From Pandoraea thiooxydans (GTDB lineage: Bacteria > Pseudomonadota > Gammaproteobacteria > Burkholderiales > Burkholderiaceae), in the NCBI RefSeq assembly GCF_001931675.1, contig NZ_CP014839.1, positions 1,116,001 to 1,180,000 on the forward strand: a DNA stretch of 64,000 bases, in the 5' to 3' direction. A model generated the notes under the pieces. The model had not been told where the DNA came from and did not search any database. It worked only from the letters and a program-made list of their open reading frames with translations. Shown piece after piece: positions 1 through 64,000 of this stretch. Position 1 is the stretch's first letter; each line of letters opens with the position of its first letter. A program made the position numbers and the translations under genes.

Positions 1-68
1 CCGGCGAGGTGCCGGTGCTGGTGCGGGCCGGACGCGGACCGGTCGAGCCTTTCGGAATCAGCGCGTGA
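1..68 (+). CDS. C-terminal end of a YciO/Sua5/YrdC-family protein (partial)
   Basis: Only the last 21 codons are present, read in the frame that starts at base 3 and ending in TGA at 66-68. The tail reads PVLVRAGRGPVEPF, which resembles the end of E. coli YciO (PVV-REG-GDV-PF). YciO/Sua5/YrdC proteins bind RNA or make threonylcarbamoyl-AMP for tRNA t6A. From memory, a YciO-like gene lies before the site-2 protease and trpS in Burkholderia, which fits. The call rests on a short tail, so the family is likely but the exact member is not known. Confidence 0.5.
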   Translation, partial: GEVPVLVRAGRGPVEPFGISA

Positions 69-115
69 CGCGCCGCGCGCGAGCGAATAATCGATGGCGC
101 GTGCTGCTGGCTTGT

Positions 116-121
116 TACAAT
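116..121 (+). promoter_or_regulatory. Candidate -10 box (TACAAT) of the site-2 protease gene
   Basis: TACAAT lies only 8 bases upstream of the ATG at 130 and there is no purine-rich ribosome binding site between them. If used, transcription would begin at or just before the start codon. No good -35 box is visible at the expected distance. Confidence 0.35.
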
Positions 122-129
122 AGCGCGCT

Positions 130-798
130 ATGAACTCATCCTCCCTGATCCAGGCAATCGCGGTCTACGCGCTGCCCATCCTGTTCGCCATTACGCTGCA
201 CGAAGCCGCGCACGGTTACGTGGCGAAGCATTTTGGCGATCCGACGGCGTATCTGATGGGGCGGGTGACGCTCAACCCGCTCAAGCATGTCGATCCGCTG
301 GGTACGATCGCGGTACCGCTATTTTTGTATTTCGCCACCGGCGGCACGTTTCTCTTCGGTTATGCCAAACCGGTGCCAGTCAATTTCCGGGGGCTGCGCA
401 ACCCGCGCTGGGATACGCTGTGGGTGGCGTTGGCCGGGCCGGCCTGCAATTTCGTTCAGGCCGTGCTGTGGGCGCTGGCGGCCGTGCTGATCCAGGCAGC
501 CGGTGTGCACGAACCTTTCTTCATCGATATGGCTTCGGCCGGGATTATCGTCAACCTGGTGCTGTGCGCCTTCAACCTGTTTCCGATTCCTCCGCTCGAT
601 GGCGGGCGGGTTTTGACTAGCCTGCTGCCGCCGCGCTACGCGTACTACCTCGACCGCTTGGAGCCTTACGGATTTTTCATCGTCCTGGCGCTGGTGGTCA
701 GCGGCGTGTTGGGCAACCTGTGGTTATGGCCGCTCATCGACACAGGGCGCTTCCTGATTCGAATGATTCTTTCTCCACTTTTAACGCTGCTTTCGTAA
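130..798 (+). CDS. Site-2 protease family intramembrane zinc metalloprotease (M50)
   Basis: A 222-residue polytopic inner-membrane protein. The zinc site HEAAH is at residues 24-28 in the first membrane helix, and the second ligand motif, PPLDGGR, is at about 154-160, as in compact M50B proteases (FwdE/SpoIVFB-like minimal core without a PDZ domain). It probably cleaves substrates within the membrane; the substrate is unknown. It lies 9 bases before trpS, so the two are probably co-transcribed. A TACAAT box sits 8 bases before the ATG with no ribosome binding site, so the message may be leaderless. The family call is sure; the role is not. Confidence 0.9.
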   Translation: MNSSSLIQAIAVYALPILFAITLHEAAHGYVAKHFGDPTAYLMGRVTLNPLKHVDPLGTIAVPLFLYFATGGTFLFGYAKPVPVNFRGLRNPRWDTLWVALAGPACNFVQAVLWALAAVLIQAAGVHEPFFIDMASAGIIVNLVLCAFNLFPIPPLDGGRVLTSLLPPRYAYYLDRLEPYGFFIVLALVVSGVLGNLWLWPLIDTGRFLIRMILSPLLTLLS

Positions 799-807
799 AT
801 CAAAATC

Positions 808-2010
808 ATGTACCCCGAACGCGTTTTCTCGGGCATGCGCCCGACCGGCAGCCTGCACTTGGGTCATTACCACGGTGTCTTGAAGAACTGGGTCAAGCTG
901 CAATCCGAATATCCTTGCTTCTTCTGCGTGGTCGACTGGCATGCGCTGACCACCCACTACGAGACGCCGGAGGTCATCGAGAAAAACGTATGGGATGTAC
1001 TGACCGATTGGCTGGCCGCGGGGATCGACCCCAACCAGGCGACCCTGTTCATTCAGAGCAAAGTGCCCGAGCATGCCGAACTGGCGTTGCTGCTGGGGAT
1101 GAGCACGCCGCTGGGCTGGCTCGAGCGGGTACCGACCTATAAGGAGCAGATCGAAAAGCTCAAGGACAAGGATCTGTCGACTTATGGCTTCCTGGGTTAC
1201 CCGGTGCTGATGTCTGCCGACATCCTTCTGTATCGCGCGGTGCATGTGCCGGTCGGCGAGGACCAGGTGCCTCACGTCGAGATGACGCGCGAAATCGCGC
1301 GGCGTTTCAACTACCTGTATGGCCGCGAGCAGGGTTTCGAGGAGAAGTCGCTCGAAGCCGCGAAGAAGCTGGGCAGCAAGCGCGCCAAGCTCTATCTTGA
1401 ACTGCGCACCGCCTATCAGGAGCAAGGCAATGACGAAGCCCTGGAGCAGGCGCAGGCGTTGCTGTCGGAATCGCAGTCGCTGAGCATGGGCGATCGCGAG
1501 CGGTTGTTCGGCTACCTGGAAGGCGCTCGCAAACTGATTCTGGCCGAGCCCCAGGCGCTGCTGACGAAAGCCTCGCGGATGCCGGGGCTGGATGGACAGA
1601 AAATGTCGAAGTCGTATGGCAACACCATCGGCCTGCGCGAGGACAAGGAAACCATCACGAAGAAGGTTCGCACCATGCCGACCGATCCGGCGCGCGTGCG
1701 GCGTACCGATCCGGGCGATCCGGATAAATGCCCGGTGTGGCAACTGCACGAGGTTTATTCCGACGAGGCGACTCGCGCCTGGGCCGACAAGGGATGCCGC
1801 AGCGCCGGTATCGGCTGCCTGGAGTGCAAGCAGCCGGTGATCGACGGCATTTTGCGCGAGCAGCAACCGATGCTCGAACGCGCGCAGAAGTATATGGACG
1901 ACCCGACCTTGTTGCGGGCGATCGTTGCCGACGGCTGCGACAAGGCCCGTCGGTCCGCGCAAGAGATCATGCGTGACGTCCGCGAGGCCATGGGGCTGTC
2001 GTATTCCTGA
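808..2010 (+). CDS. trpS: Tryptophan--tRNA ligase
   Basis: Class I aminoacyl-tRNA synthetase of 400 residues that charges tRNA-Trp with tryptophan in the cytoplasm. The GMRPTG motif and the HIGH signature (HLGH, residues 17-20) open the Rossmann fold, and KMSKS is at 265-269. It is about 65 residues longer than the E. coli enzyme because of an inserted helical segment at about 173-250, a known long form in betaproteobacteria. The ATG at 808 follows the site-2 protease stop by 9 bases and has no clear Shine-Dalgarno sequence; translation is probably coupled. It runs straight into the methyltransferase gene. Confidence 0.96.
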   Translation: MYPERVFSGMRPTGSLHLGHYHGVLKNWVKLQSEYPCFFCVVDWHALTTHYETPEVIEKNVWDVLTDWLAAGIDPNQATLFIQSKVPEHAELALLLGMSTPLGWLERVPTYKEQIEKLKDKDLSTYGFLGYPVLMSADILLYRAVHVPVGEDQVPHVEMTREIARRFNYLYGREQGFEEKSLEAAKKLGSKRAKLYLELRTAYQEQGNDEALEQAQALLSESQSLSMGDRERLFGYLEGARKLILAEPQALLTKASRMPGLDGQKMSKSYGNTIGLREDKETITKKVRTMPTDPARVRRTDPGDPDKCPVWQLHEVYSDEATRAWADKGCRSAGIGCLECKQPVIDGILREQQPMLERAQKYMDDPTLLRAIVADGCDKARRSAQEIMRDVREAMGLSYS

Positions 2011-2011
2011 C

Positions 2012-2590
2012 ATGCCTCCCAGCATGCCATCTGCTGCGCCGCCCATGATGACGGCCGATCCTTCCGCCTGGGTAGTGAGATGGGCCCACGCGGTGCCGGC
2101 CGGCGGCCGAGTTCTCGACGTGGCCTGCGGGCGCGGGCGACACGCGCGGTACTTTGCTGCGTTGGGCCACCCGGTGACGGCGATCGATCGCGACGCGGCG
2201 GCGCTGGCGGAGCTGCCTGCCATGGCGCGGGCCATCTGCGCCGATATCGAGTCGGGAGGCTGGCCGCTGGACGCTACGGCACAGTTCGATGCGGTGCTGG
2301 TCACGAACTATCTGTTCCGTCCGCTGCTGCCGCGCCTGATTGACTGTGTTGCCCCGGGCGGTGTGCTGCTTTATGAGACGTTCGCGCAGGGTAACGAGCG
2401 GTTCGGCCGGCCGGCCAATCCTGATTTTCTGTTGCACCCCGGCGAATTGCTTGCCGCGGTCGATGGCAAATTGCGGGTCATTGCCTATGAGGATGGACGC
2501 CTCGAAGCGCCGCGCCAGGCCTGCGTGCAGCGCATCTGCGCGGTGAATTCAGCGAGCGCGGATGCATGCTGCTACGAGCTGCGTCCGTAA
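2012..2590 (+). CDS. Class I SAM-dependent methyltransferase
   Basis: The start is placed at the ATG one base after the trpS stop; the open frame extends further back inside trpS but that part would overlap the synthetase. ATGs at 2024, 2045 and 2048 are other options. The 192-residue product has the SAM-binding motif I VLDVACGRGRHA near residue 37, followed by an acidic residue at the end of strand 2 (AIDRD), as in the TehB/UbiE-like class I fold. There is no substrate clue. The DXLXXGC-like compact form and position suggest a housekeeping small-molecule methyltransferase. Family sure, substrate unknown. Confidence 0.82.
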   Translation: MPPSMPSAAPPMMTADPSAWVVRWAHAVPAGGRVLDVACGRGRHARYFAALGHPVTAIDRDAAALAELPAMARAICADIESGGWPLDATAQFDAVLVTNYLFRPLLPRLIDCVAPGGVLLYETFAQGNERFGRPANPDFLLHPGELLAAVDGKLRVIAYEDGRLEAPRQACVQRICAVNSASADACCYELRP

Positions 2591-2595
2591 TCCGC

Positions 2596-2601
2596 TACAA
2601 T
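2596..2601 (+). promoter_or_regulatory. Candidate -10 box (TACAAT) of the dapA operon
   Basis: TACAAT 32 bases before the dapA ATG, at a position giving a 5' leader of about 25 bases. No convincing -35 box. The same TACAAT hexamer recurs before the tRNA, ndk and aceE, so it seems to be the common -10 form here. Confidence 0.4.
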
Positions 2602-2633
2602 CTGCATTTCTCGCCTGTTTTTTCAGATAAATC

Positions 2634-3533
2634 ATGACACCCGCCAGCCCCATTCGAGGAAGTATCGTCGCCATCGCCACGCCGATGAAGGATGACCAGG
2701 AAGCAAGCCTGGATCACGACGCGCTGCGAAAACTGATCGACTGGCATATCGCCGAAGGCACTGACGGTATCGTGATCGTCGGCACCTCAGGCGAATCGCC
2801 CACGGTCTCTGTCGAGGAGCACTGCGAGCTGGTCAAGCTGGCGGTGGACCAGGCCGCCAAGCGGGTGCCGATCATTGCCGGTACCGGCGGCAACTCGACT
2901 GCCGAGGCGATCGAGTTGACCGAATACGCTCGCAAGGTCGGCGCCGATGCCACGCTGCAGGTCGTTCCTTACTACAACAAGCCGACCCAGGAAGGCATTT
3001 ATCGGCATTTCCGCTCGATCGCGGAGCACGTCGACCTGCCGGTCATCCTCTACAACGTTCCGGGCCGCACGGTTGCCGATGCCAGCAACGAAACGCTGCT
3101 GCGCCTGGCGCAGGTGCCGGGCATCGTCGGCGTGAAGGACGCTACCGGCAACCTCGACCGTGGCGCCCAATTGATCAAGGATGCGCCCGAGCATTTCGCC
3201 GTGTATAGCGGCGATGACCTGACGGCGGTCATGCTGATGCTCATGGGGGGCAAGGGCAATATCTCGGTCACTGCCAATGTGGCGCCCCGCGCGATGCACG
3301 AGCTATGCGAGGCGGCGATGCGCGGCGACGCGGTGGCGGCGCGCGACATGCACTTCAAGTTGCTGAACCTGCATCGTGCGATGTTTGTCGAACCCAACCC
3401 CATTCCCGTGAAATGGGCGCTTCAACAAATGGGTAAAATCCAGGGCGGTATCCGGTTACCGCTCACTCCTCTGGCCAAACCGTATCACGACGCGGTGCTG
3501 ACGGCACTGCGCGAGAGCGCTGTTCTGTCCTGA
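2634..3533 (+). CDS. dapA: 4-hydroxy-tetrahydrodipicolinate synthase
   Basis: Condenses pyruvate with aspartate semialdehyde, the first committed step of the diaminopimelate/lysine pathway that feeds peptidoglycan. The 299-residue TIM-barrel has every hallmark: GTSGESPT near residue 50-57, YYNKPTQEG, the catalytic tyrosine in LYNVPGRT (Tyr140) and the Schiff-base lysine in GVKDATGN (Lys168). Length matches the family (about 292-300). It is followed 37 bases later by bamC, the same pairing that gave bamC its old name dapX in E. coli. Confidence 0.97.
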
Positions 3534-3570
3534 TCCATAAGCGGCCTTGCTCAATCTTCCTTAGCGACTC

Positions 3571-4707
3571 ATGAAACGAATTGTCCGTCTTTCCGTTGTC
3601 CGGCCTGTATTGACGTGGGCCGCCTTTGCCGCCGTAACGCTTGTCGCCGGGTGCAGTTCGCTGAACTCCGCGCTGCAATCCGATCGAGTCGATTACAAAT
3701 CCGCCGAGACCGGCCCTTCGCTGGCGGTGCCTCCGGATCTGTCATCGCTGGCCGCGACGCCGGCTGCACCGATTGGTGGGGCGACCTCACTGTCAAGCTA
3801 CGAGAAAAAGGAAAAGGTTGTGGCCGCGCAGCCGAAAGTGCAGGTATTGCCTGAAGTGCCTGGTATGAAGGTCGTGCGCGACGGCAACGAGCGCTGGCTG
3901 GTGGTTCATCAGGCGCCGGGAGATCTGTGGCCGACGCTTCGCCAGTTCTGGCAGGAGCAAGGTTTCGTGCTGACGCTCGATTCTCCGGATACCGGTGTGA
4001 TGGAAACGGGCTGGGAAGAGAACCGGGCCAAGATTCCTCAGGATTTCATCCGTAACCTGCTCGGCAAGGTGATCGATGGCTTGTATTCGACGGGCGTGCG
4101 CGATCGTTTCCGTACGCGCGTCGAGCGTGGCCCGGATGGAACGACCGACGTGTTCATCACCCACAGTCGAATGGTCGAGGTTTACACGAACTCCCAGAAA
4201 GACACGACGAAGTGGGAGCCGGCGCCGAGCGATCCCGGCCTCGAAGCGATTTTCCTGACCAAGCTGATGCAGCGTCTGGGCGCGACCGCCGAAGCCGCCA
4301 AGAGCGAGGTGCAGGCCGCCGCGCCGGCCGCACCCGCGACGCGTGTGATCAATGCGGCCGACAAAACGTATCTGGATATCAACGAGCCGTATGACCGCGC
4401 ATGGGTCCGTGTCGGCGTAGCGTTGGATCGGGCCAATTTCACTGTGACCAGCAGCGACCGCCAAAAAGGCCTCTACCAGGTCCGTTATGTCGATCCTGCG
4501 GCGTTGCACAAGGACAACGGCTTCTTCTACAGCCTGTTCCACTCGAAGCAGATTCAGCAGAGCAAGGAGCCGCGCCAATACAACGTGAATGTACGAGGCG
4601 AAAGCAACGACCAGACGCGCGTTTATGTGCTTGATCCGAACGGCAATATCGACACCTCGGAGATTGCGAAAAACATCATTGGCGTCCTGAGCGCTCAGTT
4701 GCAGTAA
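3571..4707 (+). CDS. bamC: Outer membrane protein assembly factor BamC (lipoprotein)
   Basis: Lipoprotein subunit of the BAM complex, which inserts beta-barrel proteins into the outer membrane. The signal peptide ends in the lipobox LVAGC, giving Cys28 as the lipidated residue. An unstructured N-terminal stretch with VDYKSAE and VPPDLS follows, which is the segment that contacts BamD in the family. Two helix-grip domains come after it, separated by an Ala/Pro-rich linker around residues 240-265. At 378 residues it is slightly longer than E. coli BamC (344). Position after dapA supports the call. Confidence 0.9.
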   Translation: MKRIVRLSVVRPVLTWAAFAAVTLVAGCSSLNSALQSDRVDYKSAETGPSLAVPPDLSSLAATPAAPIGGATSLSSYEKKEKVVAAQPKVQVLPEVPGMKVVRDGNERWLVVHQAPGDLWPTLRQFWQEQGFVLTLDSPDTGVMETGWEENRAKIPQDFIRNLLGKVIDGLYSTGVRDRFRTRVERGPDGTTDVFITHSRMVEVYTNSQKDTTKWEPAPSDPGLEAIFLTKLMQRLGATAEAAKSEVQAAAPAAPATRVINAADKTYLDINEPYDRAWVRVGVALDRANFTVTSSDRQKGLYQVRYVDPAALHKDNGFFYSLFHSKQIQQSKEPRQYNVNVRGESNDQTRVYVLDPNGNIDTSEIAKNIIGVLSAQLQ

Positions 4708-4715
4708 GGCGAACC

Positions 4716-5486
4716 GTGCGGTTCGCCAGTCTGGGGAGCGGTAGCGAAGGCAACGCCCTGGTGGTCGAGGCGCACGACGGCGTCTCGACCACGCGTGTTT
4801 TGCTCGATTGTGGTTTTTCCGTGCGCGAAGCCGAGCGTCGTCTGGCAAGGTTGGCGTTGAGCGCCGATTCGCTCGACGCCATTTTCGTGACTCACGAGCA
4901 TGCCGATCATATCGGCGGCGCAGCAGCATTGGCGCGCAAATACCGTATCCCGATTTACATGAGCTGGGGCACAGGGCAAGCCTGCTCGCTTGCTTCGGAC
5001 CTGGAAGTCGGTTGGTGCCGTTCGGAGCAGCCAGTGGTCGTTGGCGCTCTTCAAGCGCTGCCCTACACCGTCCCTCACGATGCCCGCGAGCCGCTCCAGT
5101 TCGTTTTTTCGGATGGACGCAGCCGGCTGGGCGTATTGACCGATGCCGGCAGCGCGACGCCTCACCTGATCGAAGTGCTCGGAGGCTGTACTGCCTTGGT
5201 GCTCGAGTGTAACCATGATCGAGAGATGCTGGCTGGCAGTAAGTATCCGCCGTCGCTCAAGGCTCGCATTGGCGGCGACTATGGGCACCTGGCCAATGAC
5301 AGCGCGGCGAACATATTGCGATCGGTCGAACGCGGCCGCTTGAAACGCATCGTTGCGGCTCATTTGAGCCAACAAAATAACTCGCCGATGCTCGCGCGCA
5401 TGGCCCTTGCCGAGGCGATTGGTGAGGTGCCGGACGAAATCCTCGTCGCTACGCAGGAGGAGGGGTTCACATGGCAGGACGCGTGA
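4716..5486 (+). CDS. MBL-fold metallo-hydrolase (YycJ/WalJ-like)
   Basis: A 256-residue metallo-beta-lactamase fold enzyme beginning with GTG at 4716, 8 bases after bamC; no ATG lies nearby and MRFASLGSGSEGN is the standard family N-terminus. The metal site THEHADH is at about residues 60-66, with further ligands in TDAG and in the ALVLECNHD segment. The YycJ/WalJ group has been linked to DNA repair exonuclease activity in Firmicutes; whether that holds here is unknown. It is the last gene of the dapA operon before an IS element that interrupted its terminator. Confidence 0.85.
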   Translation: MRFASLGSGSEGNALVVEAHDGVSTTRVLLDCGFSVREAERRLARLALSADSLDAIFVTHEHADHIGGAAALARKYRIPIYMSWGTGQACSLASDLEVGWCRSEQPVVVGALQALPYTVPHDAREPLQFVFSDGRSRLGVLTDAGSATPHLIEVLGGCTALVLECNHDREMLAGSKYPPSLKARIGGDYGHLANDSAANILRSVERGRLKRIVAAHLSQQNNSPMLARMALAEAIGEVPDEILVATQEEGFTWQDA

Positions 5487-5543
5487 AAATCATCGCCACC
5501 CGCGTCGCCAGCGAAATGGCGCATCGATAGAAATAAAAAAAGC

Positions 5544-5555
5544 CGGCCTAAGCCG
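5544..5555. repeat. 12-bp target site duplication, left copy
   Basis: CGGCCTAAGCCG, matched exactly by 6975-6986 on the other side of the IS. The target is itself a palindrome (CGGC-CTAA-GCCG), so the exact border could be slid by a few bases; the 12-bp reading leaves clean terminal repeats and fits IS4-family duplication lengths of about 9-13 bp. Confidence 0.85.
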
Positions 5556-5573
5556 TAATGCCGTTCAGTTAAG
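5556..5573 (+). repeat. IS left terminal inverted repeat
   Basis: 18 bp, TAATGCCGTTCAGTTAAG. The stop codon of the transposase (TGA on the minus strand, 5565-5567) lies inside it, so the coding region reaches the element's tip. Confidence 0.9.
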
Positions 5574-6887
5574 GTCTTTTTGTAGGTACCGAACGGTGTA
5601 GCGGAGGGGTCGCGATTTGACGACCCGATCGCATTTGCGGTCGGGTCGTTTTTCGTTGATGAGCCGCTTGAGGTGCTCACGCAGACGTTTAAGAACTGCG
5701 GGAAGCTTGGCAAGCGCCGGCGTGCGAGCGGCCCACATCATCTCGTGCTGGATAAGGTGGAAGGAGCGCACGAAGCTGAGTTCGGTTGGTTCGCACCTGG
5801 CCTCGAAGGCCGCGCTGGCCATTTCGCGGCGAATCAGGTTGTAGGCGATCAAAGCGCCCCAGATTTCCTGGTAGACACCTTCGACGGTTCGGCTACGTAG
5901 CGTCAGCTCGCTACCGAGCATAGATTGTTTGAGTTCGCGGTAGCTGGTTTCGACCTGCCAGCGGCGCTCGTAGCAAGCATCCAGGTCGGCCGCCTTGAAG
6001 CGGCGTCGGTCGGTCAACGAAGTCAGTAGCACCCGCTCGCGGCCGCCCGCATCGGCCACGCGAATCGCACGTGCCATCCACCATTCAGGTAGCTCAGGGC
6101 ACTTCTGCCGCGCCTGTGGTGAGACGCGCATGCGCACCAAGGCATCTTCGGGCTTACCTGATACCACTTCCCAGCGCGTATTGGCTTTGGCAGGAATCAG
6201 GAAGTGGCGGTTGCGCTTGCCCGCAGTCAGGCCGCACAGGATCTCTGCAGACAGAAAGCCCTTGTCGAAGACCGTCAGCGAGTGATCCGGGATCTGCCCC
6301 AGCAATTGCTTGGCATAAAGCATCTCATTCGTGTCGTAGCGACCGAACGCGATATTCGAGACGAGGTGGGTCGGCACCGAAGTCAGCGTCACGGCTCGCA
6401 CCTGCGGATAGCTCGCCACTTTGCCGCTGGCATAGCCTTGCGCACCGAAATGCTCTCGATTCTCGGCACTGTCCGGGACGCGCAGCGTCGTGCCATCCAT
6501 GGCCCACAGACTCAGCCCCTTGAAGGCGTAGCGTGCAGCGTCTTGCTGGCACCAGGCTCGTGCGGTCCGTTCGAACAACCAAGCCATCGGCGCATCGCCC
6601 AGGCGTTGCCGAGCCTGGGTCACAGCGCTCTTGCTCACAAACGTCGCTTCGTTAGGTAATACCAGATCAAGGCTGTCGACTACCTCGCTGATTGACCAGT
6701 GGCGGTAGATCGCTAGCGCGATCACGAGCCAAACCACTTGCTCGGCAGGCAAGCGCCGACGGCGAATGCTTGCTGTGCCCGTAGCCTCAATCGCTTGCTC
6801 AATCCATTCCTGCGGAAGATGCGCGCCCAGCCGACTCAGGTCGGCAGGCGTGGCATCCAGCACGAAGTTCAGGTGGTCGCTCAGCAT
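5565..6887 (-). CDS. IS4-family transposase
   Basis: DDE transposase of 440 residues from the ATG at 6887 (MLSDHLNF). The frame stays open to a TTG at 6941, but that extension crosses the hairpin-terminator at the element's end. From this start the catalytic residues are Asp131 ([11 protein letters not shown]), Asp208 (FDKGFLSAE) and Glu313 within a full IS4 signature Y-x2-R-x3-E-x6-K (Tyr306, Arg309, Glu313, Lys320). An IS4-type N-terminal domain with a helix-turn-helix-like part precedes them. No frameshift or internal stop, so the enzyme is probably functional. Confidence 0.93.
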
Positions 6888-6934
6888 CGCGACCAAAGTT
6901 AACAGCTTGCCGCCCCGTTTACAACTCCAACCCC

Positions 6935-6973
6935 AAAACAAAAATGCCGTTCAGCTCTTAACTGAACGGCATT
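6935..6973 (-). terminator. Intrinsic terminator built from the IS right end
   Basis: Read on the minus strand, the right inverted repeat pairs with an internal inverted partial copy: a 12-bp perfect stem (AATGCCGTTCAG with its complement) and 7-base loop, followed by TTTTTGTTTT. It lies about 48 bases before the transposase ATG and points into the gene, so it should stop outside transcripts from entering it. Confidence 0.75.
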
Positions 6974-6974
6974 A
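6957..6974 (-). repeat. IS right terminal inverted repeat
   Basis: Exact complement of the left repeat over 18 bp. It doubles as one arm of the terminator hairpin described at 6935-6973. Confidence 0.9.
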
Positions 6975-6986
6975 CGGCCTAAGCCG
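6975..6986. repeat. 12-bp target site duplication, right copy
   Basis: CGGCCTAAGCCG, identical to 5544-5555. It keeps a 4-bp hairpin core on each side of the IS, with the T-run (6989-6993) left on this side. Confidence 0.85.
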
Positions 6987-7006
6987 GCTTTTTATCAGAA
7001 GCCCAA

Positions 7007-7297
7007 TTACTGCTTCTTGACAGCGTCTTTCGCTGCGTCGACGGCGGCGCCGGCAGCAGAAGCTGCCGACGATGCGGCAGCGCTCACGTCCGAAGCGGCA
7101 TCTTTGGCAGCTGCACCAGCGGCCGAAGCGGCATCGCTGGCTGCGGCGCCAGCAGCGGAGGCAGCAGAGCTGGCTTCCGAAGCGGCAGCAGCGGCTGCGC
7201 TGGCAGCGGTGTTGTCGGCCGCCGGTTGTTCCTCTTTCTTACCGCAAGCAGTCAGGGTCAACGCCAGCAACGCAGCGACGAGCAGAGACTTTTTCAT
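7007..7297 (-). CDS. Small Ala/Ser/Asp-rich lipoprotein
   Basis: Start set to the ATG at 7297 ([10 protein letters not shown]), which has AAGGA 8 bases upstream; a GTG two codons earlier is less likely. The 96-residue product has a signal peptide ending in LTLTACGKK, so lipidation at the cysteine is expected. The mature part is almost entirely Ala, Ser, Gly, Asp and Lys in short repeated blocks of the type [12 protein letters not shown], ending in Lys-Lys-Gln. This composition suggests a long helix or alanine-zipper coiled coil, as in Lpp/OprI-type envelope lipoproteins, but there is no family match I can name. Its original terminator was split by the IS. Confidence 0.75.
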
Positions 7298-7577
7298 GAT
7301 CACGTCCTTTTATAGTGTAGACAAACGAAAAAATATGCAATGACTTGGGATACGCTTGGTCAGCGTAAGGCCAGCTGCTTGCGCGTCGGCAATTGTGGAT
7401 TACCCTAGTTCTGCAGGTGGCTTGGCGGGAAATTATAGGGGGTTTCATATATGCCGTCGATGATATTTCCCCGCATTCGTTGCTTTTTTTTCTTCGTTTT
7501 ACCTATGGAATCGCGCTGATGGATGTGCGCTAGCAGGCCCGGTTTCCGAACCACGGAAAAGCTCACCGACTGGACGT

Positions 7578-8750
7578 TTAGGGACTGAGTTCGATCCATC
7601 CGGCGCAATACCATTCGTACAGAATGTCCCAGTCTGGCGCGGGCGGCGCCGGCAGCTTTGCGCAATCGGCCTGACTCAGTCGGCGAGTGTCGGCCAATCG
7701 GCGAAACCACTTTTGCACGATGCCGGGCAGCGGTTGAATTTCCCCGTTGATAAATGACTGGCCTTTCTCATACAGGCATTGACTTTGACGCGCCAGCACG
7801 ACGCCGTGCGCGCGAGCGCGACGCACAAAGGAGCCCCGCGCCATGGGTGACTCCGGCGGCGTGAAATAGACCTGGGGTTTGGGTTCGCTCAACCATTGCC
7901 CGAGGAAGCGGGCGATGTCCTGCCGGCGCCATCGGACTCTCGCCAACTGTGCGGCGATGTGATCGATCATTTGGTCTGGCAGGCGTGCCGGGTGTGCGAC
8001 AGACGGTTGCCAGGGGTCGGCGTAACGCCCTTCAAACGCGCGGCCAAGCGGTAGTTCGTCAGTATTTTCAGCCAGAAAATAGAGAAAGTTTTGCAGTATC
8101 TCGCGATTGGTCGGTGCCCGGAAGCCGATCGAATAGGTCATGCATTCACCTAGCGCGACGCCGTCGTGTGCATAGCCTGGCGGCAGGTAGAGCATGTCGC
8201 CGGGGGTCAGATCCCATTCCTGTTCTGCCTTGAAGTTTTTCAGTATTTTCAACGGCAAGCCGTCGATGAGCGTGTGATCCTGTTGGGCGGAAATGCGCCA
8301 TCGGCGGGTCCCGTGCGCCTGCAACAGGAATACGTCGTACGAATCGAAGTGCGGCCCGACGCCGCCGCCGTCGGTGGCGTAGCTGATCATGAGATCATCC
8401 AGCCGCGCGTCCGGCACGAAGCGGAACTGATCCAGCAGCGCGCGTGCGCCATCGTGATGCAGATTCACTCCCTGCAGCAGGAGCGTCCATTGACGCGCGC
8501 GTGCGCTTGGTAGCTCGGATGCCTCGAACGGCCCGCTCGATAGCGTCCAGTGTTGTCGGACCTTCCGGATCAGACGGGACTCGACGTCGTCCCGGGTCGC
8601 CAGCGCGAGCAGTGCGGCGCGGTCCAGCAATGGCGCGAAGCCGGGAATCGCCTGGCGAATCAGCAGCGGTTGGCGGTGCCAGTAGCGCCGCATGAATTCG
8701 GTTGGCGAGAGGCCGCCGAGCAGCGAGGGTGGTTGCAAGGATCTTTTCAT
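7578..8750 (-). CDS. Cupin/JmjC-type 2-oxoglutarate oxygenase, RoxA (YcfD)-like ribosomal oxygenase
   Basis: A 390-residue protein with a JmjC-type iron site: H134-F-D136 (VGPHFDSYDVFLL) and the distal His195 (PPGYAHDGV). The N-terminal PTEFMRRYWHRQPLLIR motif and the long C-terminal region are typical of YcfD/RoxA, which hydroxylates an arginine of ribosomal protein uL16; other cupin oxygenases with the same fold remain possible. It is transcribed away from slyD and the two genes share the 63-base space between their starts. Length matches the family (about 373 in E. coli). Confidence 0.85.
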   Translation of the reverse strand: MKRSLQPPSLLGGLSPTEFMRRYWHRQPLLIRQAIPGFAPLLDRAALLALATRDDVESRLIRKVRQHWTLSSGPFEASELPSARARQWTLLLQGVNLHHDGARALLDQFRFVPDARLDDLMISYATDGGGVGPHFDSYDVFLLQAHGTRRWRISAQQDHTLIDGLPLKILKNFKAEQEWDLTPGDMLYLPPGYAHDGVALGECMTYSIGFRAPTNREILQNFLYFLAENTDELPLGRAFEGRYADPWQPSVAHPARLPDQMIDHIAAQLARVRWRRQDIARFLGQWLSEPKPQVYFTPPESPMARGSFVRRARAHGVVLARQSQCLYEKGQSFINGEIQPLPGIVQKWFRRLADTRRLSQADCAKLPAPPAPDWDILYEWYCAGWIELSP

Positions 8751-8783
8751 GCGAGTACAAAGGAGCCGTCAGATAGGCTCCCG

Positions 8784-8789
8784 TATAAT
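8784..8789 (+). promoter_or_regulatory. -10 box (TATAAT) of the SlyD-like gene
   Basis: A perfect TATAAT 25 bases before the ATG at 8814. The -35 region overlaps the start of the divergent oxygenase gene and has no clear consensus hexamer. Confidence 0.5.
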
Positions 8790-8813
8790 GTGGGCTGTTT
8801 TCCGGAGAGTTTG

Positions 8814-9377
8814 ATGAAGATTGAAAAAAATACCGTCGTGTCGGTGGCGTACACGCTGTCAGATGCCCAAGGCAATCTGATCGAGGAAAGTGGCGACGAA
8901 CCGATGGTTTATTTGCATGGCGGCTATGATGGCACGTTCCCGAAAATCGAGGAAGCGCTGGATGGCCAGGATATCGGGTTTGAGGCGCAGCTGCAGTTGG
9001 AGCCCGAGGATGCATTTGGCGATTATGATCCCGAACTGATCAAGGTCGAGGAGCGCGGCCGTTTTCCCGAGCCGCTGGAAGTCGGCATGCAGTTCGAGGG
9101 ATCGCCCGAAGACGGCGACGATGAGGCGCAGATCCTGATCTACACGGTGACCGACGTGGCCGACGACAAAGTTGTGCTTGACGGCAACCACCCGCTGGCG
9201 GGTATGGCATTGAGATTTTCTCTCAAGGTCACTGACGTCCGGGAAGCTACCGAGGACGAAATCGAGCATGAGCACGCACATGGTGCGAGCGGACTCGAAG
9301 TTCTCGACGAGGACGATCAGGGTGAGGCCGACGGCGAGCAAGATGATCGTGATGGGACGCCGCGCATCCTGCACTGA
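8814..9377 (+). CDS. slyD: FKBP-type peptidyl-prolyl isomerase, SlyD-like
   Basis: Start set to the ATG at 8814, preceded by GGAGAG; the open frame extends upstream but only through the divergent gene. The 187-residue protein has the SlyD layout: split FKBP domain (MKIEKNTVVSVAYTL; ESGDEPMVYLHGG), an insert-in-flap chaperone domain around residues 65-125, and return to FKBP at HPLAGMALRFSL. The C-terminal tail has a few histidines (EHEHAHGA) and is mainly acidic, so metal binding is probably weaker than in E. coli SlyD. Role: proline isomerisation and holdase chaperone in the cytosol. Confidence 0.88.
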   Translation: MKIEKNTVVSVAYTLSDAQGNLIEESGDEPMVYLHGGYDGTFPKIEEALDGQDIGFEAQLQLEPEDAFGDYDPELIKVEERGRFPEPLEVGMQFEGSPEDGDDEAQILIYTVTDVADDKVVLDGNHPLAGMALRFSLKVTDVREATEDEIEHEHAHGASGLEVLDEDDQGEADGEQDDRDGTPRILH

Positions 9378-9560
9378 TAATTCCGGGGCTGCGTCCGACG
9401 TTTGACTGTGCGCAAGCCGGCATGTCTGGCACGCTGCGCTCGTCGCGCCCACGCAGGCGCGCGTGTTCGGGGTGGTTGGCTTGCAACGGCTGACGAGCTC
9501 TGACGCAAGGGCGCGGACGTTGTCCGCAATGAGCTGGTACGTCGCTGAGGTGACATCAGA

Positions 9561-9594
9561 ATTGGCCGCTTGATGCAAGCGGCCAATTTTTTTG
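9561..9594 (+). terminator. Rho-independent terminator after the SlyD-like gene
   Basis: Perfect 13-bp stem (AATTGGCCGCTTG and complement) with a 3-base loop, followed by T6 or more. It lies about 180 bases after the slyD stop, so the message would carry a long 3' tail. On the minus strand there is no U-run, so it does not serve mutS well. Confidence 0.85.
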
Positions 9595-9668
9595 CAGGCG
9601 GCAAAGCTGTTGCCCATCGGCGTGAGGTTTGCCGCCGGGCTCCACGAAGTGATCGCGGTCGCGGCGTC

Positions 9669-12329
9669 CTAGGTCTTGTCCAGCAGGCTGCGCAGCTCGT
9701 ATAGCGCCTCAAGCGCCTCGCGCGGACGGAGATTATCCGGGTCGATTGCCTCGATGCGGTCCAGAATGGCCTGTTGCGCCGCGCTGGGTGCAGGCGTGAC
9801 AGGAGTCGCTTCGATGGCGTCGAAGTGCGGCGTGGCAAACAGATCCATCTGCGGCGCTGCGGTGTTGAGCGATTGCTGCTCGAGCGCGGCCAGATGTTTG
9901 CGCGCGGCCCGAATCACGGCAGGTGGAACTCCGGCCAACTGCGCGACCTGCAATCCGTAGCTCTGGCTAGCCGGTCCGTCCTGTACTGCGTGCAGGAACA
10001 CAATGCCGTCGCCGTGTTCGATGGCATCGAGATGGACATTGGCCGCCTGCGGGAATTCCTCGGGCAATTGAGTCAGCTCGAAATAATGGGTGGCGAAAAG
10101 CGTGAAGCAGCGATTGTGTGTCAATAGCTGACGCGCGATCGCCCACGCCAGCGCCAAACCGTCGAAGGTCGATGTGCCGCGCCCGATTTCGTCCATCAGG
10201 ACCAGACTTTGTTCGGTCGCATTGTGCAAAATCGCGGCCGACTCCGTCATTTCGACCATGAAGGTCGAACGGCCGCCAGCCAGGTCGTCGGCTGCGCCGA
10301 TGCGCGTATAGATAGCGTCGAGCGGACCGAAGGTCGCCTGGTCGGCGGGAACGTAGCTGCCGACATAGGCGAGCAATGCAATCAGCGCAGTCTGGCGCAT
10401 GAAAGTCGATTTGCCGCCCATGTTGGGGCCGGTGATCAGCAGCAATTTGCGCGCCGAGTCCAGTTGGCAATCATTGGCGATAAAGCGCTCGACTTGATTT
10501 TCCACCACCGGGTGCCTGCCTTGAATGATCGAGAGCGCCGGCTCGTCGCTCAGGGTTGGCGCTACCCAGCGCAGCGCGCCGGCGCGCTCGGCCAGCGTGC
10601 ACAGCACATCCAGCTGGGCCAGTGCGGCGGCAATGCGCTGGCAATCCGCGATATGGGGCAACAACGATTGCAGCAGCGCGTCGTATAACATCTTCTCGCG
10701 CGCCAGGGAGCGCTCCTGAGCCGATAGCGCCTTGTCCTCGAAGGTCTTGAGTTCCGGCGTGATGTAGCGCTCCGCGTTTTTGAGCGTTTGGCGACGCCGA
10801 TAGTCGTCCGGCACCTTGTCGGTTTGACCGCGCGTGACCTCGATATAAAAGCCGTGAACCTTGTTGTATTCGACGCGCAGATTGGGGATGCCGGTGCGCG
10901 CTCGCTCGCGCGCCTCCAGATCGACCAAGAACTGTCCGCAGTTTTCGGAAATGTCCCGCAATTCATCGAGCTCGGCGTCGAAGCCTCGCGCGATGACGCC
11001 GCCGTCGCGCAGTATCGCGGCAGGCTCGGCAGCGATCGCGCGGGCCAGCATGTCGACGCACGCTTCGGGCGCCGCCAGCTCGGCATAAAGGGTGTCGAGC
11101 AAATGCGCTGCTCCACCTTGCGCCGGAGCCAAGGCGGCCTGCAACTGTGGCAACTGCTGCAACGAGTCGCGCAGGCTCGATAGATCTCGCGGTCTGGCCG
11201 ATAACAGTGCCAGCCGGGCGGTGATGCGCTCGACATCGGCGATGCGGCGCAATTCATTGCGCAACGGCCGCCAGACGGCACCGGATGCATCGTCGGTCAG
11301 CACGCCGATGGCTTGCTGGCGCGCGCGCGGGATTTGCTGATCGCGCCAGGGATGATGCAACCAGTGGCGCAATAGCCGGCTGCCCATGGTGGTGCTGCAG
11401 GTATCGAGCAGCGAGAGCAGCGTCGGCGAATCCGTGCCGCGCAGGGTTTCCGTGAGTTCGAGGTTGCGGCGCGTGGCGCTGTCCAGGCCGATGTACGCAG
11501 ACTCGCGCTCGACGATCAATTTTTGCACGTGCCGCAGTGACTGCCCCTGAGTCGCCGCAGCGTATTGGAGCAGTGCGCCGACCGCGCCGAGGGCTGGGGC
11601 AAGGCCATCGCACCCGAAGGCGCTTAGCTGCGTTACCCCCAGTTGATCGCACAGGCGTTGGGTTCCCGCGGTGATGTCGAAATGCCAGTCCGGTAGTCGC
11701 GTCAGAGCGCCGTGAGCGAGCCCTTTGACGGCATCAATCTGGCTGTCCGCTACGAGCGTCTCGGCAGGACGAATGCGCTCGAACTCACGCTCCAGACGAT
11801 CCGGCGCAACATCGAGCAGGCGCAATTCACCGCCGGCCAGATTGAGCCAGGCGAGCCCAAGTTTGGGGGCTCCCGCCTTGCGCGCCGGCTGCGCGTATAG
11901 CGCCAGCAGGTATTGGTCGACCTTGTCGGACAACAGTGCCGCGTCGGTCAGCGTGCCAGGCGTGACGACCCTGACCACCTTTCGCTCGACCGGGCCTTTG
12001 GCGGTGGCCGGGTCTCCGATCTGTTCGCAGATTGCGACCGATTCGCCGAGTTTGACCAGTTTGGCGAGGTATTGCTCTGCCGCGTGATGCGGCACCCCGG
12101 CCATCTTGATCGGCGTGCCGGCAGAGGCGCCGCGTGCGGTCAGCGTGAGGTCGAGCAGGCGAGATGCTTTTTCCGCATCGTCGAAGAACAATTCGTAGAA
12201 ATCGCCCATGCGATAAAACACGAGCGTGTCGGGATGATCGGCCTTGATGCGCAGGTATTGCTGCATCATCGGCGTGTGGTTATCGAGGGTGCTATCGCGA
12301 TCGGCAGCTGCCTTGGGTGATACGGCCAT
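9669..12329 (-). CDS. mutS: DNA mismatch repair protein MutS
   Basis: Recognises base mismatches and small loops and starts methyl-directed repair with MutL. The 886-residue protein has the mismatch-reading Phe-x-Glu (F44, E46 in MGDFYELF), the connector, core and clamp domains, and the ABC-type ATPase with Walker A ([10 protein letters not shown], about residue 630), the Walker B region ending in [12 protein letters not shown], and a C-terminal helix-turn-helix/dimerisation tail. ATG at 12329 follows GAGAGG by 5 bases. It stands alone on the minus strand. Length is slightly above E. coli MutS (853). Confidence 0.97.
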
Positions 12330-12524
12330 TCATTCCTCTCAGAGGCGTCCCAAGCGGACGCTTAACGCAAATTTGCCAGGCAAAATTTAGCACACATGCG
12401 TTAGTGGATTTCACCTGCGAGCCGAACCCCACGCTCCGAGTGCCGCCGGAACCCCGCTGAACTGACGCAGTGGCGCGCAGCTTGAGGCTCCGGCGCGAAG
12501 ATTTACTTTTAATGGTTTTGGTGC

Positions 12525-12554
12525 TTGTTGATTTTTAAAATGCCGTGCTACAAT
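12525..12554 (+). promoter_or_regulatory. Promoter of tRNA-Val (and possibly thrS)
   Basis: TTGTTG at 12525-12530, an 18-base spacer and TACAAT at 12549-12554, 16 bases before the tRNA. It is the only reasonable promoter seen in the 240-base gap after mutS. Confidence 0.55.
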
Positions 12555-12570
12555 CGCGTTCTCTTGAAAT

Positions 12571-12647
12571 AGGCTCGTAGCTCAGCTGGTTAGAGCACCA
12601 CCTTGACATGGTGGGGGTCGTTGGTTCGAGTCCAATCGAGCCTACCA
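12571..12647 (+). tRNA. tRNA-Val (anticodon GAC)
   Basis: A complete 77-base cloverleaf: acceptor stem AGGCTCG with CGAGCCT, D-arm GCTCAGCTGGTTAGAGC, anticodon stem CCACC/GGTGG around the loop TTGACAT (anticodon GAC, 12605-12607), T-arm with GGTTCGAGTCC, and an encoded ACCA end. GAC reads valine codons GUC and GUU. In Burkholderiales this tRNA commonly sits before thrS, as here. Confidence 0.97.
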
Positions 12648-12855
12648 ACGAACACACGTTTTTCTGTAAGAATTTAGGAAGGCATCCAGGTTATGACAGC
12701 GCGAACTTTTACCGAGGTGAAGGCGCGACGTTAGTCGGGGTGTTTTTCGTCTCAAGAAAAGCAAGCAAATGCGGCCTCGGCATACGTCGAGGCCGCATTT
12801 TTTTCGCCCATTGAATTTGCCCGATGAGGGGCTTTGCAAAAAAAGGGGTCGCCGC
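12648..12855 (+). other. tRNA-Val to thrS gap (leader region)
   Basis: 208 bases without a convincing gene. It holds the terminator at 12767-12804 and a possible short frame that overlaps the tRNA 3' half, which I do not believe. I see no strong second promoter between the terminator and thrS; TTGAAT at about 12807 is a weak -35 candidate. Confidence 0.5.
12767..12804 (+). terminator. Terminator or attenuator in the thrS leader
   Basis: Perfect 13-bp stem (AAATGCGGCCTCG and complement), 8-base loop, then T7. It ends 51 bases before the thrS ATG. It could simply end the tRNA-Val transcript, or it could be a regulated stop for thrS. Confidence 0.8.
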
Positions 12856-14763
12856 ATGGTTTCTGTTCGTTTGCCTGATGGTTCGCAGCGCCAGTTTGAT
12901 CAACCGGTCACGGTAGCGCAAGTCGCTGCATCGATTGGCCCAGGGCTGGCCAAGGCCGCCTTGGCTGGCAAGGTCGACGGCAGGTTGGTCGATACGTCCT
13001 ACTTGCTCGATCAGGATGTCGATCTGGCGATTGTTACCGAGCGTGACCCGGACGGCCTTGACGTCATCCGCCATTCGACGGCTCACTTGCTCGCTTACGC
13101 CGTGAAGGCGCTCTATCCGGAGGCGCAAGTCACCATCGGGCCGGTGATCGAAAACGGCTTTTACTACGATTTTTCCTTTCATCGGCCTTTCACGCCGGAG
13201 GACCTCGCGGCGATCGAGCAGAAAATGCACGAACTGGCCAAACGAGACGAGCCGGTCGTGCGCGAAGTGTGGAATCGTGACGACGCGGTCGCCTTGTTCA
13301 ATTCAATGGGTGAAAAGTACAAGGCGGAGATCATCGCGTCGATTCCGGCCGAGCAGGAGATCGGGTTGTACCGGGAGGGGCAATTTGTCGATTTGTGCCG
13401 GGGCCCGCACGTTCCATCCACCGGCAAGCTGAAGGTTTTCAAGTTGATGAAGGTCGCCGGCGCTTATTGGCGCGGTGACTCGAATAATGAGCAGTTGCAG
13501 CGCATTTATGGCACGGCATGGGCGAAGAAGGAAGATCAGGATGCCTACCTGCATATGCTCGAAGAGGCGGAAAAGCGCGATCACCGCAAGCTCGGTCGGT
13601 CGCTCGATCTGTTTCATTTCCAGGAGGAAGCGCCTGGCCTGATCTTCTGGCATCCGAAGGGGTGGACGATTTGGCAGGAAGTCGAGCAGTATATGCGGCG
13701 CATTTACCGCGACAACGGCTATCAGGAGGTCAAGGCACCGCAGATTCTCGATCGCGCCTTGTGGGAAAAATCCGGGCACTGGGAGAACTACAAAGAGAAC
13801 ATGTTCACCACGGAGTCGGAAAATCGCCACTATGCGCTCAAGCCGATGAATTGTCCGGGACATGTGCAGATCTTCAACGCCACCCTGCACAGCTATCGGG
13901 ATTTGCCGCTGCGCTATGGCGAATTCGGTCAGTGTCATCGCAACGAGCCGTCCGGCGCGCTGCATGGATTGATGCGGGTGCGCGGCTTTACCCAGGATGA
14001 CGGCCATATTTTCTGCACCGAAGATCAAATTCTCGACGAGTGCGTGAACTACACGTCGTTGCTGCAGCGCGTTTATAAGGATTTCGGCTTTTCGGAGATC
14101 ATCTATAAAGTCGCGACGCGTCCTCCCAAGCGGGTGGGAACCGATGCGGGCTGGGATAAGGCGGAGTTTGCCTTGATGGAATCGCTGCGTCGCTCGGGCT
14201 GTGAATTCGAGATCGCGGAGGGCGATGGGGCATTTTACGGACCGAAGATCGAGTACACCCTTAAAGATGCGATCGGTCGCCAATGGCAATGCGGAACGAT
14301 GCAAGTCGATTTTTCGATGCCGGAGCGACTGAACGCCGAGTATGTGGCCGAAGATAATGCTCGCAAGCGACCGGTGATGCTGCACCGAGCCATTCTTGGG
14401 TCGTTGGAGCGGTTCATCGGCATTCTGATTGAGCACCATGCTGGTGCATTGCCCCTTTGGCTCGCGCCGGAACAGGCTATCGTGCTGAATATTGCGGAAA
14501 ATCAAGCCGAATATGCCCAGCAGGTAACTCAAACGTTGAAAAAACAAGGGTTTAGAGTTCGGGCCGATTTGCGCAATGAGAAAATTAGCTATAAAATACG
14601 CGAGCACGCGCTGCAAAAGGTACCGTATTTGCTTGTCGTTGGTGACAAAGAGCGCGATGCCAACGTGGTAGCCGTTCGGGCTCGTGGCGGTGTGGACTTG
14701 GGGACTCTACCCTTATCCGCGTTATCAGAACGCTTCATTCAAGAGTGTGAAGCTTTTCAATAA
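12856..14763 (+). CDS. thrS: Threonine--tRNA ligase
   Basis: Start set to the ATG at 12856 with AAGGGG before it; this gives [10 protein letters not shown] and exactly 635 residues, the usual size. Class II synthetase that charges tRNA-Thr and edits mischarged Ser. Domains in order: N-terminal TGS domain (1-60), the editing domain with the HSTAHLL metal/editing motif at about residue 75, the catalytic core with the zinc-site MNCPGH and class II motifs 2 ([11 protein letters not shown]) and 3 ([16 protein letters not shown]), and a C-terminal anticodon-binding domain. Followed by infC as in most proteobacteria. Confidence 0.97.
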
Positions 14764-14813
14764 TGCCACCGAGAAGCGCGGCTAATTTTTTGTATTTTTA
14801 AAGGAAACGTAAC

Positions 14814-15335
14814 ATCGCTACGGAGAAGTCGCATCGCATCAACGGCGAAATTACCGCGCCGGAAGTGCGTCTAGTTGGGGTCGACGGGGAACCGATCGGC
14901 GTCGTTAAACTGGCTGAAGCCTTCCGGATGTCCGAGGAAGGCGATCTGGATTTGGTCGAGATTGCGCCGCAGGCGCAACCGCCGGTGTGTCGGCTGATGG
15001 ATTACGGTAAATTCAAATACCAGGAATCCAAGAAGGCGCACGAGGCCAAGCTCAAGCAAAAGGTCATCCAGATCAAGGAAGTCAAATTCCGTCCTGGGAC
15101 AGACGAGGGTGACTACCAGGTTAAGTTGCGCAATCTACAGCGTTTCTTGGACGAGGGTGACAAGACCAAGATAACGTTACGTTTTCGCGGGCGCGAAATG
15201 GCTCACCAGGAGATCGGCATGCGCGTGCTGGAACGCTTGCGTGCGGATCTCGACGAAATTGGGCAGGTCGAGCAAATGCCCAAGATGGAAGGGCGCCAGA
15301 TGATCATGGTGCTCGCGCCCAAAAGGAAGAAGTGA
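14814..15335 (+). CDS. infC: Translation initiation factor IF-3, ATC start codon
   Basis: Begins with ATC at 14814, 7 bases after AAAGGAAA, giving (M)[18 protein letters not shown] and 173 residues; the first ordinary start in frame would lose this conserved N-terminus. IF-3 binds the 30S subunit, prevents 70S formation and rejects non-standard start codons, so a rare AUC-type start lets it limit its own synthesis, as shown for AUU in E. coli infC. The N-domain, Lys-rich linker ([11 protein letters not shown]) and C-domain are all present. First gene of the infC-rpmI-rplT unit. Confidence 0.95.
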
Positions 15336-15341
15336 ATCGTG

Positions 15342-15460
15342 TCATCGCGGAGGAATCCGCGGTGAGACAAGCAGGGGCATCAGCCCCACATAAGTGAGAG
15401 CAGGTCAGTCAAGGGTCGCTGTTCGCGGCACACCTGTGATCATGTCAAAACTGGAGTTTT
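15342..15460 (+). promoter_or_regulatory. Structured leader between infC and rpmI
   Basis: Three hairpins in 120 bases: a 10-bp stem with a GGAA loop (15342-15365, one G-U pair), a 5-bp GC stem with an ATCA loop (15374-15387), and AAAACT-GG-AGTTTT (15447-15460), which encloses the rpmI ribosome binding site GGAG. No promoter is obvious. A translational operator for ribosomal protein L20, as in E. coli, is a reasonable guess. Confidence 0.45.
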
Positions 15461-15462
15461 TC

Positions 15463-15660
15463 ATGCCGAAGATGAAAACCAAGAAAAGCGCATCCAAGCG
15501 CTTTGTGGTGCGTCCGGGCGGAACCGTCAAGCGCGGTCAAGCCTTCAAGCGCCACATCCTTACCAAAAAAACCACCAAGAACAAACGCCACCTGCGCGGT
15601 TCTGCGGAAGTTCACGAGTCCAACGTGAAATCCGTGCGCGCAATGATGCCGTTCGCTTAA
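15463..15660 (+). CDS. rpmI: 50S ribosomal protein L35
   Basis: Start set to the ATG at 15463 after GGAG; the open frame goes further up but [14 protein letters not shown] is the invariant family start. The 65-residue, very basic protein is the standard length. It lies 23 bases before rplT. In E. coli the two are co-regulated by L20 binding the mRNA ahead of rpmI. Confidence 0.97.
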
Positions 15661-15683
15661 ACCCCGACCGATAGGAGAAAAAC

Positions 15684-16043
15684 ATGCCTCGAGTCAAACG
15701 TGGGGTCACAGCGCGGGCCCGTCATAAAAAGATCATTGCTGCCGCCAAGGGGTACCGCGGTCGCCGCAACAACGTATTCCGCATTGCCAAGCAAGCTGTC
15801 ATGCGCGCCGGGCAATATGCCTATCGCGATCGCCGCAACAAGAAGCGTGTCTTCCGCGCACTGTGGATTACGCGGATCAACGCGGGTGTGCGTGAGCATG
15901 GCATGACCTACAGCGTGTTCATCAATGGCTTGAAAAAGGCGTCGATCGAGCTTGACCGCAAGGTGCTGGCGGATATGGCTGTCACGGACAAGGCTGCCTT
16001 TGCGGCGATTGTCAATCAGGTGAAGGCCGCCGTCGCAGCGTAA
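15684..16043 (+). CDS. rplT: 50S ribosomal protein L20
   Basis: 119 residues beginning [16 protein letters not shown], the standard N-terminus, with GGAG 9 bases upstream. It binds 23S rRNA early in 50S assembly and is dispensable in mature ribosomes. In E. coli it represses its own operon by binding the rpmI leader. The gene is followed by a terminator-like hairpin before pheS. Confidence 0.97.
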
Positions 16044-16085
16044 ATGCTGTATTTTGAGCAGCGCCAGAATTTGGCGCCGCCGCCT

Positions 16086-16117
16086 AAGGGGGCTCTCACC
16101 GAGCCCCCTTTTGTTTT
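16086..16117 (+). terminator. Terminator or attenuator between rplT and pheS
   Basis: Perfect 10-bp stem AAGGGGGCTC with its complement, 5-base loop, then TTTTGTTTT. It ends 32 bases before pheS. A smaller stem (GCGCCA/TGGCGC) precedes it. No Phe-rich leader peptide is visible, so an E. coli-type pheM attenuator is not supported. Confidence 0.8.
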
Positions 16118-16149
16118 CGACATTCGATTTGCTCAACCTCCGAGCCCTT

Positions 16150-17163
16150 ATGGATCTGGAACACATCGTAAGCGAAGCGCAGCGAGCCTTTGCCGCTGCC
16201 CTGGATGCCGCGTCCCTTGAAAATGAAAAGGCGCGTTTTCTCGGAAAATCCGGGCAACTGACCGAATTACTCAAGGGACTGGGCAAGCTTGACGCGGAGC
16301 AGCGCAAAGCGGAAGGGGCGCGCATCAACGCGGCCAAGCAACAGGTCGAGGCCGCCTTGCAGGCCCGTCGTCAGGCGTTGAACGATGAGCTGATGAATGT
16401 TCGCCTGGCCGCCGAGGCCATCGACGTGACGCTGCCGGGGCGTGGGCAATCGCGCGGTACGCTTCACCCGGTGTTGACCACCTGGGAGCGGGTGGAAAAG
16501 ATCTTTCACTCGATCGGTTTCGACGTGGCCGACGGCCCGGAGATCGAAACCGATTGGTATAACTTCACTGCGTTGAACAGCCCGGAAAACCACCCGGCTC
16601 GCTCGATGCAAGACACTTTTTACGTCGATGGCAGCGATGAGACGGGCAAGCCATTGCTGTTGAGGACTCATACAAGTCCGATGCAGGTGCGCTATGCGCG
16701 GATGCATCGTCCGCCGATCAAGGTTATCGCGCCGGGGCGTACATATCGCGTTGACAGCGATGCGACGCATTCGCCGATGTTCCATCAAGTCGAAGGACTG
16801 TGGATTGACGAGAACATCAGCTTCGCCGACCTGAAGGGCGTATACACTGATTTTCTGCGGCAGTTCTTTGAGCGGGACGACATCCGCGTTCGATTCCGCC
16901 CCTCCTATTTCCCATTTACCGAGCCGTCGGCAGAAATCGATATGACGTTCGAGACAGGGAAAAATGCGGGGAAATGGTTGGAAATTTCCGGGTCTGGCCA
17001 GGTTCATCCGAACGTTGTGCGCAACATGGGACTCGACCCCGAGCGGTACATCGGTTTTGCCTTCGGCAGCGGTCTGGAGCGTCTGGCGATGTTGCGCTAT
17101 GGCGTCGATGACCTGCGCCTGTTCTACGAAAACGATCTGCGCTTCCTGCGCCAATTTGCATAA
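16150..17163 (+). CDS. pheS: Phenylalanine--tRNA ligase alpha subunit
   Basis: Start set to the ATG at 16150 ([14 protein letters not shown]), giving 337 residues, the family size. The frame is open to 16054, but that would run through the terminator at 16086. Catalytic subunit of the alpha2-beta2 enzyme that charges tRNA-Phe. A coiled-coil N-terminus (1-90) contacts tRNA; class II motif 1 and the [11 protein letters not shown], motif 2 ([18 protein letters not shown]) and motif 3 ([14 protein letters not shown]) segments are all intact. pheT follows after 17 bases. Confidence 0.96.
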
Positions 17164-17180
17164 AAGGCTGCTTCAACAAC

Positions 17181-19619
17181 ATGCAATTCTCCGAATCCTG
17201 GCTGAGAACCCTGATCGATCCGCCGCTGACGAGCGAAGCATTGGCGCATGCGCTGACCATGGCGGGACTGGAAGTCGAAGAAATCCAACCGGTTGCGCCG
17301 CAATCTTCGGGCGTTGTCGTAGCCAAGGTGCTGGAGGTCGCGAAGCATCCCAACGCCGATCGTCTGAACGTATGCCAGGTCGATGCCGGCACGGGCGAAA
17401 TTCTGAACATCGTCTGCGGTGCGCCGAATGTGTCGCCCGGTATCAAGGTGCCGTGCGCCCTGCCTGGCGCTCTGTTGCCGGCACCGGAGGATGGTGGCGC
17501 GCCGTTTCAGATCAAGGTAGGCAAATTGCGCGGCGTCGAGAGTCATGGAATGCTTTGCTCTGCCCGGGAGCTCAAGCTATCGGAGGACCATGCCGGCCTG
17601 ATGCTGTTGAGTGACGACGCCCCGATTGGGCAAGATGTTCGCAAATATCTTGATCTCGATGACACGCTTTTCACCGTCAAATTGACGCCGAACAAAGCGG
17701 ATTGCCTGTCGCTGCTCGGGATTGCGCGTGAGGTTCAGGCGATTACCGGGGCGACCAATCATGGCGTGCCCGTTACGCCAGTCCAGGCAACCATCGCTGA
17801 CACGTTCCCGGTGCGTATCAGCGACCCGAGTGGCTGCGGACGGTTCGCGGGCCGAGTTATCCGAGGGGTGAATGCCAAGGCGGCGACGCCTGATTGGATG
17901 GTCGCCCGGCTCGAGCGCGCGGGGCAACGCAGTATTTCGGCCTTGGTCGACATTACCAATTACGTGATGCTGGAGCTGGGCCAGCCGCTGCACGTCTATG
18001 ATCTGAACAAGCTGCAAAGTGGAATCGATGTGCGCTTTGGGCAGCCTGGCGAGACGCTCAAGCTGCTCAACGATCAGACTATCGAGCTCGATTCGACCAC
18101 TTTGGCGATCACTGACGCGTCCGGGCCGATTGGCCTGGCCGGCATGATGGGTGGAAATTCCACCAAGGCAGAACTGGATACCGAAGACATATTCCTGGAA
18201 TCCGCTTTCTTTTTTCCGGCAGCCATCCAAGGGCGAGCACGCCGCTTCAATTTGTCGAGCGATGCCTCGCATCGTTTCGAACGGGGTGTCGACTTCGCGG
18301 GCAACGTCGTCGCGCTCGAGCGGGCCACGCGATTGGTGATCGATATTTGCGGCGGTCAGCCGGGACCGGTGTCGGATCTCGTCGCTCAGTTACCCGTGCG
18401 CAATCCGGTGCGTCTGAGGGTGTCCAGGGCCGCCAGGATTCTCGGGGTGCCGGTCACGGCTGCCGAGGTCCGCGAGATTTTTGCGAGACTGGGACTGCCG
18501 TGCGAGCAGATCGATGCTGACGTGTTCGAGGTGACTCCGCCGTCTTATCGTTTCGATCTGGAGATCGAGGAAGACCTGATCGAGGAAGTCGCGCGAATTC
18601 ATGGTTTCGAGCGCATTCCATCCAAGCCGCCGGTCGCCGCCAACGCGATGCGTCGCACCGACGAGGCGCGTCGCCCGCTGCACCCGTTGCGGCATGAGTT
18701 GGCAGGGCGCGGTTATCAGGAAACCGTCAATTTCAGTTTTGTCGACGCGGAATGGGAGCGCGATTTCGCCGCGAACGAGGCGCCCATTAAATTGATCAAT
18801 CCGATCGCCAGCCATCTCGCCGTCATGCGCTCCACGCTGATCGGCGGGCTGCTGCAGGCCGTACGCTACAACCTGAACCGTAAGGCATCGCGCGTGCGAG
18901 TGTTCGAAATCGGCCGAGTCTACCATCGCGATCGCGCGGTCGAGACCGGACCGCTATCGGTGCAGGGAATCCGGCAGCCGTTGACCGTCGGCGCGTTGGC
19001 ATATGGCCCCGTGCTCGACGAACAGTGGGGGGCGCCGACTCGCCTGGTCGATTATTTCGATGTCAAGGGCGATCTTGAGGCGCTGCTTGCGCCGGCTGCC
19101 GCGCGGTTTGTCGCGGATGCCCATCCGGGCTTGCATCCGGGCAGAAGCGCTCGAATCGAGATCGACGGGCGCAGTGTCGGCTGGATCGGCGAATTGCATC
19201 CCCGCTGGTTGCAAAAGTATGAGTTCCCGCACGCACCGGTGCTATTTGAGATCGAGGCGGAGGCTTTGTTTCAGCGTGCCATACCCGTCTATGAGGACAT
19301 CTCTAAATTCCCGCCGGTGGTGCGCGACGTCGCCGTAGTGGTGTCGCAGACTCAACCGGCGCAAGCGCTGCTCGATGAAATGCGCTCGTGCGCTCGCAGT
19401 GAGCAGGTCTGCGTGGACGTGCAAAGCATCGTATTGTTCGACGAGTTTCGCCCCAAGGCGGGTATGTCTGGCGGGCTTTCAGTCGAGGAAAAAAGCCTGG
19501 CGTTTCGTGTTACCCTGCAAAACGCGATGGGGACCTTGCAGGACGAGAGCGTTGATCGAGCGATCGCCGCGTTGATCGATCGAGTGACAAGCGTATTCGG
19601 CGCGCGTTTGCGAGCCTGA
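17181..19619 (+). CDS. pheT: Phenylalanine--tRNA ligase beta subunit
   Basis: 812 residues, close to the usual 795-810. N-terminal EMAP/OB tRNA-binding domain ([11 protein letters not shown], about residues 40-150), B3/4 editing domain that removes Tyr-tRNA-Phe, B5 domain around 400-480, the inactive class II-like core, and the C-terminal FDX-ACB anticodon-binding domain (from about 715, [12 protein letters not shown]). Partner of pheS. The gene order pheS-pheT-ihfA is the same as in E. coli. Confidence 0.96.
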
Positions 19620-19688
19620 AGGCGATGCCGACTGTTAGGGAATGCGAGAGACAATGCTCCGCACTGTTGTAGTGATAGCGTTGGAAAT

Positions 19689-20081
19689 ATGAACGAAATG
19701 AATCCGGGTGAATTTGAAGCGATGCTGACAGCGCAACGTTCCGCATTGGAGCGTAACGAAATGTCTGGTTCCTCAGACGAGCCCCCGACTCTGACCAAGG
19801 CAGAACTTGCCGAGCTCCTGTTCGAGCAGGTCGGCTTGAACAAGCGTGAGGCGAAGGACATGGTGGAGGCCTTTTTTGAGGTCATTCGCGATGCGCTGGA
19901 GAGCGGCGACAGCGTCAAGCTTTCCGGGTTCGGCAATTTCCAGCTGCGAGACAAGCCCCAGCGGCCGGGGCGCAACCCCAAGACCGGCGAGGCCATTCCG
20001 ATCGCTGCGCGACGCGTCGTCACGTTTCATGCCAGTCAAAAATTAAAATCAATGGTCGAGACTCAGACCCCCGACAATTGA
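19689..20081 (+). CDS. ihfA: Integration host factor subunit alpha
   Basis: DNA-bending histone-like protein that pairs with IhfB. The body [16 protein letters not shown] and the beta-arm [18 protein letters not shown] followed by TGEAIPI are characteristic, including the intercalating proline. The 130-residue reading carries about 35 extra residues before the usual start. An internal ATG at 19761 ([13 protein letters not shown]) with GGAG upstream would give 106 residues, close to the E. coli size (99), and may be the true start; the upstream ATG also has GGAA. Follows pheT by 69 bases. Confidence 0.93.
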
Positions 20082-20121
20082 CGCTATCTGATTTGCTGAC
20101 GCCGTTTGCGTCCATGCCGCC

Positions 20122-20508
20122 ATGGAAAAGGTGAACCTGCCTCCGATCCCTGCCAAGCGCTACTTCACCATCGGTGAGGTCAGTGATCTATGCGGCGTGA
20201 AGCCTCATGTGCTGCGTTATTGGGAGCAGGAATTCACGCAACTGCGGCCTGTCAAGCGGCGCGGCAATCGGCGGTATTACCAGCATCATGAGGTATTGTT
20301 GATCCGGCGTATCAGAGAGCTGCTTTATGAGCAGGGCTTCACGATCAACGGCGCGCGGAATCGATTGGACGCAGACGGTGTCCGCGGCGCTCCTGGAGGC
20401 GGCGAGTCGAGGCCGGACATGCCGCAACAAGTGAGTCGCGGTCAATCGGTCAACGTCGGGCAATTGCAGGCGGACTTGATGGCCGTGATTGACTTGCTTC
20501 GTCACTGA
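20122..20508 (+). CDS. MerR family transcriptional regulator
   Basis: 128 residues. The N-terminal winged helix (YFTIGEVSDLCGVKPHVLRYWEQEF, residues 14-38) and wing (RRGNRRYYQ) are clear. It then has a shortened dimerisation helix and a C-terminal part with no cysteine cluster, so it is unlike metal-sensing MerR proteins. This ihfA-adjacent MerR is conserved in Betaproteobacteria, but its targets are not known to me. 40 bases after ihfA, probably co-transcribed. Confidence 0.85.
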   Translation: MEKVNLPPIPAKRYFTIGEVSDLCGVKPHVLRYWEQEFTQLRPVKRRGNRRYYQHHEVLLIRRIRELLYEQGFTINGARNRLDADGVRGAPGGGESRPDMPQQVSRGQSVNVGQLQADLMAVIDLLRH

Positions 20509-20549
20509 GTCGCCTGCGGCTGCTCCTTGTGCGATGCGTGCGTCCATCC

Positions 20550-20621
20550 GATACATCAGCCTGGCGTAACGCCCAAAGAGTGGGCTCTCTGTAGTTTTCG
20601 ATCCCTGTCCACCCAACCCCA
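20550..20621 (+). pseudogene. Possible degenerate tRNA-Pro
   Basis: In several Betaproteobacteria, as far as I recall, a tRNA-Pro follows ihfA-merR. Here that spot holds tRNA-Pro-like pieces in the right order: CAGCCTGG of the D-arm (20557-20564), TGGG within an AGAG/CTCT stem (20577-20588), TTCGATCC of the T-loop (20597-20604) and CCACCC near the end. From CAGCCTGG to the end there are 57 bases, equal to a real tRNA-Pro. No 7-bp acceptor stem forms and there is no ACCA, so it would not work as a tRNA. Chance similarity cannot be excluded. Confidence 0.3.
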
Positions 20622-20699
20622 AATTCGATTGATATGGCAAACGCTGCGGGTGTCGCCGTAGGGGTGCCTGCGGAATGTGGCTGAATGATAGATTGGGTC

Positions 20700-20733
20700 A
20701 AAAAAACCCCCGTCCTGAGAAGACGGGGGTTTT
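20700..20733. terminator. Bidirectional terminator between merR and the BI-1 gene
   Basis: AAAACCCCCGTC pairs with GACGGGGGTTTT around a 7-base loop. T-run on the plus side and A-run on the other, so it can end the ihfA-merR transcript and the convergent BI-1 transcript. Confidence 0.88.
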
Positions 20734-20780
20734 CGAGAAGCAGACTGGGGTTGCCGCGCCGTGATGGCGGAGCAACGACG

Positions 20781-21482
20781 TCAGTTTCTGTTGCCGCCGA
20801 GCACCCCCAAGAGTGCCAGCAGATTGGCGAATACGTTATACAGATCAAGGTAAATCGCCAGCGTGGCGGTGACGTAGTTTGTCTCACCACCATTGACGAC
20901 GCGTTGTACGTCGAACAGGATGAAGGCCGAAAAAATCGCAATCGCCAGCACCGAGATAGTCAGCATCAGGGCGGGGAGTTGCAGCCAGATATTGGCGACC
21001 GAGGCCAGCAGAATGACCACCACGCCCATGAACAGCCAGCGGCCCAATCCACCAAAGTCGCGCTTGCTGAGCGTGGCGACAGACGCCATTGCGGTGAAGA
21101 TCACCGCTGTGCCGCCAAACGCCATCATGATTAGCGATGCGCCATTGCTGAAGCCGAGCACGAAGCCGAGCAGCCGGGACAGCATGAGCCCCATGAAGAA
21201 CGTGAAGCCGAGCAGCAAGCCGACCCCGATGCCGCTGTTCTTGAAGCGCTCGATCGCAAACATGAAGCCAAAGGCAATGGCCATGAAAGCGATCAAGCTG
21301 ACTGCCGGGCTGCCGGCGAAAAGCGTGAAGCCGGTGGTAACGCCGAGCCATGCGCCCGCAATCGTCGGCAGCATCGAGATGGCGAGCAGCCAATAAGTGT
21401 TGCGCAACACACGATTGCGTGCCGCCGCACTGGTAACACCGCTGCCACGGCCGAAGTCGTAGCGCTGAAAATCCTGGTTCAT
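20781..21482 (-). CDS. Bax inhibitor-1/YccA family membrane protein
   Basis: 233 residues with seven strongly hydrophobic segments after a short N-terminal MNQDFQRYDFGRGSG. The BI-1 family includes pH-gated calcium leak channels (BsYetJ) and E. coli YccA, which modulates FtsH proteolysis of membrane proteins. The sequence fits the family in length and pattern, including an acidic residue in the last helices (FILFDVQRVVNGGE). A link to FtsH is plausible because hflK and hflC, the other FtsH modulators, are in this window, but nothing here proves it. Confidence 0.88.
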   Translation of the reverse strand: MNQDFQRYDFGRGSGVTSAAARNRVLRNTYWLLAISMLPTIAGAWLGVTTGFTLFAGSPAVSLIAFMAIAFGFMFAIERFKNSGIGVGLLLGFTFFMGLMLSRLLGFVLGFSNGASLIMMAFGGTAVIFTAMASVATLSKRDFGGLGRWLFMGVVVILLASVANIWLQLPALMLTISVLAIAIFSAFILFDVQRVVNGGETNYVTATLAIYLDLYNVFANLLALLGVLGGNRN

Positions 21483-21696
21483 GTTTTCTCCTCGTGAAAC
21501 GCCGCTAGGGCTCTAAAACCGGCGAATCTCCCAGGACTGCGGCACTGCCGAATCGATGCGTCAGCCTGCTCGGTTTTCCTGGGCGGGCGTGTATCGGATT
21601 TCTTCCCAAAATACGTGCCCGATCGCCGTGTCATGCCGTAGTTGGACGCGACGGGAACCTACCAGTTCCCACGCCAATCATAGCAGCCTTCATGCT

Positions 21697-21702
21697 ACAA
21701 TA
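21697..21702 (+). promoter_or_regulatory. Candidate -10 box (TACAAT) of ndk
   Basis: TACAAT 48 bases before the ndk ATG. No strong -35 box. It would start the long ndk-rlmN-pilW-rodZ-ispG-hisS run. Confidence 0.4.
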
Positions 21703-21749
21703 TCAGATTCATTTTGTTTATATAACTGCTTAATTTTCTGGAGTTTTTC

Positions 21750-22175
21750 ATGGCTGTAGAGCGCACCCTGTCGATTATCAAGCCCGATGCCGTCGCAAAG
21801 AATGTGATTGGTCAGATTTATAGCCGTTTCGAGGGCGCTGGTTTGAAAATCGTCGCCGCGAAAATGGCTCATTTGTCGCGCGCCGATGCTGAGAAATTCT
21901 ATGCCGTGCACAAAGCGCGCCCGTTCTTCAAGGATCTGGTGGACTTCATGATCTCCGGACCGGTCATGATCCAGGCGCTGGAAGGCGAAAACGCGATCGC
22001 GAAAAATCGCGAACTCATGGGCGCGACGGATCCGAAAAAAGCGGACAAAGGCACCATTCGTGCCGATTTCGCCGATAGCATCGACGCGAATGCCGTGCAT
22101 GGCTCGGATGCGCCGGAAACGGCACAGGTCGAAATTGCGTTTTTCTTCCCCGAGATGAACGTCTATTCGCGCTGA
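21750..22175 (+). CDS. ndk: Nucleoside diphosphate kinase
   Basis: Transfers the gamma phosphate from ATP to nucleoside diphosphates through a phosphohistidine. 141 residues, the standard size, starting [15 protein letters not shown] with GGAG upstream. The active-site histidine lies in [12 protein letters not shown] (His at about 117). First gene of a co-directional block reaching hisS and beyond; rlmN follows after 34 bases. Confidence 0.97.
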
Positions 22176-22209
22176 CCCGCACTCGTCCCTGTAGCCCGGG
22201 AGATAGGCC

Positions 22210-23337
22210 ATGACCGAATCGCTGACAAATCTGCTCGACTACGATCCGGGTGGTTTGGTCGCCTATTGTGCAGGCCTCGGGGAGAAGCCCTTCCGAGCCC
22301 GGCAACTGCAGCGTTGGATACACCAGATGGGGGTTGCCGATTTCGACGGCATGACCGATCTGGCGAAGTCGTTGCGCGCCAAACTGGCTTCGCGAGCGAC
22401 GGTTGCTTCGCCTGCGGTAATTACCGATCACATTTCTGCTGACGGTACCCGGAAATGGCTGCTGGACGTTGGCAACGGCAATGCGGTCGAGACAGTGTAT
22501 ATCCCGGAGCAGGCGCGGGGCACGCTATGCGTTTCGTCGCAGGCGGGCTGCGCGGTGAACTGCCGCTTCTGTTCGACGGGCAAGCAGGGCTTCAGCCGCA
22601 ATCTCTCTCAGGGTGAGATCATCGGCCAACTATGGATGGCGGAGTTTGCGCTGCGACGTGCCCTGGAGCGTAGCGGTGCGACCGCCGAGCGTGTGATTAC
22701 CAACGTTGTCATGATGGGGATGGGCGAGCCGCTGCTCAATTTCGACAACGTCGTCGGTGCCATGCGCCTGATGCTGGACGACAACGGCTATGGCTTGTCG
22801 CGTCGACGCGTGACGCTCTCCACCTCCGGCGTCGTGCCGATGATGGATCGTTTGGGCGCGGAGCTGCCGGTGGCGCTGGCCGTATCCCTGCATGCACCCA
22901 ACGACGCCTTGCGAGACATGCTGGTGCCTTTGAATCGCAAGCACCCGTTGAGGGAGTTGATGGCCGCGTGTGACCGCTATCTTGCCGTTGCGCCGCGCGA
23001 TTTCATTACGTTCGAGTATTGCATGCTCGACGGCGTCAACGACAGCGAATCGCATGCGAAGGAATTGTTGGCGTTAACGCGGGACGTGCCCTGCAAATTT
23101 AATTTGATTCCCTTCAATCCGTTTCCTGACTCGGGTCTGAGGCGATCCAACGACGCTCAGATCAAGCGTTTCGCGCAAATTTTAATCGATGCGGGTGTCG
23201 TTACAACGATTCGCAAAACGCGCGGAGACGACATCGACGCCGCCTGTGGTCAGCTGGCTGGCGAGGTCATCGACCGGACCCGCTTGGCGGCACGGGGCAA
23301 ATTCGGCAAAATCCCCGTCGAGGTTCGCGAAGCATGA
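22210..23337 (+). CDS. rlmN: Dual-specificity RNA methyltransferase RlmN
   Basis: Radical SAM enzyme that methylates C2 of A2503 in 23S rRNA and of A37 in certain tRNAs. The 375-residue protein has the 4Fe-4S motif C-x3-C-x2-C (Cys114, Cys118, Cys121), the [13 protein letters not shown]-binding segment, and the resolving cysteine near the C-terminus ([10 protein letters not shown]). Its stop overlaps the pilW start in ATGA, so translation is coupled. Confidence 0.96.
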
Positions 23338-24101
23338 TGTGGCGCGCCGGTTTGCTGTCTCCACTTGGCTTGGTGATTGCGGCTTGCGCCCAACCATTTC
23401 AGCCCCCGGAGGCCGCAGCGAGTCGCGTCGAGCTTGTGGAGCAGCGCGCGCAGGTGCATTTTGAGCTTGCGAACACGTATTTTCGTGCAGGACAATTGCA
23501 AACCGCGCTTTCGGCGGTGCACAAAGCAATAGCGGCGGATCCGGCGTTCGACGAAGGCTACCACTTGCGAGCCCTGGCCCATATGGGATTGGGCAATTCG
23601 GCAGAAGCAGAAAGTGATTTTGAGCGCGTATTGCAATCGCGCCCGAAGGATGGCGCGTTACTGAACAATTATGGGTGGTTTTTGTGCGAACAAAGCCGCT
23701 ACGAGGAAAGCGTCGCAGCCTTCGAGCTTTCGGCAGCCTCCAGTAGGCATGTCGCGAAGCCGCTTATCGGGGCCGGCATTTGCAGCGTGCGTCTGGGGCG
23801 AATCGAGCAGGCGCAGGCATTCTTCGAGCGCGCTCGCCAGGCGGATCCGGAGAATGTCGTCGCTGCGGTTGAATTGGCGCGTCTGCATTTGCGGCACAAC
23901 GAATTCGACGCGGCGCGCGCACAGCTTGGCGAACTCAACCGATCGACGCGTGCGACCGCTGAATCGTTGTGGCTGGAAGCGGGTATCGCCCACCGGCTGG
24001 GATTGACTCAGGAACGCAAAGCGCTGACGGACGCATTGCTGCAAAAATATCCACGGTCGCCAGAAGCGGCTGCTTTCGAACGGGGGAGTCTCGATGGATA
24101 G
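23334..24101 (+). CDS. pilW: Type IV pilus biogenesis lipoprotein PilW/PilF (TPR)
   Basis: 255 residues. The signal peptide ends at VIAACAQ, giving a lipidated Cys18. Six or so tetratricopeptide repeats follow (for example [48 protein letters not shown]). PilF/PilW pilotins carry the secretin PilQ to the outer membrane. Position between rlmN and rodZ matches many proteobacteria. Starts within the rlmN stop and overlaps rodZ by 8 bases. Confidence 0.9.
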
Positions 24102-25125
24102 TCAAGATCGGCCGGACGAACGTTCGGTCTCGCAAGCTTCATCGCAGTTGCAGTCCGGCTCAAGAGGGGGCGAGGCCGGAAACGTCCCGCAACCGGGCTC
24201 GTTACTTGAAGTGGCCTCGAGAATAGGCCGCGAGCTACGGGAGGCGCGCGAGCAAAGAGGTTTGCTGATCGAGGATGTTGGCGCGCGACTGAAAGTGTCG
24301 GCCAGCAAGCTCAAAGCGCTGGAGGCCGGGCAATGGGAGCATCTTCCCGAGATGCCCTTCGTGCAGGGGCTGGTGCGAGGATATGCCCGCCTGCTGGACG
24401 TCGACCCATCGCCCATGACCGAGGCGCTGCGTCCTTTCGGTCGCCGTGCCGCCATCGACATTCCGCCGCCGTCACCGAATGCACCCAGTATCCCACGCAG
24501 TCCGGCACGCTTTCGCTCGCCGGTCGGCAATGCCGCCGGCCCTCGCCTTGTCTGGATCGTCATCATTATTATCGCGGTCGGCGCCGGTATTTTATGGTTT
24601 GGAAATCGGCGCCACAATGAGCGGAAGGTCTCCACGTCGGTAGCGAGCGCACCTGTCGCCCAGAGCGGCCCGAATGCGGCCAGCGATGGTGTCGCAAGCG
24701 CCGGCGTGGCTGATCAGCAGGCGGTCACGGGCGGCGCCGCATCTGCGGTCCTGCCGTCGACCCAAAGCGCTTCGCCCGCGAGCGCCCCTGCTGACCAAAC
24801 ACCCACAAGTGAGCCGGTGGCAAATCAAGCTGTTACGCCGGCCACGACGAGCGCACCCGATGCGGCTTCGTCAACGCAAGCCAAGACCGGCCAGTTGCGT
24901 TTGCAATTGTCCGGAGACAGTTGGATCGAGGTGCGCCAAAGCGACGGCAAGGTCGTGTTCTCACGCCTGCTGCATGCTGGCGACCAGCAGGACATCACGG
25001 GTACGCCACCATTGAAGGTCGTCATCGGCAACACCGCTGGCGTGGCATCGCTCCAATACGATAATCAGCCGGTGGATGTGAAAACACGCGGCAATGGTAA
25101 TGTGGCAAGGTTGACATTGCCTTAA
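24094..25125 (+). CDS. rodZ: RodZ-like cytoskeleton protein (HTH, one TM, DUF4115)
   Basis: 343 residues: an N-terminal Cro/C1-type helix-turn-helix (about 40-110, [15 protein letters not shown] and [17 protein letters not shown]), a single membrane segment at about 150-172 ([18 protein letters not shown]), an Ala/Ser/Thr/Pro-rich periplasmic linker, and a C-terminal DUF4115 beta domain ([17 protein letters not shown]). This is the RodZ layout; RodZ binds MreB and the elongasome to keep rod shape. Next to ispG as in E. coli (yfgA-ispG). Confidence 0.9.
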
Positions 25126-25147
25126 GGCAATCTGCCGGAGAATTGAA

Positions 25148-26419
25148 ATGTCAGAACAGGTTTTACCCATCGTCGGTGGCGCGCGTGAGCGCCGCCGCAC
25201 GCGAACCGTGTCGATTGCCTGGGGAGGCAAGAAGATCTCCGTGGGCGGTAGTGCGCCCATTCGCGTGCAATCGATGACCAATACGGATACCGCCGATGCC
25301 ATCGGCACCGCCATCCAGGTGAAGGAGTTGGCGCTGGCTGGTTCAGAGTTGGTGCGAATCACCGTCAATACGCCGGAAGCTGCGGCCGCCGTGCCGGCGA
25401 TCCGCGAACAACTCGATCGGATGGGCATCGACGTGCCGCTGGTCGGCGACTTTCACTATAACGGGCACACGTTGCTGAAGGACTATCCTGAGTGCGCGCA
25501 GGCATTGTCGAAGTATCGCATCAACCCTGGCAATGTCGGGCAGGGCGCCAAGCGAGACAGCCAGTTCGCGCAGATGATCGAGGCCGCATGCCGCTACGAC
25601 AAGCCTGTTCGCATCGGTGTGAACTGGGGGAGTCTCGATCAGGGTCTGCTGGCCCATATCATGGATGAGAACGCGCGCCGGCCGACGCCTTGGGATGCCC
25701 AAAGTGTTATGTACGAGGCGCTGATCACTTCGGCAATCAGTTCCGCAAAGCGTGCCGAGGAAGTTGGCTTGCCGGGGGATCGGATCATCCTGTCGTGCAA
25801 GGTCAGTGGCGTACAGGATCTGATTGCGGTCTATCGGGAGCTGGCGCGTCGCTGTGACTACCCGCTGCACCTTGGCCTCACCGAGGCGGGCATGGGTTCG
25901 AAAGGCATCGTTGCGTCCACCGCGGCTTTGTCGGTGCTGCTGCAGGAAGGGATCGGTGACACGATTCGTATTTCATTGACGCCGGAACCTGGCGCGCCGC
26001 GCAGCAAGGAGGTGATCGTCGCCCAGGAAATTCTGCAGACCATGGGGTTGCGGGCTTTTGCTCCGATGGTCATTGCGTGCCCCGGGTGCGGGCGAACCAC
26101 CAGCACGCTATTCCAGGAACTGGCCGCGCAGATTCAGGATTATCTGCGGGCGCAGATCCCTGTTTGGAAAATCCAATATCCAGGCGTCGAGAACATGCAT
26201 GTGGCGGTGATGGGTTGCATCGTCAACGGTCCGGGCGAATCAAAGCAAGCCAACATTGGCATCAGCCTGCCGGGATCGGGAGAGAACCCCGCAGCGCCGG
26301 TGTTCGTTGACGGCGAAAAGGTCAGAACGCTGCGCGGCGAACGCATTGCCGAAGAGTTCCAACAAATCGTGGATGATTACGTGAAAAAACGCTATGCGCC
26401 GGCGCAAGCCGCGGTGTAA
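25148..26419 (+). CDS. ispG: 4-hydroxy-3-methylbut-2-en-1-yl diphosphate synthase
   Basis: Penultimate enzyme of the non-mevalonate isoprenoid pathway, turning MEcPP into HMBPP with a 4Fe-4S cluster. 423 residues; the longer betaproteobacterial form compared with 372 in E. coli, with extra sequence in the middle. Opens [20 protein letters not shown] and [11 protein letters not shown]; cluster ligands are in CPGCGRTTS and [12 protein letters not shown]. Lies 22 bases after rodZ and 20 before hisS. Confidence 0.96.
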
Positions 26420-26439
26420 CGGGAGTCGAAAGAAAAAAC

Positions 26440-27798
26440 ATGGCGCAAACTGAAGGAAACAGTGCTCGGCCAAGTGTCGATGGTCAGCCCAAGGCGAGTG
26501 GAAAGATCGCCGGCGTAAAAGGCATGAACGACATTTTGCCGGCAGACGAGACGCTCTGGACATTCTTCGAGCAGACTGCGCGCTCGATGCTGCGTGCCTA
26601 TGGTTACCGGCAGATCCGTACACCGATCATCGAACACACCAACCTCTTCTCGCGCGGTATCGGTGAAGTGACCGATATTGTCGAGAAAGAAATGTACAGC
26701 TTTACAGACTCGCTCAATGGCGAGAACCTCACGCTGCGCCCGGAGAACACGGCGGCGGTCGTACGGGCCGCGCTGGAGCACAATTTGCTGTATGACGGTC
26801 CGAAGCGGCTCTGGTACATAGGTCCGATGTTCCGGCACGAGCGGCCGCAGCGGGGGCGGTATCGACAGTTCCATCAGGTCGGCGTCGAGGCGCTCGGGCT
26901 GGCCGGACCGGACGCGGATGTCGAGATCATCCTGATGTGCCAGCGGCTGTGGGACGATCTGGGCCTGACCGGCATTCGTCTGGAGCTCAATTCGTTGGGG
27001 CAGGCGAGTGAGCGAGCCGCACATCGGCAGGATCTGATCGCCTACCTGGAAAAGCACTCGGCGATCCTCGACGACGACGCCAAGCGTCGGCTCCATACCA
27101 ATCCGTTGCGCGTGCTGGACACCAAAAACCCCGCGCTGCAGGAGATGGCCAAGGGCGCCCCCCGATTGATCGATTATTTGGGGGATGCTTCCCGCGAGCA
27201 TTTCGATGGTGTGCAGCGCCTGCTCAAAGCCAACAATATTCCATTCACGATCAACCCCCGCTTGGTGCGCGGTCTCGACTATTACAATCTCACCGTGTTC
27301 GAGTGGGTAACCGATAAGCTGGGCGCTCAGGGGACCGTGGCCGGTGGCGGGCGCTATGATCCTCTGATCGAGCAACTGGGCGGCAAGGCGACGCCGGCCT
27401 GCGGTTGGGCCATGGGGGTCGAGCGAATTCTCGAGTTGTTGCGCGAGGACGACCTGGTGCCGCAGGACGAAGGCTGTGATGTATACATCGTGCATCAGGG
27501 TGAAGCCGCGCTCTCGCCTGCGCTGGTGGCGGCGGAGCGCCTGCGTGACGTTGGGCTGGATGTCATTTTTCATTGCTCCGCCGATGGCAAGGGCAGTAGC
27601 TTCAAATCGCAACTGAAGCGTGCCGATGCCAGTGGCGCGGCCTTCGCCGTAATCTTGGGCGATAACGAAGTGGCGCAGCAGCAGGCCGTCGTCAAGCATT
27701 TGCGCAGTTCAGACCAGCAGGACAACCAGGTCGGCGTGGCTTTCGACCAGTTGACCGACTATTTAATCGATGCCATGGTGGCAAGCGCTGACGCATAA
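26440..27798 (+). CDS. hisS: Histidine--tRNA ligase
   Basis: Class II synthetase charging tRNA-His. 452 residues, with about 20 extra residues before the normal start (family starts near [14 protein letters not shown]). Motif 2 appears in [19 protein letters not shown], the HisA motifs in [15 protein letters not shown] and [15 protein letters not shown], motif 3 in GWAMGVERI, and the anticodon-binding domain fills the last 100 residues. Note that hisZ, a paralogue without tRNA charging, lies at 35422-36570. Confidence 0.96.
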
Positions 27799-27813
27799 GG
27801 GTGGAGAAAAAGG

Positions 27814-28443
27814 ATGGGGTATCACGAGGAACAAGAGCAACTCGAGGAACTCAAGGCGTGGTGGAAACAGTATGGCAACGCGGTCATTTGGGTTCTGATT
27901 GTGGCCCTGTTGGTTTTCGCTGGCTGGAATGGCTGGCGTTACTATCAACGCAAGCAGGCAGCTGAAGCCTCGGTGCTTTACGGCGAGTTGCAGCAATCGA
28001 TTGCGGCCAAGAATCAGCCGATGATCATTCGCATTTCCGGCGACATGGGTAACAAATTCGGGCGTACTGCTTACGCTGAAATGTCGGCCTTGATCTCAGC
28101 CAAGGCGCTGTACGAACTGGGCGATACGGAAGACGCCAAGGCACGACTGCAATGGGCCATCGACCACGCAAGCGACAACGAGTACCGCCAGTTGGCAAGA
28201 CTCCATCTGGCGGGTCTGCTGCTTGACCAAAAGGACTATGAAGGCGGGCTGAAAGCTCTGGGGAATAACCCACCCGCGGGGTTCACCGGCCTTTTCGATG
28301 ATCGCCGGGGCGATTTGCTGGTAGCACAGAACAAAATCGCCGATGCGAAGCAGGCCTATCGCGCCGCGCTTGAGAAATTGAGCAAGAACGATAACAGTAT
28401 GCGACAGTTCGTTCAGTTCAAGCTTGATGCCCTCGGCGGTTGA
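27814..28443 (+). CDS. yfgM: YfgM-like tetratricopeptide inner-membrane protein
   Basis: 209 residues: a short cytoplasmic N-terminus (GYHEEQEQLEELKAWWKQYG, typical of YfgM), one membrane helix at about 22-42, and a periplasmic TPR domain. In E. coli YfgM binds PpiD and the SecYEG translocon and belongs to the periplasmic chaperone network. Position between hisS and bamB is the same as in E. coli, which supports the name. Confidence 0.9.
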   Translation: MGYHEEQEQLEELKAWWKQYGNAVIWVLIVALLVFAGWNGWRYYQRKQAAEASVLYGELQQSIAAKNQPMIIRISGDMGNKFGRTAYAEMSALISAKALYELGDTEDAKARLQWAIDHASDNEYRQLARLHLAGLLLDQKDYEGGLKALGNNPPAGFTGLFDDRRGDLLVAQNKIADAKQAYRAALEKLSKNDNSMRQFVQFKLDALGG

Positions 28444-28567
28444 GGCCAGCCGAAATGTGTGACAGAAGCGGTTCCGACCACTCCATAACGACATAAGATC
28501 ACCCGACTACATGATGAGCTTACGTGATTCCAGCCGTACTCTGCCTGATGCATTGGGCCGCCGTTTC

Positions 28568-29707
28568 ATGAAACGCACCGCTGCCTGCGTGCTGCTTGCC
28601 TCGGCGACTGCGCTGCTCGGCGGTTGTGGGTTGTTCGGCAGCAAGCCGGCACACGTGCCTACGCCGCTGACGACATTCCAGCAGTCGCTGAATGTTCAGC
28701 AAGTCTGGACAGCCAGCGTCGGTAAAGCCGGCTCCTACTATTTCGAGCCGCTTGCGGTGGGGGATAGCGTTTACGCTGCAGGTGTCAGCGGCACGATCAT
28801 TCGAGTCGATGCGGGTAGCGGAAAAGTCACCTGGACCGCCAAAGCCGGCACTGATATCAGCGCCGGCCCGGGTAGTGACGGGGAAGTCACCGCAGTCGGC
28901 ACAGTGAAAGGCGAGGTGCTCGCATTCGATCACACCGGCAAGCAAATCTGGAAGGGCAATGCCGGCAGTGAAGTGCTGACGGCGCCTTTGGTTGGGCACG
29001 GATTGGTCATCGCGCGTGCCATCAACAATCGAATCACCGCGTTCGACGCCCAAACCGGCGCGGTGCGATGGATTTTTCAGCAACCGAATGTGCCGCTTAC
29101 GTTGCGAACCGGCTCGAGCATGATTTTCGTCGGCGACCATGCAATGGTGACCGGTTTTCCCGGCGGGCAGTTGGCGTCGCTCGACCTCAATAATGGCAGC
29201 GTGCTGTGGGGCGCGACCCTGTCATTGCCGCAGGGCGTGACCGAAGTCGAGCGCATCAACGATGTCACCGGTACGCCGACCTTGTTTGGGCGCCAGATAT
29301 GTGCCGTAACGTTCCAGGGGCGTATCGGTTGCGTCGATGCGATTACCGGTAATGGTCTGTGGGCGCGCGCGTTTTCGTCGTCTGCGGGGCTGTCGCAAGA
29401 CGGACAAATCGTGGCCTCGACCAATACGCAATCGCAGGTCTTCGCGCTCGATTCGAGCAATGGTGATACGCTGTGGCAAAATGACAAGCTGATGTGGCGC
29501 GGCCTGAGCGCACCGCTGATATTGGGGCCGACCGTCGTGGTGGGGGACGATGAGGGGTACCTGCATTTCCTTTCCCGAGACAAGGGTGACTTCATTGCTC
29601 GCGTCAAGACTGACAGCAGCGGTATTCGAGCGCAACCGGTGTTGGTCGGTGATACGCTGGTCGTCCAGACTCGTGACGGAGAGTTGTTCGCTTACCGTCC
29701 CAAATAA
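28568..29707 (+). CDS. bamB: Outer membrane protein assembly factor BamB (lipoprotein)
   Basis: Start set to the ATG at 28568 (MKRTAACVLLASATALLGGC), which gives a normal 20-residue lipoprotein signal; the upstream ATG at 28511 would add 19 polar residues. Neither has a strong ribosome binding site. The 379-residue product is an eight-bladed PQQ-type beta-propeller (repeats such as DAGSGKVTWTAKAG, DAQTGAVRWIFQQP, DSSNGDTLWQ). BamB helps BamA in outer membrane protein insertion. With bamC at 3571-4707, two BAM lipoproteins are in this window. Confidence 0.93.
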   Translation: MKRTAACVLLASATALLGGCGLFGSKPAHVPTPLTTFQQSLNVQQVWTASVGKAGSYYFEPLAVGDSVYAAGVSGTIIRVDAGSGKVTWTAKAGTDISAGPGSDGEVTAVGTVKGEVLAFDHTGKQIWKGNAGSEVLTAPLVGHGLVIARAINNRITAFDAQTGAVRWIFQQPNVPLTLRTGSSMIFVGDHAMVTGFPGGQLASLDLNNGSVLWGATLSLPQGVTEVERINDVTGTPTLFGRQICAVTFQGRIGCVDAITGNGLWARAFSSSAGLSQDGQIVASTNTQSQVFALDSSNGDTLWQNDKLMWRGLSAPLILGPTVVVGDDEGYLHFLSRDKGDFIARVKTDSSGIRAQPVLVGDTLVVQTRDGELFAYRPK

Positions 29708-29728
29708 TTCAGACAATTCGTCTCAGAC

Positions 29729-29761
29729 GCGGCCGGCGCCATTGCCGGCCGCATTTGTTTT
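29729..29761 (+). terminator. Terminator-like hairpin between bamB and der
   Basis: Perfect 9-bp GC stem GCGGCCGGC with complement, 6-base loop, then ATTTGTTTT. It ends 12 bases before the der ATG and no promoter is visible after it, so it is probably only partly effective or der is started from within. Confidence 0.65.
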
Positions 29762-29773
29762 AATGGCAAGACT

Positions 29774-31114
29774 ATGAAACCCGTGATCGCCCTTGTCGGG
29801 CGCCCCAATGTCGGTAAATCGACACTTTTCAACCGTATGACCCGTTCGCGTGATGCGCTGGTCGCAGATTTGCCAGGCCTGACGCGTGACCGACATTACG
29901 GCGAGGGTCGAATCGGAGATTTTCCGCATTTGGTCATCGACACAGGCGGGTTTGAACCGGTCGCCAAAGACGGCATCCTGCATGAGATGGCCAAACAGAC
30001 TCGTCAAGCGGTTGTCGAGGCCGATGTTGTCATATTTATTGTCGACGGACGCCAGGGCATTACCCCCCAGGACAGTGTGATAGCTGACTACCTGCGAAAA
30101 ACCGGGCGCAAGATCCTGCTGGTCGTCAATAAAGCGGAAGGTATGAAATATTCGGCCGTCGCGGCTGATTTTTACGAACTCGGTTTCGGCGATCCGCGCG
30201 CTATTTCCGCCGCGCATGGCGACGGCGTACGCGACCTGGTCGAGGAAGCGCTGGCGCCTTTCTATAGTGCCCCGACCAATGATGAAGCAGTCGAGCCGGA
30301 GGAGGGCGGGCCGATTCGGATCGCGATCGTCGGTCGTCCCAACGTCGGCAAATCGACCCTGGTAAACACCTTGCTTGGGGAAGAGCGCGTTATCGCCTTC
30401 GATATGCCTGGGACCACCCGCGATTCCATCTATATCGATTTTGAGCGGCAGGGCAAGCGTTACACGCTTATCGATACTGCAGGGCTGAGGCGTCGCGGCA
30501 AGGTGTTCGAGGCAATCGAGAAATTTTCGGTGGTCAAGACACTTCAGTCGATCGCGGACGCGAACGTTGTTATTTTGTTGTTGGACGCGCAGCAGGATGT
30601 CAGCGATCAGGATGCTCATATTGCTGGATTCGTAGTCGAATCAGGCCGGGCGCTGGTCGTGGGGGTCAATAAGTGGGACGGTCTCGACGAGTATGCGCGC
30701 GAACGAATCAAGAACGACCTGGAACGCAAACTCAAATTTCTCGATTTTGCGAATTTCCACTTCATCTCGGCCGCCAAGCGCACCGGCATCGGCGCGTTAA
30801 TGAAATCGGTGGATGCGGCCTATGCCGCGGCCATGAGCAAGATGCCCACGCCCAAGTTGACGCGCGCATTGCAGGAGGCCGTCGAATTCCAGCAGCCGCG
30901 ACGCGCTGGCGTATCGCGCCCGAAAATGCGCTATGCGCACCAGGGCGGATCCAATCCGCCAATCATCGTTATTCACGGCACCGGTCTAAGCGGTGTTACC
31001 GATGCCTATAAGCGCTATCTGGAAAGGCGCTTTCGAGAAACTTTTGGTCTGACCGGCACTCCATTACGCATAGAACTTCGCAGCGGCAAGAACCCTTACG
31101 CCAAAACGGAGTGA
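29774..31114 (+). CDS. der: Ribosome biogenesis GTPase Der (EngA)
   Basis: 446 residues with two tandem G domains, unique to this family: the first P-loop GRPNVGKST at residues 9-17 and the second, again GRPNVGKST, near 185, each with its own DxxG and NKxD motifs (VNKAEG in domain 1, VNKWDG in domain 2), then a KH-like C-terminal domain. Essential for 50S subunit maturation. Between bamB and hfq as commonly found in Betaproteobacteria. Confidence 0.97.
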
Positions 31115-31240
31115 AACGCCTTCAGGGGCGGGGTTTTACTGGTGTTCACAGTAAAATCGGCTATAGTGTGAAAATTGGGTTGAGATGCTCACTTTCGCCC
31201 CAATTTACGGTCAATCGTTAAAAATACAATGGAGTATCTT

Positions 31241-31477
31241 ATGAGCAACAAAGGGCAACTGTTACAAGACCCGTTCCTGAATGCGCTGCGCAAAGAGCAC
31301 GTTCCGGTTTCCATCTATTTGGTCAATGGCATCAAATTGCAAGGCAACATCGAATCTTTCGACCAGTATGTCGTTTTGCTGCGCAACACGGTTACCCAGA
31401 TGGTGTACAAGCACGCTATCTCCACGGTAGTGCCGGCTCGCCCGGTCAACTTCCAGCCCGATGCTGAACAATCTTAA
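31241..31477 (+). CDS. hfq: RNA-binding protein Hfq
   Basis: Start at the ATG 31241 after GGAG ([17 protein letters not shown]); an ATG 12 bases upstream is less likely. 78 residues, Sm-like hexameric ring protein that helps sRNA-mRNA pairing. The Sm1 ([27 protein letters not shown]) and Sm2 ([12 protein letters not shown]) segments are intact, and the C-terminal tail is short, as in Betaproteobacteria. Next to hflX and hflKC as in E. coli hfq-hflX-hflKC. Confidence 0.97.
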
Positions 31478-31552
31478 TTTGGCGGTACCCGGCAGGTTTC
31501 GCGACCGCCGGGTTTCCCTTTCTTCCCTGTTGTTTCTCCCAATCTCCGTCGT

Positions 31553-32719
31553 TTGATTAATGCCGCTCTCGTCGGCATCGATTTCGGTAAAGTCGATTTC
31601 GAAGCCAGTCTCGCCGAACTCGACCTGCTCTCCAGAAGCGCCGGGGCCGATCCCGTAGTTGCCGTTACGGGCCGACGCGGCAGCCCCGATGCCGCAATGT
31701 TCGTCGGTAGTGGTAAAGCCCAGGAAATCAAGGACGCCATTGCGCTGCACCGTGTTGATCTCGTGATTTTTAATCACGCGCTCAGCCCGGCTCAACAGCG
31801 CAATCTGGAGCGTTTTCTGGAGCGGCGGGTCGTCGACCGTACCAGTCTGATCCTTGATATCTTTGCCCAGCGCGCAAAAAGCCACGAAGGGAAGCTTCAG
31901 GTCGAACTGGCTCAGTTGCAGTACTTGGCAACCAGGCTGGTGCGAGCGTGGAGCCATTTGGAGCGGCAAAAGGGCGGCATTGGTTTGCGGGGGCCGGGCG
32001 AAACTCAGCTCGAAACCGATCGACGTCTCTTGGGTGAACGTGTCAAGTCCTTAAAGGTTCGACTGGACAAGCTCCGTCGGCAACATGCCACCCAGCGTCG
32101 TGCCAGGAAGAGAAGCGACACCTTCTCCATCTCTCTGGTCGGGTACACCAACGCAGGCAAGTCGACGCTGTTCAACGCGTTGACCAAGGCGCAAGCCTAT
32201 GCGGCGGATCAACTTTTTGCCACCCTCGACACGACGTCCCGGCGAGTCTACTTGGGAGAAGTCGGGCAGGTTGTGCTTTCCGACACGGTTGGCTTCATTC
32301 GCGAGCTGCCTCACCAGCTGGTTGCCGCTTTTCGGGCGACGCTCGAAGAAACGGTACATGCGGATTTGCTGCTCCATGTTGTGGACGCGTCCAGTGCAGT
32401 GCGACAGGAGCAAATCGACCAGGTCAATACTGTGCTCACCGAAATCGGCGCGGACGGCATTCCGCAGATTCTCGTATGGAACAAAATCGATGCGGCGCCC
32501 GAATTGCTCGCTGACGGTCCGCGCATCGAGCGCGACGAATCCGGTAATGTCACTCGCGTGTTTGTCAGTGCCCGGGACGGAATTGGACTGGATTTGCTTC
32601 GGGCTGCAATCGCTGAAACGATCGCTCGGCCAGCGACTGCGTTACAATCGTCGGGGCAATCGCCAAATCATTTGCCAGCAGAGTCGGGTGTGGGCTTTCA
32701 TACGGCGGGAAACCTCTGA
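31553..32719 (+). CDS. hflX: Ribosome-dissociating GTPase HflX
   Basis: 388 residues with the HflX-specific N-terminal domain (FVGSGKAQEI), a coiled-coil linker, GPGETQLETDRR, and the G domain with the P-loop VGYTNAGKST, SDTVGFIRELPHQ and WNKID. It splits stalled 70S ribosomes after heat stress in E. coli. The only possible ordinary start is TTG at 31553 (next codon ATT), and the pyrimidine-rich sequence before it has no Shine-Dalgarno site. The gene is in the same frame as hfq, 75 bases after its stop. Confidence 0.94.
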   Translation: MINAALVGIDFGKVDFEASLAELDLLSRSAGADPVVAVTGRRGSPDAAMFVGSGKAQEIKDAIALHRVDLVIFNHALSPAQQRNLERFLERRVVDRTSLILDIFAQRAKSHEGKLQVELAQLQYLATRLVRAWSHLERQKGGIGLRGPGETQLETDRRLLGERVKSLKVRLDKLRRQHATQRRARKRSDTFSISLVGYTNAGKSTLFNALTKAQAYAADQLFATLDTTSRRVYLGEVGQVVLSDTVGFIRELPHQLVAAFRATLEETVHADLLLHVVDASSAVRQEQIDQVNTVLTEIGADGIPQILVWNKIDAAPELLADGPRIERDESGNVTRVFVSARDGIGLDLLRAAIAETIARPATALQSSGQSPNHLPAESGVGFHTAGNL

Positions 32720-32880
32720 GCCGGTGCTGCCCCGATTTTTTCTAACGGGGGACCACCGATTCGCAATAACCGCTGATATTAACTCGATCGAGCATGGCGT
32801 CGACCAAACCAATACCAAGGACCGGCACCAATGCACTGTTGCCCGAGCGCGCAAGCGCTTCTGTCACATTGCCTCTTCTT

Positions 32881-34221
32881 ATGCTTTCTAAAGCCTTGAT
32901 TAAACGACTTGGATTGATTTTCTCGCTCAACGATCCGCGCTGGGGGCGGGGCGATGACAACGACGGCAAGAACGGGCGTGATGAGCCCAACCGTCAGAAC
33001 CAGGATCGTCCACCGGAAGGTCCTCCGGATCTGGATGAATTATGGCGGGATTTCAACCGACGCCTGAATCGTCTGTTCGGTCGTAACAATAACGGTGGTG
33101 GCGGCGACGCCGGCGGCAAATTGCCGTCCTCCGGCCGAGGCTCCAGCATCGGTGTGAGCGTGGTCATCATCGTCGCGGTATTGGTCTGGCTGGCCACCGG
33201 TGTATTCATCGTGCAGGAGGGGCAAGTCGGTGTGGTGATGCAGTTCGGAAAATACAAGTACACGACCACTTCCGGCATCCAATGGCGGCTTCCATATCCG
33301 TTTCAGTCGGAAGAGGTCGTCAACATGTCACAGATTCGATCGGTCGAGATCGGGCGTTCCAATGTTGTGCCCAATACCGACTTGAAAGACTCGTCGATGC
33401 TGACCGGTGACGAGAACATCGTAGACGTCAGATTTGCCGTGCAATACCGGGTCAAGGATGCCAGCGAGTTTCTGTTCAACAACGTTGATCCCGAGGCCTC
33501 CGTCAGTCAAGCTGCGGCGACGGGAGTACGCGAAATCGTTGGCAAGAGCAAGATGGATTATGTGCTGTATGCCGGGCGCGAGGAAATCGCCAACGAACTC
33601 GTACAATCGATCCAACGAATTTTGGATAGCTACAAGACGGGTATCCTGGTTACCAGCGTAACCATGCAGAGCGTGCAGCCTCCGGAGCAGGTGCAGGCGG
33701 CGTTTGACGACGCAGTCAAGGCAGGGCAGGATCGCGAGCGCCAGAAAAACGAAGCGCAGGCCTACGCGAACAATGTGATCCCGTTGGCCAAGGGCACAGC
33801 TGCCCGCCTGCTGGAGGAAGCGTCCGGTTATAAGTCGCGGGTGACCGAGCAGGCGCAGGGCGATGCGGAGCGCTTCAAACTGGTCGAGCAAGCCTATGCC
33901 AAGGCACCTGATGTGACACGTGAACGTATGTATCTGGACACCATGGAGCAAATCTACTCCCATACGACCAAGGTCCTGGTCGATACGCGCGACAACAAAA
34001 ATCTGCTTTACCTGCCGCTTGATAAATTGATTTCACGAAGCAAGGACGAAATCGGTGACGCCGCCTCGGCGCCGAAAGCGCCGCAAAATCATGCTGCCGC
34101 GCCGGCGCAGTCTGCGCCCGACGGCAGCAGTGCGGCTACCAGCGGTGCAGGCGAAACGCGGAACCGTTCGCGCAATGCCCTGCGTGACAGCGATCCGCTG
34201 CGTTCGGGGGACAGCCAATGA
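32881..34221 (+). CDS. hflK: FtsH protease modulator HflK
   Basis: Inner-membrane SPFH/band 7 protein that, with HflC, forms the cage around FtsH and limits its access to membrane substrates. Start uncertain: the ATG at 32881 (MLSKALIKRLGLIFSLNDPRWG) matches the family, giving 446 residues, but no ribosome binding site is seen; an ATG at 32794 would add 29 unusual residues. After a Gly/Asn-rich cytoplasmic part, the membrane helix lies near residue 90 (VVIIVAVLVWLATGVFIV), followed by the band 7 domain and a long coiled coil. Overlaps hflC by ATGA. Confidence 0.93.
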   Translation: MLSKALIKRLGLIFSLNDPRWGRGDDNDGKNGRDEPNRQNQDRPPEGPPDLDELWRDFNRRLNRLFGRNNNGGGGDAGGKLPSSGRGSSIGVSVVIIVAVLVWLATGVFIVQEGQVGVVMQFGKYKYTTTSGIQWRLPYPFQSEEVVNMSQIRSVEIGRSNVVPNTDLKDSSMLTGDENIVDVRFAVQYRVKDASEFLFNNVDPEASVSQAAATGVREIVGKSKMDYVLYAGREEIANELVQSIQRILDSYKTGILVTSVTMQSVQPPEQVQAAFDDAVKAGQDRERQKNEAQAYANNVIPLAKGTAARLLEEASGYKSRVTEQAQGDAERFKLVEQAYAKAPDVTRERMYLDTMEQIYSHTTKVLVDTRDNKNLLYLPLDKLISRSKDEIGDAASAPKAPQNHAAAPAQSAPDGSSAATSGAGETRNRSRNALRDSDPLRSGDSQ

Positions 34222-35114
34222 ACCGTATCGGAACCGTCCTCATTGCACTGATCGTCCTGCTGTTGTTGCTCTCCTCGACTATGTTCGTAGTCGATCAGCG
34301 CCGCTATGCAATCGTTTTCTCCTTCGGGGAAATCAAGCAAGTCATCAGCAAGCCCGGGTTGCATTTCAAGATGCCGCCGCCTTTCGAGAACGTCGTGTAT
34401 CTCGAAAAACGCCTGATGACCATCGATAATCCGCAGCCCGAACGATTCATTACGGCAGAGAAAAAAAATCTGGTTGTCGATTCCTACATCAAATGGCGTA
34501 TCACTGATCCTCACAAGTTCTACGTCAGTTTCAAGGGCGATACCACGTTGGCGCGGGAGCGACTTACGCAGCAGGTCCGCTCGGCACTGCAAGAGGCATT
34601 CGCCAAACGGACAATCTCCGAAGTGGTCTCCAGCCAGCGGGATCAGGTAATGCAGTCTGTGAGGCAAAAGGTCAGTGAAGAAGCCGCTCAACTCGGCATC
34701 GAGGTGACCGATGTGCGTCTGCGTCGAGTCGATCTGCAGGCCGGCATCAGCGATTCAGTATTTCGCCGCATGATTGCGGAGCGCAAACGCGTGGCGAACG
34801 AATTGCGTTCGACCGGTGCCGCCGAGGCCGAGCAAATCCGTGCAGATGCTGACCGTCAGCGCGAAGTCATTGTCGCGAAGGCATACAGCCAGGCGCAGAA
34901 AATCAAGGGTGAGGGGGATGCGCAAGCGTCCCAGATTTATGCGCAGGCATTCGGCAAGGATCCGAAGTTTGCGCGGTTCTATCAAAGTCTCGAGGCCTAC
35001 CGAAAAACCTTCTCGAGCAAGAGCGATATTATCGTCACAGACCCGGGCAGCGATTTCTTCCAGTTCATGCGCGGCGCTGGTACTGACACAGCGGGCAAAC
35101 AGGGTGCCCGCTGA
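34218..35114 (+). CDS. hflC: FtsH protease modulator HflC
   Basis: 298 residues. N-terminal membrane anchor (IGTVLIALIVLLLLLSSTMFV, residues 3-23) and a band 7 domain beginning VVDQRRYAIVFSFGE, with a charged coiled-coil region (RKRVANELRSTGAAEAEQI). Partner of HflK in the HflKC cage around FtsH. Start codon is inside the hflK stop (ATGA), so the two chains are translated together. Confidence 0.96.
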   Translation: MNRIGTVLIALIVLLLLLSSTMFVVDQRRYAIVFSFGEIKQVISKPGLHFKMPPPFENVVYLEKRLMTIDNPQPERFITAEKKNLVVDSYIKWRITDPHKFYVSFKGDTTLARERLTQQVRSALQEAFAKRTISEVVSSQRDQVMQSVRQKVSEEAAQLGIEVTDVRLRRVDLQAGISDSVFRRMIAERKRVANELRSTGAAEAEQIRADADRQREVIVAKAYSQAQKIKGEGDAQASQIYAQAFGKDPKFARFYQSLEAYRKTFSSKSDIIVTDPGSDFFQFMRGAGTDTAGKQGAR

Positions 35115-35188
35115 CCGGCAGATGCCGTCGTCCCCCGTGGGGCGGCGGCAGAAGGGAACGCTGCAATATTTCCAAAGCAATTGGCCAA

Positions 35189-35377
35189 ATGGGTAGGGTT
35201 CTGATTCTTGCTTGTGCGTTCATGCTGATCGTCGAGGGAGTCTTCCCTTTTTTCTGGCCCGATCAGTGGCGCCAGACTTTTCGTAAAATAACGGAATTCC
35301 GAACTGGGCAAATTCGCTTTTTCGGCTTCGTGGCGTTGGTGTTGGCCCTGATCCTGCTGGCCATTGCCTACGCATAG
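35189..35377 (+). CDS. DUF2065 family small inner-membrane protein (YjeT-like)
   Basis: 62 residues with two membrane helices ([20 protein letters not shown] and [19 protein letters not shown]) separated by a basic loop, including [11 protein letters not shown]. This matches DUF2065/YjeT, which sits between hflC and purA in E. coli as well. Function unknown; the constant position suggests a membrane role linked to HflKC or simply a conserved operon. Confidence 0.88.
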
Positions 35378-35421
35378 CCAGCCTGGCGCCATTATTTGAA
35401 ACCTTTGATTCTCTGACACCC

Positions 35422-36570
35422 ATGCCGAATTGGCTGCTCCCCGAAAATATTGCCGACGTATTGCCATCCGAGGCGCGCAAGATCGAAGAACTGCGTCGGG
35501 CCATGCTTGACCGATTTCGTGCCTACGGCTACGAACTCGTCATGCCGCCGTTGCTTGAATACACCGACTCGTTGTTTACCGGGACCGGGCACGATCTGGA
35601 CTTGCGTACCTTCAAGTTGGTCGATCAGATGTCTGGGCGCACCATGGGGTTGCGTGCAGATATCACGCCGCAGGTCGCGCGCATCGACGCTCACCTGCTC
35701 AATCGCACCGGCGTGACCCGGCTGTGCTATGCGGGCAGCGTGCTGCTGACACGGCCGCGCGGACTGCTGACCACCCGCGAGCCGTTGCAAATTGGCGCTG
35801 AAATATTCGGGCATGCCAGTATCGAAGCGGATCTCGAGATTCAGGAACTGCTGCTCTTTTGTCTGCGCCAGTCAGGGTTGAAGCAGGTTCGCCTCGACTT
35901 GTGCCATGCTGGCGTGCTGGAGGCTCTGCTGGAATCGGTGCCAAAGGCCGAGGCGCTCGAGTCTGCCCTGTTTGGCGTACTGGCGGCCAAGGATGTGCCG
36001 CAACTCGAGGCCATCACGGCATCCCTGCCGTCGCCGGTGCGCGATGCCCTGCGGGCATTGCCCCACCTCTACGGCGACGTCGGCATATTGGATGAGGCCA
36101 GACGCCGCCTGCCGGCGCACCCGAAGTTGCACGCCGCGCTCGATGACCTCGCTTTCCTGGCCGGACAAGGCGGCGACGCCACCGTCACCGTTGATTTGGC
36201 GGATCTGCGCGGCTACCAGTATCACAGCGGGGTCATGTTTTCCGCCTACGTCGACGGCGTGCCCAATGCCATTGCCCTGGGCGGCCGATATGACAAGGTC
36301 GGGCAGGCATTCGGCCGCGTGCGCCCTGCTACGGGGTTTTCGATGGATTTGCGAGAAGTCGCCGGCGTCTCCCCGGTCGAGGCTCGCAGCAATGCGATCC
36401 TTGCGCCGTGGAGTCAGTCACCGGGCTTGCGCGAGGCGATCGCCACTTTGCGGCAAGCCGGCGAAGTGGTGATTCAGGCGTTGCCGGGACATGAGACCGA
36501 TCTGGAGGAATTCGCTTGCGATCGGGCCCTTATCGAGCGCGACGGCGCCTGGCAGGTCGTCGATCGCTGA
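35422..36570 (+). CDS. hisZ: ATP phosphoribosyltransferase regulatory subunit
   Basis: 382 residues, a HisRS paralogue without tRNA charging that activates the short form of HisG, the first enzyme of histidine synthesis. The class II fold is visible ([67 protein letters not shown]), but there is no anticodon-binding domain. hisG is not in this window; in Betaproteobacteria hisZ usually sits apart from it, next to purA, as here. Confidence 0.94.
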
Positions 36571-36602
36571 AAAAAGCGGCACCTCGTCCGCAACACGGGT
36601 AA

Positions 36603-37973
<1,371 letters not shown>

Positions 37974-38001
37974 CCGGTTTCCTTGGCCGTTTGCTGTATT
38001 C

Positions 38002-38550
38002 ATGAACACACCGCAAAACGACGATAAGAATCTGTGGGTTTCCTGGGACGAGTACCACCGGCTGATTGAGCAGCTCGCGTTGGCCGTGCACGAGTCGGGG
38101 TGGCAATTCGACAAGATTCTCTGCCTGGCCCGTGGCGGCTTGCGAGTTGGCGATCAGTTGGCGCGTATTTACGACGTGCCGCTGGGCATCTTGGCCACCA
38201 GTTCCTATCGAGAAGCTGAAGGGACTTTGCGAGGTGATCTCGATATTGCCCAATACATCACCATCACACGCGGCGCACTGAGCGGTCGTGTGTTGCTCGT
38301 CGACGATCTCGTCGACTCCGGGGTGACGCTCGAGAAGGTCGGCCGTCATCTCCAGGAGCGTTATCCAGGCGTGACGGAAGTAAAGTCCGCGGTATTGTGG
38401 TTCAAGGCATGCTCACACGTGAAGCCTGATTTCTACGTGAAATACTTGCCCACCAATCCCTGGATCCATCAACCGTTCGAAGGCTACGATACGCTGCGCC
38501 CGCATAATCTCGCCGCCTGGATCAAGCGCGGCAGCAACGAAAGCTGCTGA
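38002..38550 (+). CDS. Phosphoribosyltransferase (xanthine/hypoxanthine type)
   Basis: 182 residues with a type I PRT fold: the PRPP loop VLLVDDLVDSGVTL at about 98-111 and the pyrophosphate loop LARGGLRVGDQLA. It ends in a WIKRG tail and has a WIHQPFE(G) segment near 155 that is typical of the XGPRT/Gpt-like group. Most likely salvages a 6-oxopurine base to its nucleotide, which fits its place 28 bases after purA. The exact base preference cannot be read from the sequence. Confidence 0.85.
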   Translation: MNTPQNDDKNLWVSWDEYHRLIEQLALAVHESGWQFDKILCLARGGLRVGDQLARIYDVPLGILATSSYREAEGTLRGDLDIAQYITITRGALSGRVLLVDDLVDSGVTLEKVGRHLQERYPGVTEVKSAVLWFKACSHVKPDFYVKYLPTNPWIHQPFEGYDTLRPHNLAAWIKRGSNESC

Positions 38551-38604
38551 CGCGCCTCGCCTGGGCAGAGTCATGATGCGGCGAGCGGACAAGGCCTACT
38601 GCGC

Positions 38605-39984
38605 ATGACCAAGCAGCCTCGCCAGACTACCGACACAAATGCAACCGAGGCTGAGCGAGCCCACCGTCAATGCACGCTGGCCGATCAGCCTGAAGACGCC
38701 GCATCGCACCGCGTCATGGCCGAAGCGCGGCGTCGTCAAGGCGATGAGCTGGCGGCATTGGCGCATTTGATCGCCGCTCACACGCTTGACTCGTTCGCCG
38801 CGGACCCGCTGCATGCCTCTGTGCGCGAGCTGTGCGATGTCGCCACCGGTTATTACATGAAGGGTGATCATGCGACAGCCGAGTCCTGGTACCGGTTGGT
38901 ACTAAAAGTCGCGCCCGGCCTGCCGCTGGCGCACCAGAATCTCTCCGCCATTTGCGCAGGCGCCGGCCGTCGTGCCGAAGCTGAAGCTCATCGTGCCCAG
39001 GCTTACCGAGCGCAACGGGTTTTCATTGAGCAGGCTGCCCAGCAGGCCCGCCCGATTCTCATCCTGTGCGCGGGGCGAGAGGCAGGTAACATTCCCTTCG
39101 AAATTCTGCTACCGACCGATACCTATACGCGTATCAAGTATGTCATCGACTATGCGGCTGACGAAGAAGACCATCAATTGCCACCTTTCGATCTGGTATT
39201 CAACGCTATCGGCGACGCGGACGTCGCCGCTTCGATGGATGCCCGACTTACCCGCTTCGGGCAGCGCTGTCAGCGCCCGATGCTCAATGCGCCGGCGGCG
39301 GTTGCACGTACTCAACGCCATCGGCTGGCGGCGCTGCTGAGCGATATCGATGACGTCGTCATCGCGCCCTGTATCCGCGTCGAACGTGGGGGCAACGGAG
39401 CGAAGGCGTTGGCCTCGACGTTGGCGAGCGAAAACGTGCCATTCCCGATACTGGCCAGGCCCACGGCTATGCACGGTGGCGAGGGATTGGCGCGCTGCCA
39501 GACGCTGGCCGCCCTCGAGCAACATCTGGCCGGCACCGATGCGCCCCATTATTTGAGCGCGTTTCTCGACTACCGCAGTGTCGATAGCTATTACCGCAAA
39601 TACCGCATGATCTTCATCGATCGACGGCCATGGCCCTATCACCTGGCCATCTCGTCGTATTGGATGGTCCACTATTTTTCCGCGGATATGGCTGCCCATC
39701 CCTGGAAAATAGACGAGGAGCGGCGCTTCCTGACGAATCCGGCCGACGTGCTGGGCGCGCGCGCAATGACAGCACTTGCCGCAATCGGGCGCCGGCTCGA
39801 TCTCGATTACGCCGGGATCGACTTCACGTTGTTGCCCGACGGGCGGATATTCCTGTTCGAAGCCAATGCGACCATGCGGGTTCATTATGAGCGCGCCGAC
39901 GGGCCATTGGCGCATAAGAATCGCCATGTGCAGGCGATCATCGATGCGTTTGCCCGTTTGCTGTCTCGCCATGCCCCCGCCTGA
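38605..39984 (+). CDS. TPR and ATP-grasp-like protein of unknown function
   Basis: 459 residues. The first 150 residues are helical with at least two TPR-like repeats (ASHRVMAEARRRQGDELAAL; AESWYRLVLKVAPGLPLAHQ). The rest resembles an ATP-grasp ligase: a Gly-rich nucleotide loop (ARPTAMHGGEGL, about 285-296), a basic/aromatic stretch (YYRKYRMIFIDRRPWPYHLA), and the metal-binding end DFTLLPDGRIFLFEANATM (Asp then Glu-x-Asn). RimK/glutathione-synthetase-type enzymes have this ending. The substrate is unknown and no peptide partner is visible nearby. Confidence 0.7.
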   Translation: MTKQPRQTTDTNATEAERAHRQCTLADQPEDAASHRVMAEARRRQGDELAALAHLIAAHTLDSFAADPLHASVRELCDVATGYYMKGDHATAESWYRLVLKVAPGLPLAHQNLSAICAGAGRRAEAEAHRAQAYRAQRVFIEQAAQQARPILILCAGREAGNIPFEILLPTDTYTRIKYVIDYAADEEDHQLPPFDLVFNAIGDADVAASMDARLTRFGQRCQRPMLNAPAAVARTQRHRLAALLSDIDDVVIAPCIRVERGGNGAKALASTLASENVPFPILARPTAMHGGEGLARCQTLAALEQHLAGTDAPHYLSAFLDYRSVDSYYRKYRMIFIDRRPWPYHLAISSYWMVHYFSADMAAHPWKIDEERRFLTNPADVLGARAMTALAAIGRRLDLDYAGIDFTLLPDGRIFLFEANATMRVHYERADGPLAHKNRHVQAIIDAFARLLSRHAPA

Positions 39985-40037
39985 AGCGGCGCAAAGCCTC
40001 CGCCAATTTTTCTGTGGTCGTGAGCGAAGCCTGCCTG

Positions 40038-40505
40038 TCAGCGAGTCTTGGCGTTGGTTGACGCGGGGCGCCGAGGATGCAGCAGCACGCGTTGGAGGCC
40101 AGCGGGCTGCTCCAGCAGATCGGCCAGCGTATATCGATCGAGCGTCGCAAACAACGCTTCGGACGCATCGGCCAGAATTCCACGCAACTTGCAGACCGGC
40201 GTGATACGGCACGAACCACCCCCCTGTTCGAGGCATTCAACCAGCGGACTGTCTGCCTCCGAGGTGCGTACCAGGGCGCCGATCGAAATCTCCGCAGCCG
40301 CGCGAGCGAGCCGGATGCCGCCTCCTTTGCCCCGGGTCGTCTCGAGATAACCGGCACGTGCGAGGAAGTTGATCACCTTCATCAAATGGTTATCCGAAAT
40401 CCCGTAAGCGGTGGCGATCTCCGAGCGCGTGGCATGGCCGTCAGTCCGCACGCCGACATACATCAACGTGCGCAAGCAGTAATCCGTGAACGTAGTCAGT
40501 CGCAT
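40038..40505 (-). CDS. Rrf2 family regulator, NsrR-like
   Basis: 155 residues. The N-terminal winged helix [16 protein letters not shown] and KGGGIRLAR wing are the NsrR pattern, and three cysteines in [19 protein letters not shown] could hold an Fe-S cluster. Spacing is C-x7-C-x5-C, longer in the first gap than in E. coli NsrR (C-x4-C-x5-C). NsrR senses nitric oxide and represses detoxification genes; a target such as hmp is not in this window. Convergent with the TPR/ATP-grasp gene. Confidence 0.85.
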
Positions 40506-40573
40506 GAATTGGGGATCGCTGGCGTGCGCCTCATGAACCGTGAACCGCTACGCGGAAAATCGGCGCACGCACG

Positions 40574-42655
40574 TCAGGCCGCCATACCGCTGTGCCGCAA
40601 CAGCGCGTCGACCGTCGGCGCTCTCCCGCGGAATGCCTTGAACGAGTCGATTGCCTGGCGGCTGCCGCCGACCGCCAGAATTTCGTCCCGATAGCGGGCG
40701 CCGATCTGCGCGTCGAGCACCGTACCGGTACGCCTGGCGGCCTCTTCGAAGGCGGCGTAGGCGTCGGCCGACAGCACTTCCGCCCACTTGTAGCTGTAGT
40801 AGCCGGCCGCATACCCACCGGCAAAAATATGACTGAACGTATTGGGCCACCGCGAGAAGGGCGCTTGCGGCAGGACGTGCAGCCGATCGTTGGTTTCTCG
40901 CGAGAGCGCCAGCACCGTTTGCGGCCCGTTCGGATCGAAGTCGGCGTGCAAGCGCATGTCAAAATCCGAGAAGACAATCTGGCGCAGCATCATCAAACCG
41001 CTCTGGAAGTTTCGTGCGGCGACCATTTTGTCGAACAGCGGGCGTGGCAATGGGGCTCCCGTTTCGGCATGGGCGGTCATGTGTGTGAGCACGTCCCATT
41101 CCCAGCAAAAATTCTCCATGAACTGCGAAGGCAATTCGACCGCGTCCCACTCCACGCCGTTGATGCCCGATACTCCGGCATCCTCCACCTGGGTCAGCAT
41201 ATGGTGCAAGCCATGCCCGAACTCGTGGAACAGCGTAATCACATCGTCGTGCGTAAAAAGGGCGGGCTTGCCATTGACCGGCGCCGGGAAGTTGCAGGTC
41301 AGGTAGGCCACCGGCGTTTGCAGACCCCCGTCGCCAAGACGCTTGCGGGCGCGCGCGTCGTCCATCCATGCGCCGCCGCGCTTGCCCTCGCGAGCATAAA
41401 GATCGAGGTAAAACTGGGCGACGAGCTCCCCGGCCGAATTCTCAATGCGGAAAAAGCGCACATCAGGATGCCAGACTTCGGCGGTGTCCGGGCGAATGGT
41501 CACGCCGAACAGGGTCGAGGCAACGCGGAACAAGCCCTCCAGCACCTTGGGCTGCGGAAAATATTGTCGCACCTCGTTTTCGGAGAACGCGTACTGCCGT
41601 TGGCGCAGTTTTTCAGACACATAGGTCACGTCCCACGGTTCAAGCGTCGTCAGCCCGAACTCCTGCGCGGCAAACGCCGTCAGCTCGGCCCAGTCCTTTT
41701 CCGCATAGGGGCGGGCGCGGCGTGCCAAATCCTCCAGGAAACCCAGGACCTGGGCAGGGGACTCCGCCATCTTCGGCTCGAGCGATACCTCGGCATAGTT
41801 GGCAAAGCCGAGCATTTGCGCTTCCTCGTGCCGCAATGCCAGTTGTTCGGTAATGATCGCGGTATTGTCCCAGTCCGCCTCGCCTGCGCCATACTCGGGC
41901 GCCAGTTCGGAAGCTCGTGTCACATTGGCCTTGTACATCGCTTCGCGCAATGCGCGGTTGTCCGCGTACTGCAGCACGGGGAAATACGATGGGAAATGGA
42001 GGGTGAATTTCCAGCCTGATTTCCCATCCTTGCTGGCCGCTTCGCGGGCGGCGTCCTTGACGTCGTCCGGCAGTCCGGCCAGCTCGGTTTCGTTCTCGAC
42101 ATAGCGTGCAAACGCATTCGTGGCATCGAGCACATGATCGGAAAAGGCTTTGCCGAGAGCCGCTTGCCGTTCCTGAATGGCTGCGAAGCGAGGCTTCTCC
42201 GACTCGGGCAGTTCGGCGCCGCCCAGGCGAAATCCGCGCAGCTCGTTCTCGAGTATTTTCTTGCGGGCCGCCGACAGGCCGGCGTATTCAGCCCCATTGG
42301 CGATCGACTTGTATTTGTCGTACAAGGCCAGGTTCTGCCCCAGCGACGACCAGAATTCCGTCACTCGCGGCAGGTTCTCGCCGTGCGCCGTGCGCAGTGC
42401 CGGCGTGTCGGCTACCGCGGTGAGATGATTGATGACGCCCCAGGCCCGGCCGAGTCCTTCGGTGCCATCTTCCAACGCCTCGACGACGTCGCGCCACGTG
42501 CCGGGCGTGGCAGGGTCGGCGGCGCGCTCGACTGCCGTGCGGGCTTTGGCCAGCAGGGTGTCGATGGCTGGCGTGATGTGTTCCGGTCGAATCGAGCCAA
42601 AACGAGGTAAATCCGAGAAATCCAGCAGCGGGTTGGCGGCGTCGTGAGCACTCAT
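40574..42655 (-). CDS. prlC: Oligopeptidase A (M3 metallopeptidase)
   Basis: Start set to the ATG at 42655 (MSAHDAANPLLDFSDLPRF), giving 693 residues; the frame is open 33 codons further up but that extension does not look like the family. Zinc site HEFGH at residues 477-481 (HDDVITLFHEFGHGLHHML) with the third ligand Glu in NGVEWDAVELPSQF. Cytosolic enzyme that degrades cleaved signal peptides and short oligopeptides. Last gene of the folD-prlC minus-strand pair. Confidence 0.94.
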   Translation of the reverse strand: MSAHDAANPLLDFSDLPRFGSIRPEHITPAIDTLLAKARTAVERAADPATPGTWRDVVEALEDGTEGLGRAWGVINHLTAVADTPALRTAHGENLPRVTEFWSSLGQNLALYDKYKSIANGAEYAGLSAARKKILENELRGFRLGGAELPESEKPRFAAIQERQAALGKAFSDHVLDATNAFARYVENETELAGLPDDVKDAAREAASKDGKSGWKFTLHFPSYFPVLQYADNRALREAMYKANVTRASELAPEYGAGEADWDNTAIITEQLALRHEEAQMLGFANYAEVSLEPKMAESPAQVLGFLEDLARRARPYAEKDWAELTAFAAQEFGLTTLEPWDVTYVSEKLRQRQYAFSENEVRQYFPQPKVLEGLFRVASTLFGVTIRPDTAEVWHPDVRFFRIENSAGELVAQFYLDLYAREGKRGGAWMDDARARKRLGDGGLQTPVAYLTCNFPAPVNGKPALFTHDDVITLFHEFGHGLHHMLTQVEDAGVSGINGVEWDAVELPSQFMENFCWEWDVLTHMTAHAETGAPLPRPLFDKMVAARNFQSGLMMLRQIVFSDFDMRLHADFDPNGPQTVLALSRETNDRLHVLPQAPFSRWPNTFSHIFAGGYAAGYYSYKWAEVLSADAYAAFEEAARRTGTVLDAQIGARYRDEILAVGGSRQAIDSFKAFRGRAPTVDALLRHSGMAA

Positions 42656-42822
42656 GGGTTGCATATCCGTGAAATCGAACTTATCGATGAGTGTGGGGGC
42701 AAGCGGCCGGTTTTTCCAGTCGTTTTTATCTGCGGCGCCGATAGCCTGCTTCAACCGGCGCGCATCGGGCTCAAAGGCATGACGGTCCAGTCAGGGGCCG
42801 CGCCGTCATGCCGGTGCGCCAA

Positions 42823-43674
42823 TCAGCCCGCGGCGCGCTCGGCTGCCTCCAGCGTATTGACCAGCAGCATCGTAATCGTCATCGGCCCAACCCCGCCGGG
42901 GACCGGCGTGATCCAGCCTGCGACTTCCTTGACGGCGGCGAAATCGACGTCGCCGCACAACTTGCCCTGGTCGTCGCGGTTCATGCCGACGTCGATGACC
43001 GCCGCGCCCGGCTTGACCATGTCGGCCGTAATCAAATTACGCCGACCGACCGCGGCGACGATGACATCGGCCTCGCGCGTATGCGCGGCCAGATCGCGGG
43101 TTTTGCTGTTGCAAATGGTCACGGTCGCGCCGGCCTGCAGCAGCATCATTGCCATCGGCTTGCCGACGATGTTCGAGGCGCCCACCACCACGGCACGGGC
43201 GCCGCGCAGCGGGAATTCGATGGACTCCAGCATTTTCATGCAGCCATAAGGGGTACAAGGCCGAAACAATGGCGCGCCGGTCATCAGCGCGCCGGCGTTG
43301 GCGACGTGAAATCCGTCGACGTCCTTTTCCGGCGCGATCGCCTCCAGGACCTTGTGGCTGTCGATGTGCTTGGGCAGCGGCAACTGCACGAGAATACCGT
43401 GCACCTTCGGATCGGCATTGAGTTCGGCGATGCGTGCCAGCAGCTTCGCCTCGGGCAAGTCGGCTGGAAAACGATCGAATACCGAGTAAATGCCGTTGTC
43501 TTCGCACGCCTTGACCTTATTGCGGACGTAGACCTGGCTGGCAGGGTCTTCGCCCACCAGAATCACGGCCAGGCCTGGCTGGTGGCCGCGGGCGGTGAGT
43601 TTCGCCGCGCGGGCAGCGACGTCGGCACGAAGTTTTTTGGCAAGCGCGTTGCCGTCAAGCAGGGTAGCAGTCAT
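42823..43674 (-). CDS. folD: Bifunctional methylenetetrahydrofolate dehydrogenase/cyclohydrolase
   Basis: 283 residues, the usual size. Interconverts 5,10-methylene-THF, 5,10-methenyl-THF and 10-formyl-THF. The catalytic lysine is in [16 protein letters not shown], the folate site in [11 protein letters not shown] and PEKDVDGFH, and the NADP site in [13 protein letters not shown]. Upstream of prlC and downstream of the FixJ-like regulator, all on the minus strand. Confidence 0.97.
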
Positions 43675-43775
43675 GGTGGTGAATCACACGAGAAATAAAA
43701 CCGGCGCCGGCGACGCCCGCACCCGGGCGTCTCGCGCCGTCAATCGAATAAAACGTTATACCTGTGGCATCGCGC

Positions 43776-44402
43776 TCAGGAGCGCTTGGACAAGGCCAGG
43801 CGCAGCAGGTCGGCGACCGTGTTGACGTTGAGCTTTTCCATGATATTGGCGCGGTGGGCCTCGACCGTCTTGATGCTGATGCCGAGGTCGTCGGCAATCT
43901 GCTTGTTCAGCCGGCCGGCGATGATGCGCTCGAGTACCTGCTGTTCGCGCCCGGTCAGACGCGCCAGCAGTTCGTCGGCCGCCTGCTGCTCGCGCTGGCT
44001 GCTGGCGTCAAGCCGGGCCTTGCCCAGCATGCGCTCGACCAGCACACGCAGCTCGGCCGCATCGAACGGCTTTTCGATAAAGTCCATCGCACCCTTTTTC
44101 ATGGTGTTGACGGCCATCGGCACGTCGCCGTGGCCAGTGACGAAAATGGTCGGAATCGAAATATTCTGAGCCAGCAGATGCTCCTGCAACTCGAGTCCGT
44201 TCATCCCGGGCATGCGCACGTCGAGGATCAGGCATGCCACCTGGCGCCGGTCGTAGTGCGCCAGGAACTGCTCGGCACTGTCGAAACTGCGCACGTGATA
44301 ACCGTTGGCTTCGAGTAACCAGCGCAGCGAGTCACGAACGGCTTCATCATCGTCGACAATAAAGACGGTTTCTTGATCAGTGTTGTTGTTGCTGGCAGTC
44401 AT
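43776..44402 (-). CDS. FixJ-like response regulator (LuxR-type HTH)
   Basis: 208 residues. Receiver domain with acidic pocket DDDEA and phosphoacceptor Asp61 (LILDVRMPG), the conserved Thr (FVTGHGD) and Lys (IEKPF); then a NarL/FixJ-type helix-turn-helix (LTGREQQVLERIIAG, KTVEAHRANIMEKL). Its ATG overlaps the kinase stop by 4 bases, so the two form one operon. Which genes it controls is not shown, but the aceE operon starts just upstream of the kinase on the other strand. Confidence 0.93.
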   Translation of the reverse strand: MTASNNNTDQETVFIVDDDEAVRDSLRWLLEANGYHVRSFDSAEQFLAHYDRRQVACLILDVRMPGMNGLELQEHLLAQNISIPTIFVTGHGDVPMAVNTMKKGAMDFIEKPFDAAELRVLVERMLGKARLDASSQREQQAADELLARLTGREQQVLERIIAGRLNKQIADDLGISIKTVEAHRANIMEKLNVNTVADLLRLALSKRS

Positions 44403-46879
44403 GCTTCCCCCACGGATGAAGTATCGGCGTCAAATGGTAAAAGGATAAAGAACGTGCAGCCGCTGCGCACGTCCCCGGCATAGTTGTTTTCCACCCACAG
44501 GCGGCCATGATGGGATTCGATGATCGAGCGGCAAATATTCAGACCCATGCCCATACCGTCGGATTTCGTACTGAAAAACGGTTCGAACAGGCGTTCGATG
44601 GCGGTCTCGTCGACGCCCGGACCATGATCGACGACGGTGAACTCGATGGCTCTCTCCTGTCGGCGCACGTGCAGGCGAATCGATAGATCGCGCCGCAGGC
44701 CCGGCGGCGGCGTATGGTTTTGCATCGCCTCGGCCGCGTTTTTGAGCAGATTCACCAAAACCTGTTCGATCAGCACCGGGTCGACGTAAATTTGCGGCAG
44801 GCCCGCCGGGAGCTCGGTCACGATGCGGATGCGCCGCTTGCGCGCCTCGATTTCGGCCAGCCCCACCGCATCGGCGACGATCTCGTAAATGCTCGTGGGT
44901 TGACGCTTGGGTTCGCTGCGTTTGACGAACGAGCGGATGCGCTTGATGATCATGCCCGCCCGCACCGCTTGTTGCGAGGTTTTTTCGAGTGCCGGCAGCA
45001 ACGTCTCCGGACTGGTGCGTCCTGCCCGCACCAACGCGGCCGTTCCCATGCAGTAATTATTGATTGCGGCCAATGGCTGATTCAACTCGTGGGCCAACGA
45101 AGAGGCCATCTCGCCCATTGTCATCAGTCGGCCGGTGAATTGCAAGCGCTCTTCTTCCTGGCGCGCCAGCTCCTCGGCCTGACGCCGCGCGGTAATGTCG
45201 GTGGCCACTTGCAGTTGTGCCAAGTGACCGTCCACCCATTGGATGTATTGGCGCCGCACTTCAAACCATTTTTGCCGGCTGGGCAGGTAGATCTCCTGCG
45301 TTTCGGAAGCCGTATCAGTCAGAGCCACGGCCGGCAGACCCGCATAGGCGTCCACCATGTCGATCGAATCGCTCGACGCTTGCGCCGACTCGAGCGCGCC
45401 GTCGGACAGCTCGAGATGTCCCTCCGGTCGCGTGCCGAACAATTGCCGGTAATAACGATTGGCGAACAGCAGCTCGGCCTTGTCGACGGCCAGCACCGAG
45501 ACCGACGCGTCGAGACTCTCGAGCACCGTGGTGAAACGCTCGTGGGCCGCGGCAAGCTCCTCGCGGGCGCGTTTGGGTTCACTGATATCGGTCAGTGACG
45601 ACATCCAGCCGGTTTGCCTGCCATGCGCGTCTACCAGCGGCGAGACGAACATACGGGCATAGAACACCGAGCCGTTCTTGCGCCGCACACGGATTTCGAA
45701 CCCGTGCGACGGGGCCTTGCCGCGCAGGGTCATGTCGATGCGGCGCTGCATCTCGTAAATGTCGTCGTCCGGCCAGTAGGGATAGGGCGGCGCATGCCCC
45801 AGAAGGTCCGCCTCGTCCCAGCCCGTCATGCGGCAAAACGCCGGATTGACATAAGTGATATGGCCTTGCAGATCCAGCACCCGCATGCCGATCACGATGG
45901 AATTTTCCATCGCCCGGCGAAACGATGTTTCGTTGAACAGCGCCTGTTGCGCCTCGAAACGTTGCCGCGTGTGGCGCCACAAGCTCCAGAGGCTCCAGAG
46001 CACGAAGCACGACAGGCCGACAATTAGCCATACCAGCGTGTTATTGACGAAGTTGCCGACCGATGGATATGAATAGACGCGCACCAGCAGGCTATGCCCG
46101 GGAGGGTCGAGCAGCAGCTCGGACGAAACGTCGCGTGGCGACGGCGGCCGGGTCGATGTGGTGGCCAGCTCCTTGTTGTGGGTGTCGACGAACGAGACCT
46201 TGAACTTGTTGCCGAGCTCTTGCGGCAATTCATGAATCAGCATTCCCTCGACCGAATACACCACGCCGATGGTGCCGAGGAATTCGCGCCCGCGCAGCAC
46301 GGGCACTTCGAGCGCTATGTAGGACATGCCCGAAGCGTCGTACAGTAACGTCGAGTAGGCCGGTCGCCGCGAATCACGGGCGGCACGAAACGCCACCAGC
46401 AAAGCGTCCTCCATCGGACTGTCCTTGCTCGCCTGCAGTCGCGCGGCAAACGGCGAATCGCTCGGCACTGCCCACTGCGGCCGTTGCTCGGCATTCAGCC
46501 AGTTCATGAACACGATGTCAGGATGATTCTGCATCATCTCGTCGGCTGCGCTGGCGAAATGTCCGAGGCCCTGGGGAGCCGCGGCGGTGTCGCGCGCGAG
46601 CGAACTGATCTGATCCTGGATCGACAGCATGTTCAGGCGAATCTGTTGCTGCGCCCAGGCGACATTCCGGTACAGGGTATCTTGCTGCTGCTCTGTCTCG
46701 CGGCGGTTCAGGCTCCACAGAATCAGGCTCATCACCACCAGAAAGATAACAATCGAGGCGAGCGGCACCAGCAGGTAGTAGTGCGATTCCGCAAAACCCT
46801 GCAGCCAGCGGTTCGAACGGCCGGCTGCGTGATTCGGCCGTGTGGGGGGGGCGGGAGTGGCGACGCGGTGCGGAAACAT
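44399..46879 (-). CDS. PAS-domain sensor histidine kinase, FixL/DctB-like
   Basis: 826 residues. First membrane helix at 35-57, a periplasmic sensor of about 220 residues, second helix at about 278-302, two PAS domains (318-440 and 442-560), then HisKA with His597 in SSLAHELNQPLAAINNYC and a HATPase domain (VLVNLLKNAAEAM; DHGPGVDE; GMGLNICRSIIE). The second PAS lacks an obvious haem-binding His signature, so it is not proven to be an oxygen sensor. The periplasmic part suggests a small-molecule ligand. Divergent from aceE, gap 308 bases. Confidence 0.92.
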   Translation of the reverse strand: MFPHRVATPAPPTRPNHAAGRSNRWLQGFAESHYYLLVPLASIVIFLVVMSLILWSLNRRETEQQQDTLYRNVAWAQQQIRLNMLSIQDQISSLARDTAAAPQGLGHFASAADEMMQNHPDIVFMNWLNAEQRPQWAVPSDSPFAARLQASKDSPMEDALLVAFRAARDSRRPAYSTLLYDASGMSYIALEVPVLRGREFLGTIGVVYSVEGMLIHELPQELGNKFKVSFVDTHNKELATTSTRPPSPRDVSSELLLDPPGHSLLVRVYSYPSVGNFVNNTLVWLIVGLSCFVLWSLWSLWRHTRQRFEAQQALFNETSFRRAMENSIVIGMRVLDLQGHITYVNPAFCRMTGWDEADLLGHAPPYPYWPDDDIYEMQRRIDMTLRGKAPSHGFEIRVRRKNGSVFYARMFVSPLVDAHGRQTGWMSSLTDISEPKRAREELAAAHERFTTVLESLDASVSVLAVDKAELLFANRYYRQLFGTRPEGHLELSDGALESAQASSDSIDMVDAYAGLPAVALTDTASETQEIYLPSRQKWFEVRRQYIQWVDGHLAQLQVATDITARRQAEELARQEEERLQFTGRLMTMGEMASSLAHELNQPLAAINNYCMGTAALVRAGRTSPETLLPALEKTSQQAVRAGMIIKRIRSFVKRSEPKRQPTSIYEIVADAVGLAEIEARKRRIRIVTELPAGLPQIYVDPVLIEQVLVNLLKNAAEAMQNHTPPPGLRRDLSIRLHVRRQERAIEFTVVDHGPGVDETAIERLFEPFFSTKSDGMGMGLNICRSIIESHHGRLWVENNYAGDVRSGCTFFILLPFDADTSSVGEA

Positions 46880-47187
46880 CCCAAGATTGTAGCTCAGACG
46901 GCACCGTCGCCCGCGCCCCCGCGACCCGTTGCACCGCCATTGTCAAATCGCGGTGAAACGCCTACGGTAGGTCAATACAGGTATCGAGGTCGAAAAATCG
47001 CGCTGAGGTTTTTGCTGCACTGCGGCGTGACTTTTCATATTATAAAAACATATATCGTAATTTGAAATTTTTCTTGCGCTTCGCCCCGCGTACTCCTTAC
47101 AATGGCGCGGCATAAGGTCGGCGAGCCTGCCGTGCTCGAAACAGGCTCGACCGCGTCGCCCACTCCCACGACAGACAGGAGACAACC
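46880..47187. other. Divergent control region between the sensor kinase and aceE
   Basis: 308 bases with no gene. From 47033 to 47073 it is very A/T-rich against a GC-rich background, then the aceE promoter at 47074-47103 follows. I see no strong palindrome, though TATATCGTAATTTGAAA and neighbouring A/T blocks could hold a regulator or act as an UP element. Confidence 0.5.
47074..47103 (+). promoter_or_regulatory. Candidate aceE operon promoter
   Basis: TTGCGC at 47074-47079, 18-base spacer, TACAAT at 47098-47103, with an A/T-rich tract directly upstream. It gives a leader of about 78 bases, with AGGAG just before the ATG at 47188. Confidence 0.5.
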
Positions 47188-49875
47188 ATGTCCGCCGTAC
47201 CTGATGAAGTTCTGAAATACGTGTCCGAGCAGGACGCCGATCCCCAAGAGACCAAGGAATGGCTCGAATCCCTGGAAGGCGTGCTTAGCGCCGAAGGTCC
47301 GGAGCGGGCGCACTACCTGCTCGAAAAGCTGATCGAATACGCTCGCGTGAACGGCGAACACCTGCCGTTCTCCGCCAATACGCCCTACATCAACACCATT
47401 CCGCTCGATCAGCAAGCCCATATTCCGGGCGACCAGGAGATCGAACATCGCGTGCGTTCGTACACGCGCTGGAACGCGATTGCGATGGTGCTGCGCGCGG
47501 GCAAGACCACCAACGTGGGCGGCCATATCGCTTCGTTTGCCTCGGCCGCCACGTTGTACGACGTCGGTTTCAATCATTTTTGGCACGCGCCTTCCGACAA
47601 GCACGGTGGCGACCTGATCTTCGTGCAGGGCCACTCGTCGCCCGGCATCTACAGCCGCGCATTCTTGCTGGGCCGTCTGACCGAGAAGCAACTCGACGGC
47701 TTCCGCCAGGAAGTCGATGGCCATGGCATCCCGTCCTACCCGCACCCGTGGCTGATGCCGGACTTCTGGCAATTCCCGACCGTTTCGATGGGCCTGGGCC
47801 CGATCATGGCGATCTATCAAGCCCGCTTCATGAAATACATGGAAAGCCGGGGCGTGCTGAAAACCGACGGCCGCAAAGTGTGGGCTTTCCTGGGCGATGG
47901 CGAAACCGACGAGCCCGAATCGCTCGGCGCGATCGGCATGGCCGGGCGCGAACGGCTCGATAACCTGATTTTCGTGGTCAACTGCAATCTGCAGCGCCTG
48001 GACGGCCCGGTGCGCGGCAATGGCAAGATCATCCAGGAGCTGGAGTCGGAATTCCGCGGCGCCGGATGGAATGTCATCAAGGTCATCTGGGGCAGCCGCT
48101 GGGATGCCCTGTTGGCGCGTGACAAGAAGGGTTTGCTGATGAAGCGCATGATGGAGTGCGTGGATGGCGAGTACCAGACCTACAAGTCTAAGGACGGCGC
48201 TTACGTGCGTGAGCATTTCTTCAACTCGCCCGAGTTGAAGGCGATGGTGGCCGACTACTCCGACGAAGACATCTGGAATCTGAATCGCGGCGGTCACGAT
48301 CCGCACAAGATCTATGCGGCGTTCCAGCAGGCGACCAATCACAAGGGTCAGCCGACCGTGATCCTGGCCAAGACCATCAAGGGTTATGGCATGGGCGAAG
48401 CCGGCCAGGCGATGAACATCACCCACCAGCAAAAGAAAATGCCGGTGGATGCGCTGAAGAAGTTCCGCGATCAATTCAAGCTGCCGATCACCGACGAGCA
48501 GATCGCCGACGTGCCTTACGTGACGTTCGAAGAGGGCTCGAAAGAACTCGAATACATGCGCGAGCGCCGCATGGAGCTGGGTGGTTACCTGCCGGCCCGG
48601 CGCGCCAAGGCCGCATCGCTTCAGGTGCCGGCGCTGTCGGCTTTCGAGCCGGTGCTCAAGGCGACCGCCGAAGGGCGTGAAATCTCGACCACCATGGCGT
48701 TCGTGCGGGTGCTGAACATCCTGCTCAAGGACAAGACGCTGGGCCAGCGGATCGTGCCGATCGTGCCGGACGAATCGCGTACCTTCGGCATGGAAGGGTT
48801 GTTCCGTCAGATCGGTATCTGGAACCAGCAAGGCCAGAAGTACGTGCCTCAGGACCAGGACCAGCTGATGTTCTACAAGGAATCCGAGAACGGTCAGATT
48901 CTGCAGGAAGGGATTAACGAGGCCGGCGGCATGTGCGACTGGATCGCGGCGGCCACGTCGTACTCGACGCATGGCGAGCAGATGATCCCGTTCTATGTCT
49001 TTTACTCGATGTTCGGCTTCCAGCGCATCGGCGATCTGGCCTGGGCCGCCGGCGACATGCGCTCCCGCGGCTTCCTGGTCGGCGGCACCGCCGGGCGCAC
49101 GACGCTCAACGGCGAAGGCCTGCAGCACGAAGACGGTCACTCGCTGCTGTGGTCCTCGGCGATTCCGAACTGCATTTCGTACGACCCGACCTATGGCTAC
49201 GAACTGGCGGTGATCGTGCAGGACGGCCTGCGCCGCATGGTGCAGGAGCAGGAGGACGTGTACTACTATATTACCGTGATGAACGAGAACTACGCGCAAC
49301 CCGGCTTGCCCGAGGGCGTGGAGAAGGACATCGTCAAGGGCATGTATCTGTTCCGGCGCGGCGAGCAAAGCAAGAAGGCCCCGCACGTGCAACTGCTGGG
49401 CTCGGGCACGATCTTCAACGAAGTGGTCGAAGCCGCCGCGCTATTGAAGAACGATTGGGGTGTCGACGCCGATCTGTGGAGCTGCCCGAGCTTCACCGAA
49501 CTGGCGCGCGAAGGCCACGACGTGGCGCGCTACAACCTGCTGCATCCGACCGAGACGCAACGCCAATCGCATGTCGAGGCTTGCCTCAAGGACGCGAGCG
49601 GACCGGTGATCGCTTCGACCGATTATGTGCGTGCCTATGCCGATCAGATTCGTCCGTTCCTGTCGCAGCGCTATGTGGTACTGGGCACCGACGGTTTCGG
49701 CCGTTCCGACACGCGCGAAAAATTGCGTCATTTCTTCGAGGTTGACCGCTACTGGGTCACCGTTGCGGCGCTCAAGGCGCTGGCCGACGAGGGAACGATC
49801 GCTGCAGCCAAGGTCGCCGAAGCGATTGCCAAGTACGGGCTCGATCCGAACAAACCCAACCCGATGATCGTGTAA
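47188..49875 (+). CDS. aceE: Pyruvate dehydrogenase E1 component (homodimeric)
   Basis: 895 residues, the single-chain E1 of Gammaproteobacteria and Betaproteobacteria. Decarboxylates pyruvate with thiamine diphosphate and passes the acetyl group to the lipoyl arm of E2. The ThDP/Mg motif GDGE...N is seen in FLGDGETDEPESLGA with the later VNCNLQRLDG, plus the N-terminal helix that docks with E2 and QHEDGHSLLWSSAIPN in the second half. First gene of the aceE-aceF-(proteasome-like gene)-lpdA operon. Confidence 0.97.
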   Translation: MSAVPDEVLKYVSEQDADPQETKEWLESLEGVLSAEGPERAHYLLEKLIEYARVNGEHLPFSANTPYINTIPLDQQAHIPGDQEIEHRVRSYTRWNAIAMVLRAGKTTNVGGHIASFASAATLYDVGFNHFWHAPSDKHGGDLIFVQGHSSPGIYSRAFLLGRLTEKQLDGFRQEVDGHGIPSYPHPWLMPDFWQFPTVSMGLGPIMAIYQARFMKYMESRGVLKTDGRKVWAFLGDGETDEPESLGAIGMAGRERLDNLIFVVNCNLQRLDGPVRGNGKIIQELESEFRGAGWNVIKVIWGSRWDALLARDKKGLLMKRMMECVDGEYQTYKSKDGAYVREHFFNSPELKAMVADYSDEDIWNLNRGGHDPHKIYAAFQQATNHKGQPTVILAKTIKGYGMGEAGQAMNITHQQKKMPVDALKKFRDQFKLPITDEQIADVPYVTFEEGSKELEYMRERRMELGGYLPARRAKAASLQVPALSAFEPVLKATAEGREISTTMAFVRVLNILLKDKTLGQRIVPIVPDESRTFGMEGLFRQIGIWNQQGQKYVPQDQDQLMFYKESENGQILQEGINEAGGMCDWIAAATSYSTHGEQMIPFYVFYSMFGFQRIGDLAWAAGDMRSRGFLVGGTAGRTTLNGEGLQHEDGHSLLWSSAIPNCISYDPTYGYELAVIVQDGLRRMVQEQEDVYYYITVMNENYAQPGLPEGVEKDIVKGMYLFRRGEQSKKAPHVQLLGSGTIFNEVVEAAALLKNDWGVDADLWSCPSFTELAREGHDVARYNLLHPTETQRQSHVEACLKDASGPVIASTDYVRAYADQIRPFLSQRYVVLGTDGFGRSDTREKLRHFFEVDRYWVTVAALKALADEGTIAAAKVAEAIAKYGLDPNKPNPMIV

Positions 49876-49892
49876 GCTGCCTGCTAGCGGCA

Positions 49893-49922
49893 AAGGGCGC
49901 GCCTGTGGACGGGTGCGCCCTT
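49893..49922 (+). promoter_or_regulatory. Intercistronic hairpin between aceE and aceF
   Basis: 11-bp stem (AAGGGCGCGCC with complement, one G-U) and a loop of 7-8 bases. No U-run follows, so mRNA stability or processing is more likely than termination. Confidence 0.55.
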
Positions 49923-49956
49923 CGCAGTGCGGGCAGACGCGAGGAGACTGTCAGAA

Positions 49957-51618
49957 ATGAGTCAAGTAATTGAAGTCAAGGTGCCGGACATCGGCGGGTA
50001 CAACGATGTCCCGGTTATCGAAGTACTGGTGAAGGCGGGCGATCGGGTCGAGGCGGAAACGTCGCTGGTCACGCTGGAATCGGACAAAGCGACCATGGAC
50101 GTACCGAGCCCGTCGGCCGGCGTCGTCAAGGACATCAAGGTCAAGGTTGGCGATACGGTGTCCGAAGGTTCGCTCATCATCATGCTGGAGTCGGCCGACG
50201 GCGCAGCGCCCGCGGCCGTCAACGGCAAGGCGGCCGCCAGCGCGCCGGCCCCGGCCGCGCCCGCGGCGGCAGCCCCGGCCACGCCGACCGCACCGGCGCC
50301 CGCTGGTGGGACGACTGAAGTCAAAGTACCCGATATCGGCGGGTACAACGATGTGCCGATCATCGAAGTCCTGGTCAAGGCCGGCGACAAGGTCGAGGCC
50401 GAGCAATCGCTGATCACGCTCGAGTCCGACAAGGCCACCATGGACGTGCCCAGCCCGTCGGCCGGCGTGGTCAAGGAAGTCAAGGTCAAGGTCGGCGACA
50501 CGGTGTCCGAAGGCAGTGTGATTATCCTGCTCGAAGGCGGTGCCGCACCGGCGCAAACTCAGGCGACAGCGCCGGCCGCGCAACCGGCCGCACCCGCGGC
50601 AGCGGCGCCGCAGGTCGAGGTGCCCAAGGCGCCTGCACCGGCGAAGGCAGCTGAACCCGCCGCACCGCTGGTGCCGCTGGTGCAGGAAGGCGAGCATACG
50701 ATCAGCCACGCCAGCCCGTCGGTGCGCAAATTCGCGCGCGAGCTGGGTGTCGACGTCGCACGCGTGCCGGGCAGCGGTCCGAAAGGACGCATCACGCTGG
50801 ACGACGTGCGCGCGTTCATCAAGCGCGCGATGAGCGGTCAGGGCGCTGCCGTATCGGCTCCTGCAAGTGGAGGAGCGGGCCTGGATTTGCTGCCGTGGCC
50901 GAAAATCGACTTCGCCAAATTCGGTCCGGTCGAACCCAAGCCGCTGTCGCGCATCAAGAAAATATCCGGCGCCAATCTGCATCGCAACTGGGTGATGATT
51001 CCTCACGTCACCAACAACGACAACGCCGATATTACCGATCTCGAAGCGTTCCGCGTCTTGCTGAACAAGGAAAACGAAAAGTCGGGCGTCAAGGTAACGC
51101 TGCTGGCTTTCCTCATCAAGGCGTGCGTGGCCGCGCTGAAGAAGTTTCCGACTTTCAATGCCAGCCTCGATGGCGACAATCTGGTCTACAAGCAATACTT
51201 CAACATTGGCTTTGCCGCCGACACGCCCAACGGGCTGATGGTGCCGGTCATCAAGGATGCCGACAAGAAGGGCATATTCGAGATTGCCCGCGAGACTTCG
51301 GAATTGGCCAAGGCGGCGCGTGACGGCAAGCTCAAGCCCGATCAGATGCAAGGCGGGTGTTTCTCGATATCGTCGCTCGGCGGCATCGGTGGAACCTATT
51401 TCACGCCGATCATCAATGCGCCGGAAGTCGCCATTCTCGGCGTGTGCCGTTCCACCCAGCAGCCGGTGTGGGACGATGCAAAGCAGCAGTTCGTACCGCG
51501 CCTGATATTGCCGTTGTCGCTGTCGTACGATCACCGCGTGATCGATGGCGCGGAAGCGGCGCGCTTCAACACCTATCTGGCGCAACTGTTGCACGACTTC
51601 CGTCGAGCGATGCTCTGA
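49957..51618 (+). CDS. aceF: Pyruvate dehydrogenase E2 (dihydrolipoamide acetyltransferase)
   Basis: Start at the ATG 49957 with GAGGAG upstream (MSQVIEVKVPDIGGY); a frame opening 30 bases earlier is not needed. 553 residues: two nearly identical lipoyl domains with lipoylated Lys44 and Lys159 (both ESDKATMDVPSP), separated by Ala/Pro-rich linkers, then the E1/E3-binding domain (SPSVRKFARELGVDV), and the catalytic acyltransferase core ending in SYDHRVIDGAEAARF with the active-site His. Most E. coli strains have three lipoyl domains here; two is common in Betaproteobacteria, which add one on E3. Confidence 0.97.
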   Translation: MSQVIEVKVPDIGGYNDVPVIEVLVKAGDRVEAETSLVTLESDKATMDVPSPSAGVVKDIKVKVGDTVSEGSLIIMLESADGAAPAAVNGKAAASAPAPAAPAAAAPATPTAPAPAGGTTEVKVPDIGGYNDVPIIEVLVKAGDKVEAEQSLITLESDKATMDVPSPSAGVVKEVKVKVGDTVSEGSVIILLEGGAAPAQTQATAPAAQPAAPAAAAPQVEVPKAPAPAKAAEPAAPLVPLVQEGEHTISHASPSVRKFARELGVDVARVPGSGPKGRITLDDVRAFIKRAMSGQGAAVSAPASGGAGLDLLPWPKIDFAKFGPVEPKPLSRIKKISGANLHRNWVMIPHVTNNDNADITDLEAFRVLLNKENEKSGVKVTLLAFLIKACVAALKKFPTFNASLDGDNLVYKQYFNIGFAADTPNGLMVPVIKDADKKGIFEIARETSELAKAARDGKLKPDQMQGGCFSISSLGGIGGTYFTPIINAPEVAILGVCRSTQQPVWDDAKQQFVPRLILPLSLSYDHRVIDGAEAARFNTYLAQLLHDFRRAML

Positions 51619-51631
51619 CGGCTCGGGGGTT

Positions 51632-51657
51632 CGGGTACTGGCGTGCGCCGGTACCCG
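51632..51657 (+). promoter_or_regulatory. Intercistronic hairpin between aceF and the proteasome-like gene
   Basis: 11-bp stem CGGGTACTGGC/GCCGGTACCCG with one T-G pair and a GTGC loop, 13 bases after the aceF stop. No U-run follows. Confidence 0.55.
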
Positions 51658-51696
51658 GCTCCGATGCCGGGTTTCTGACCTTGCCGGGAAATCGCC

Positions 51697-52287
51697 ATGA
51701 CCACCGTCGTTGTCGTCCGCAAGCACAATGAAATCGCCATTGCGGCGGATTCGCTGGTGACCTTCGGCGAGACGCGGCTGTCGCAGGCCTATGAAGCGAA
51801 TCGCAAGATCTTCCAGATCGGCGACTCGTATATCGGCCTGGCTGGCACCACCGCGCATTTCCCGGTCATGCGCGCCTTGCTCACGGGGCTGGGCGAGGAG
51901 TGCAAGCTGCATTCGCGCGACGACGTTTTTCGTACCTTCTGCAAAGCGCATCAGAAGCTCAAGGAAGAATATTTCCTGAACACCAAGGAAGAAGAGGACG
52001 ACCCGTACGAGTCGTCGCAGATTACTTGCCTGATTGCCAACCCGAGCGGTATTTACGGTGTGTACTCGTACCGCGAGGTGTTTGCCTTCGACCGCTTTTG
52101 GGGCATCGGCTCTGGGCGCAGCTTTGCGCTTGGCGCGATGTATGCGGCCTACGATTCGGCCCCGAATGCGAGTGCCATTGCCGAGCTGGGTGTCAAAGCC
52201 GGGGCGGAATTCGATAAAAGCTCCGGTGGGCCGTTCCAGATTCATGCCTTTCCCATTCCAACGCCAAACGCGACAGGAGACAGCTAA
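51697..52287 (+). CDS. HslV/proteasome-like Ntn hydrolase, probable betaproteobacterial proteasome homologue (BPH)
   Basis: 196 residues. The N-terminus MTTVVVVRKHNEIAIAADS follows the E. coli HslV pattern (TTIVSVRR...GGD) closely: after Met removal there would be an N-terminal Thr nucleophile, an Asp at position 17, and RKIFQI, which lines up with KKLFQI of the archaeal proteasome beta subunit and so gives a Lys at 36. LAGTTAHF matches the Gly-Thr segment of the fold. No propeptide is seen. Often such genes are misannotated as transporters; there are no membrane helices here. It sits in the pdh operon and its stop overlaps the lpdA start (TAATG). Substrate and unfoldase partner are unknown. 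Confidence 0.75.
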   Translation: MTTVVVVRKHNEIAIAADSLVTFGETRLSQAYEANRKIFQIGDSYIGLAGTTAHFPVMRALLTGLGEECKLHSRDDVFRTFCKAHQKLKEEYFLNTKEEEDDPYESSQITCLIANPSGIYGVYSYREVFAFDRFWGIGSGRSFALGAMYAAYDSAPNASAIAELGVKAGAEFDKSSGGPFQIHAFPIPTPNATGDS

Positions 52288-54023
52288 TGAGTCTCATCGA
52301 AGTCAAAGTGCCGGACATCGGCGACTTCAGTGATGTTGATGTAATCGAAGTGCTCATCAAAGTGGGCGATACCATTGCGAAAGAGCAATCGTTGATCACG
52401 CTCGAAACCGACAAGGCCACCATGGAAGTGCCGAGCGAGCAGGCCGGCGTCGTCAAGGAGATGCGCGTCAAGGTCGGCGACAAAGTGAGCCAGGGCACCG
52501 TGATCGCAATGGTCGAAGCGGGTGCCGCCCAGGAGGCCGCACCCGCGCCGGCGCCGAAGCCGCAACCGGCCGCTGCCGCGCCGGCGCCCGCGCAGCATGG
52601 CGGCGGCGCCGACATCGAATGCGACGTGCTGGTGCTCGGCGCCGGCCCCGGCGGGTATTCCGCCGCCTTCCGCTCGGCCGATCTGGGCCGCAACACCGTA
52701 CTGGTCGAACGCTACGCAACGCTGGGTGGTGTGTGCCTGAACGTCGGCTGCATCCCGTCGAAGGCCCTGCTGCACACGGCTGCCGTGACTGACGAGGCAG
52801 CCGCGCTGGCCGCCCACGGCATCACGTTCGGCAAGCCGCAAATCGATCTCGACAAGCTGCGCGCTTTCAAGGACAGCGTGGTCGGCAAGCTCACCGGGGG
52901 TTTGGCCGGCATGGCCAAGGCGCGCAAGGTGCAGGTGGTGCGTGGCGTGGGCGCGTTCCTCGATCCGCATCATCTGGAAGTCGCGCTGGCCGACGGCGGC
53001 AAACAGGTCATCAAATTCCAGCAGGCAATCATCGCCGCCGGCTCGCAGGCGGTGAAGCTGCCGTTCGTACCCGAAGACCCGCGCATTGTCGATTCGACCG
53101 GCGCACTCGAACTGCGCCAGTTGCCGAAGAAAATGCTGGTGATCGGCGGCGGCATCATCGGCCTGGAAATGGCTACCGTCTATAGCACCCTCGGCGCCGA
53201 GATCGACGTGGTGGAAATGCTCGACGGGCTGATGCAGGGCGCCGATCGCGATCTGGTCAAGGTGTGGGAAAAGTTCAACGCGAAACGCTTCGGCAAGGTC
53301 ATGCTCAAGACCAAAACCGTCGCGGTGGAAGCAAAGTCCGACGGCATCTACGTGAAGTTCGAGGGCGAAGCCGCACCCGCCGAGGCGCAGCGTTACGACT
53401 TGGTGCTGGTGGCGGTGGGGCGCAGCCCGAACGGCAACAAGATCGGCGCCGACAAGGCGGGTGTAGCGGTCAGCGAGCGCGGATTCATTGCCGTCGACAA
53501 GCAAATGCGCACCAACGTGCCGCATATTTTTGCGATCGGCGACATCGTCGGCCAACCGATGCTGGCGCACAAGGCGGTGCACGAGGCCCACGTGGCGGCC
53601 GAAGCCGCCGCCGGCGAGAAGTCCTATTTCGATGCGCTGCAAATTCCGTCGGTGGCCTACACCGATCCCGAGGTGGCCTGGGCAGGCAAGACAGAAGAGC
53701 AGTGCAAGGCCGAGGGTATCAAATATGGCAAGGCCGTGTTCCCGTGGGCGGCTTCCGGCCGCGCGATCGCCAATGGCCGCGACGAGGGTTTCACCAAGCT
53801 GCTGTTCGATGAACAGACCCATCGCCTGATCGGCGGCGGCATCGTCGGCACGCATGCCGGCGACCTGATCGGGGAGTTGTGTCTGGCGGTCGAAATGGGA
53901 GCCGACCCGGTCGACATCGGCAAGACGATTCATCCGCATCCGACACTGACCGAGTCGATCGGCATGGCGGCGGAAATTTTCGAAGGCGTTTGCACGGACG
54001 TGCCGCCGCCGCGCAAGAAATAA
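52287..54023 (+). CDS. lpdA: Dihydrolipoyl dehydrogenase (E3) with N-terminal lipoyl domain
   Basis: 578 residues, about 100 longer than ordinary E3 because of an N-terminal lipoyl domain with Lys43 (ETDKATMEVPS) and an Ala/Pro linker. Then the FAD site (VLVLGAGPGGYSAA), redox cysteines Cys150 and Cys155 (GGVCLNVGCIPSK), the NAD site (VIGGGIIGLEMATV) and the C-terminal His-Glu pair (HPHPTLTE). Reoxidises the dihydrolipoyl arm of E2 with NAD+. Starts on the stop codon of the proteasome-like gene. Confidence 0.97.
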   Translation: MSLIEVKVPDIGDFSDVDVIEVLIKVGDTIAKEQSLITLETDKATMEVPSEQAGVVKEMRVKVGDKVSQGTVIAMVEAGAAQEAAPAPAPKPQPAAAAPAPAQHGGGADIECDVLVLGAGPGGYSAAFRSADLGRNTVLVERYATLGGVCLNVGCIPSKALLHTAAVTDEAAALAAHGITFGKPQIDLDKLRAFKDSVVGKLTGGLAGMAKARKVQVVRGVGAFLDPHHLEVALADGGKQVIKFQQAIIAAGSQAVKLPFVPEDPRIVDSTGALELRQLPKKMLVIGGGIIGLEMATVYSTLGAEIDVVEMLDGLMQGADRDLVKVWEKFNAKRFGKVMLKTKTVAVEAKSDGIYVKFEGEAAPAEAQRYDLVLVAVGRSPNGNKIGADKAGVAVSERGFIAVDKQMRTNVPHIFAIGDIVGQPMLAHKAVHEAHVAAEAAAGEKSYFDALQIPSVAYTDPEVAWAGKTEEQCKAEGIKYGKAVFPWAASGRAIANGRDEGFTKLLFDEQTHRLIGGGIVGTHAGDLIGELCLAVEMGADPVDIGKTIHPHPTLTESIGMAAEIFEGVCTDVPPPRKK

Positions 54024-54361
54024 TCGAAGCTGCTCACCGCTCCCAGGGGCGGTATGATGGCCCGCATTGCTGCCCGGCATTGCGGGCCTTTGCATTTCAT
54101 ATTCGTATCGCTGGCGTCATCGGCGAGAGCACCTGGGACCGCGGGGCCTGCCCGTGCTGCCCGGCCGCCGAAGACTCATCTGAGTTCGACTGCGTATGAA
54201 GTGAAGGGGTGCCGAGACAATTCTGATGTCGGAGCATGTCCGGAGTTTGCATAATCGTCATGCCGATCGGGTTCCCTAGACGTGTCAACGGCAGGTCGAT
54301 GGCGCTATGCCGGCCTGTTGGGCGAAAGAATGTTGCCCGATCCCTCCCAACGACTCGCGCT

Positions 54362-54395
54362 GGCTGCGCGTGGCATACGCGTGCCACGCGCGGCC
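54362..54395. other. Strong 14-bp hairpin in the lpdA-phaP gap
   Basis: GGCTGCGCGTGGCA pairs with TGCCACGCGCGGCC (one G-T pair) around a 6-base loop. AATTT follows, too short for a clear terminator. Unknown role. Confidence 0.6.
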
Positions 54396-54687
54396 AATTT
54401 CCCAATGACGCATGACATGACAAGGATGACCAGAACAACGACCGCGGCGCAGTCGATGAGCGGTTCAGGTAAGGGGCTTTATCAAGCCTGATTCGTGGGC
54501 TCTCGCGCCTCGAAGCCCGGCAGCGAGTTAAGAATGTTCTTTGGCTTTCGGCCGAAATATGGGATCGGTCCCAAACATCAGACTCAGATGGGAAGAGGTG
54601 CCCGTGGGGTGATCGAATCGGCGCACAGGCGCGACGAGGGCCGGTGGGATGGGGCGATGTCCGGCTTCAATGGGTGACGGCGGGCAT

Positions 54688-54713
54688 AAAAAAACCCAGC
54701 AATGTGCCGGGTT
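54688..54713 (-). terminator. Terminator of the phasin gene
   Basis: On the minus strand: AACCCGGC, a loop of about 5 bases, GCTGGGTT, then T7. It ends about 90 bases after the phasin stop. Confidence 0.75.
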
Positions 54714-54801
54714 CAAAGGTACCTGTGAGGTACCGAGGAGACAACTCTAACTGGCGCCTAGATATAGACGCGCAGCGTAAATTCAAGGGCGCGTGCGCCG
54801 T

Positions 54802-55359
54802 TTATTTCTTGGCAGCGCGCGAAGAAGCTTGTTGAGCTGCCTTGGTGGCCACGTTGGTGGCTGCCGCGAAATTGGTTTCAGCCAGTTCGACGGCTTGCTT
54901 GGTCGCTTTGTGAACGCTGTCATAGGCGCTGTTGGCGGCACTGATGGCGGACTTCACGACGGCCACGGCGGATTCGGAACCGGCGGGTGCATTCTTGGCG
55001 ATATTGTCGACCATCGATTGCAGCTTCTGCGAGTTCTCGGCGAGCTGCGATTCAGCGACTTTGCTGAATTCGGCTTGAGTGTTCGAGGCGATTTCGTACA
55101 GATGACGGCCATAGGCAAGAACCTTCTCGGCAGCCGGTTGCACCAGATTTGCCTGCAGGGCCAGGAATTCTTGCGGGTCTTTGGCCGTCAGCGCCTTCTG
55201 TGCGTTGCTCGCACCTTCTTCCAGCGTCGTCTTGACGACCTGCAAATTCAGTTCGACCAGCTTTTCAATGCCTTCGAAGGCTTTGTTGGTCAGACCAAAC
55301 AGGGTTTCGAGGTTGGCTTTGTGAGCCGAGGCCAGTTGTTCCGGGGTCAAAAATGACAT
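54802..55359 (-). CDS. phaP: Phasin family protein (PHA granule coat)
   Basis: Start at the ATG 55359 with AGGAGA upstream ([20 protein letters not shown]); the frame stays open 53 codons up but that part is not protein-like. 185 residues, almost wholly helical, with the phasin_2 pattern [20 protein letters not shown] and an Ala/Lys-rich tail ([12 protein letters not shown]). Phasins coat polyhydroxyalkanoate granules and set their size and number. No other pha gene is in the window. Its promoter region has a TGC-rich palindrome. Confidence 0.92.
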
Positions 55360-55468
55360 TGCTTTCTCCTGAGGCAGAAAAATTGTGTCCCACTCCGTGT
55401 TTGCTGGTCTTTGGTTTTCACTTAAGGGTGAAAACACGGTTCGGGTCATCTCGCTGTGTACCGCATTG

Positions 55469-55479
55469 GTGCAGTGCAC
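55469..55479. promoter_or_regulatory. TGC-rich palindrome at the phaP start site
   Basis: GTGCA-G-TGCAC, just downstream of the candidate -10 box and near further TGCA blocks (55482-55486). PHA regulators of the PhaR type bind TGC-rich sites upstream of phasin genes in related bacteria. Confidence 0.4.
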
Positions 55480-55486
55480 AAATGCA

Positions 55487-55514
55487 AGTTTATAGCAAAG
55501 ATTCCTGATGTCAA
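55487..55514 (-). promoter_or_regulatory. Candidate phaP promoter
   Basis: On the minus strand: a perfect TTGACA at 55514-55509, 16-base spacer and TAAACT at 55492-55487. TATAAA two bases earlier is an alternative -10 but gives a short 14-base spacer. Confidence 0.5.
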
Positions 55515-55780
55515 GCATTTTTTGTGCAGAGCAACATTAATGAAAATTCATTAAGAATCAGCCAATTGCACTGCAGTTCGCATAGCTCCAACGGCGACCG
55601 TGCACCTTTTCGTGGCATGCCGTTCCGTGCCCCTTGGGATACTGATGGTGCACGACGGTGATAACATCGCAAACGGGCTGTTTATCGCCATGGGCCGCGG
55701 CATTTCGATAAGCGCCCCTGAAACGTGCCTCGCCTGGAAAATTCCCCATCGGCGCGTCAAAAATTCCAATGCTTTGACCA

Positions 55781-56494
55781 ATGACCACTATGACTCAAAT
55801 GCCTACGCCAGAGATGACCCGTATCGTGGATGACGCATTGCGCTCGCGTCGCAGTGTTCGGGCTTTTTTGCCGACACCTGTGCCGCGCGAGACGATCATG
55901 GAAATTCTCGAGCTCGCGAGCCGGGCGCCATCCGGCAGCAATATCCAGCCGTGGCGGGTGACGGTGCTCGAGGGAGCGGCCAAGGACGCGTTGGTCGAGC
56001 GTCTGCAGGCAGCGCACGACGACCCCGAGGTCAGCCGCAGCCACGTCGAGGAATACGCCTACTACCCGCGCCAATGGGTCGAGCCCTACCAGGCGCGGCG
56101 GCGCAAGATCGGCTGGGACTTATACGGATTGCTCGGCATCGGCAAAGCCGACAAACTTCAGATGCATCGCCAGCATGGGCGCAATTACCGCTTCTTCGAT
56201 GCGCCGGTCGGCATGATTTTTACGATCGATCGCGTGCTGGAGCAGGGCAGCTGGCTCGATTACGGCATGTTTTTGCAGAATCTGATGATCGCGGCCCGCG
56301 CTCGTGGGCTCGACACCTGTCCCCAAGCGGCCTTTACCCAATTTCACCGCATCATCGCCGAATATCTGGCGCTGCCGCCGGAGCAAATGGTCGTGTGCGG
56401 GATGTCGCTGGGCTATGAAGACAAAACCGCGGTGGAAAACCAATTGGCGACCGAACGGGAGCCGCTGGCCGGCTGGGTCAAGTTCATGGCGTGA
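55781..56494 (+). CDS. Nitroreductase family protein
   Basis: 237 residues. FMN-binding RRSVRAF near residue 23 and ASRAPSGSNIQPWRV at about 46-60, the C-terminal GMSLGYED and the dimer-forming middle are typical of NfsB/NfnB-like flavoproteins, which reduce nitro compounds or quinones with NAD(P)H. The physiological substrate is unknown. In-frame ATGs at codons 4 and 7 could be the true start. Stands alone between the phasin and the PBP7 gene. Confidence 0.88.
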   Translation: MTTMTQMPTPEMTRIVDDALRSRRSVRAFLPTPVPRETIMEILELASRAPSGSNIQPWRVTVLEGAAKDALVERLQAAHDDPEVSRSHVEEYAYYPRQWVEPYQARRRKIGWDLYGLLGIGKADKLQMHRQHGRNYRFFDAPVGMIFTIDRVLEQGSWLDYGMFLQNLMIAARARGLDTCPQAAFTQFHRIIAEYLALPPEQMVVCGMSLGYEDKTAVENQLATEREPLAGWVKFMA

Positions 56495-56668
56495 CCGGAT
56501 GTGGCATTCTGTGGCGGAAATGGCGTTATGACCGGTTGCCATGGGGCTTTACACAAAATTTCTAGAGGCGGGTTTAAGTATTGAACCTAAGTATTTCATA
56601 TTGCTTATTTTTTCGACATTAACTAAACTTTCGAACAAAGTATCGCCGCCAACCCAACGCCGCTAAAA

Positions 56669-57859
56669 ATGTTTTCATCCGACCTGTTCCCTCGTTTGTG
56701 CCGTCGCGCTCTGTGGGGGGCTGCCATGGTGGCGGCCGCGCTCACCGCCGGCACTGCGGCATATGCCCGGCCTGCCGCATGTACGAGCAAGCATTCCCGC
56801 TTGAGCCCTGCCGAAAAGCGGGCCTGCCTGCATCACACCTCCGTCAAGCAATCGACGCTCAAGCGGCATCGCGTCGAGCGCACCTTGTCGAGCCACAAAA
56901 CCGTCGTGAAGCGCGTCGCTGTCAAGCGGGTCGTCTATCGCGGCGGGCGACGCCATGTCGTCACCAGCTACCGCAAGGTCAATTTCCGCCCGCAACATCT
57001 CTCGCCGGGCCGCGCTTATGGCCTGCACGACGGACTTCCGCAAGCCCTTGCCTTGCGCTCGCAGGAAGCACTGGTGGTCGACGAGAACACCTCGGAAGTG
57101 CTGTATGACAAGCAGTCGTCGGTGGTGCGGCCCATCGCATCGATCTCCAAGCTGATGACGGCGATGGTGTCGCTCGACGCGCACATTCCGCTCACCCAGA
57201 CGATGGAGGTCACGGCTGATGACCGTGATTACGAAAAGGGCACGGGCTCGCGCCTGTCGGTCGGGTCGCGCCTGAATCGCGCCGATATGCTGCACATTGC
57301 CTTGATGGCTTCTGAAAACCGTGCGGCGGCCGCCCTGAGTCGTTACTATCCTGGAGGGCGCCCGGCTTTTATCGCGGCGATGAACCGCAAGGCGCGTGAA
57401 CTGGGGATGAACGATACCCATTTCAACGACCCGACCGGTCTGTCGAGCCAGAATGTGTCGAGTGCTCGCGATCTGGTCAAGATGATCAAGGCCGCATATC
57501 AGTATCCGCTGATTCGCCAGTTCTCGACCGACAAGAGCTACGACGTCGACACCGGCAAGAGAAATCTTCACTACGTCAGCACCGATCATCTGGTCGGACA
57601 TCCGGGCTGGCAGATCGGCCTGCAGAAAACAGGCTTCATCAATGAGGCCGGGCAGTGCCTGGTGATGCAGGCGGTCGTGCACGGTCGGCCGGTCATCATT
57701 GTCCTGCTCGACTCGATCGGCCGGTATTCGCGTTTTGCCGACGCGGCGCGGGTTCGCCAATGGCTGCTTGACGGCGGCGGTAGTGCCGCGTTGCGTACGG
57801 CCGGCGATCAGCCGGCCGCTCCGAGCACTCAGGTGGCCAATGTGCAGCGCGCGCTATAA
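56669..57859 (+). CDS. pbpG: D-alanyl-D-alanine endopeptidase, PBP7-type
   Basis: 396 residues. An N-terminal signal peptide (RALWGAAMVAAALTAGTAAYA) leads to the periplasm. A basic Lys/Arg/His-rich segment of about 75 residues follows. The penicillin-binding active site has S158-I-S-K161, S215-E-N217 and K320-T-G322. It cleaves D,D cross-links in peptidoglycan. The ATG lies in an A/T-rich region (56575-56640) that probably holds the promoter. Confidence 0.92.
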   Translation: MFSSDLFPRLCRRALWGAAMVAAALTAGTAAYARPAACTSKHSRLSPAEKRACLHHTSVKQSTLKRHRVERTLSSHKTVVKRVAVKRVVYRGGRRHVVTSYRKVNFRPQHLSPGRAYGLHDGLPQALALRSQEALVVDENTSEVLYDKQSSVVRPIASISKLMTAMVSLDAHIPLTQTMEVTADDRDYEKGTGSRLSVGSRLNRADMLHIALMASENRAAAALSRYYPGGRPAFIAAMNRKARELGMNDTHFNDPTGLSSQNVSSARDLVKMIKAAYQYPLIRQFSTDKSYDVDTGKRNLHYVSTDHLVGHPGWQIGLQKTGFINEAGQCLVMQAVVHGRPVIIVLLDSIGRYSRFADAARVRQWLLDGGGSAALRTAGDQPAAPSTQVANVQRAL

Positions 57860-57884
57860 GTCAGCGCGACGGATCAGATGTAAT

Positions 57885-57916
57885 AAAAAACGCTCCGCAG
57901 GGAGCGTTTTTTATTT
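57885..57916. terminator. Bidirectional terminator between pbpG and the IclR gene
   Basis: AAAAAACGCTCC-GCAG-GGAGCGTTTTTT, a perfect 12-bp stem with T-run on one side and A-run on the other, so it serves both convergent genes. Confidence 0.92.
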
Positions 57917-57967
57917 TCCGTGAGATAAAAGTTTTGCGCGGGCGGCAGGGGGATTCCAAGCCGGCAG

Positions 57968-58819
57968 TTACTCGCTGGCCTGGGCGGCTGCCGCCGTTCG
58001 CAAGGCGCCGCCCGCGAAATCGGCTGTTGTCTGCGCGCCATCGGCGGCGGGACGCTTGAAGCCCAGCGCCTGCGAGATCTGTACGGCGGTTTCGTTGAGA
58101 CTGGCCAGCCACGCGTCCTGCATGCGATCGGCCGGTGCCGACAGCGACAGGCCGGCGACGAGCTTGCCGCCATCGTCGTAAATCCCGGCAGCGATACAGC
58201 GCACGCCCAATTCGAGCTCTTCATTGTCGCGCGCATAGCCATGGCTGCGTACCGAATTGAGTTCGCGCTCGAGCTTGCCCAGATCGGTGATGCTGTTGCT
58301 GGTGTGACCCGACAGCCCGGTGCGCGTGGCATAGGCGCGCACCCTCGCGGTTTCGTCGGCTGCCAGAAACAGCTTGCCCACGGAGGTCAAGTGCAGCGGC
58401 GCGTGACCGCCAATGGCCCGCACCACCTGCATGCCCGAGCGCTCGCTGTAAGCGCGCTCGACGTAGACGATTTCATCGCCCTGCCGTACCGAGAGGTTGA
58501 CCGTTTGGCCGGTCAACCGGTGCAGGCCGCGCATCGGCTGCAGTGCGGCGTCGCGCACCGACAGCCGCTCCTTGACCAAATTGCCCAGCTCCAGCAGACG
58601 CATGCCAAGCCGGTAAGTGCCGGGGTCGGAGCGATCGACGAAGCGGCAAGTCACCATATCGTTGAGGATCCGATGCGCGGTCGACGGGTGCAGCTCGGTC
58701 GCCAGGGCCAGTTCTTTGAGACTGACGGGATCCGCATGCGAGGCAAGCGCATCGAGCAGCCGCATCATGCGTTCGATAACTTGAATGGACGTACGGGATT
58801 CTTGACTGGCGTCTTTCAT
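57968..58819 (-). CDS. IclR family transcriptional regulator
   Basis: 283 residues: an N-terminal winged helix (PVSLKELALATELHPSTAHRIL, about 35-57) and the C-terminal effector-binding GAF-like domain (VYVERAYSERSGMQVVRAIGG; GVRCIAAGIYDDGGKLVAGLSL). Divergent from lutA-lutB with a palindrome in the shared gap, so it may control the lactate genes and itself. The effector is not known. Confidence 0.93.
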   Translation of the reverse strand: MKDASQESRTSIQVIERMMRLLDALASHADPVSLKELALATELHPSTAHRILNDMVTCRFVDRSDPGTYRLGMRLLELGNLVKERLSVRDAALQPMRGLHRLTGQTVNLSVRQGDEIVYVERAYSERSGMQVVRAIGGHAPLHLTSVGKLFLAADETARVRAYATRTGLSGHTSNSITDLGKLERELNSVRSHGYARDNEELELGVRCIAAGIYDDGGKLVAGLSLSAPADRMQDAWLASLNETAVQISQALGFKRPAADGAQTTADFAGGALRTAAAAQASE

Positions 58820-58851
58820 GGGGGAGCCGGGAAGGACAAGAAAATGATGCG

Positions 58852-58866
58852 TGATATTCTATATCA
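58852..58866. promoter_or_regulatory. Palindrome between the IclR gene and lutA (candidate operator)
   Basis: TGATAT-TCT-ATATCA, perfect 6-bp arms, 33 bases before the IclR ATG and about 105 bases before the lutA -10 box. It fits an IclR-type operator in size and A/T-richness. Confidence 0.45.
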
Positions 58867-58970
58867 TATTGTGAAAAATCCCCAAGCAAGGAATCGTCCG
58901 ACGTGGCCCCGGGCGCCCTCGGCCGAGCGGGCGGCAGCCGCAATGCGTGTTTGTGCGGGGGATCGGGGCC

Positions 58971-58976
58971 TATAAT
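58971..58976 (+). promoter_or_regulatory. -10 box (TATAAT) of lutA-lutB
   Basis: Perfect TATAAT, 30 bases before the lutA ATG. A weak -35 candidate TGTTTG lies 17 bases upstream. Confidence 0.5.
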
Positions 58977-59006
58977 GACGCATTGTTTTCCTCACGGGAC
59001 GTTGCG

Positions 59007-59738
59007 ATGCGAGTTGGCTTGTTCGTTACCTGCCTGATCGACCTGATGCGACCGGAAATCGGTATGTCGGTGCTGGATTTACTGGAATCGGCCGGCTGCG
59101 AGGTGGTCGTGCCCGAGACCCAAACGTGCTGTGGCCAACCCGGTTACAACTCGGGGGAGCGCAGCATCGCGCGCGATCTGGCGCAGAAATTCCTCGACGA
59201 GTTTGAAGAGTTCGACTACGTGGTCGTGCCTTCCGGCTCTTGCGGGGGCATGGTCAAGGCGCATTACGGGGATCTGCTGCGCGACGACCCTGAATTGATG
59301 GGGCGGTTCGAGCGGCTGCAGCCGCGCGTCTATGAACTGACCGATTTCCTGGTCAATGTGCTCAAACTCGACAAGGTGCCCGGCACTTTCAGCGGCGAAG
59401 TCACGTACCACGATTCCTGTTCCGGCTTGCGCGAATTGGGGGTGCAGGCACAACCGCGCGCCTTGCTCGGCCTGCTGCCGGGCGTGACCCTGACGGAGAT
59501 GAAGGATTGCCAGGCGTGCTGCGGTTTTGGCGGCACCTTCGCGCTCAAGTATGGCGACATCTCGACGGCAATCGTCGACGAGAAGTGCGCGAACATCAAA
59601 GCCAGCGGTGCCCCGACTGTCGTGCTCGGCGATCTCGGTTGCATCCTGAACATCGAGGGCCGGCTGCGCCGCACGGGCGACCGCACCACTCGCGTGCTGC
59701 ACATTGCCGAGGTGCTCGCCGGCCGGTCGGACAAATGA
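59007..59738 (+). CDS. lutA: Lactate utilisation protein LutA (Fe-S oxidoreductase)
   Basis: Start set to the ATG at 59007 (MRVGLFVTCLIDLMRPEIG). 243 residues with two CCG motifs (CCGQPGYNSGE and QACCGFGGTFA), the signature of the LutA/LldE/glycolate oxidase FeS subunit group. LutABC carries L-lactate oxidation in bacteria without a flavin LldD. lutB follows 77 bases later. The divergent IclR gene may regulate the operon. Confidence 0.92.
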   Translation: MRVGLFVTCLIDLMRPEIGMSVLDLLESAGCEVVVPETQTCCGQPGYNSGERSIARDLAQKFLDEFEEFDYVVVPSGSCGGMVKAHYGDLLRDDPELMGRFERLQPRVYELTDFLVNVLKLDKVPGTFSGEVTYHDSCSGLRELGVQAQPRALLGLLPGVTLTEMKDCQACCGFGGTFALKYGDISTAIVDEKCANIKASGAPTVVLGDLGCILNIEGRLRRTGDRTTRVLHIAEVLAGRSDK

Positions 59739-59815
59739 TGCAGCGCTATTGCGCGGCGCGACACGCGTTGCCGCACGAAATCAGAACAGCCCCATAGTCT
59801 TTTTGGTGAGACGCG

Positions 59816-61237
59816 ATGCAAGTACAGTCGATGCAATTCAAGGCCCGCGCCGGCCAGAAGCTGGCCGATCAGCGCCTGCAGAACAACCTCAAAAAGCTGT
59901 CGACCAAATTCGTTTCGGCGCGTGCCGAGGCGGTCCGGCACATCGATTTCGAGGCCACGCGCGCCGCACTCAAGGAGCGGCGCAATCGCGGCCTGGACAA
60001 TCTCGACGTCTGGCTCGAAATATTCGAGCGCGAGGCGACGCGCCGCGGGGCCACGGTGCTGTTCGCCGAAACCACGCAGGAGGCCGCCCGCCTGGTCGCT
60101 GAGATCGCCCGGAAGCACGAGGTCAAGAAGGTCATCAAAACCAAGTCGATGGTGACCGAGGAAATGAATCTGAATCGCGTGCTTGCCGACATGGGCGTGC
60201 AGTCGATCGAGACCGATCTGGGCGAATACATCCTGCAGATCAACGATAACGAACCGCCCAGTCACATCATCGCCCCGGTGGTGCACAAGGACAAAGAGGA
60301 AATCGCCGATCTGTTCGCCAGAACGCATCACCGTCCGCGCCAGACGGAAATCCCGGCAATGACCCGCGAAGCGCGCGAAGTGCTGCGTCCGCAATTTCTG
60401 TCGGCCGACATGGGCGTGACCGGCGGCAACTTCCTGATTGCTCAGACCGGGTCGGTCGCGGTGGTGACCAACGAAGGGAATGAAGGCATGTGTACCATCA
60501 TGCCGCGCGTGCACGTTGCCGTGACCGGCATCGAAAAGGTCTTGCCGACGCTGGAGGATCTGGCCACGGCAATGCGCCTGCTGCCGCGCTCGGCGACCGG
60601 GCAATCGACGTCGAATTACTTCTCGTTGTTGACCGGCACGCGTGTGGAGGGAGAGCAGGATGGTCCCGAGCACATGTATTTCGTGCTGGTCGACGGCGGG
60701 CGTACCGGTCTGATTGGCGGGGCATTCCAGGAGATGTTGCGCTGCATCCGGTGCGGCGCCTGCATGAATCACTGTCCGGTCTATCAGAAGATCGGGGGAC
60801 ACGCCTATGGCTGGGTCTATCCGGGGCCGATGGGTTCGGTACTGACCCCCAGCTACGTCGGGTTGGAAAAGGCCATTGACCTGCCGCAAGCCGCGACTCT
60901 TTGCGGCGAGTGCAACCGGGTGTGCCCGGTCGGCATTCCCATCTCGGATTTATTGCGCAAACTGCGCGAGCGGCAGATGGAACGCAAGTTGCGTCCATGG
61001 CAGGAGCGCTTTGGCCTGGCCGCATGGGGTTTCATGGCGCGCCGTCCCAAACTCTACGGCGCGATGACCGGCGTGGGCGCTCGCGTGCTCAAATGGCTCG
61101 GGCGTGATCGGCAGTCGATCAGCCGCTTGCCGTTGGCCGCGGGCTGGACCAACACGCGCGAGATGCCGGCGCCTTCGGGCCGGACATTTCGCCAAATGGT
61201 GCGGGAGCGCCGGCCCGGCGGGACTCGCTCGGTCTGA
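59816..61237 (+). CDS. lutB: Lactate utilisation iron-sulfur protein LutB
   Basis: 473 residues. The N-terminal LutB/YkgF domain (AEAVRHIDFEATRAALKERR; GVTGGNFLIAQTGSVAVVTNEGN) is followed by two 4Fe-4S clusters, CIRCGACMNHCPVYQ and CGECNRVCPVG, and a C-terminal helical tail. Second subunit of the L-lactate dehydrogenase complex. The third gene, lutC, does not follow: the next gene downstream is a convergent transporter permease. Confidence 0.93.
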   Translation: MQVQSMQFKARAGQKLADQRLQNNLKKLSTKFVSARAEAVRHIDFEATRAALKERRNRGLDNLDVWLEIFEREATRRGATVLFAETTQEAARLVAEIARKHEVKKVIKTKSMVTEEMNLNRVLADMGVQSIETDLGEYILQINDNEPPSHIIAPVVHKDKEEIADLFARTHHRPRQTEIPAMTREAREVLRPQFLSADMGVTGGNFLIAQTGSVAVVTNEGNEGMCTIMPRVHVAVTGIEKVLPTLEDLATAMRLLPRSATGQSTSNYFSLLTGTRVEGEQDGPEHMYFVLVDGGRTGLIGGAFQEMLRCIRCGACMNHCPVYQKIGGHAYGWVYPGPMGSVLTPSYVGLEKAIDLPQAATLCGECNRVCPVGIPISDLLRKLRERQMERKLRPWQERFGLAAWGFMARRPKLYGAMTGVGARVLKWLGRDRQSISRLPLAAGWTNTREMPAPSGRTFRQMVRERRPGGTRSV

Positions 61238-61252
61238 GGCCAGTGGCGCGCG

Positions 61253-61912
61253 TCAATGCTTGCCGGGCAGCGCCAGGCGCTGCTCGACGCGTCGCTGGAC
61301 CCAGGCCAGCCCCGTGCTCAATACCCAATAGATGGCGGCCGCTGCCAGGTAGAGCGGCAGCGGCTGATAGGTCGCCGCGATCACTTCCTGGGCGCTGCGC
61401 AGTAATTCCGTGACGGTAATCACCGACACGAGCGATGTGTCCTTGATCAGGCTGATCAGACTGTTGCCCAGGCTCGGCACCGCCAGGCGCAAGGCTTGCG
61501 CTCCGACCACGTATCGCAGCGTTTGGCGATGCGTCAGTCCCAGGCTATAGGCGGCCAGCCATTGCCCCTGGGGAATGCCCAGAATCGCGCCGCGCATGCT
61601 CTCCGACAGATAGGCGCCGACGTTCAGGCTCAAGGTCAGGATGCCCGCCGGCGTCGGATCAAGCGACAGGCCGACGCTGGGCAGGCCGTAATACACGACG
61701 AAGATCTGCACCAGCAACGGCGTGCCGCGCATGATGCTCACGTAAGCCCGGGCAATATGCTGAAGCCAGCGCCGCCTGCCGATGCCCATCAACGCGGCGA
61801 CGACGCCGATCATCAGACCGAACAACATCGACCACAGGGCAAACTTGACGGTAATCGCCGCGCCCAGCAGCAAGACCGGCAGGGACTGAACAATCAGATC
61901 GTAAGGGTGCAT
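61253..61912 (-). CDS. Polar amino-acid ABC transporter permease
   Basis: 219 residues with about five membrane helices and the EAA-like loop (SYLSESMRGAILGIPQGQWLAA), the form found in cystine/glutamate/glutamine permeases (HisMQ family). It follows the binding protein on the same strand after 98 bases containing two hairpins. There is no ribosome binding site visible before the ATG. No ATP-binding protein lies beside it. Confidence 0.92.
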   Translation of the reverse strand: MHPYDLIVQSLPVLLLGAAITVKFALWSMLFGLMIGVVAALMGIGRRRWLQHIARAYVSIMRGTPLLVQIFVVYYGLPSVGLSLDPTPAGILTLSLNVGAYLSESMRGAILGIPQGQWLAAYSLGLTHRQTLRYVVGAQALRLAVPSLGNSLISLIKDTSLVSVITVTELLRSAQEVIAATYQPLPLYLAAAAIYWVLSTGLAWVQRRVEQRLALPGKH

Positions 61913-61914
61913 GG

Positions 61915-61934
61915 AAAAAGCGCGCGAACCGCGC
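61915..61934 (-). terminator. Terminator-like hairpin just before the permease start
   Basis: On the minus strand GCGCG-GTT-CGCGC, then GCTTTTT, ending 2 bases before the permease ATG. With a GCCCC/GGGGC stem at 61966-61980 upstream, it may lower permease expression relative to the binding protein. Confidence 0.45.
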
Positions 61935-62010
61935 CGGTAAAAAGCGCCATCATAAAATGATTTCAGCCCCGCAAGGGGGCCGAAACGGGGTACAGCAAGG
62001 AACGAGCCGC

Positions 62011-62808
62011 TTAGTTGGTCGGCTTGCTGGTGTCCTGGCCGAACCAGTGCAACGACAGCTTTTTCAGCGTGCCGTCTTGTTTGAGCGAGCTAAGCGCTGT
62101 GTCGATGGCTTTGGCGAACTCCGGGTTGCCCTTGCGGAACGGGATGCCGACCGCTTCGCCGCCGCCTTTGACCAGCGCGCCGGCACGCAGCGGCAGCTGC
62201 GAGGTCTTGATCAGATAAGCCAGCATCAGCCGATCGTTGAGGGCCGCGTCGAGGCGCTTGTCGGCCAGATCACGCAAGTATTCGGGAGCCCCCGGGTAGG
62301 TCTTGACGTCGATACCCGGCACCGAATTGGCCAGCTGGTTGTAGTTGCTGCCCAGGCTCACGCCAAGTTTTTTGCCCTTGAGATCCTCGAGCGACTTGAA
62401 TTGCCGCTTGTCATCCTTGCGCTGAATCAACTGTGCCGCCGAGTAAGCGTACGGCTGGCTGAAATCGAGCACTTGCTGGCGCTGCGGGGTGATCGCCACC
62501 TGATTGACGATAACGTCGAACTTGCCAGCCTGCAGGCCGGCAATGATGCCGCTCCATTCGGTGGTGATGAATTGCGGCTTGACGCCCAGCTTGGCGGCGA
62601 CTGCCTTGGCCACATCCACATCGAAGCCTTCGAGCTTGCCGTCCGGGCCCCGGTAGTCGAACGGCGGGTAGGTGCCTTCCAGGCCAATGCGCAATACGCC
62701 GCGCTGCTTGACGGCGCTCAGCAGGTCTTCGGCATGCGCGCTGACGGTGCCGAGCAGGGCGACGCACAGGACATTGGAGAGCAGCAATGCTTTGATTAGT
62801 TTTGACAT
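62011..62808 (-). CDS. Polar amino-acid ABC transporter substrate-binding protein
   Basis: 265 residues with a signal peptide (LIKALLLSNVLCVALLGTVSAHA) and the SBP_bac_3 fold: GVLRIGLEGTYPPFDYRGPDGK, GFDVDVAKAVAAKLG, and YLIKTSQLPLR. The pattern resembles cystine/general polar amino-acid binding proteins (FliY/TcyA). The ligand is not certain. ATG at 62808 follows AAGGAG. A clear promoter and palindromic operator lie upstream. Confidence 0.92.
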   Translation of the reverse strand: MSKLIKALLLSNVLCVALLGTVSAHAEDLLSAVKQRGVLRIGLEGTYPPFDYRGPDGKLEGFDVDVAKAVAAKLGVKPQFITTEWSGIIAGLQAGKFDVIVNQVAITPQRQQVLDFSQPYAYSAAQLIQRKDDKRQFKSLEDLKGKKLGVSLGSNYNQLANSVPGIDVKTYPGAPEYLRDLADKRLDAALNDRLMLAYLIKTSQLPLRAGALVKGGGEAVGIPFRKGNPEFAKAIDTALSSLKQDGTLKKLSLHWFGQDTSKPTN

Positions 62809-62831
62809 GCAAGACTCCTTATGACGTTATT

Positions 62832-62847
62832 CCGACCGGACGGTCGG
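62832..62847. promoter_or_regulatory. Palindromic operator upstream of the amino-acid transporter
   Basis: CCGACCG-GA-CGGTCGG, a perfect 7-bp inverted repeat of the type bound by TetR-family repressors. It lies between the -10 box and the start codon, where a bound protein would block transcription. Confidence 0.6.
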
Positions 62848-62860
62848 ATGACAGGGATGC

Positions 62861-62889
62861 ATCATAGTGCCGAGGCTATTGAATTTGAA
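62861..62889 (-). promoter_or_regulatory. Promoter of the amino-acid transporter operon
   Basis: On the minus strand TTCAAA (62889-62884), 17-base spacer, TATGAT (62866-62861). The start of transcription would be about 10 bases before the palindrome. Confidence 0.55.
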
Positions 62890-62940
62890 ATATGAATTCA
62901 TTATTTCGATATAACCGCCGGTGCCCGCTCTCATGACCTC

Positions 62941-63972
62941 TCAGGCGCCTGCGGCAAGGGCTGCGGCGCATTCCGCGACCAGCACGGGGCCGCGATAGAT
63001 CAATCCGCTGTAGAGCTGCACCAGGCTGGCGCCGGCCTCGATCTTGGCGCGCGCATCCGCGCCGCTGAGGATGCCGCCCACGCCGATGATCGGGATGGCG
63101 TCGCCGAGTGCCGCGCGCAGCGCCCGGATCACGCGATTCGAGCGCTCGAACACCGGGCGGCCCGACAGGCCGCCGGCTTCGTCGGCATGTGGCAGGGTCT
63201 TTACCGCTTCGCGGTCGAGCGTGGTGTTGGTGGCAATCACGCCGTCGATACCATGGCGAAGCAGCGCGTCGGCAATCACTTTGATCTGCTCGTCGTCGAG
63301 ATCCGGGGCGATTTTCAGAGCGATGGGCACGTACCGGGCATGCTGGTCGGCCAGCCGTTGCTGCTTGTCCTTGAGCGCGGCGAGCAGTGCGTCGAGTTCG
63401 CCCGCGCCTTGCAACTGGCGCAGGTTTTTGGTGTTGGGCGAGGAGATATTGACCGTCACGTAACTGGCAAACGGGTAGACGCGCTCCAGGCAATAAAGAT
63501 AGTCGTCGGCGGCGCGCTCGATCGGCGTGTCGGCGTTCTTGCCGATGTTCAACCCGAGCGGGCCACGCCACCTGGCCGATTGCACGTTCTGCAGAAACTG
63601 CTCGACGCCGCCATTGTTGAAGCCCATGCGATTGATCAGCGCCTGCGCCTGCGGCAGGCGAAACATCCGGGGGCGCGGATTGCCGGGCTGCGGCCGCGGC
63701 GTTACCGTGCCGACTTCGATGAAACCGAAGCCCAGGGCCGCCAGCGCGTCGATGTAGGCGCCGTCCTTGTCGAGGCCGGCAGCCAGGCCGATCGGATTGG
63801 GGAAGCGAATGCCCATCACCGTGCGCGGGTCATCCGGTACCGCGGTGCCGAGCAGGCTGCCAAGGCCCAGATGCTCGGCCTGGCGCAGCGCGCCGAGCGT
63901 CAGGTGATGCGCCTGCTCGGCGTCGAGACAAAACAGTGCCCGGCGGGCCAGAGGGTAAAGCGATGAGAGCAC
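62941..63972 (-). CDS. pyrD: Dihydroorotate dehydrogenase (quinone), class 2
   Basis: 343 residues, standard for the membrane-associated class 2 enzyme of pyrimidine synthesis. The N-terminal helices ([22 protein letters not shown]) bind the quinone and membrane. FMN-binding and catalytic parts follow, with [21 protein letters not shown], the catalytic Ser in [12 protein letters not shown], and ATNTTLDRE; the terminal TGGV-type segment is [21 protein letters not shown]. The start is 28 bases from the window edge. Confidence 0.96.
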
Positions 63973-64000
63973 GATAGGTTGCGAACGAAGCCGGAAAGCC

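Follow-up and report, generated by a model that had tools for sequence, protein, structure and literature searches.

A betaproteobacterial proteasome homologue within the pyruvate dehydrogenase operon of Pandoraea thiooxydans: identity, genomic neighbourhoods and a proposed quality-control role

The gene lying between aceF and lpdA in the predicted pyruvate dehydrogenase (PDH) operon of Pandoraea thiooxydans is BPH, a betaproteobacterial proteasome homologue, and a survey of related loci indicates that the PDH operon is only one of the settings in which BPH occurs, probably reached once and with no visible catalytic or pore change. Because the family, its structure and its PDH-operon location have been in print since 2017 (PMC5777263), the core of this finding, namely the gene's kind and its place in the operon, is already known. 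Since BPH also occurs in other settings and its PDH-linked copies show no visible change, the search for a function shifts from PDH to traits common to BPH carriers; the Hsp15 neighbourhood is a new and cheap lead. We favour, with moderate confidence, the reading that BPH is an ATP-independent quality-control protease whose gene entered the PDH operon once and draws steady expression from it.

Background

The first description of BPH is reportedly that of Valas and Bourne in 2008. The homologues characterized later are described as closed double rings with an acidic pore, in which the initiator methionine is removed to leave a Thr1 nucleophile, and two of them form tetradecameric double rings in solution (PMC5777263). 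The nucleophile was shown for the Thiobacillus denitrificans protein (Td-BPH) and was inhibitor-modified in the Cupriavidus metallidurans protein (Cm-BPH), while the pore loop was disordered in Td-BPH crystals (PMC5777263). Three operon types were distinguished, with argG, with PDH genes (as in C. metallidurans) and with Hsp33 (PMC5777263). A further study placed BPH at the centre of HslV-like group I and gives no genomic context that hints at function for its own new homologues (PMC8665760).

Results and discussion

The gene and its operon

The window, by which we mean the whole 64,000-nt stretch that was analysed, comes from a genome of a single contig (4,464,185 bases), and aceE, aceF, BPH and lpdA follow one another on its plus strand (Table 1), the operon being predicted from this gene order. 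The initial annotation had described a frame of 196 residues at 51697-52287 (plus strand) that starts Met-Thr-Thr and carries Asp18, Arg36-Lys37 and the segment LAGTTAHF; the frame is real, and all of these residues are present, with Gly50 inside LAGTTAHF. It was also right that the protein lacks a membrane helix (its 19-residue Kyte-Doolittle means peak at 0.93) and that PDH E2 and E3 genes flank it, both scoring above their NCBIfam cut-offs. The start of aceF is assumed to be the ATG at 49957 (MSQVIEV), the list of open reading frames having a GTG at 49927. Two further frames were read by eye on the minus strand, one sensor histidine kinase-like (44399-46879) and divergent from aceE, the other phasin-like (54802-55518) and convergent with lpdA.

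The gap between the end of aceF (51618) and BPH measures 78 nt and contains a stem-loop that may tune expression of the downstream genes; its region folds little better than shuffled versions, with a z-score of -1.54 and 12 of 200 shuffles folding equally well. A special promoter or terminator in this gap was considered and rejected, as the plus strand carries no such-like site and no T run follows the stem-loop. At the other end, the BPH stop and the lpdA start share one base (TAATG, lpdA ATG at 52287), as first noted. This overlap is a quirk of the window's own small clade: of the 63 PDH-linked loci in which the junction was measurable, only the window, L002 and L003 have a clear TAATG, and the spacing is about 20 nt in most other Pandoraea.

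Table 1. Features of the BPH gene and its operon (window positions; counts refer to 136 distinct BPH loci)
Feature	Coordinates	Strand	Remarks
aceE (PDH E1)	47188..49875	+	TIGR00759 above cut-off
aceF (PDH E2)	49957..51618	+	TIGR01348 above cut-off over 49963-51615
Stem-loop	51632..51657	+	Inside aceF-BPH gap; no T run behind; single copy in window
BPH gene	51697..52287	+	196 aa; ATG 51697, TAA 52285-52287; Thr2 is the expected mature N-terminus (Thr1)
Thr2 codon	51700..51702	+	N-terminal nucleophile after predicted Met1 removal; Thr 134/136, Ser 2/136
Asp18 codon (Asp17 mature)	51748..51750	+	136/136
Lys37 codon (proteasome Lys33 equivalent)	51805..51807	+	136/136
Gly50 codon, oxyanion-hole glycine	51844..51846	+	136/136; role as given in PMC5777263
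Acidic pore loop, residues 95-106 (NTKEEEDDPYES)	51979..52014	+	Low pLDDT in model
lpdA (PDH E3, N-terminal lipoyl domain)	52287..54023	+	TIGR01350 above cut-off

Identity as a BPH

In phmmer searches against the PDB, the best match was Cm-BPH (5OVU, E-value 7.9e-92), followed by Td-BPH (5OVS, 1.4e-39) and then a 20S beta subunit (1.2e-3), and Anbu was absent among the 12 PDB sequences matched up to an E-value of 0.1. The Pfam Proteasome profile matched above its cut-off (E-value 2e-8), whereas the HslV profiles and the archaeal and bacterial 20S beta profiles all fell far below theirs, with 29.1 versus 157.75 bits for TIGR03692 and 29.9 versus 137 bits for a second HslV profile, and 26 versus 224 and 11.6 versus 191.9 bits for TIGR03634 and TIGR03690, respectively. 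An AlphaFold2 model built from 25 BPH sequences (mean pLDDT 85.3, pTM 0.84, with pLDDT below 50 at residues 95-99 and 101-106 of the pore loop and at the last three residues) showed the alpha-beta-beta-alpha fold of Ntn hydrolases, and Foldseek ranked 5OVU first with it (70% identity, TMq 0.82), then 5OVS and 5OVT (42% identity), then HslV and 20S subunits. By profile and by fold alike, HslV is the nearest family outside BPH. The protein has Thr straight after Met (a position that is Thr or Ser in BPH) with no propeptide, followed by Asp17, the Lys33-equivalent lysine and the oxyanion glycine, and a long acidic pore loop lies between H2 and the next strand. The gene is BPH, the identity that the initial annotation had inferred, and profile search, predicted structure and survey all favour it.

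The closest known system is Cm-BPH (Rmet_1198), which belongs to the same family and has the same types of acidic pore loop and operon, but comes from another genus, the TAATG overlap being confined to the window's clade. Td-BPH has the same fold and catalytic residues but sits in an argG operon and carries a one-residue insertion before the catalytic lysine. HslV has its fold and catalytic set in common with BPH, whereas the window's protein scores far below the HslV cut-off, is not encoded beside hslU and has the long acidic pore loop. The initial annotation saw no unfoldase nearby, and for HslU this was confirmed: none of the seven HslU-profile stretches of the genome falls inside the window. 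Full-length hslU lies at C1:3928006-3929349, far from the window (1116001-1180000), and adjoins a proteasome-family gene (C1:3929392-3929904) that we took as HslV and to which BPH shows 38% identity over 52 residues in BLASTP. A reading of the gene as an HslV paralogue was rejected because the profile scores are low and hslU lies elsewhere in the genome.

Beyond the residues in Table 1, Ser139 is found in 131 and Asp173 in 133 of the 136 distinct loci, and the pore loop is net acidic by at least 3 in 135, the exception being L141. Judging by sequence comparison, purifying selection on the gene is strong, with a median dN/dS of 0.030 against 0.047 for lpdA (136 pairwise comparisons among 17 Pandoraea outside the window's clade), and its active site looks intact. 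A chance open reading frame was likewise rejected, given the Pfam match, the low dN/dS and the presence in nearly all genomes of the genus (see below). A Ser nucleophile is said to occur outside Betaproteobacteria (PMC5777263); the two Ser copies here, L141 (genome G118) and L087, come from genomes that nonetheless belong to the window's order.

Distribution and neighbourhoods across the order

Counting matches of the window protein at an E-value of 1e-6 or better, BPH occurs in 30 of 32 genomes of the genus, in 97 of 398 genomes and 4 of 25 genera of the family (one genus only through a distant 31% match), in 116 of 300 genomes and 59 of 134 genera of the order, and in 12 of 398 genomes of the phylum. 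The two genus genomes without a match are a 1.2-Mb genome and one that is 89% complete and also has no PDH-type lpdA match. For the comparison of loci, 142 sequences were gathered (the window stretch, its own locus L001, 80 loci and 60 more loci), of which six were exact duplicates with respect to the BPH gene and were removed to leave 136 distinct loci. Neighbours were assigned by searching the same strand up to 700 nt away with named references in tblastn.

Neighbourhoods of these 136 loci were PDH in 64, hsp33 in 27, hsp15 in 18, argG in 16, FMN-binding in three and other in eight, a count in which close relatives of the query are over-represented among the set of 80 loci. The less biased count of one locus per genus (59 genera, with one genome each hand-picked from the order-level matches) gave hsp33 in 21, argG in 16, PDH in 11, hsp15 in four, FMN-binding in one and other in six. 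Whether the order aceF-BPH-lpdA is kept across Burkholderiales had been posed with the initial annotation, and the answer is divided. Within PDH-linked loci it holds, as aceF lies directly upstream in 64/64 and lpdA directly downstream in 63/64 (L051 ends in BPH), including all 20 of the loci L002-L021 (19 Pandoraea and one metagenome-assembled genome, MAG, titled Burkholderiales bacterium); across the order it does not, 48 of the 59 genera being not PDH-linked.

Hsp33 lies downstream of BPH in 27/136 loci, within 150 nt in 24 and at 537-616 nt in three. An Hsp15-like S4 protein is encoded downstream in 18/136, directly in 15 (L055, L057, L058, L061-L063, L065, L068, L069, L074, L076, L080, L089, L092 and L133) and behind one FMN-binding gene in three (L070, L075 and L079); the name comes from the representative L076, whose best NCBIfam match is Hsp15 at 100.6 bits, below the cut-off of 148, and was extended by tblastn from L076. 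Some clusters read gluQRS-BPH-hsp33-FMN-binding-hsp15 (for example L073). Upstream argG marks 16/136 loci (L085, L087, L090, L094, L096, L097, L100-L102, L104, L115, L118, L122, L124, L129 and L136), and in 15 of these yajQ (DUF520, "cyclic di-GMP-binding" in NCBIfam) follows within 200 nt downstream, while L115 has it at a distance of about 2.8 kb. None of the words Hsp15, hslR and yajQ appears in the main text of PMC5777263, and a literature search for a link of BPH to Hsp15/hslR/yajQ found no paper.

History of the PDH location

In a tree of 118 rows, the 46 PDH-linked rows form one side of a single branch (bootstrap 85, SH-aLRT 95), which is below the star threshold of the tool, and PDH linkage needs one change; the same number holds for 84% of 200 bootstrap trees. 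A further tree, built quickly from 116 rows after omission of the two longest branches (L140 and L141), gave the same split with an SH-aLRT of 98, here starred. Both trees were built without 17 of the 20 loci L002-L021 and without the partial L051, and in both, two changes are required for the PDH, Hsp-type and argG neighbourhoods taken as a whole, with "other" rows uncounted. The simplest reading of these unrooted counts, which are blind to direction, is that the gene moved into the PDH operon, or out of it, a single time; entry is more likely, we infer, because the other contexts are spread over many families. The BPH gene thus probably entered the PDH operon once, in an ancestor of part of Burkholderiales, and then stayed.

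The drawing outgroup of the larger tree, L140 (genome G452), is a 31% proteasome-like match from another genus of the family with a branch length of about 10; it was counted as "other" among the 136 and probably represents a different group of proteasome homologues, not BPH proper. L106, also "other", has only about 140 bases upstream before the contig edge, and it groups with argG-linked rows in the tree.

PDH operons were also inspected in 18 hand-picked genomes, 17 without a match and G452 with only the distant one. A high-scoring PDH-type lpdA was found in 17/18, and in 16/18 aceF lies directly upstream of it across a gap too small for BPH; one of the 17 has no aceF match upstream, and G325 is incomplete there. 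The 1.2-Mb reduced genome of the genus (L165), presumably that of a known Pandoraea endosymbiont, keeps aceF-lpdA and has lost BPH. Its gap of about 204 nt holds a stretch of 16-19 residues that resembles BPH residues 148-166, at about the distance from lpdA that a decayed BPH would have, and of 1000 shuffled gaps in a control run with Pandoraea queries, 1 scored equally. When the eight larger of the 16 gaps were searched for BPH remnants with 136 protein queries, only L165 beat an E-value of 0.01 among the 20 best matches, and its stretch is a probable decayed BPH remnant. Given aceF-lpdA without BPH in 16/18 genomes, PDH genes persist without BPH, including in the endosymbiont, whose lineage probably once had it.

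Proposed function and alternatives

Adaptation of BPH to PDH substrates should have left its mark on the S1 pocket or the pore. Only three alignment columns (33, 77 and 125), all outside the catalytic residues and the pore loop, separate PDH-linked copies from the rest, by the measure of at least 85% in PDH rows (47) and at most 15% in Hsp (48) and argG (16) rows. The pore loop of the window, KEEEDDPYESSQ, is nearly unchanged in the Hsp-linked copies shown, and the loop is nearly alike in PDH-, Hsp33- and Hsp15-linked copies. Catalytic residues and an acidic pore loop that are alike across neighbourhoods argue for general ATP-independent quality control over a PDH-specific role.

On our preferred reading, BPH would be a subunit of proteasome beta type, building a two-ring barrel that encloses the N-terminal Thr sites, its assembly and chemistry being carried over from the solved homologues at 70% and 42% identity. 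Removal of Met1 would free the threonine, mature Asp17 and Lys36 would activate it, and the acidic pore loop would guard the chamber. Such a chamber would most likely break down small, partly unfolded or damaged proteins independently of ATP as part of stress-linked quality control, with the PDH operon supplying steady expression rather than naming the substrate; we infer both this role and this reason for the location. In the 2017 study, Cm-BPH and Td-BPH had no peptidase or casein-degrading activity, so that the protease role stays a proposal, and in E. coli BPH left carbonylation patterns unchanged and was no substitute for Lon, HslUV or ClpXP, so that a version of the proposal centred on oxidative damage failed in that setting (PMC5777263).

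The initial annotation had instead suggested turnover of PDH subunits or lipoyl-domain proteins, with the position between E2 and E3 coupling the level of a dedicated protease to that of the complex. The invariable flanking of PDH-linked copies by aceF and lpdA fits this idea, as does a location that needs one change on the tree and is then retained; indeed, being kept in every row of the PDH branch, over several families, it could reflect a real PDH link. Nevertheless, we consider a PDH-dedicated protease unlikely. It is disfavoured by the published Cm-BPH pull-downs, which with and without cross-linker recovered no PDH subunits (PMC5777263), and by the survey, in which most genera are not PDH-linked, argG- and Hsp-linked copies have the same catalytic residues and a similar pore, 16 of the 18 chosen genomes have PDH operons without BPH, and the endosymbiont retains aceF-lpdA with only a weak BPH remnant.

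Quite unlikely, in our estimate, is a more specific proposal suggested by gene order (Hsp33 in 27/136 loci, Hsp15 in 15/136 directly and three more), in which BPH, Hsp33 and Hsp15 would form a heat-shock/redox quality-control module, the BPH chamber removing unfolded clients released by the other two, and the PDH-operon copies would be this machine after a single move into an operon with strong expression. Hsp33 is a redox-activated holdase, and Hsp15 binds 50S subunits with stalled nascent chains; in E. coli it is described as not part of the RqcH pathway (PMC8012679 for Hsp15).

It is improbable that BPH acts as a second HslV-like chamber served by the housekeeping unfoldase HslU or ClpX. 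HslV is indeed the nearest outside family, and the same genome has a proteasome-family gene, hence HslV, beside full-length hslU; on the other hand, PMC5777263 reports no AAA+ partner for BPH, HslU-interface residues that are not conserved in the family, pull-downs that yielded no partner, HslU included, and genomes in which BPH is the sole proteasome-family member. A 7-fold BPH ring would, moreover, face a 6-fold HslU. Just as improbable is that BPH, instead of degrading proteins in bulk, processes or ligates specific targets. In favour, its active site is inert on a broad peptide panel yet is modified by epoxomicin and MG132 (PMC5777263), and connectase demonstrates that a proteasome fold can serve as a ligase (PMC8665760). 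Against it, BPH forms a closed barrel with internal sites, unlike connectase, which is monomeric (PMC8665760), and we know of no target motif.

A few copies look disrupted: in three order-level matches a stop interrupts the matched region, and the family-level match of G556 is in two pieces. Certain MAG names, such as "Bordetella parapertussis", "Lysobacter" and "Rhodospirillales", are depositor labels at odds with the place of these sequences in the tree.
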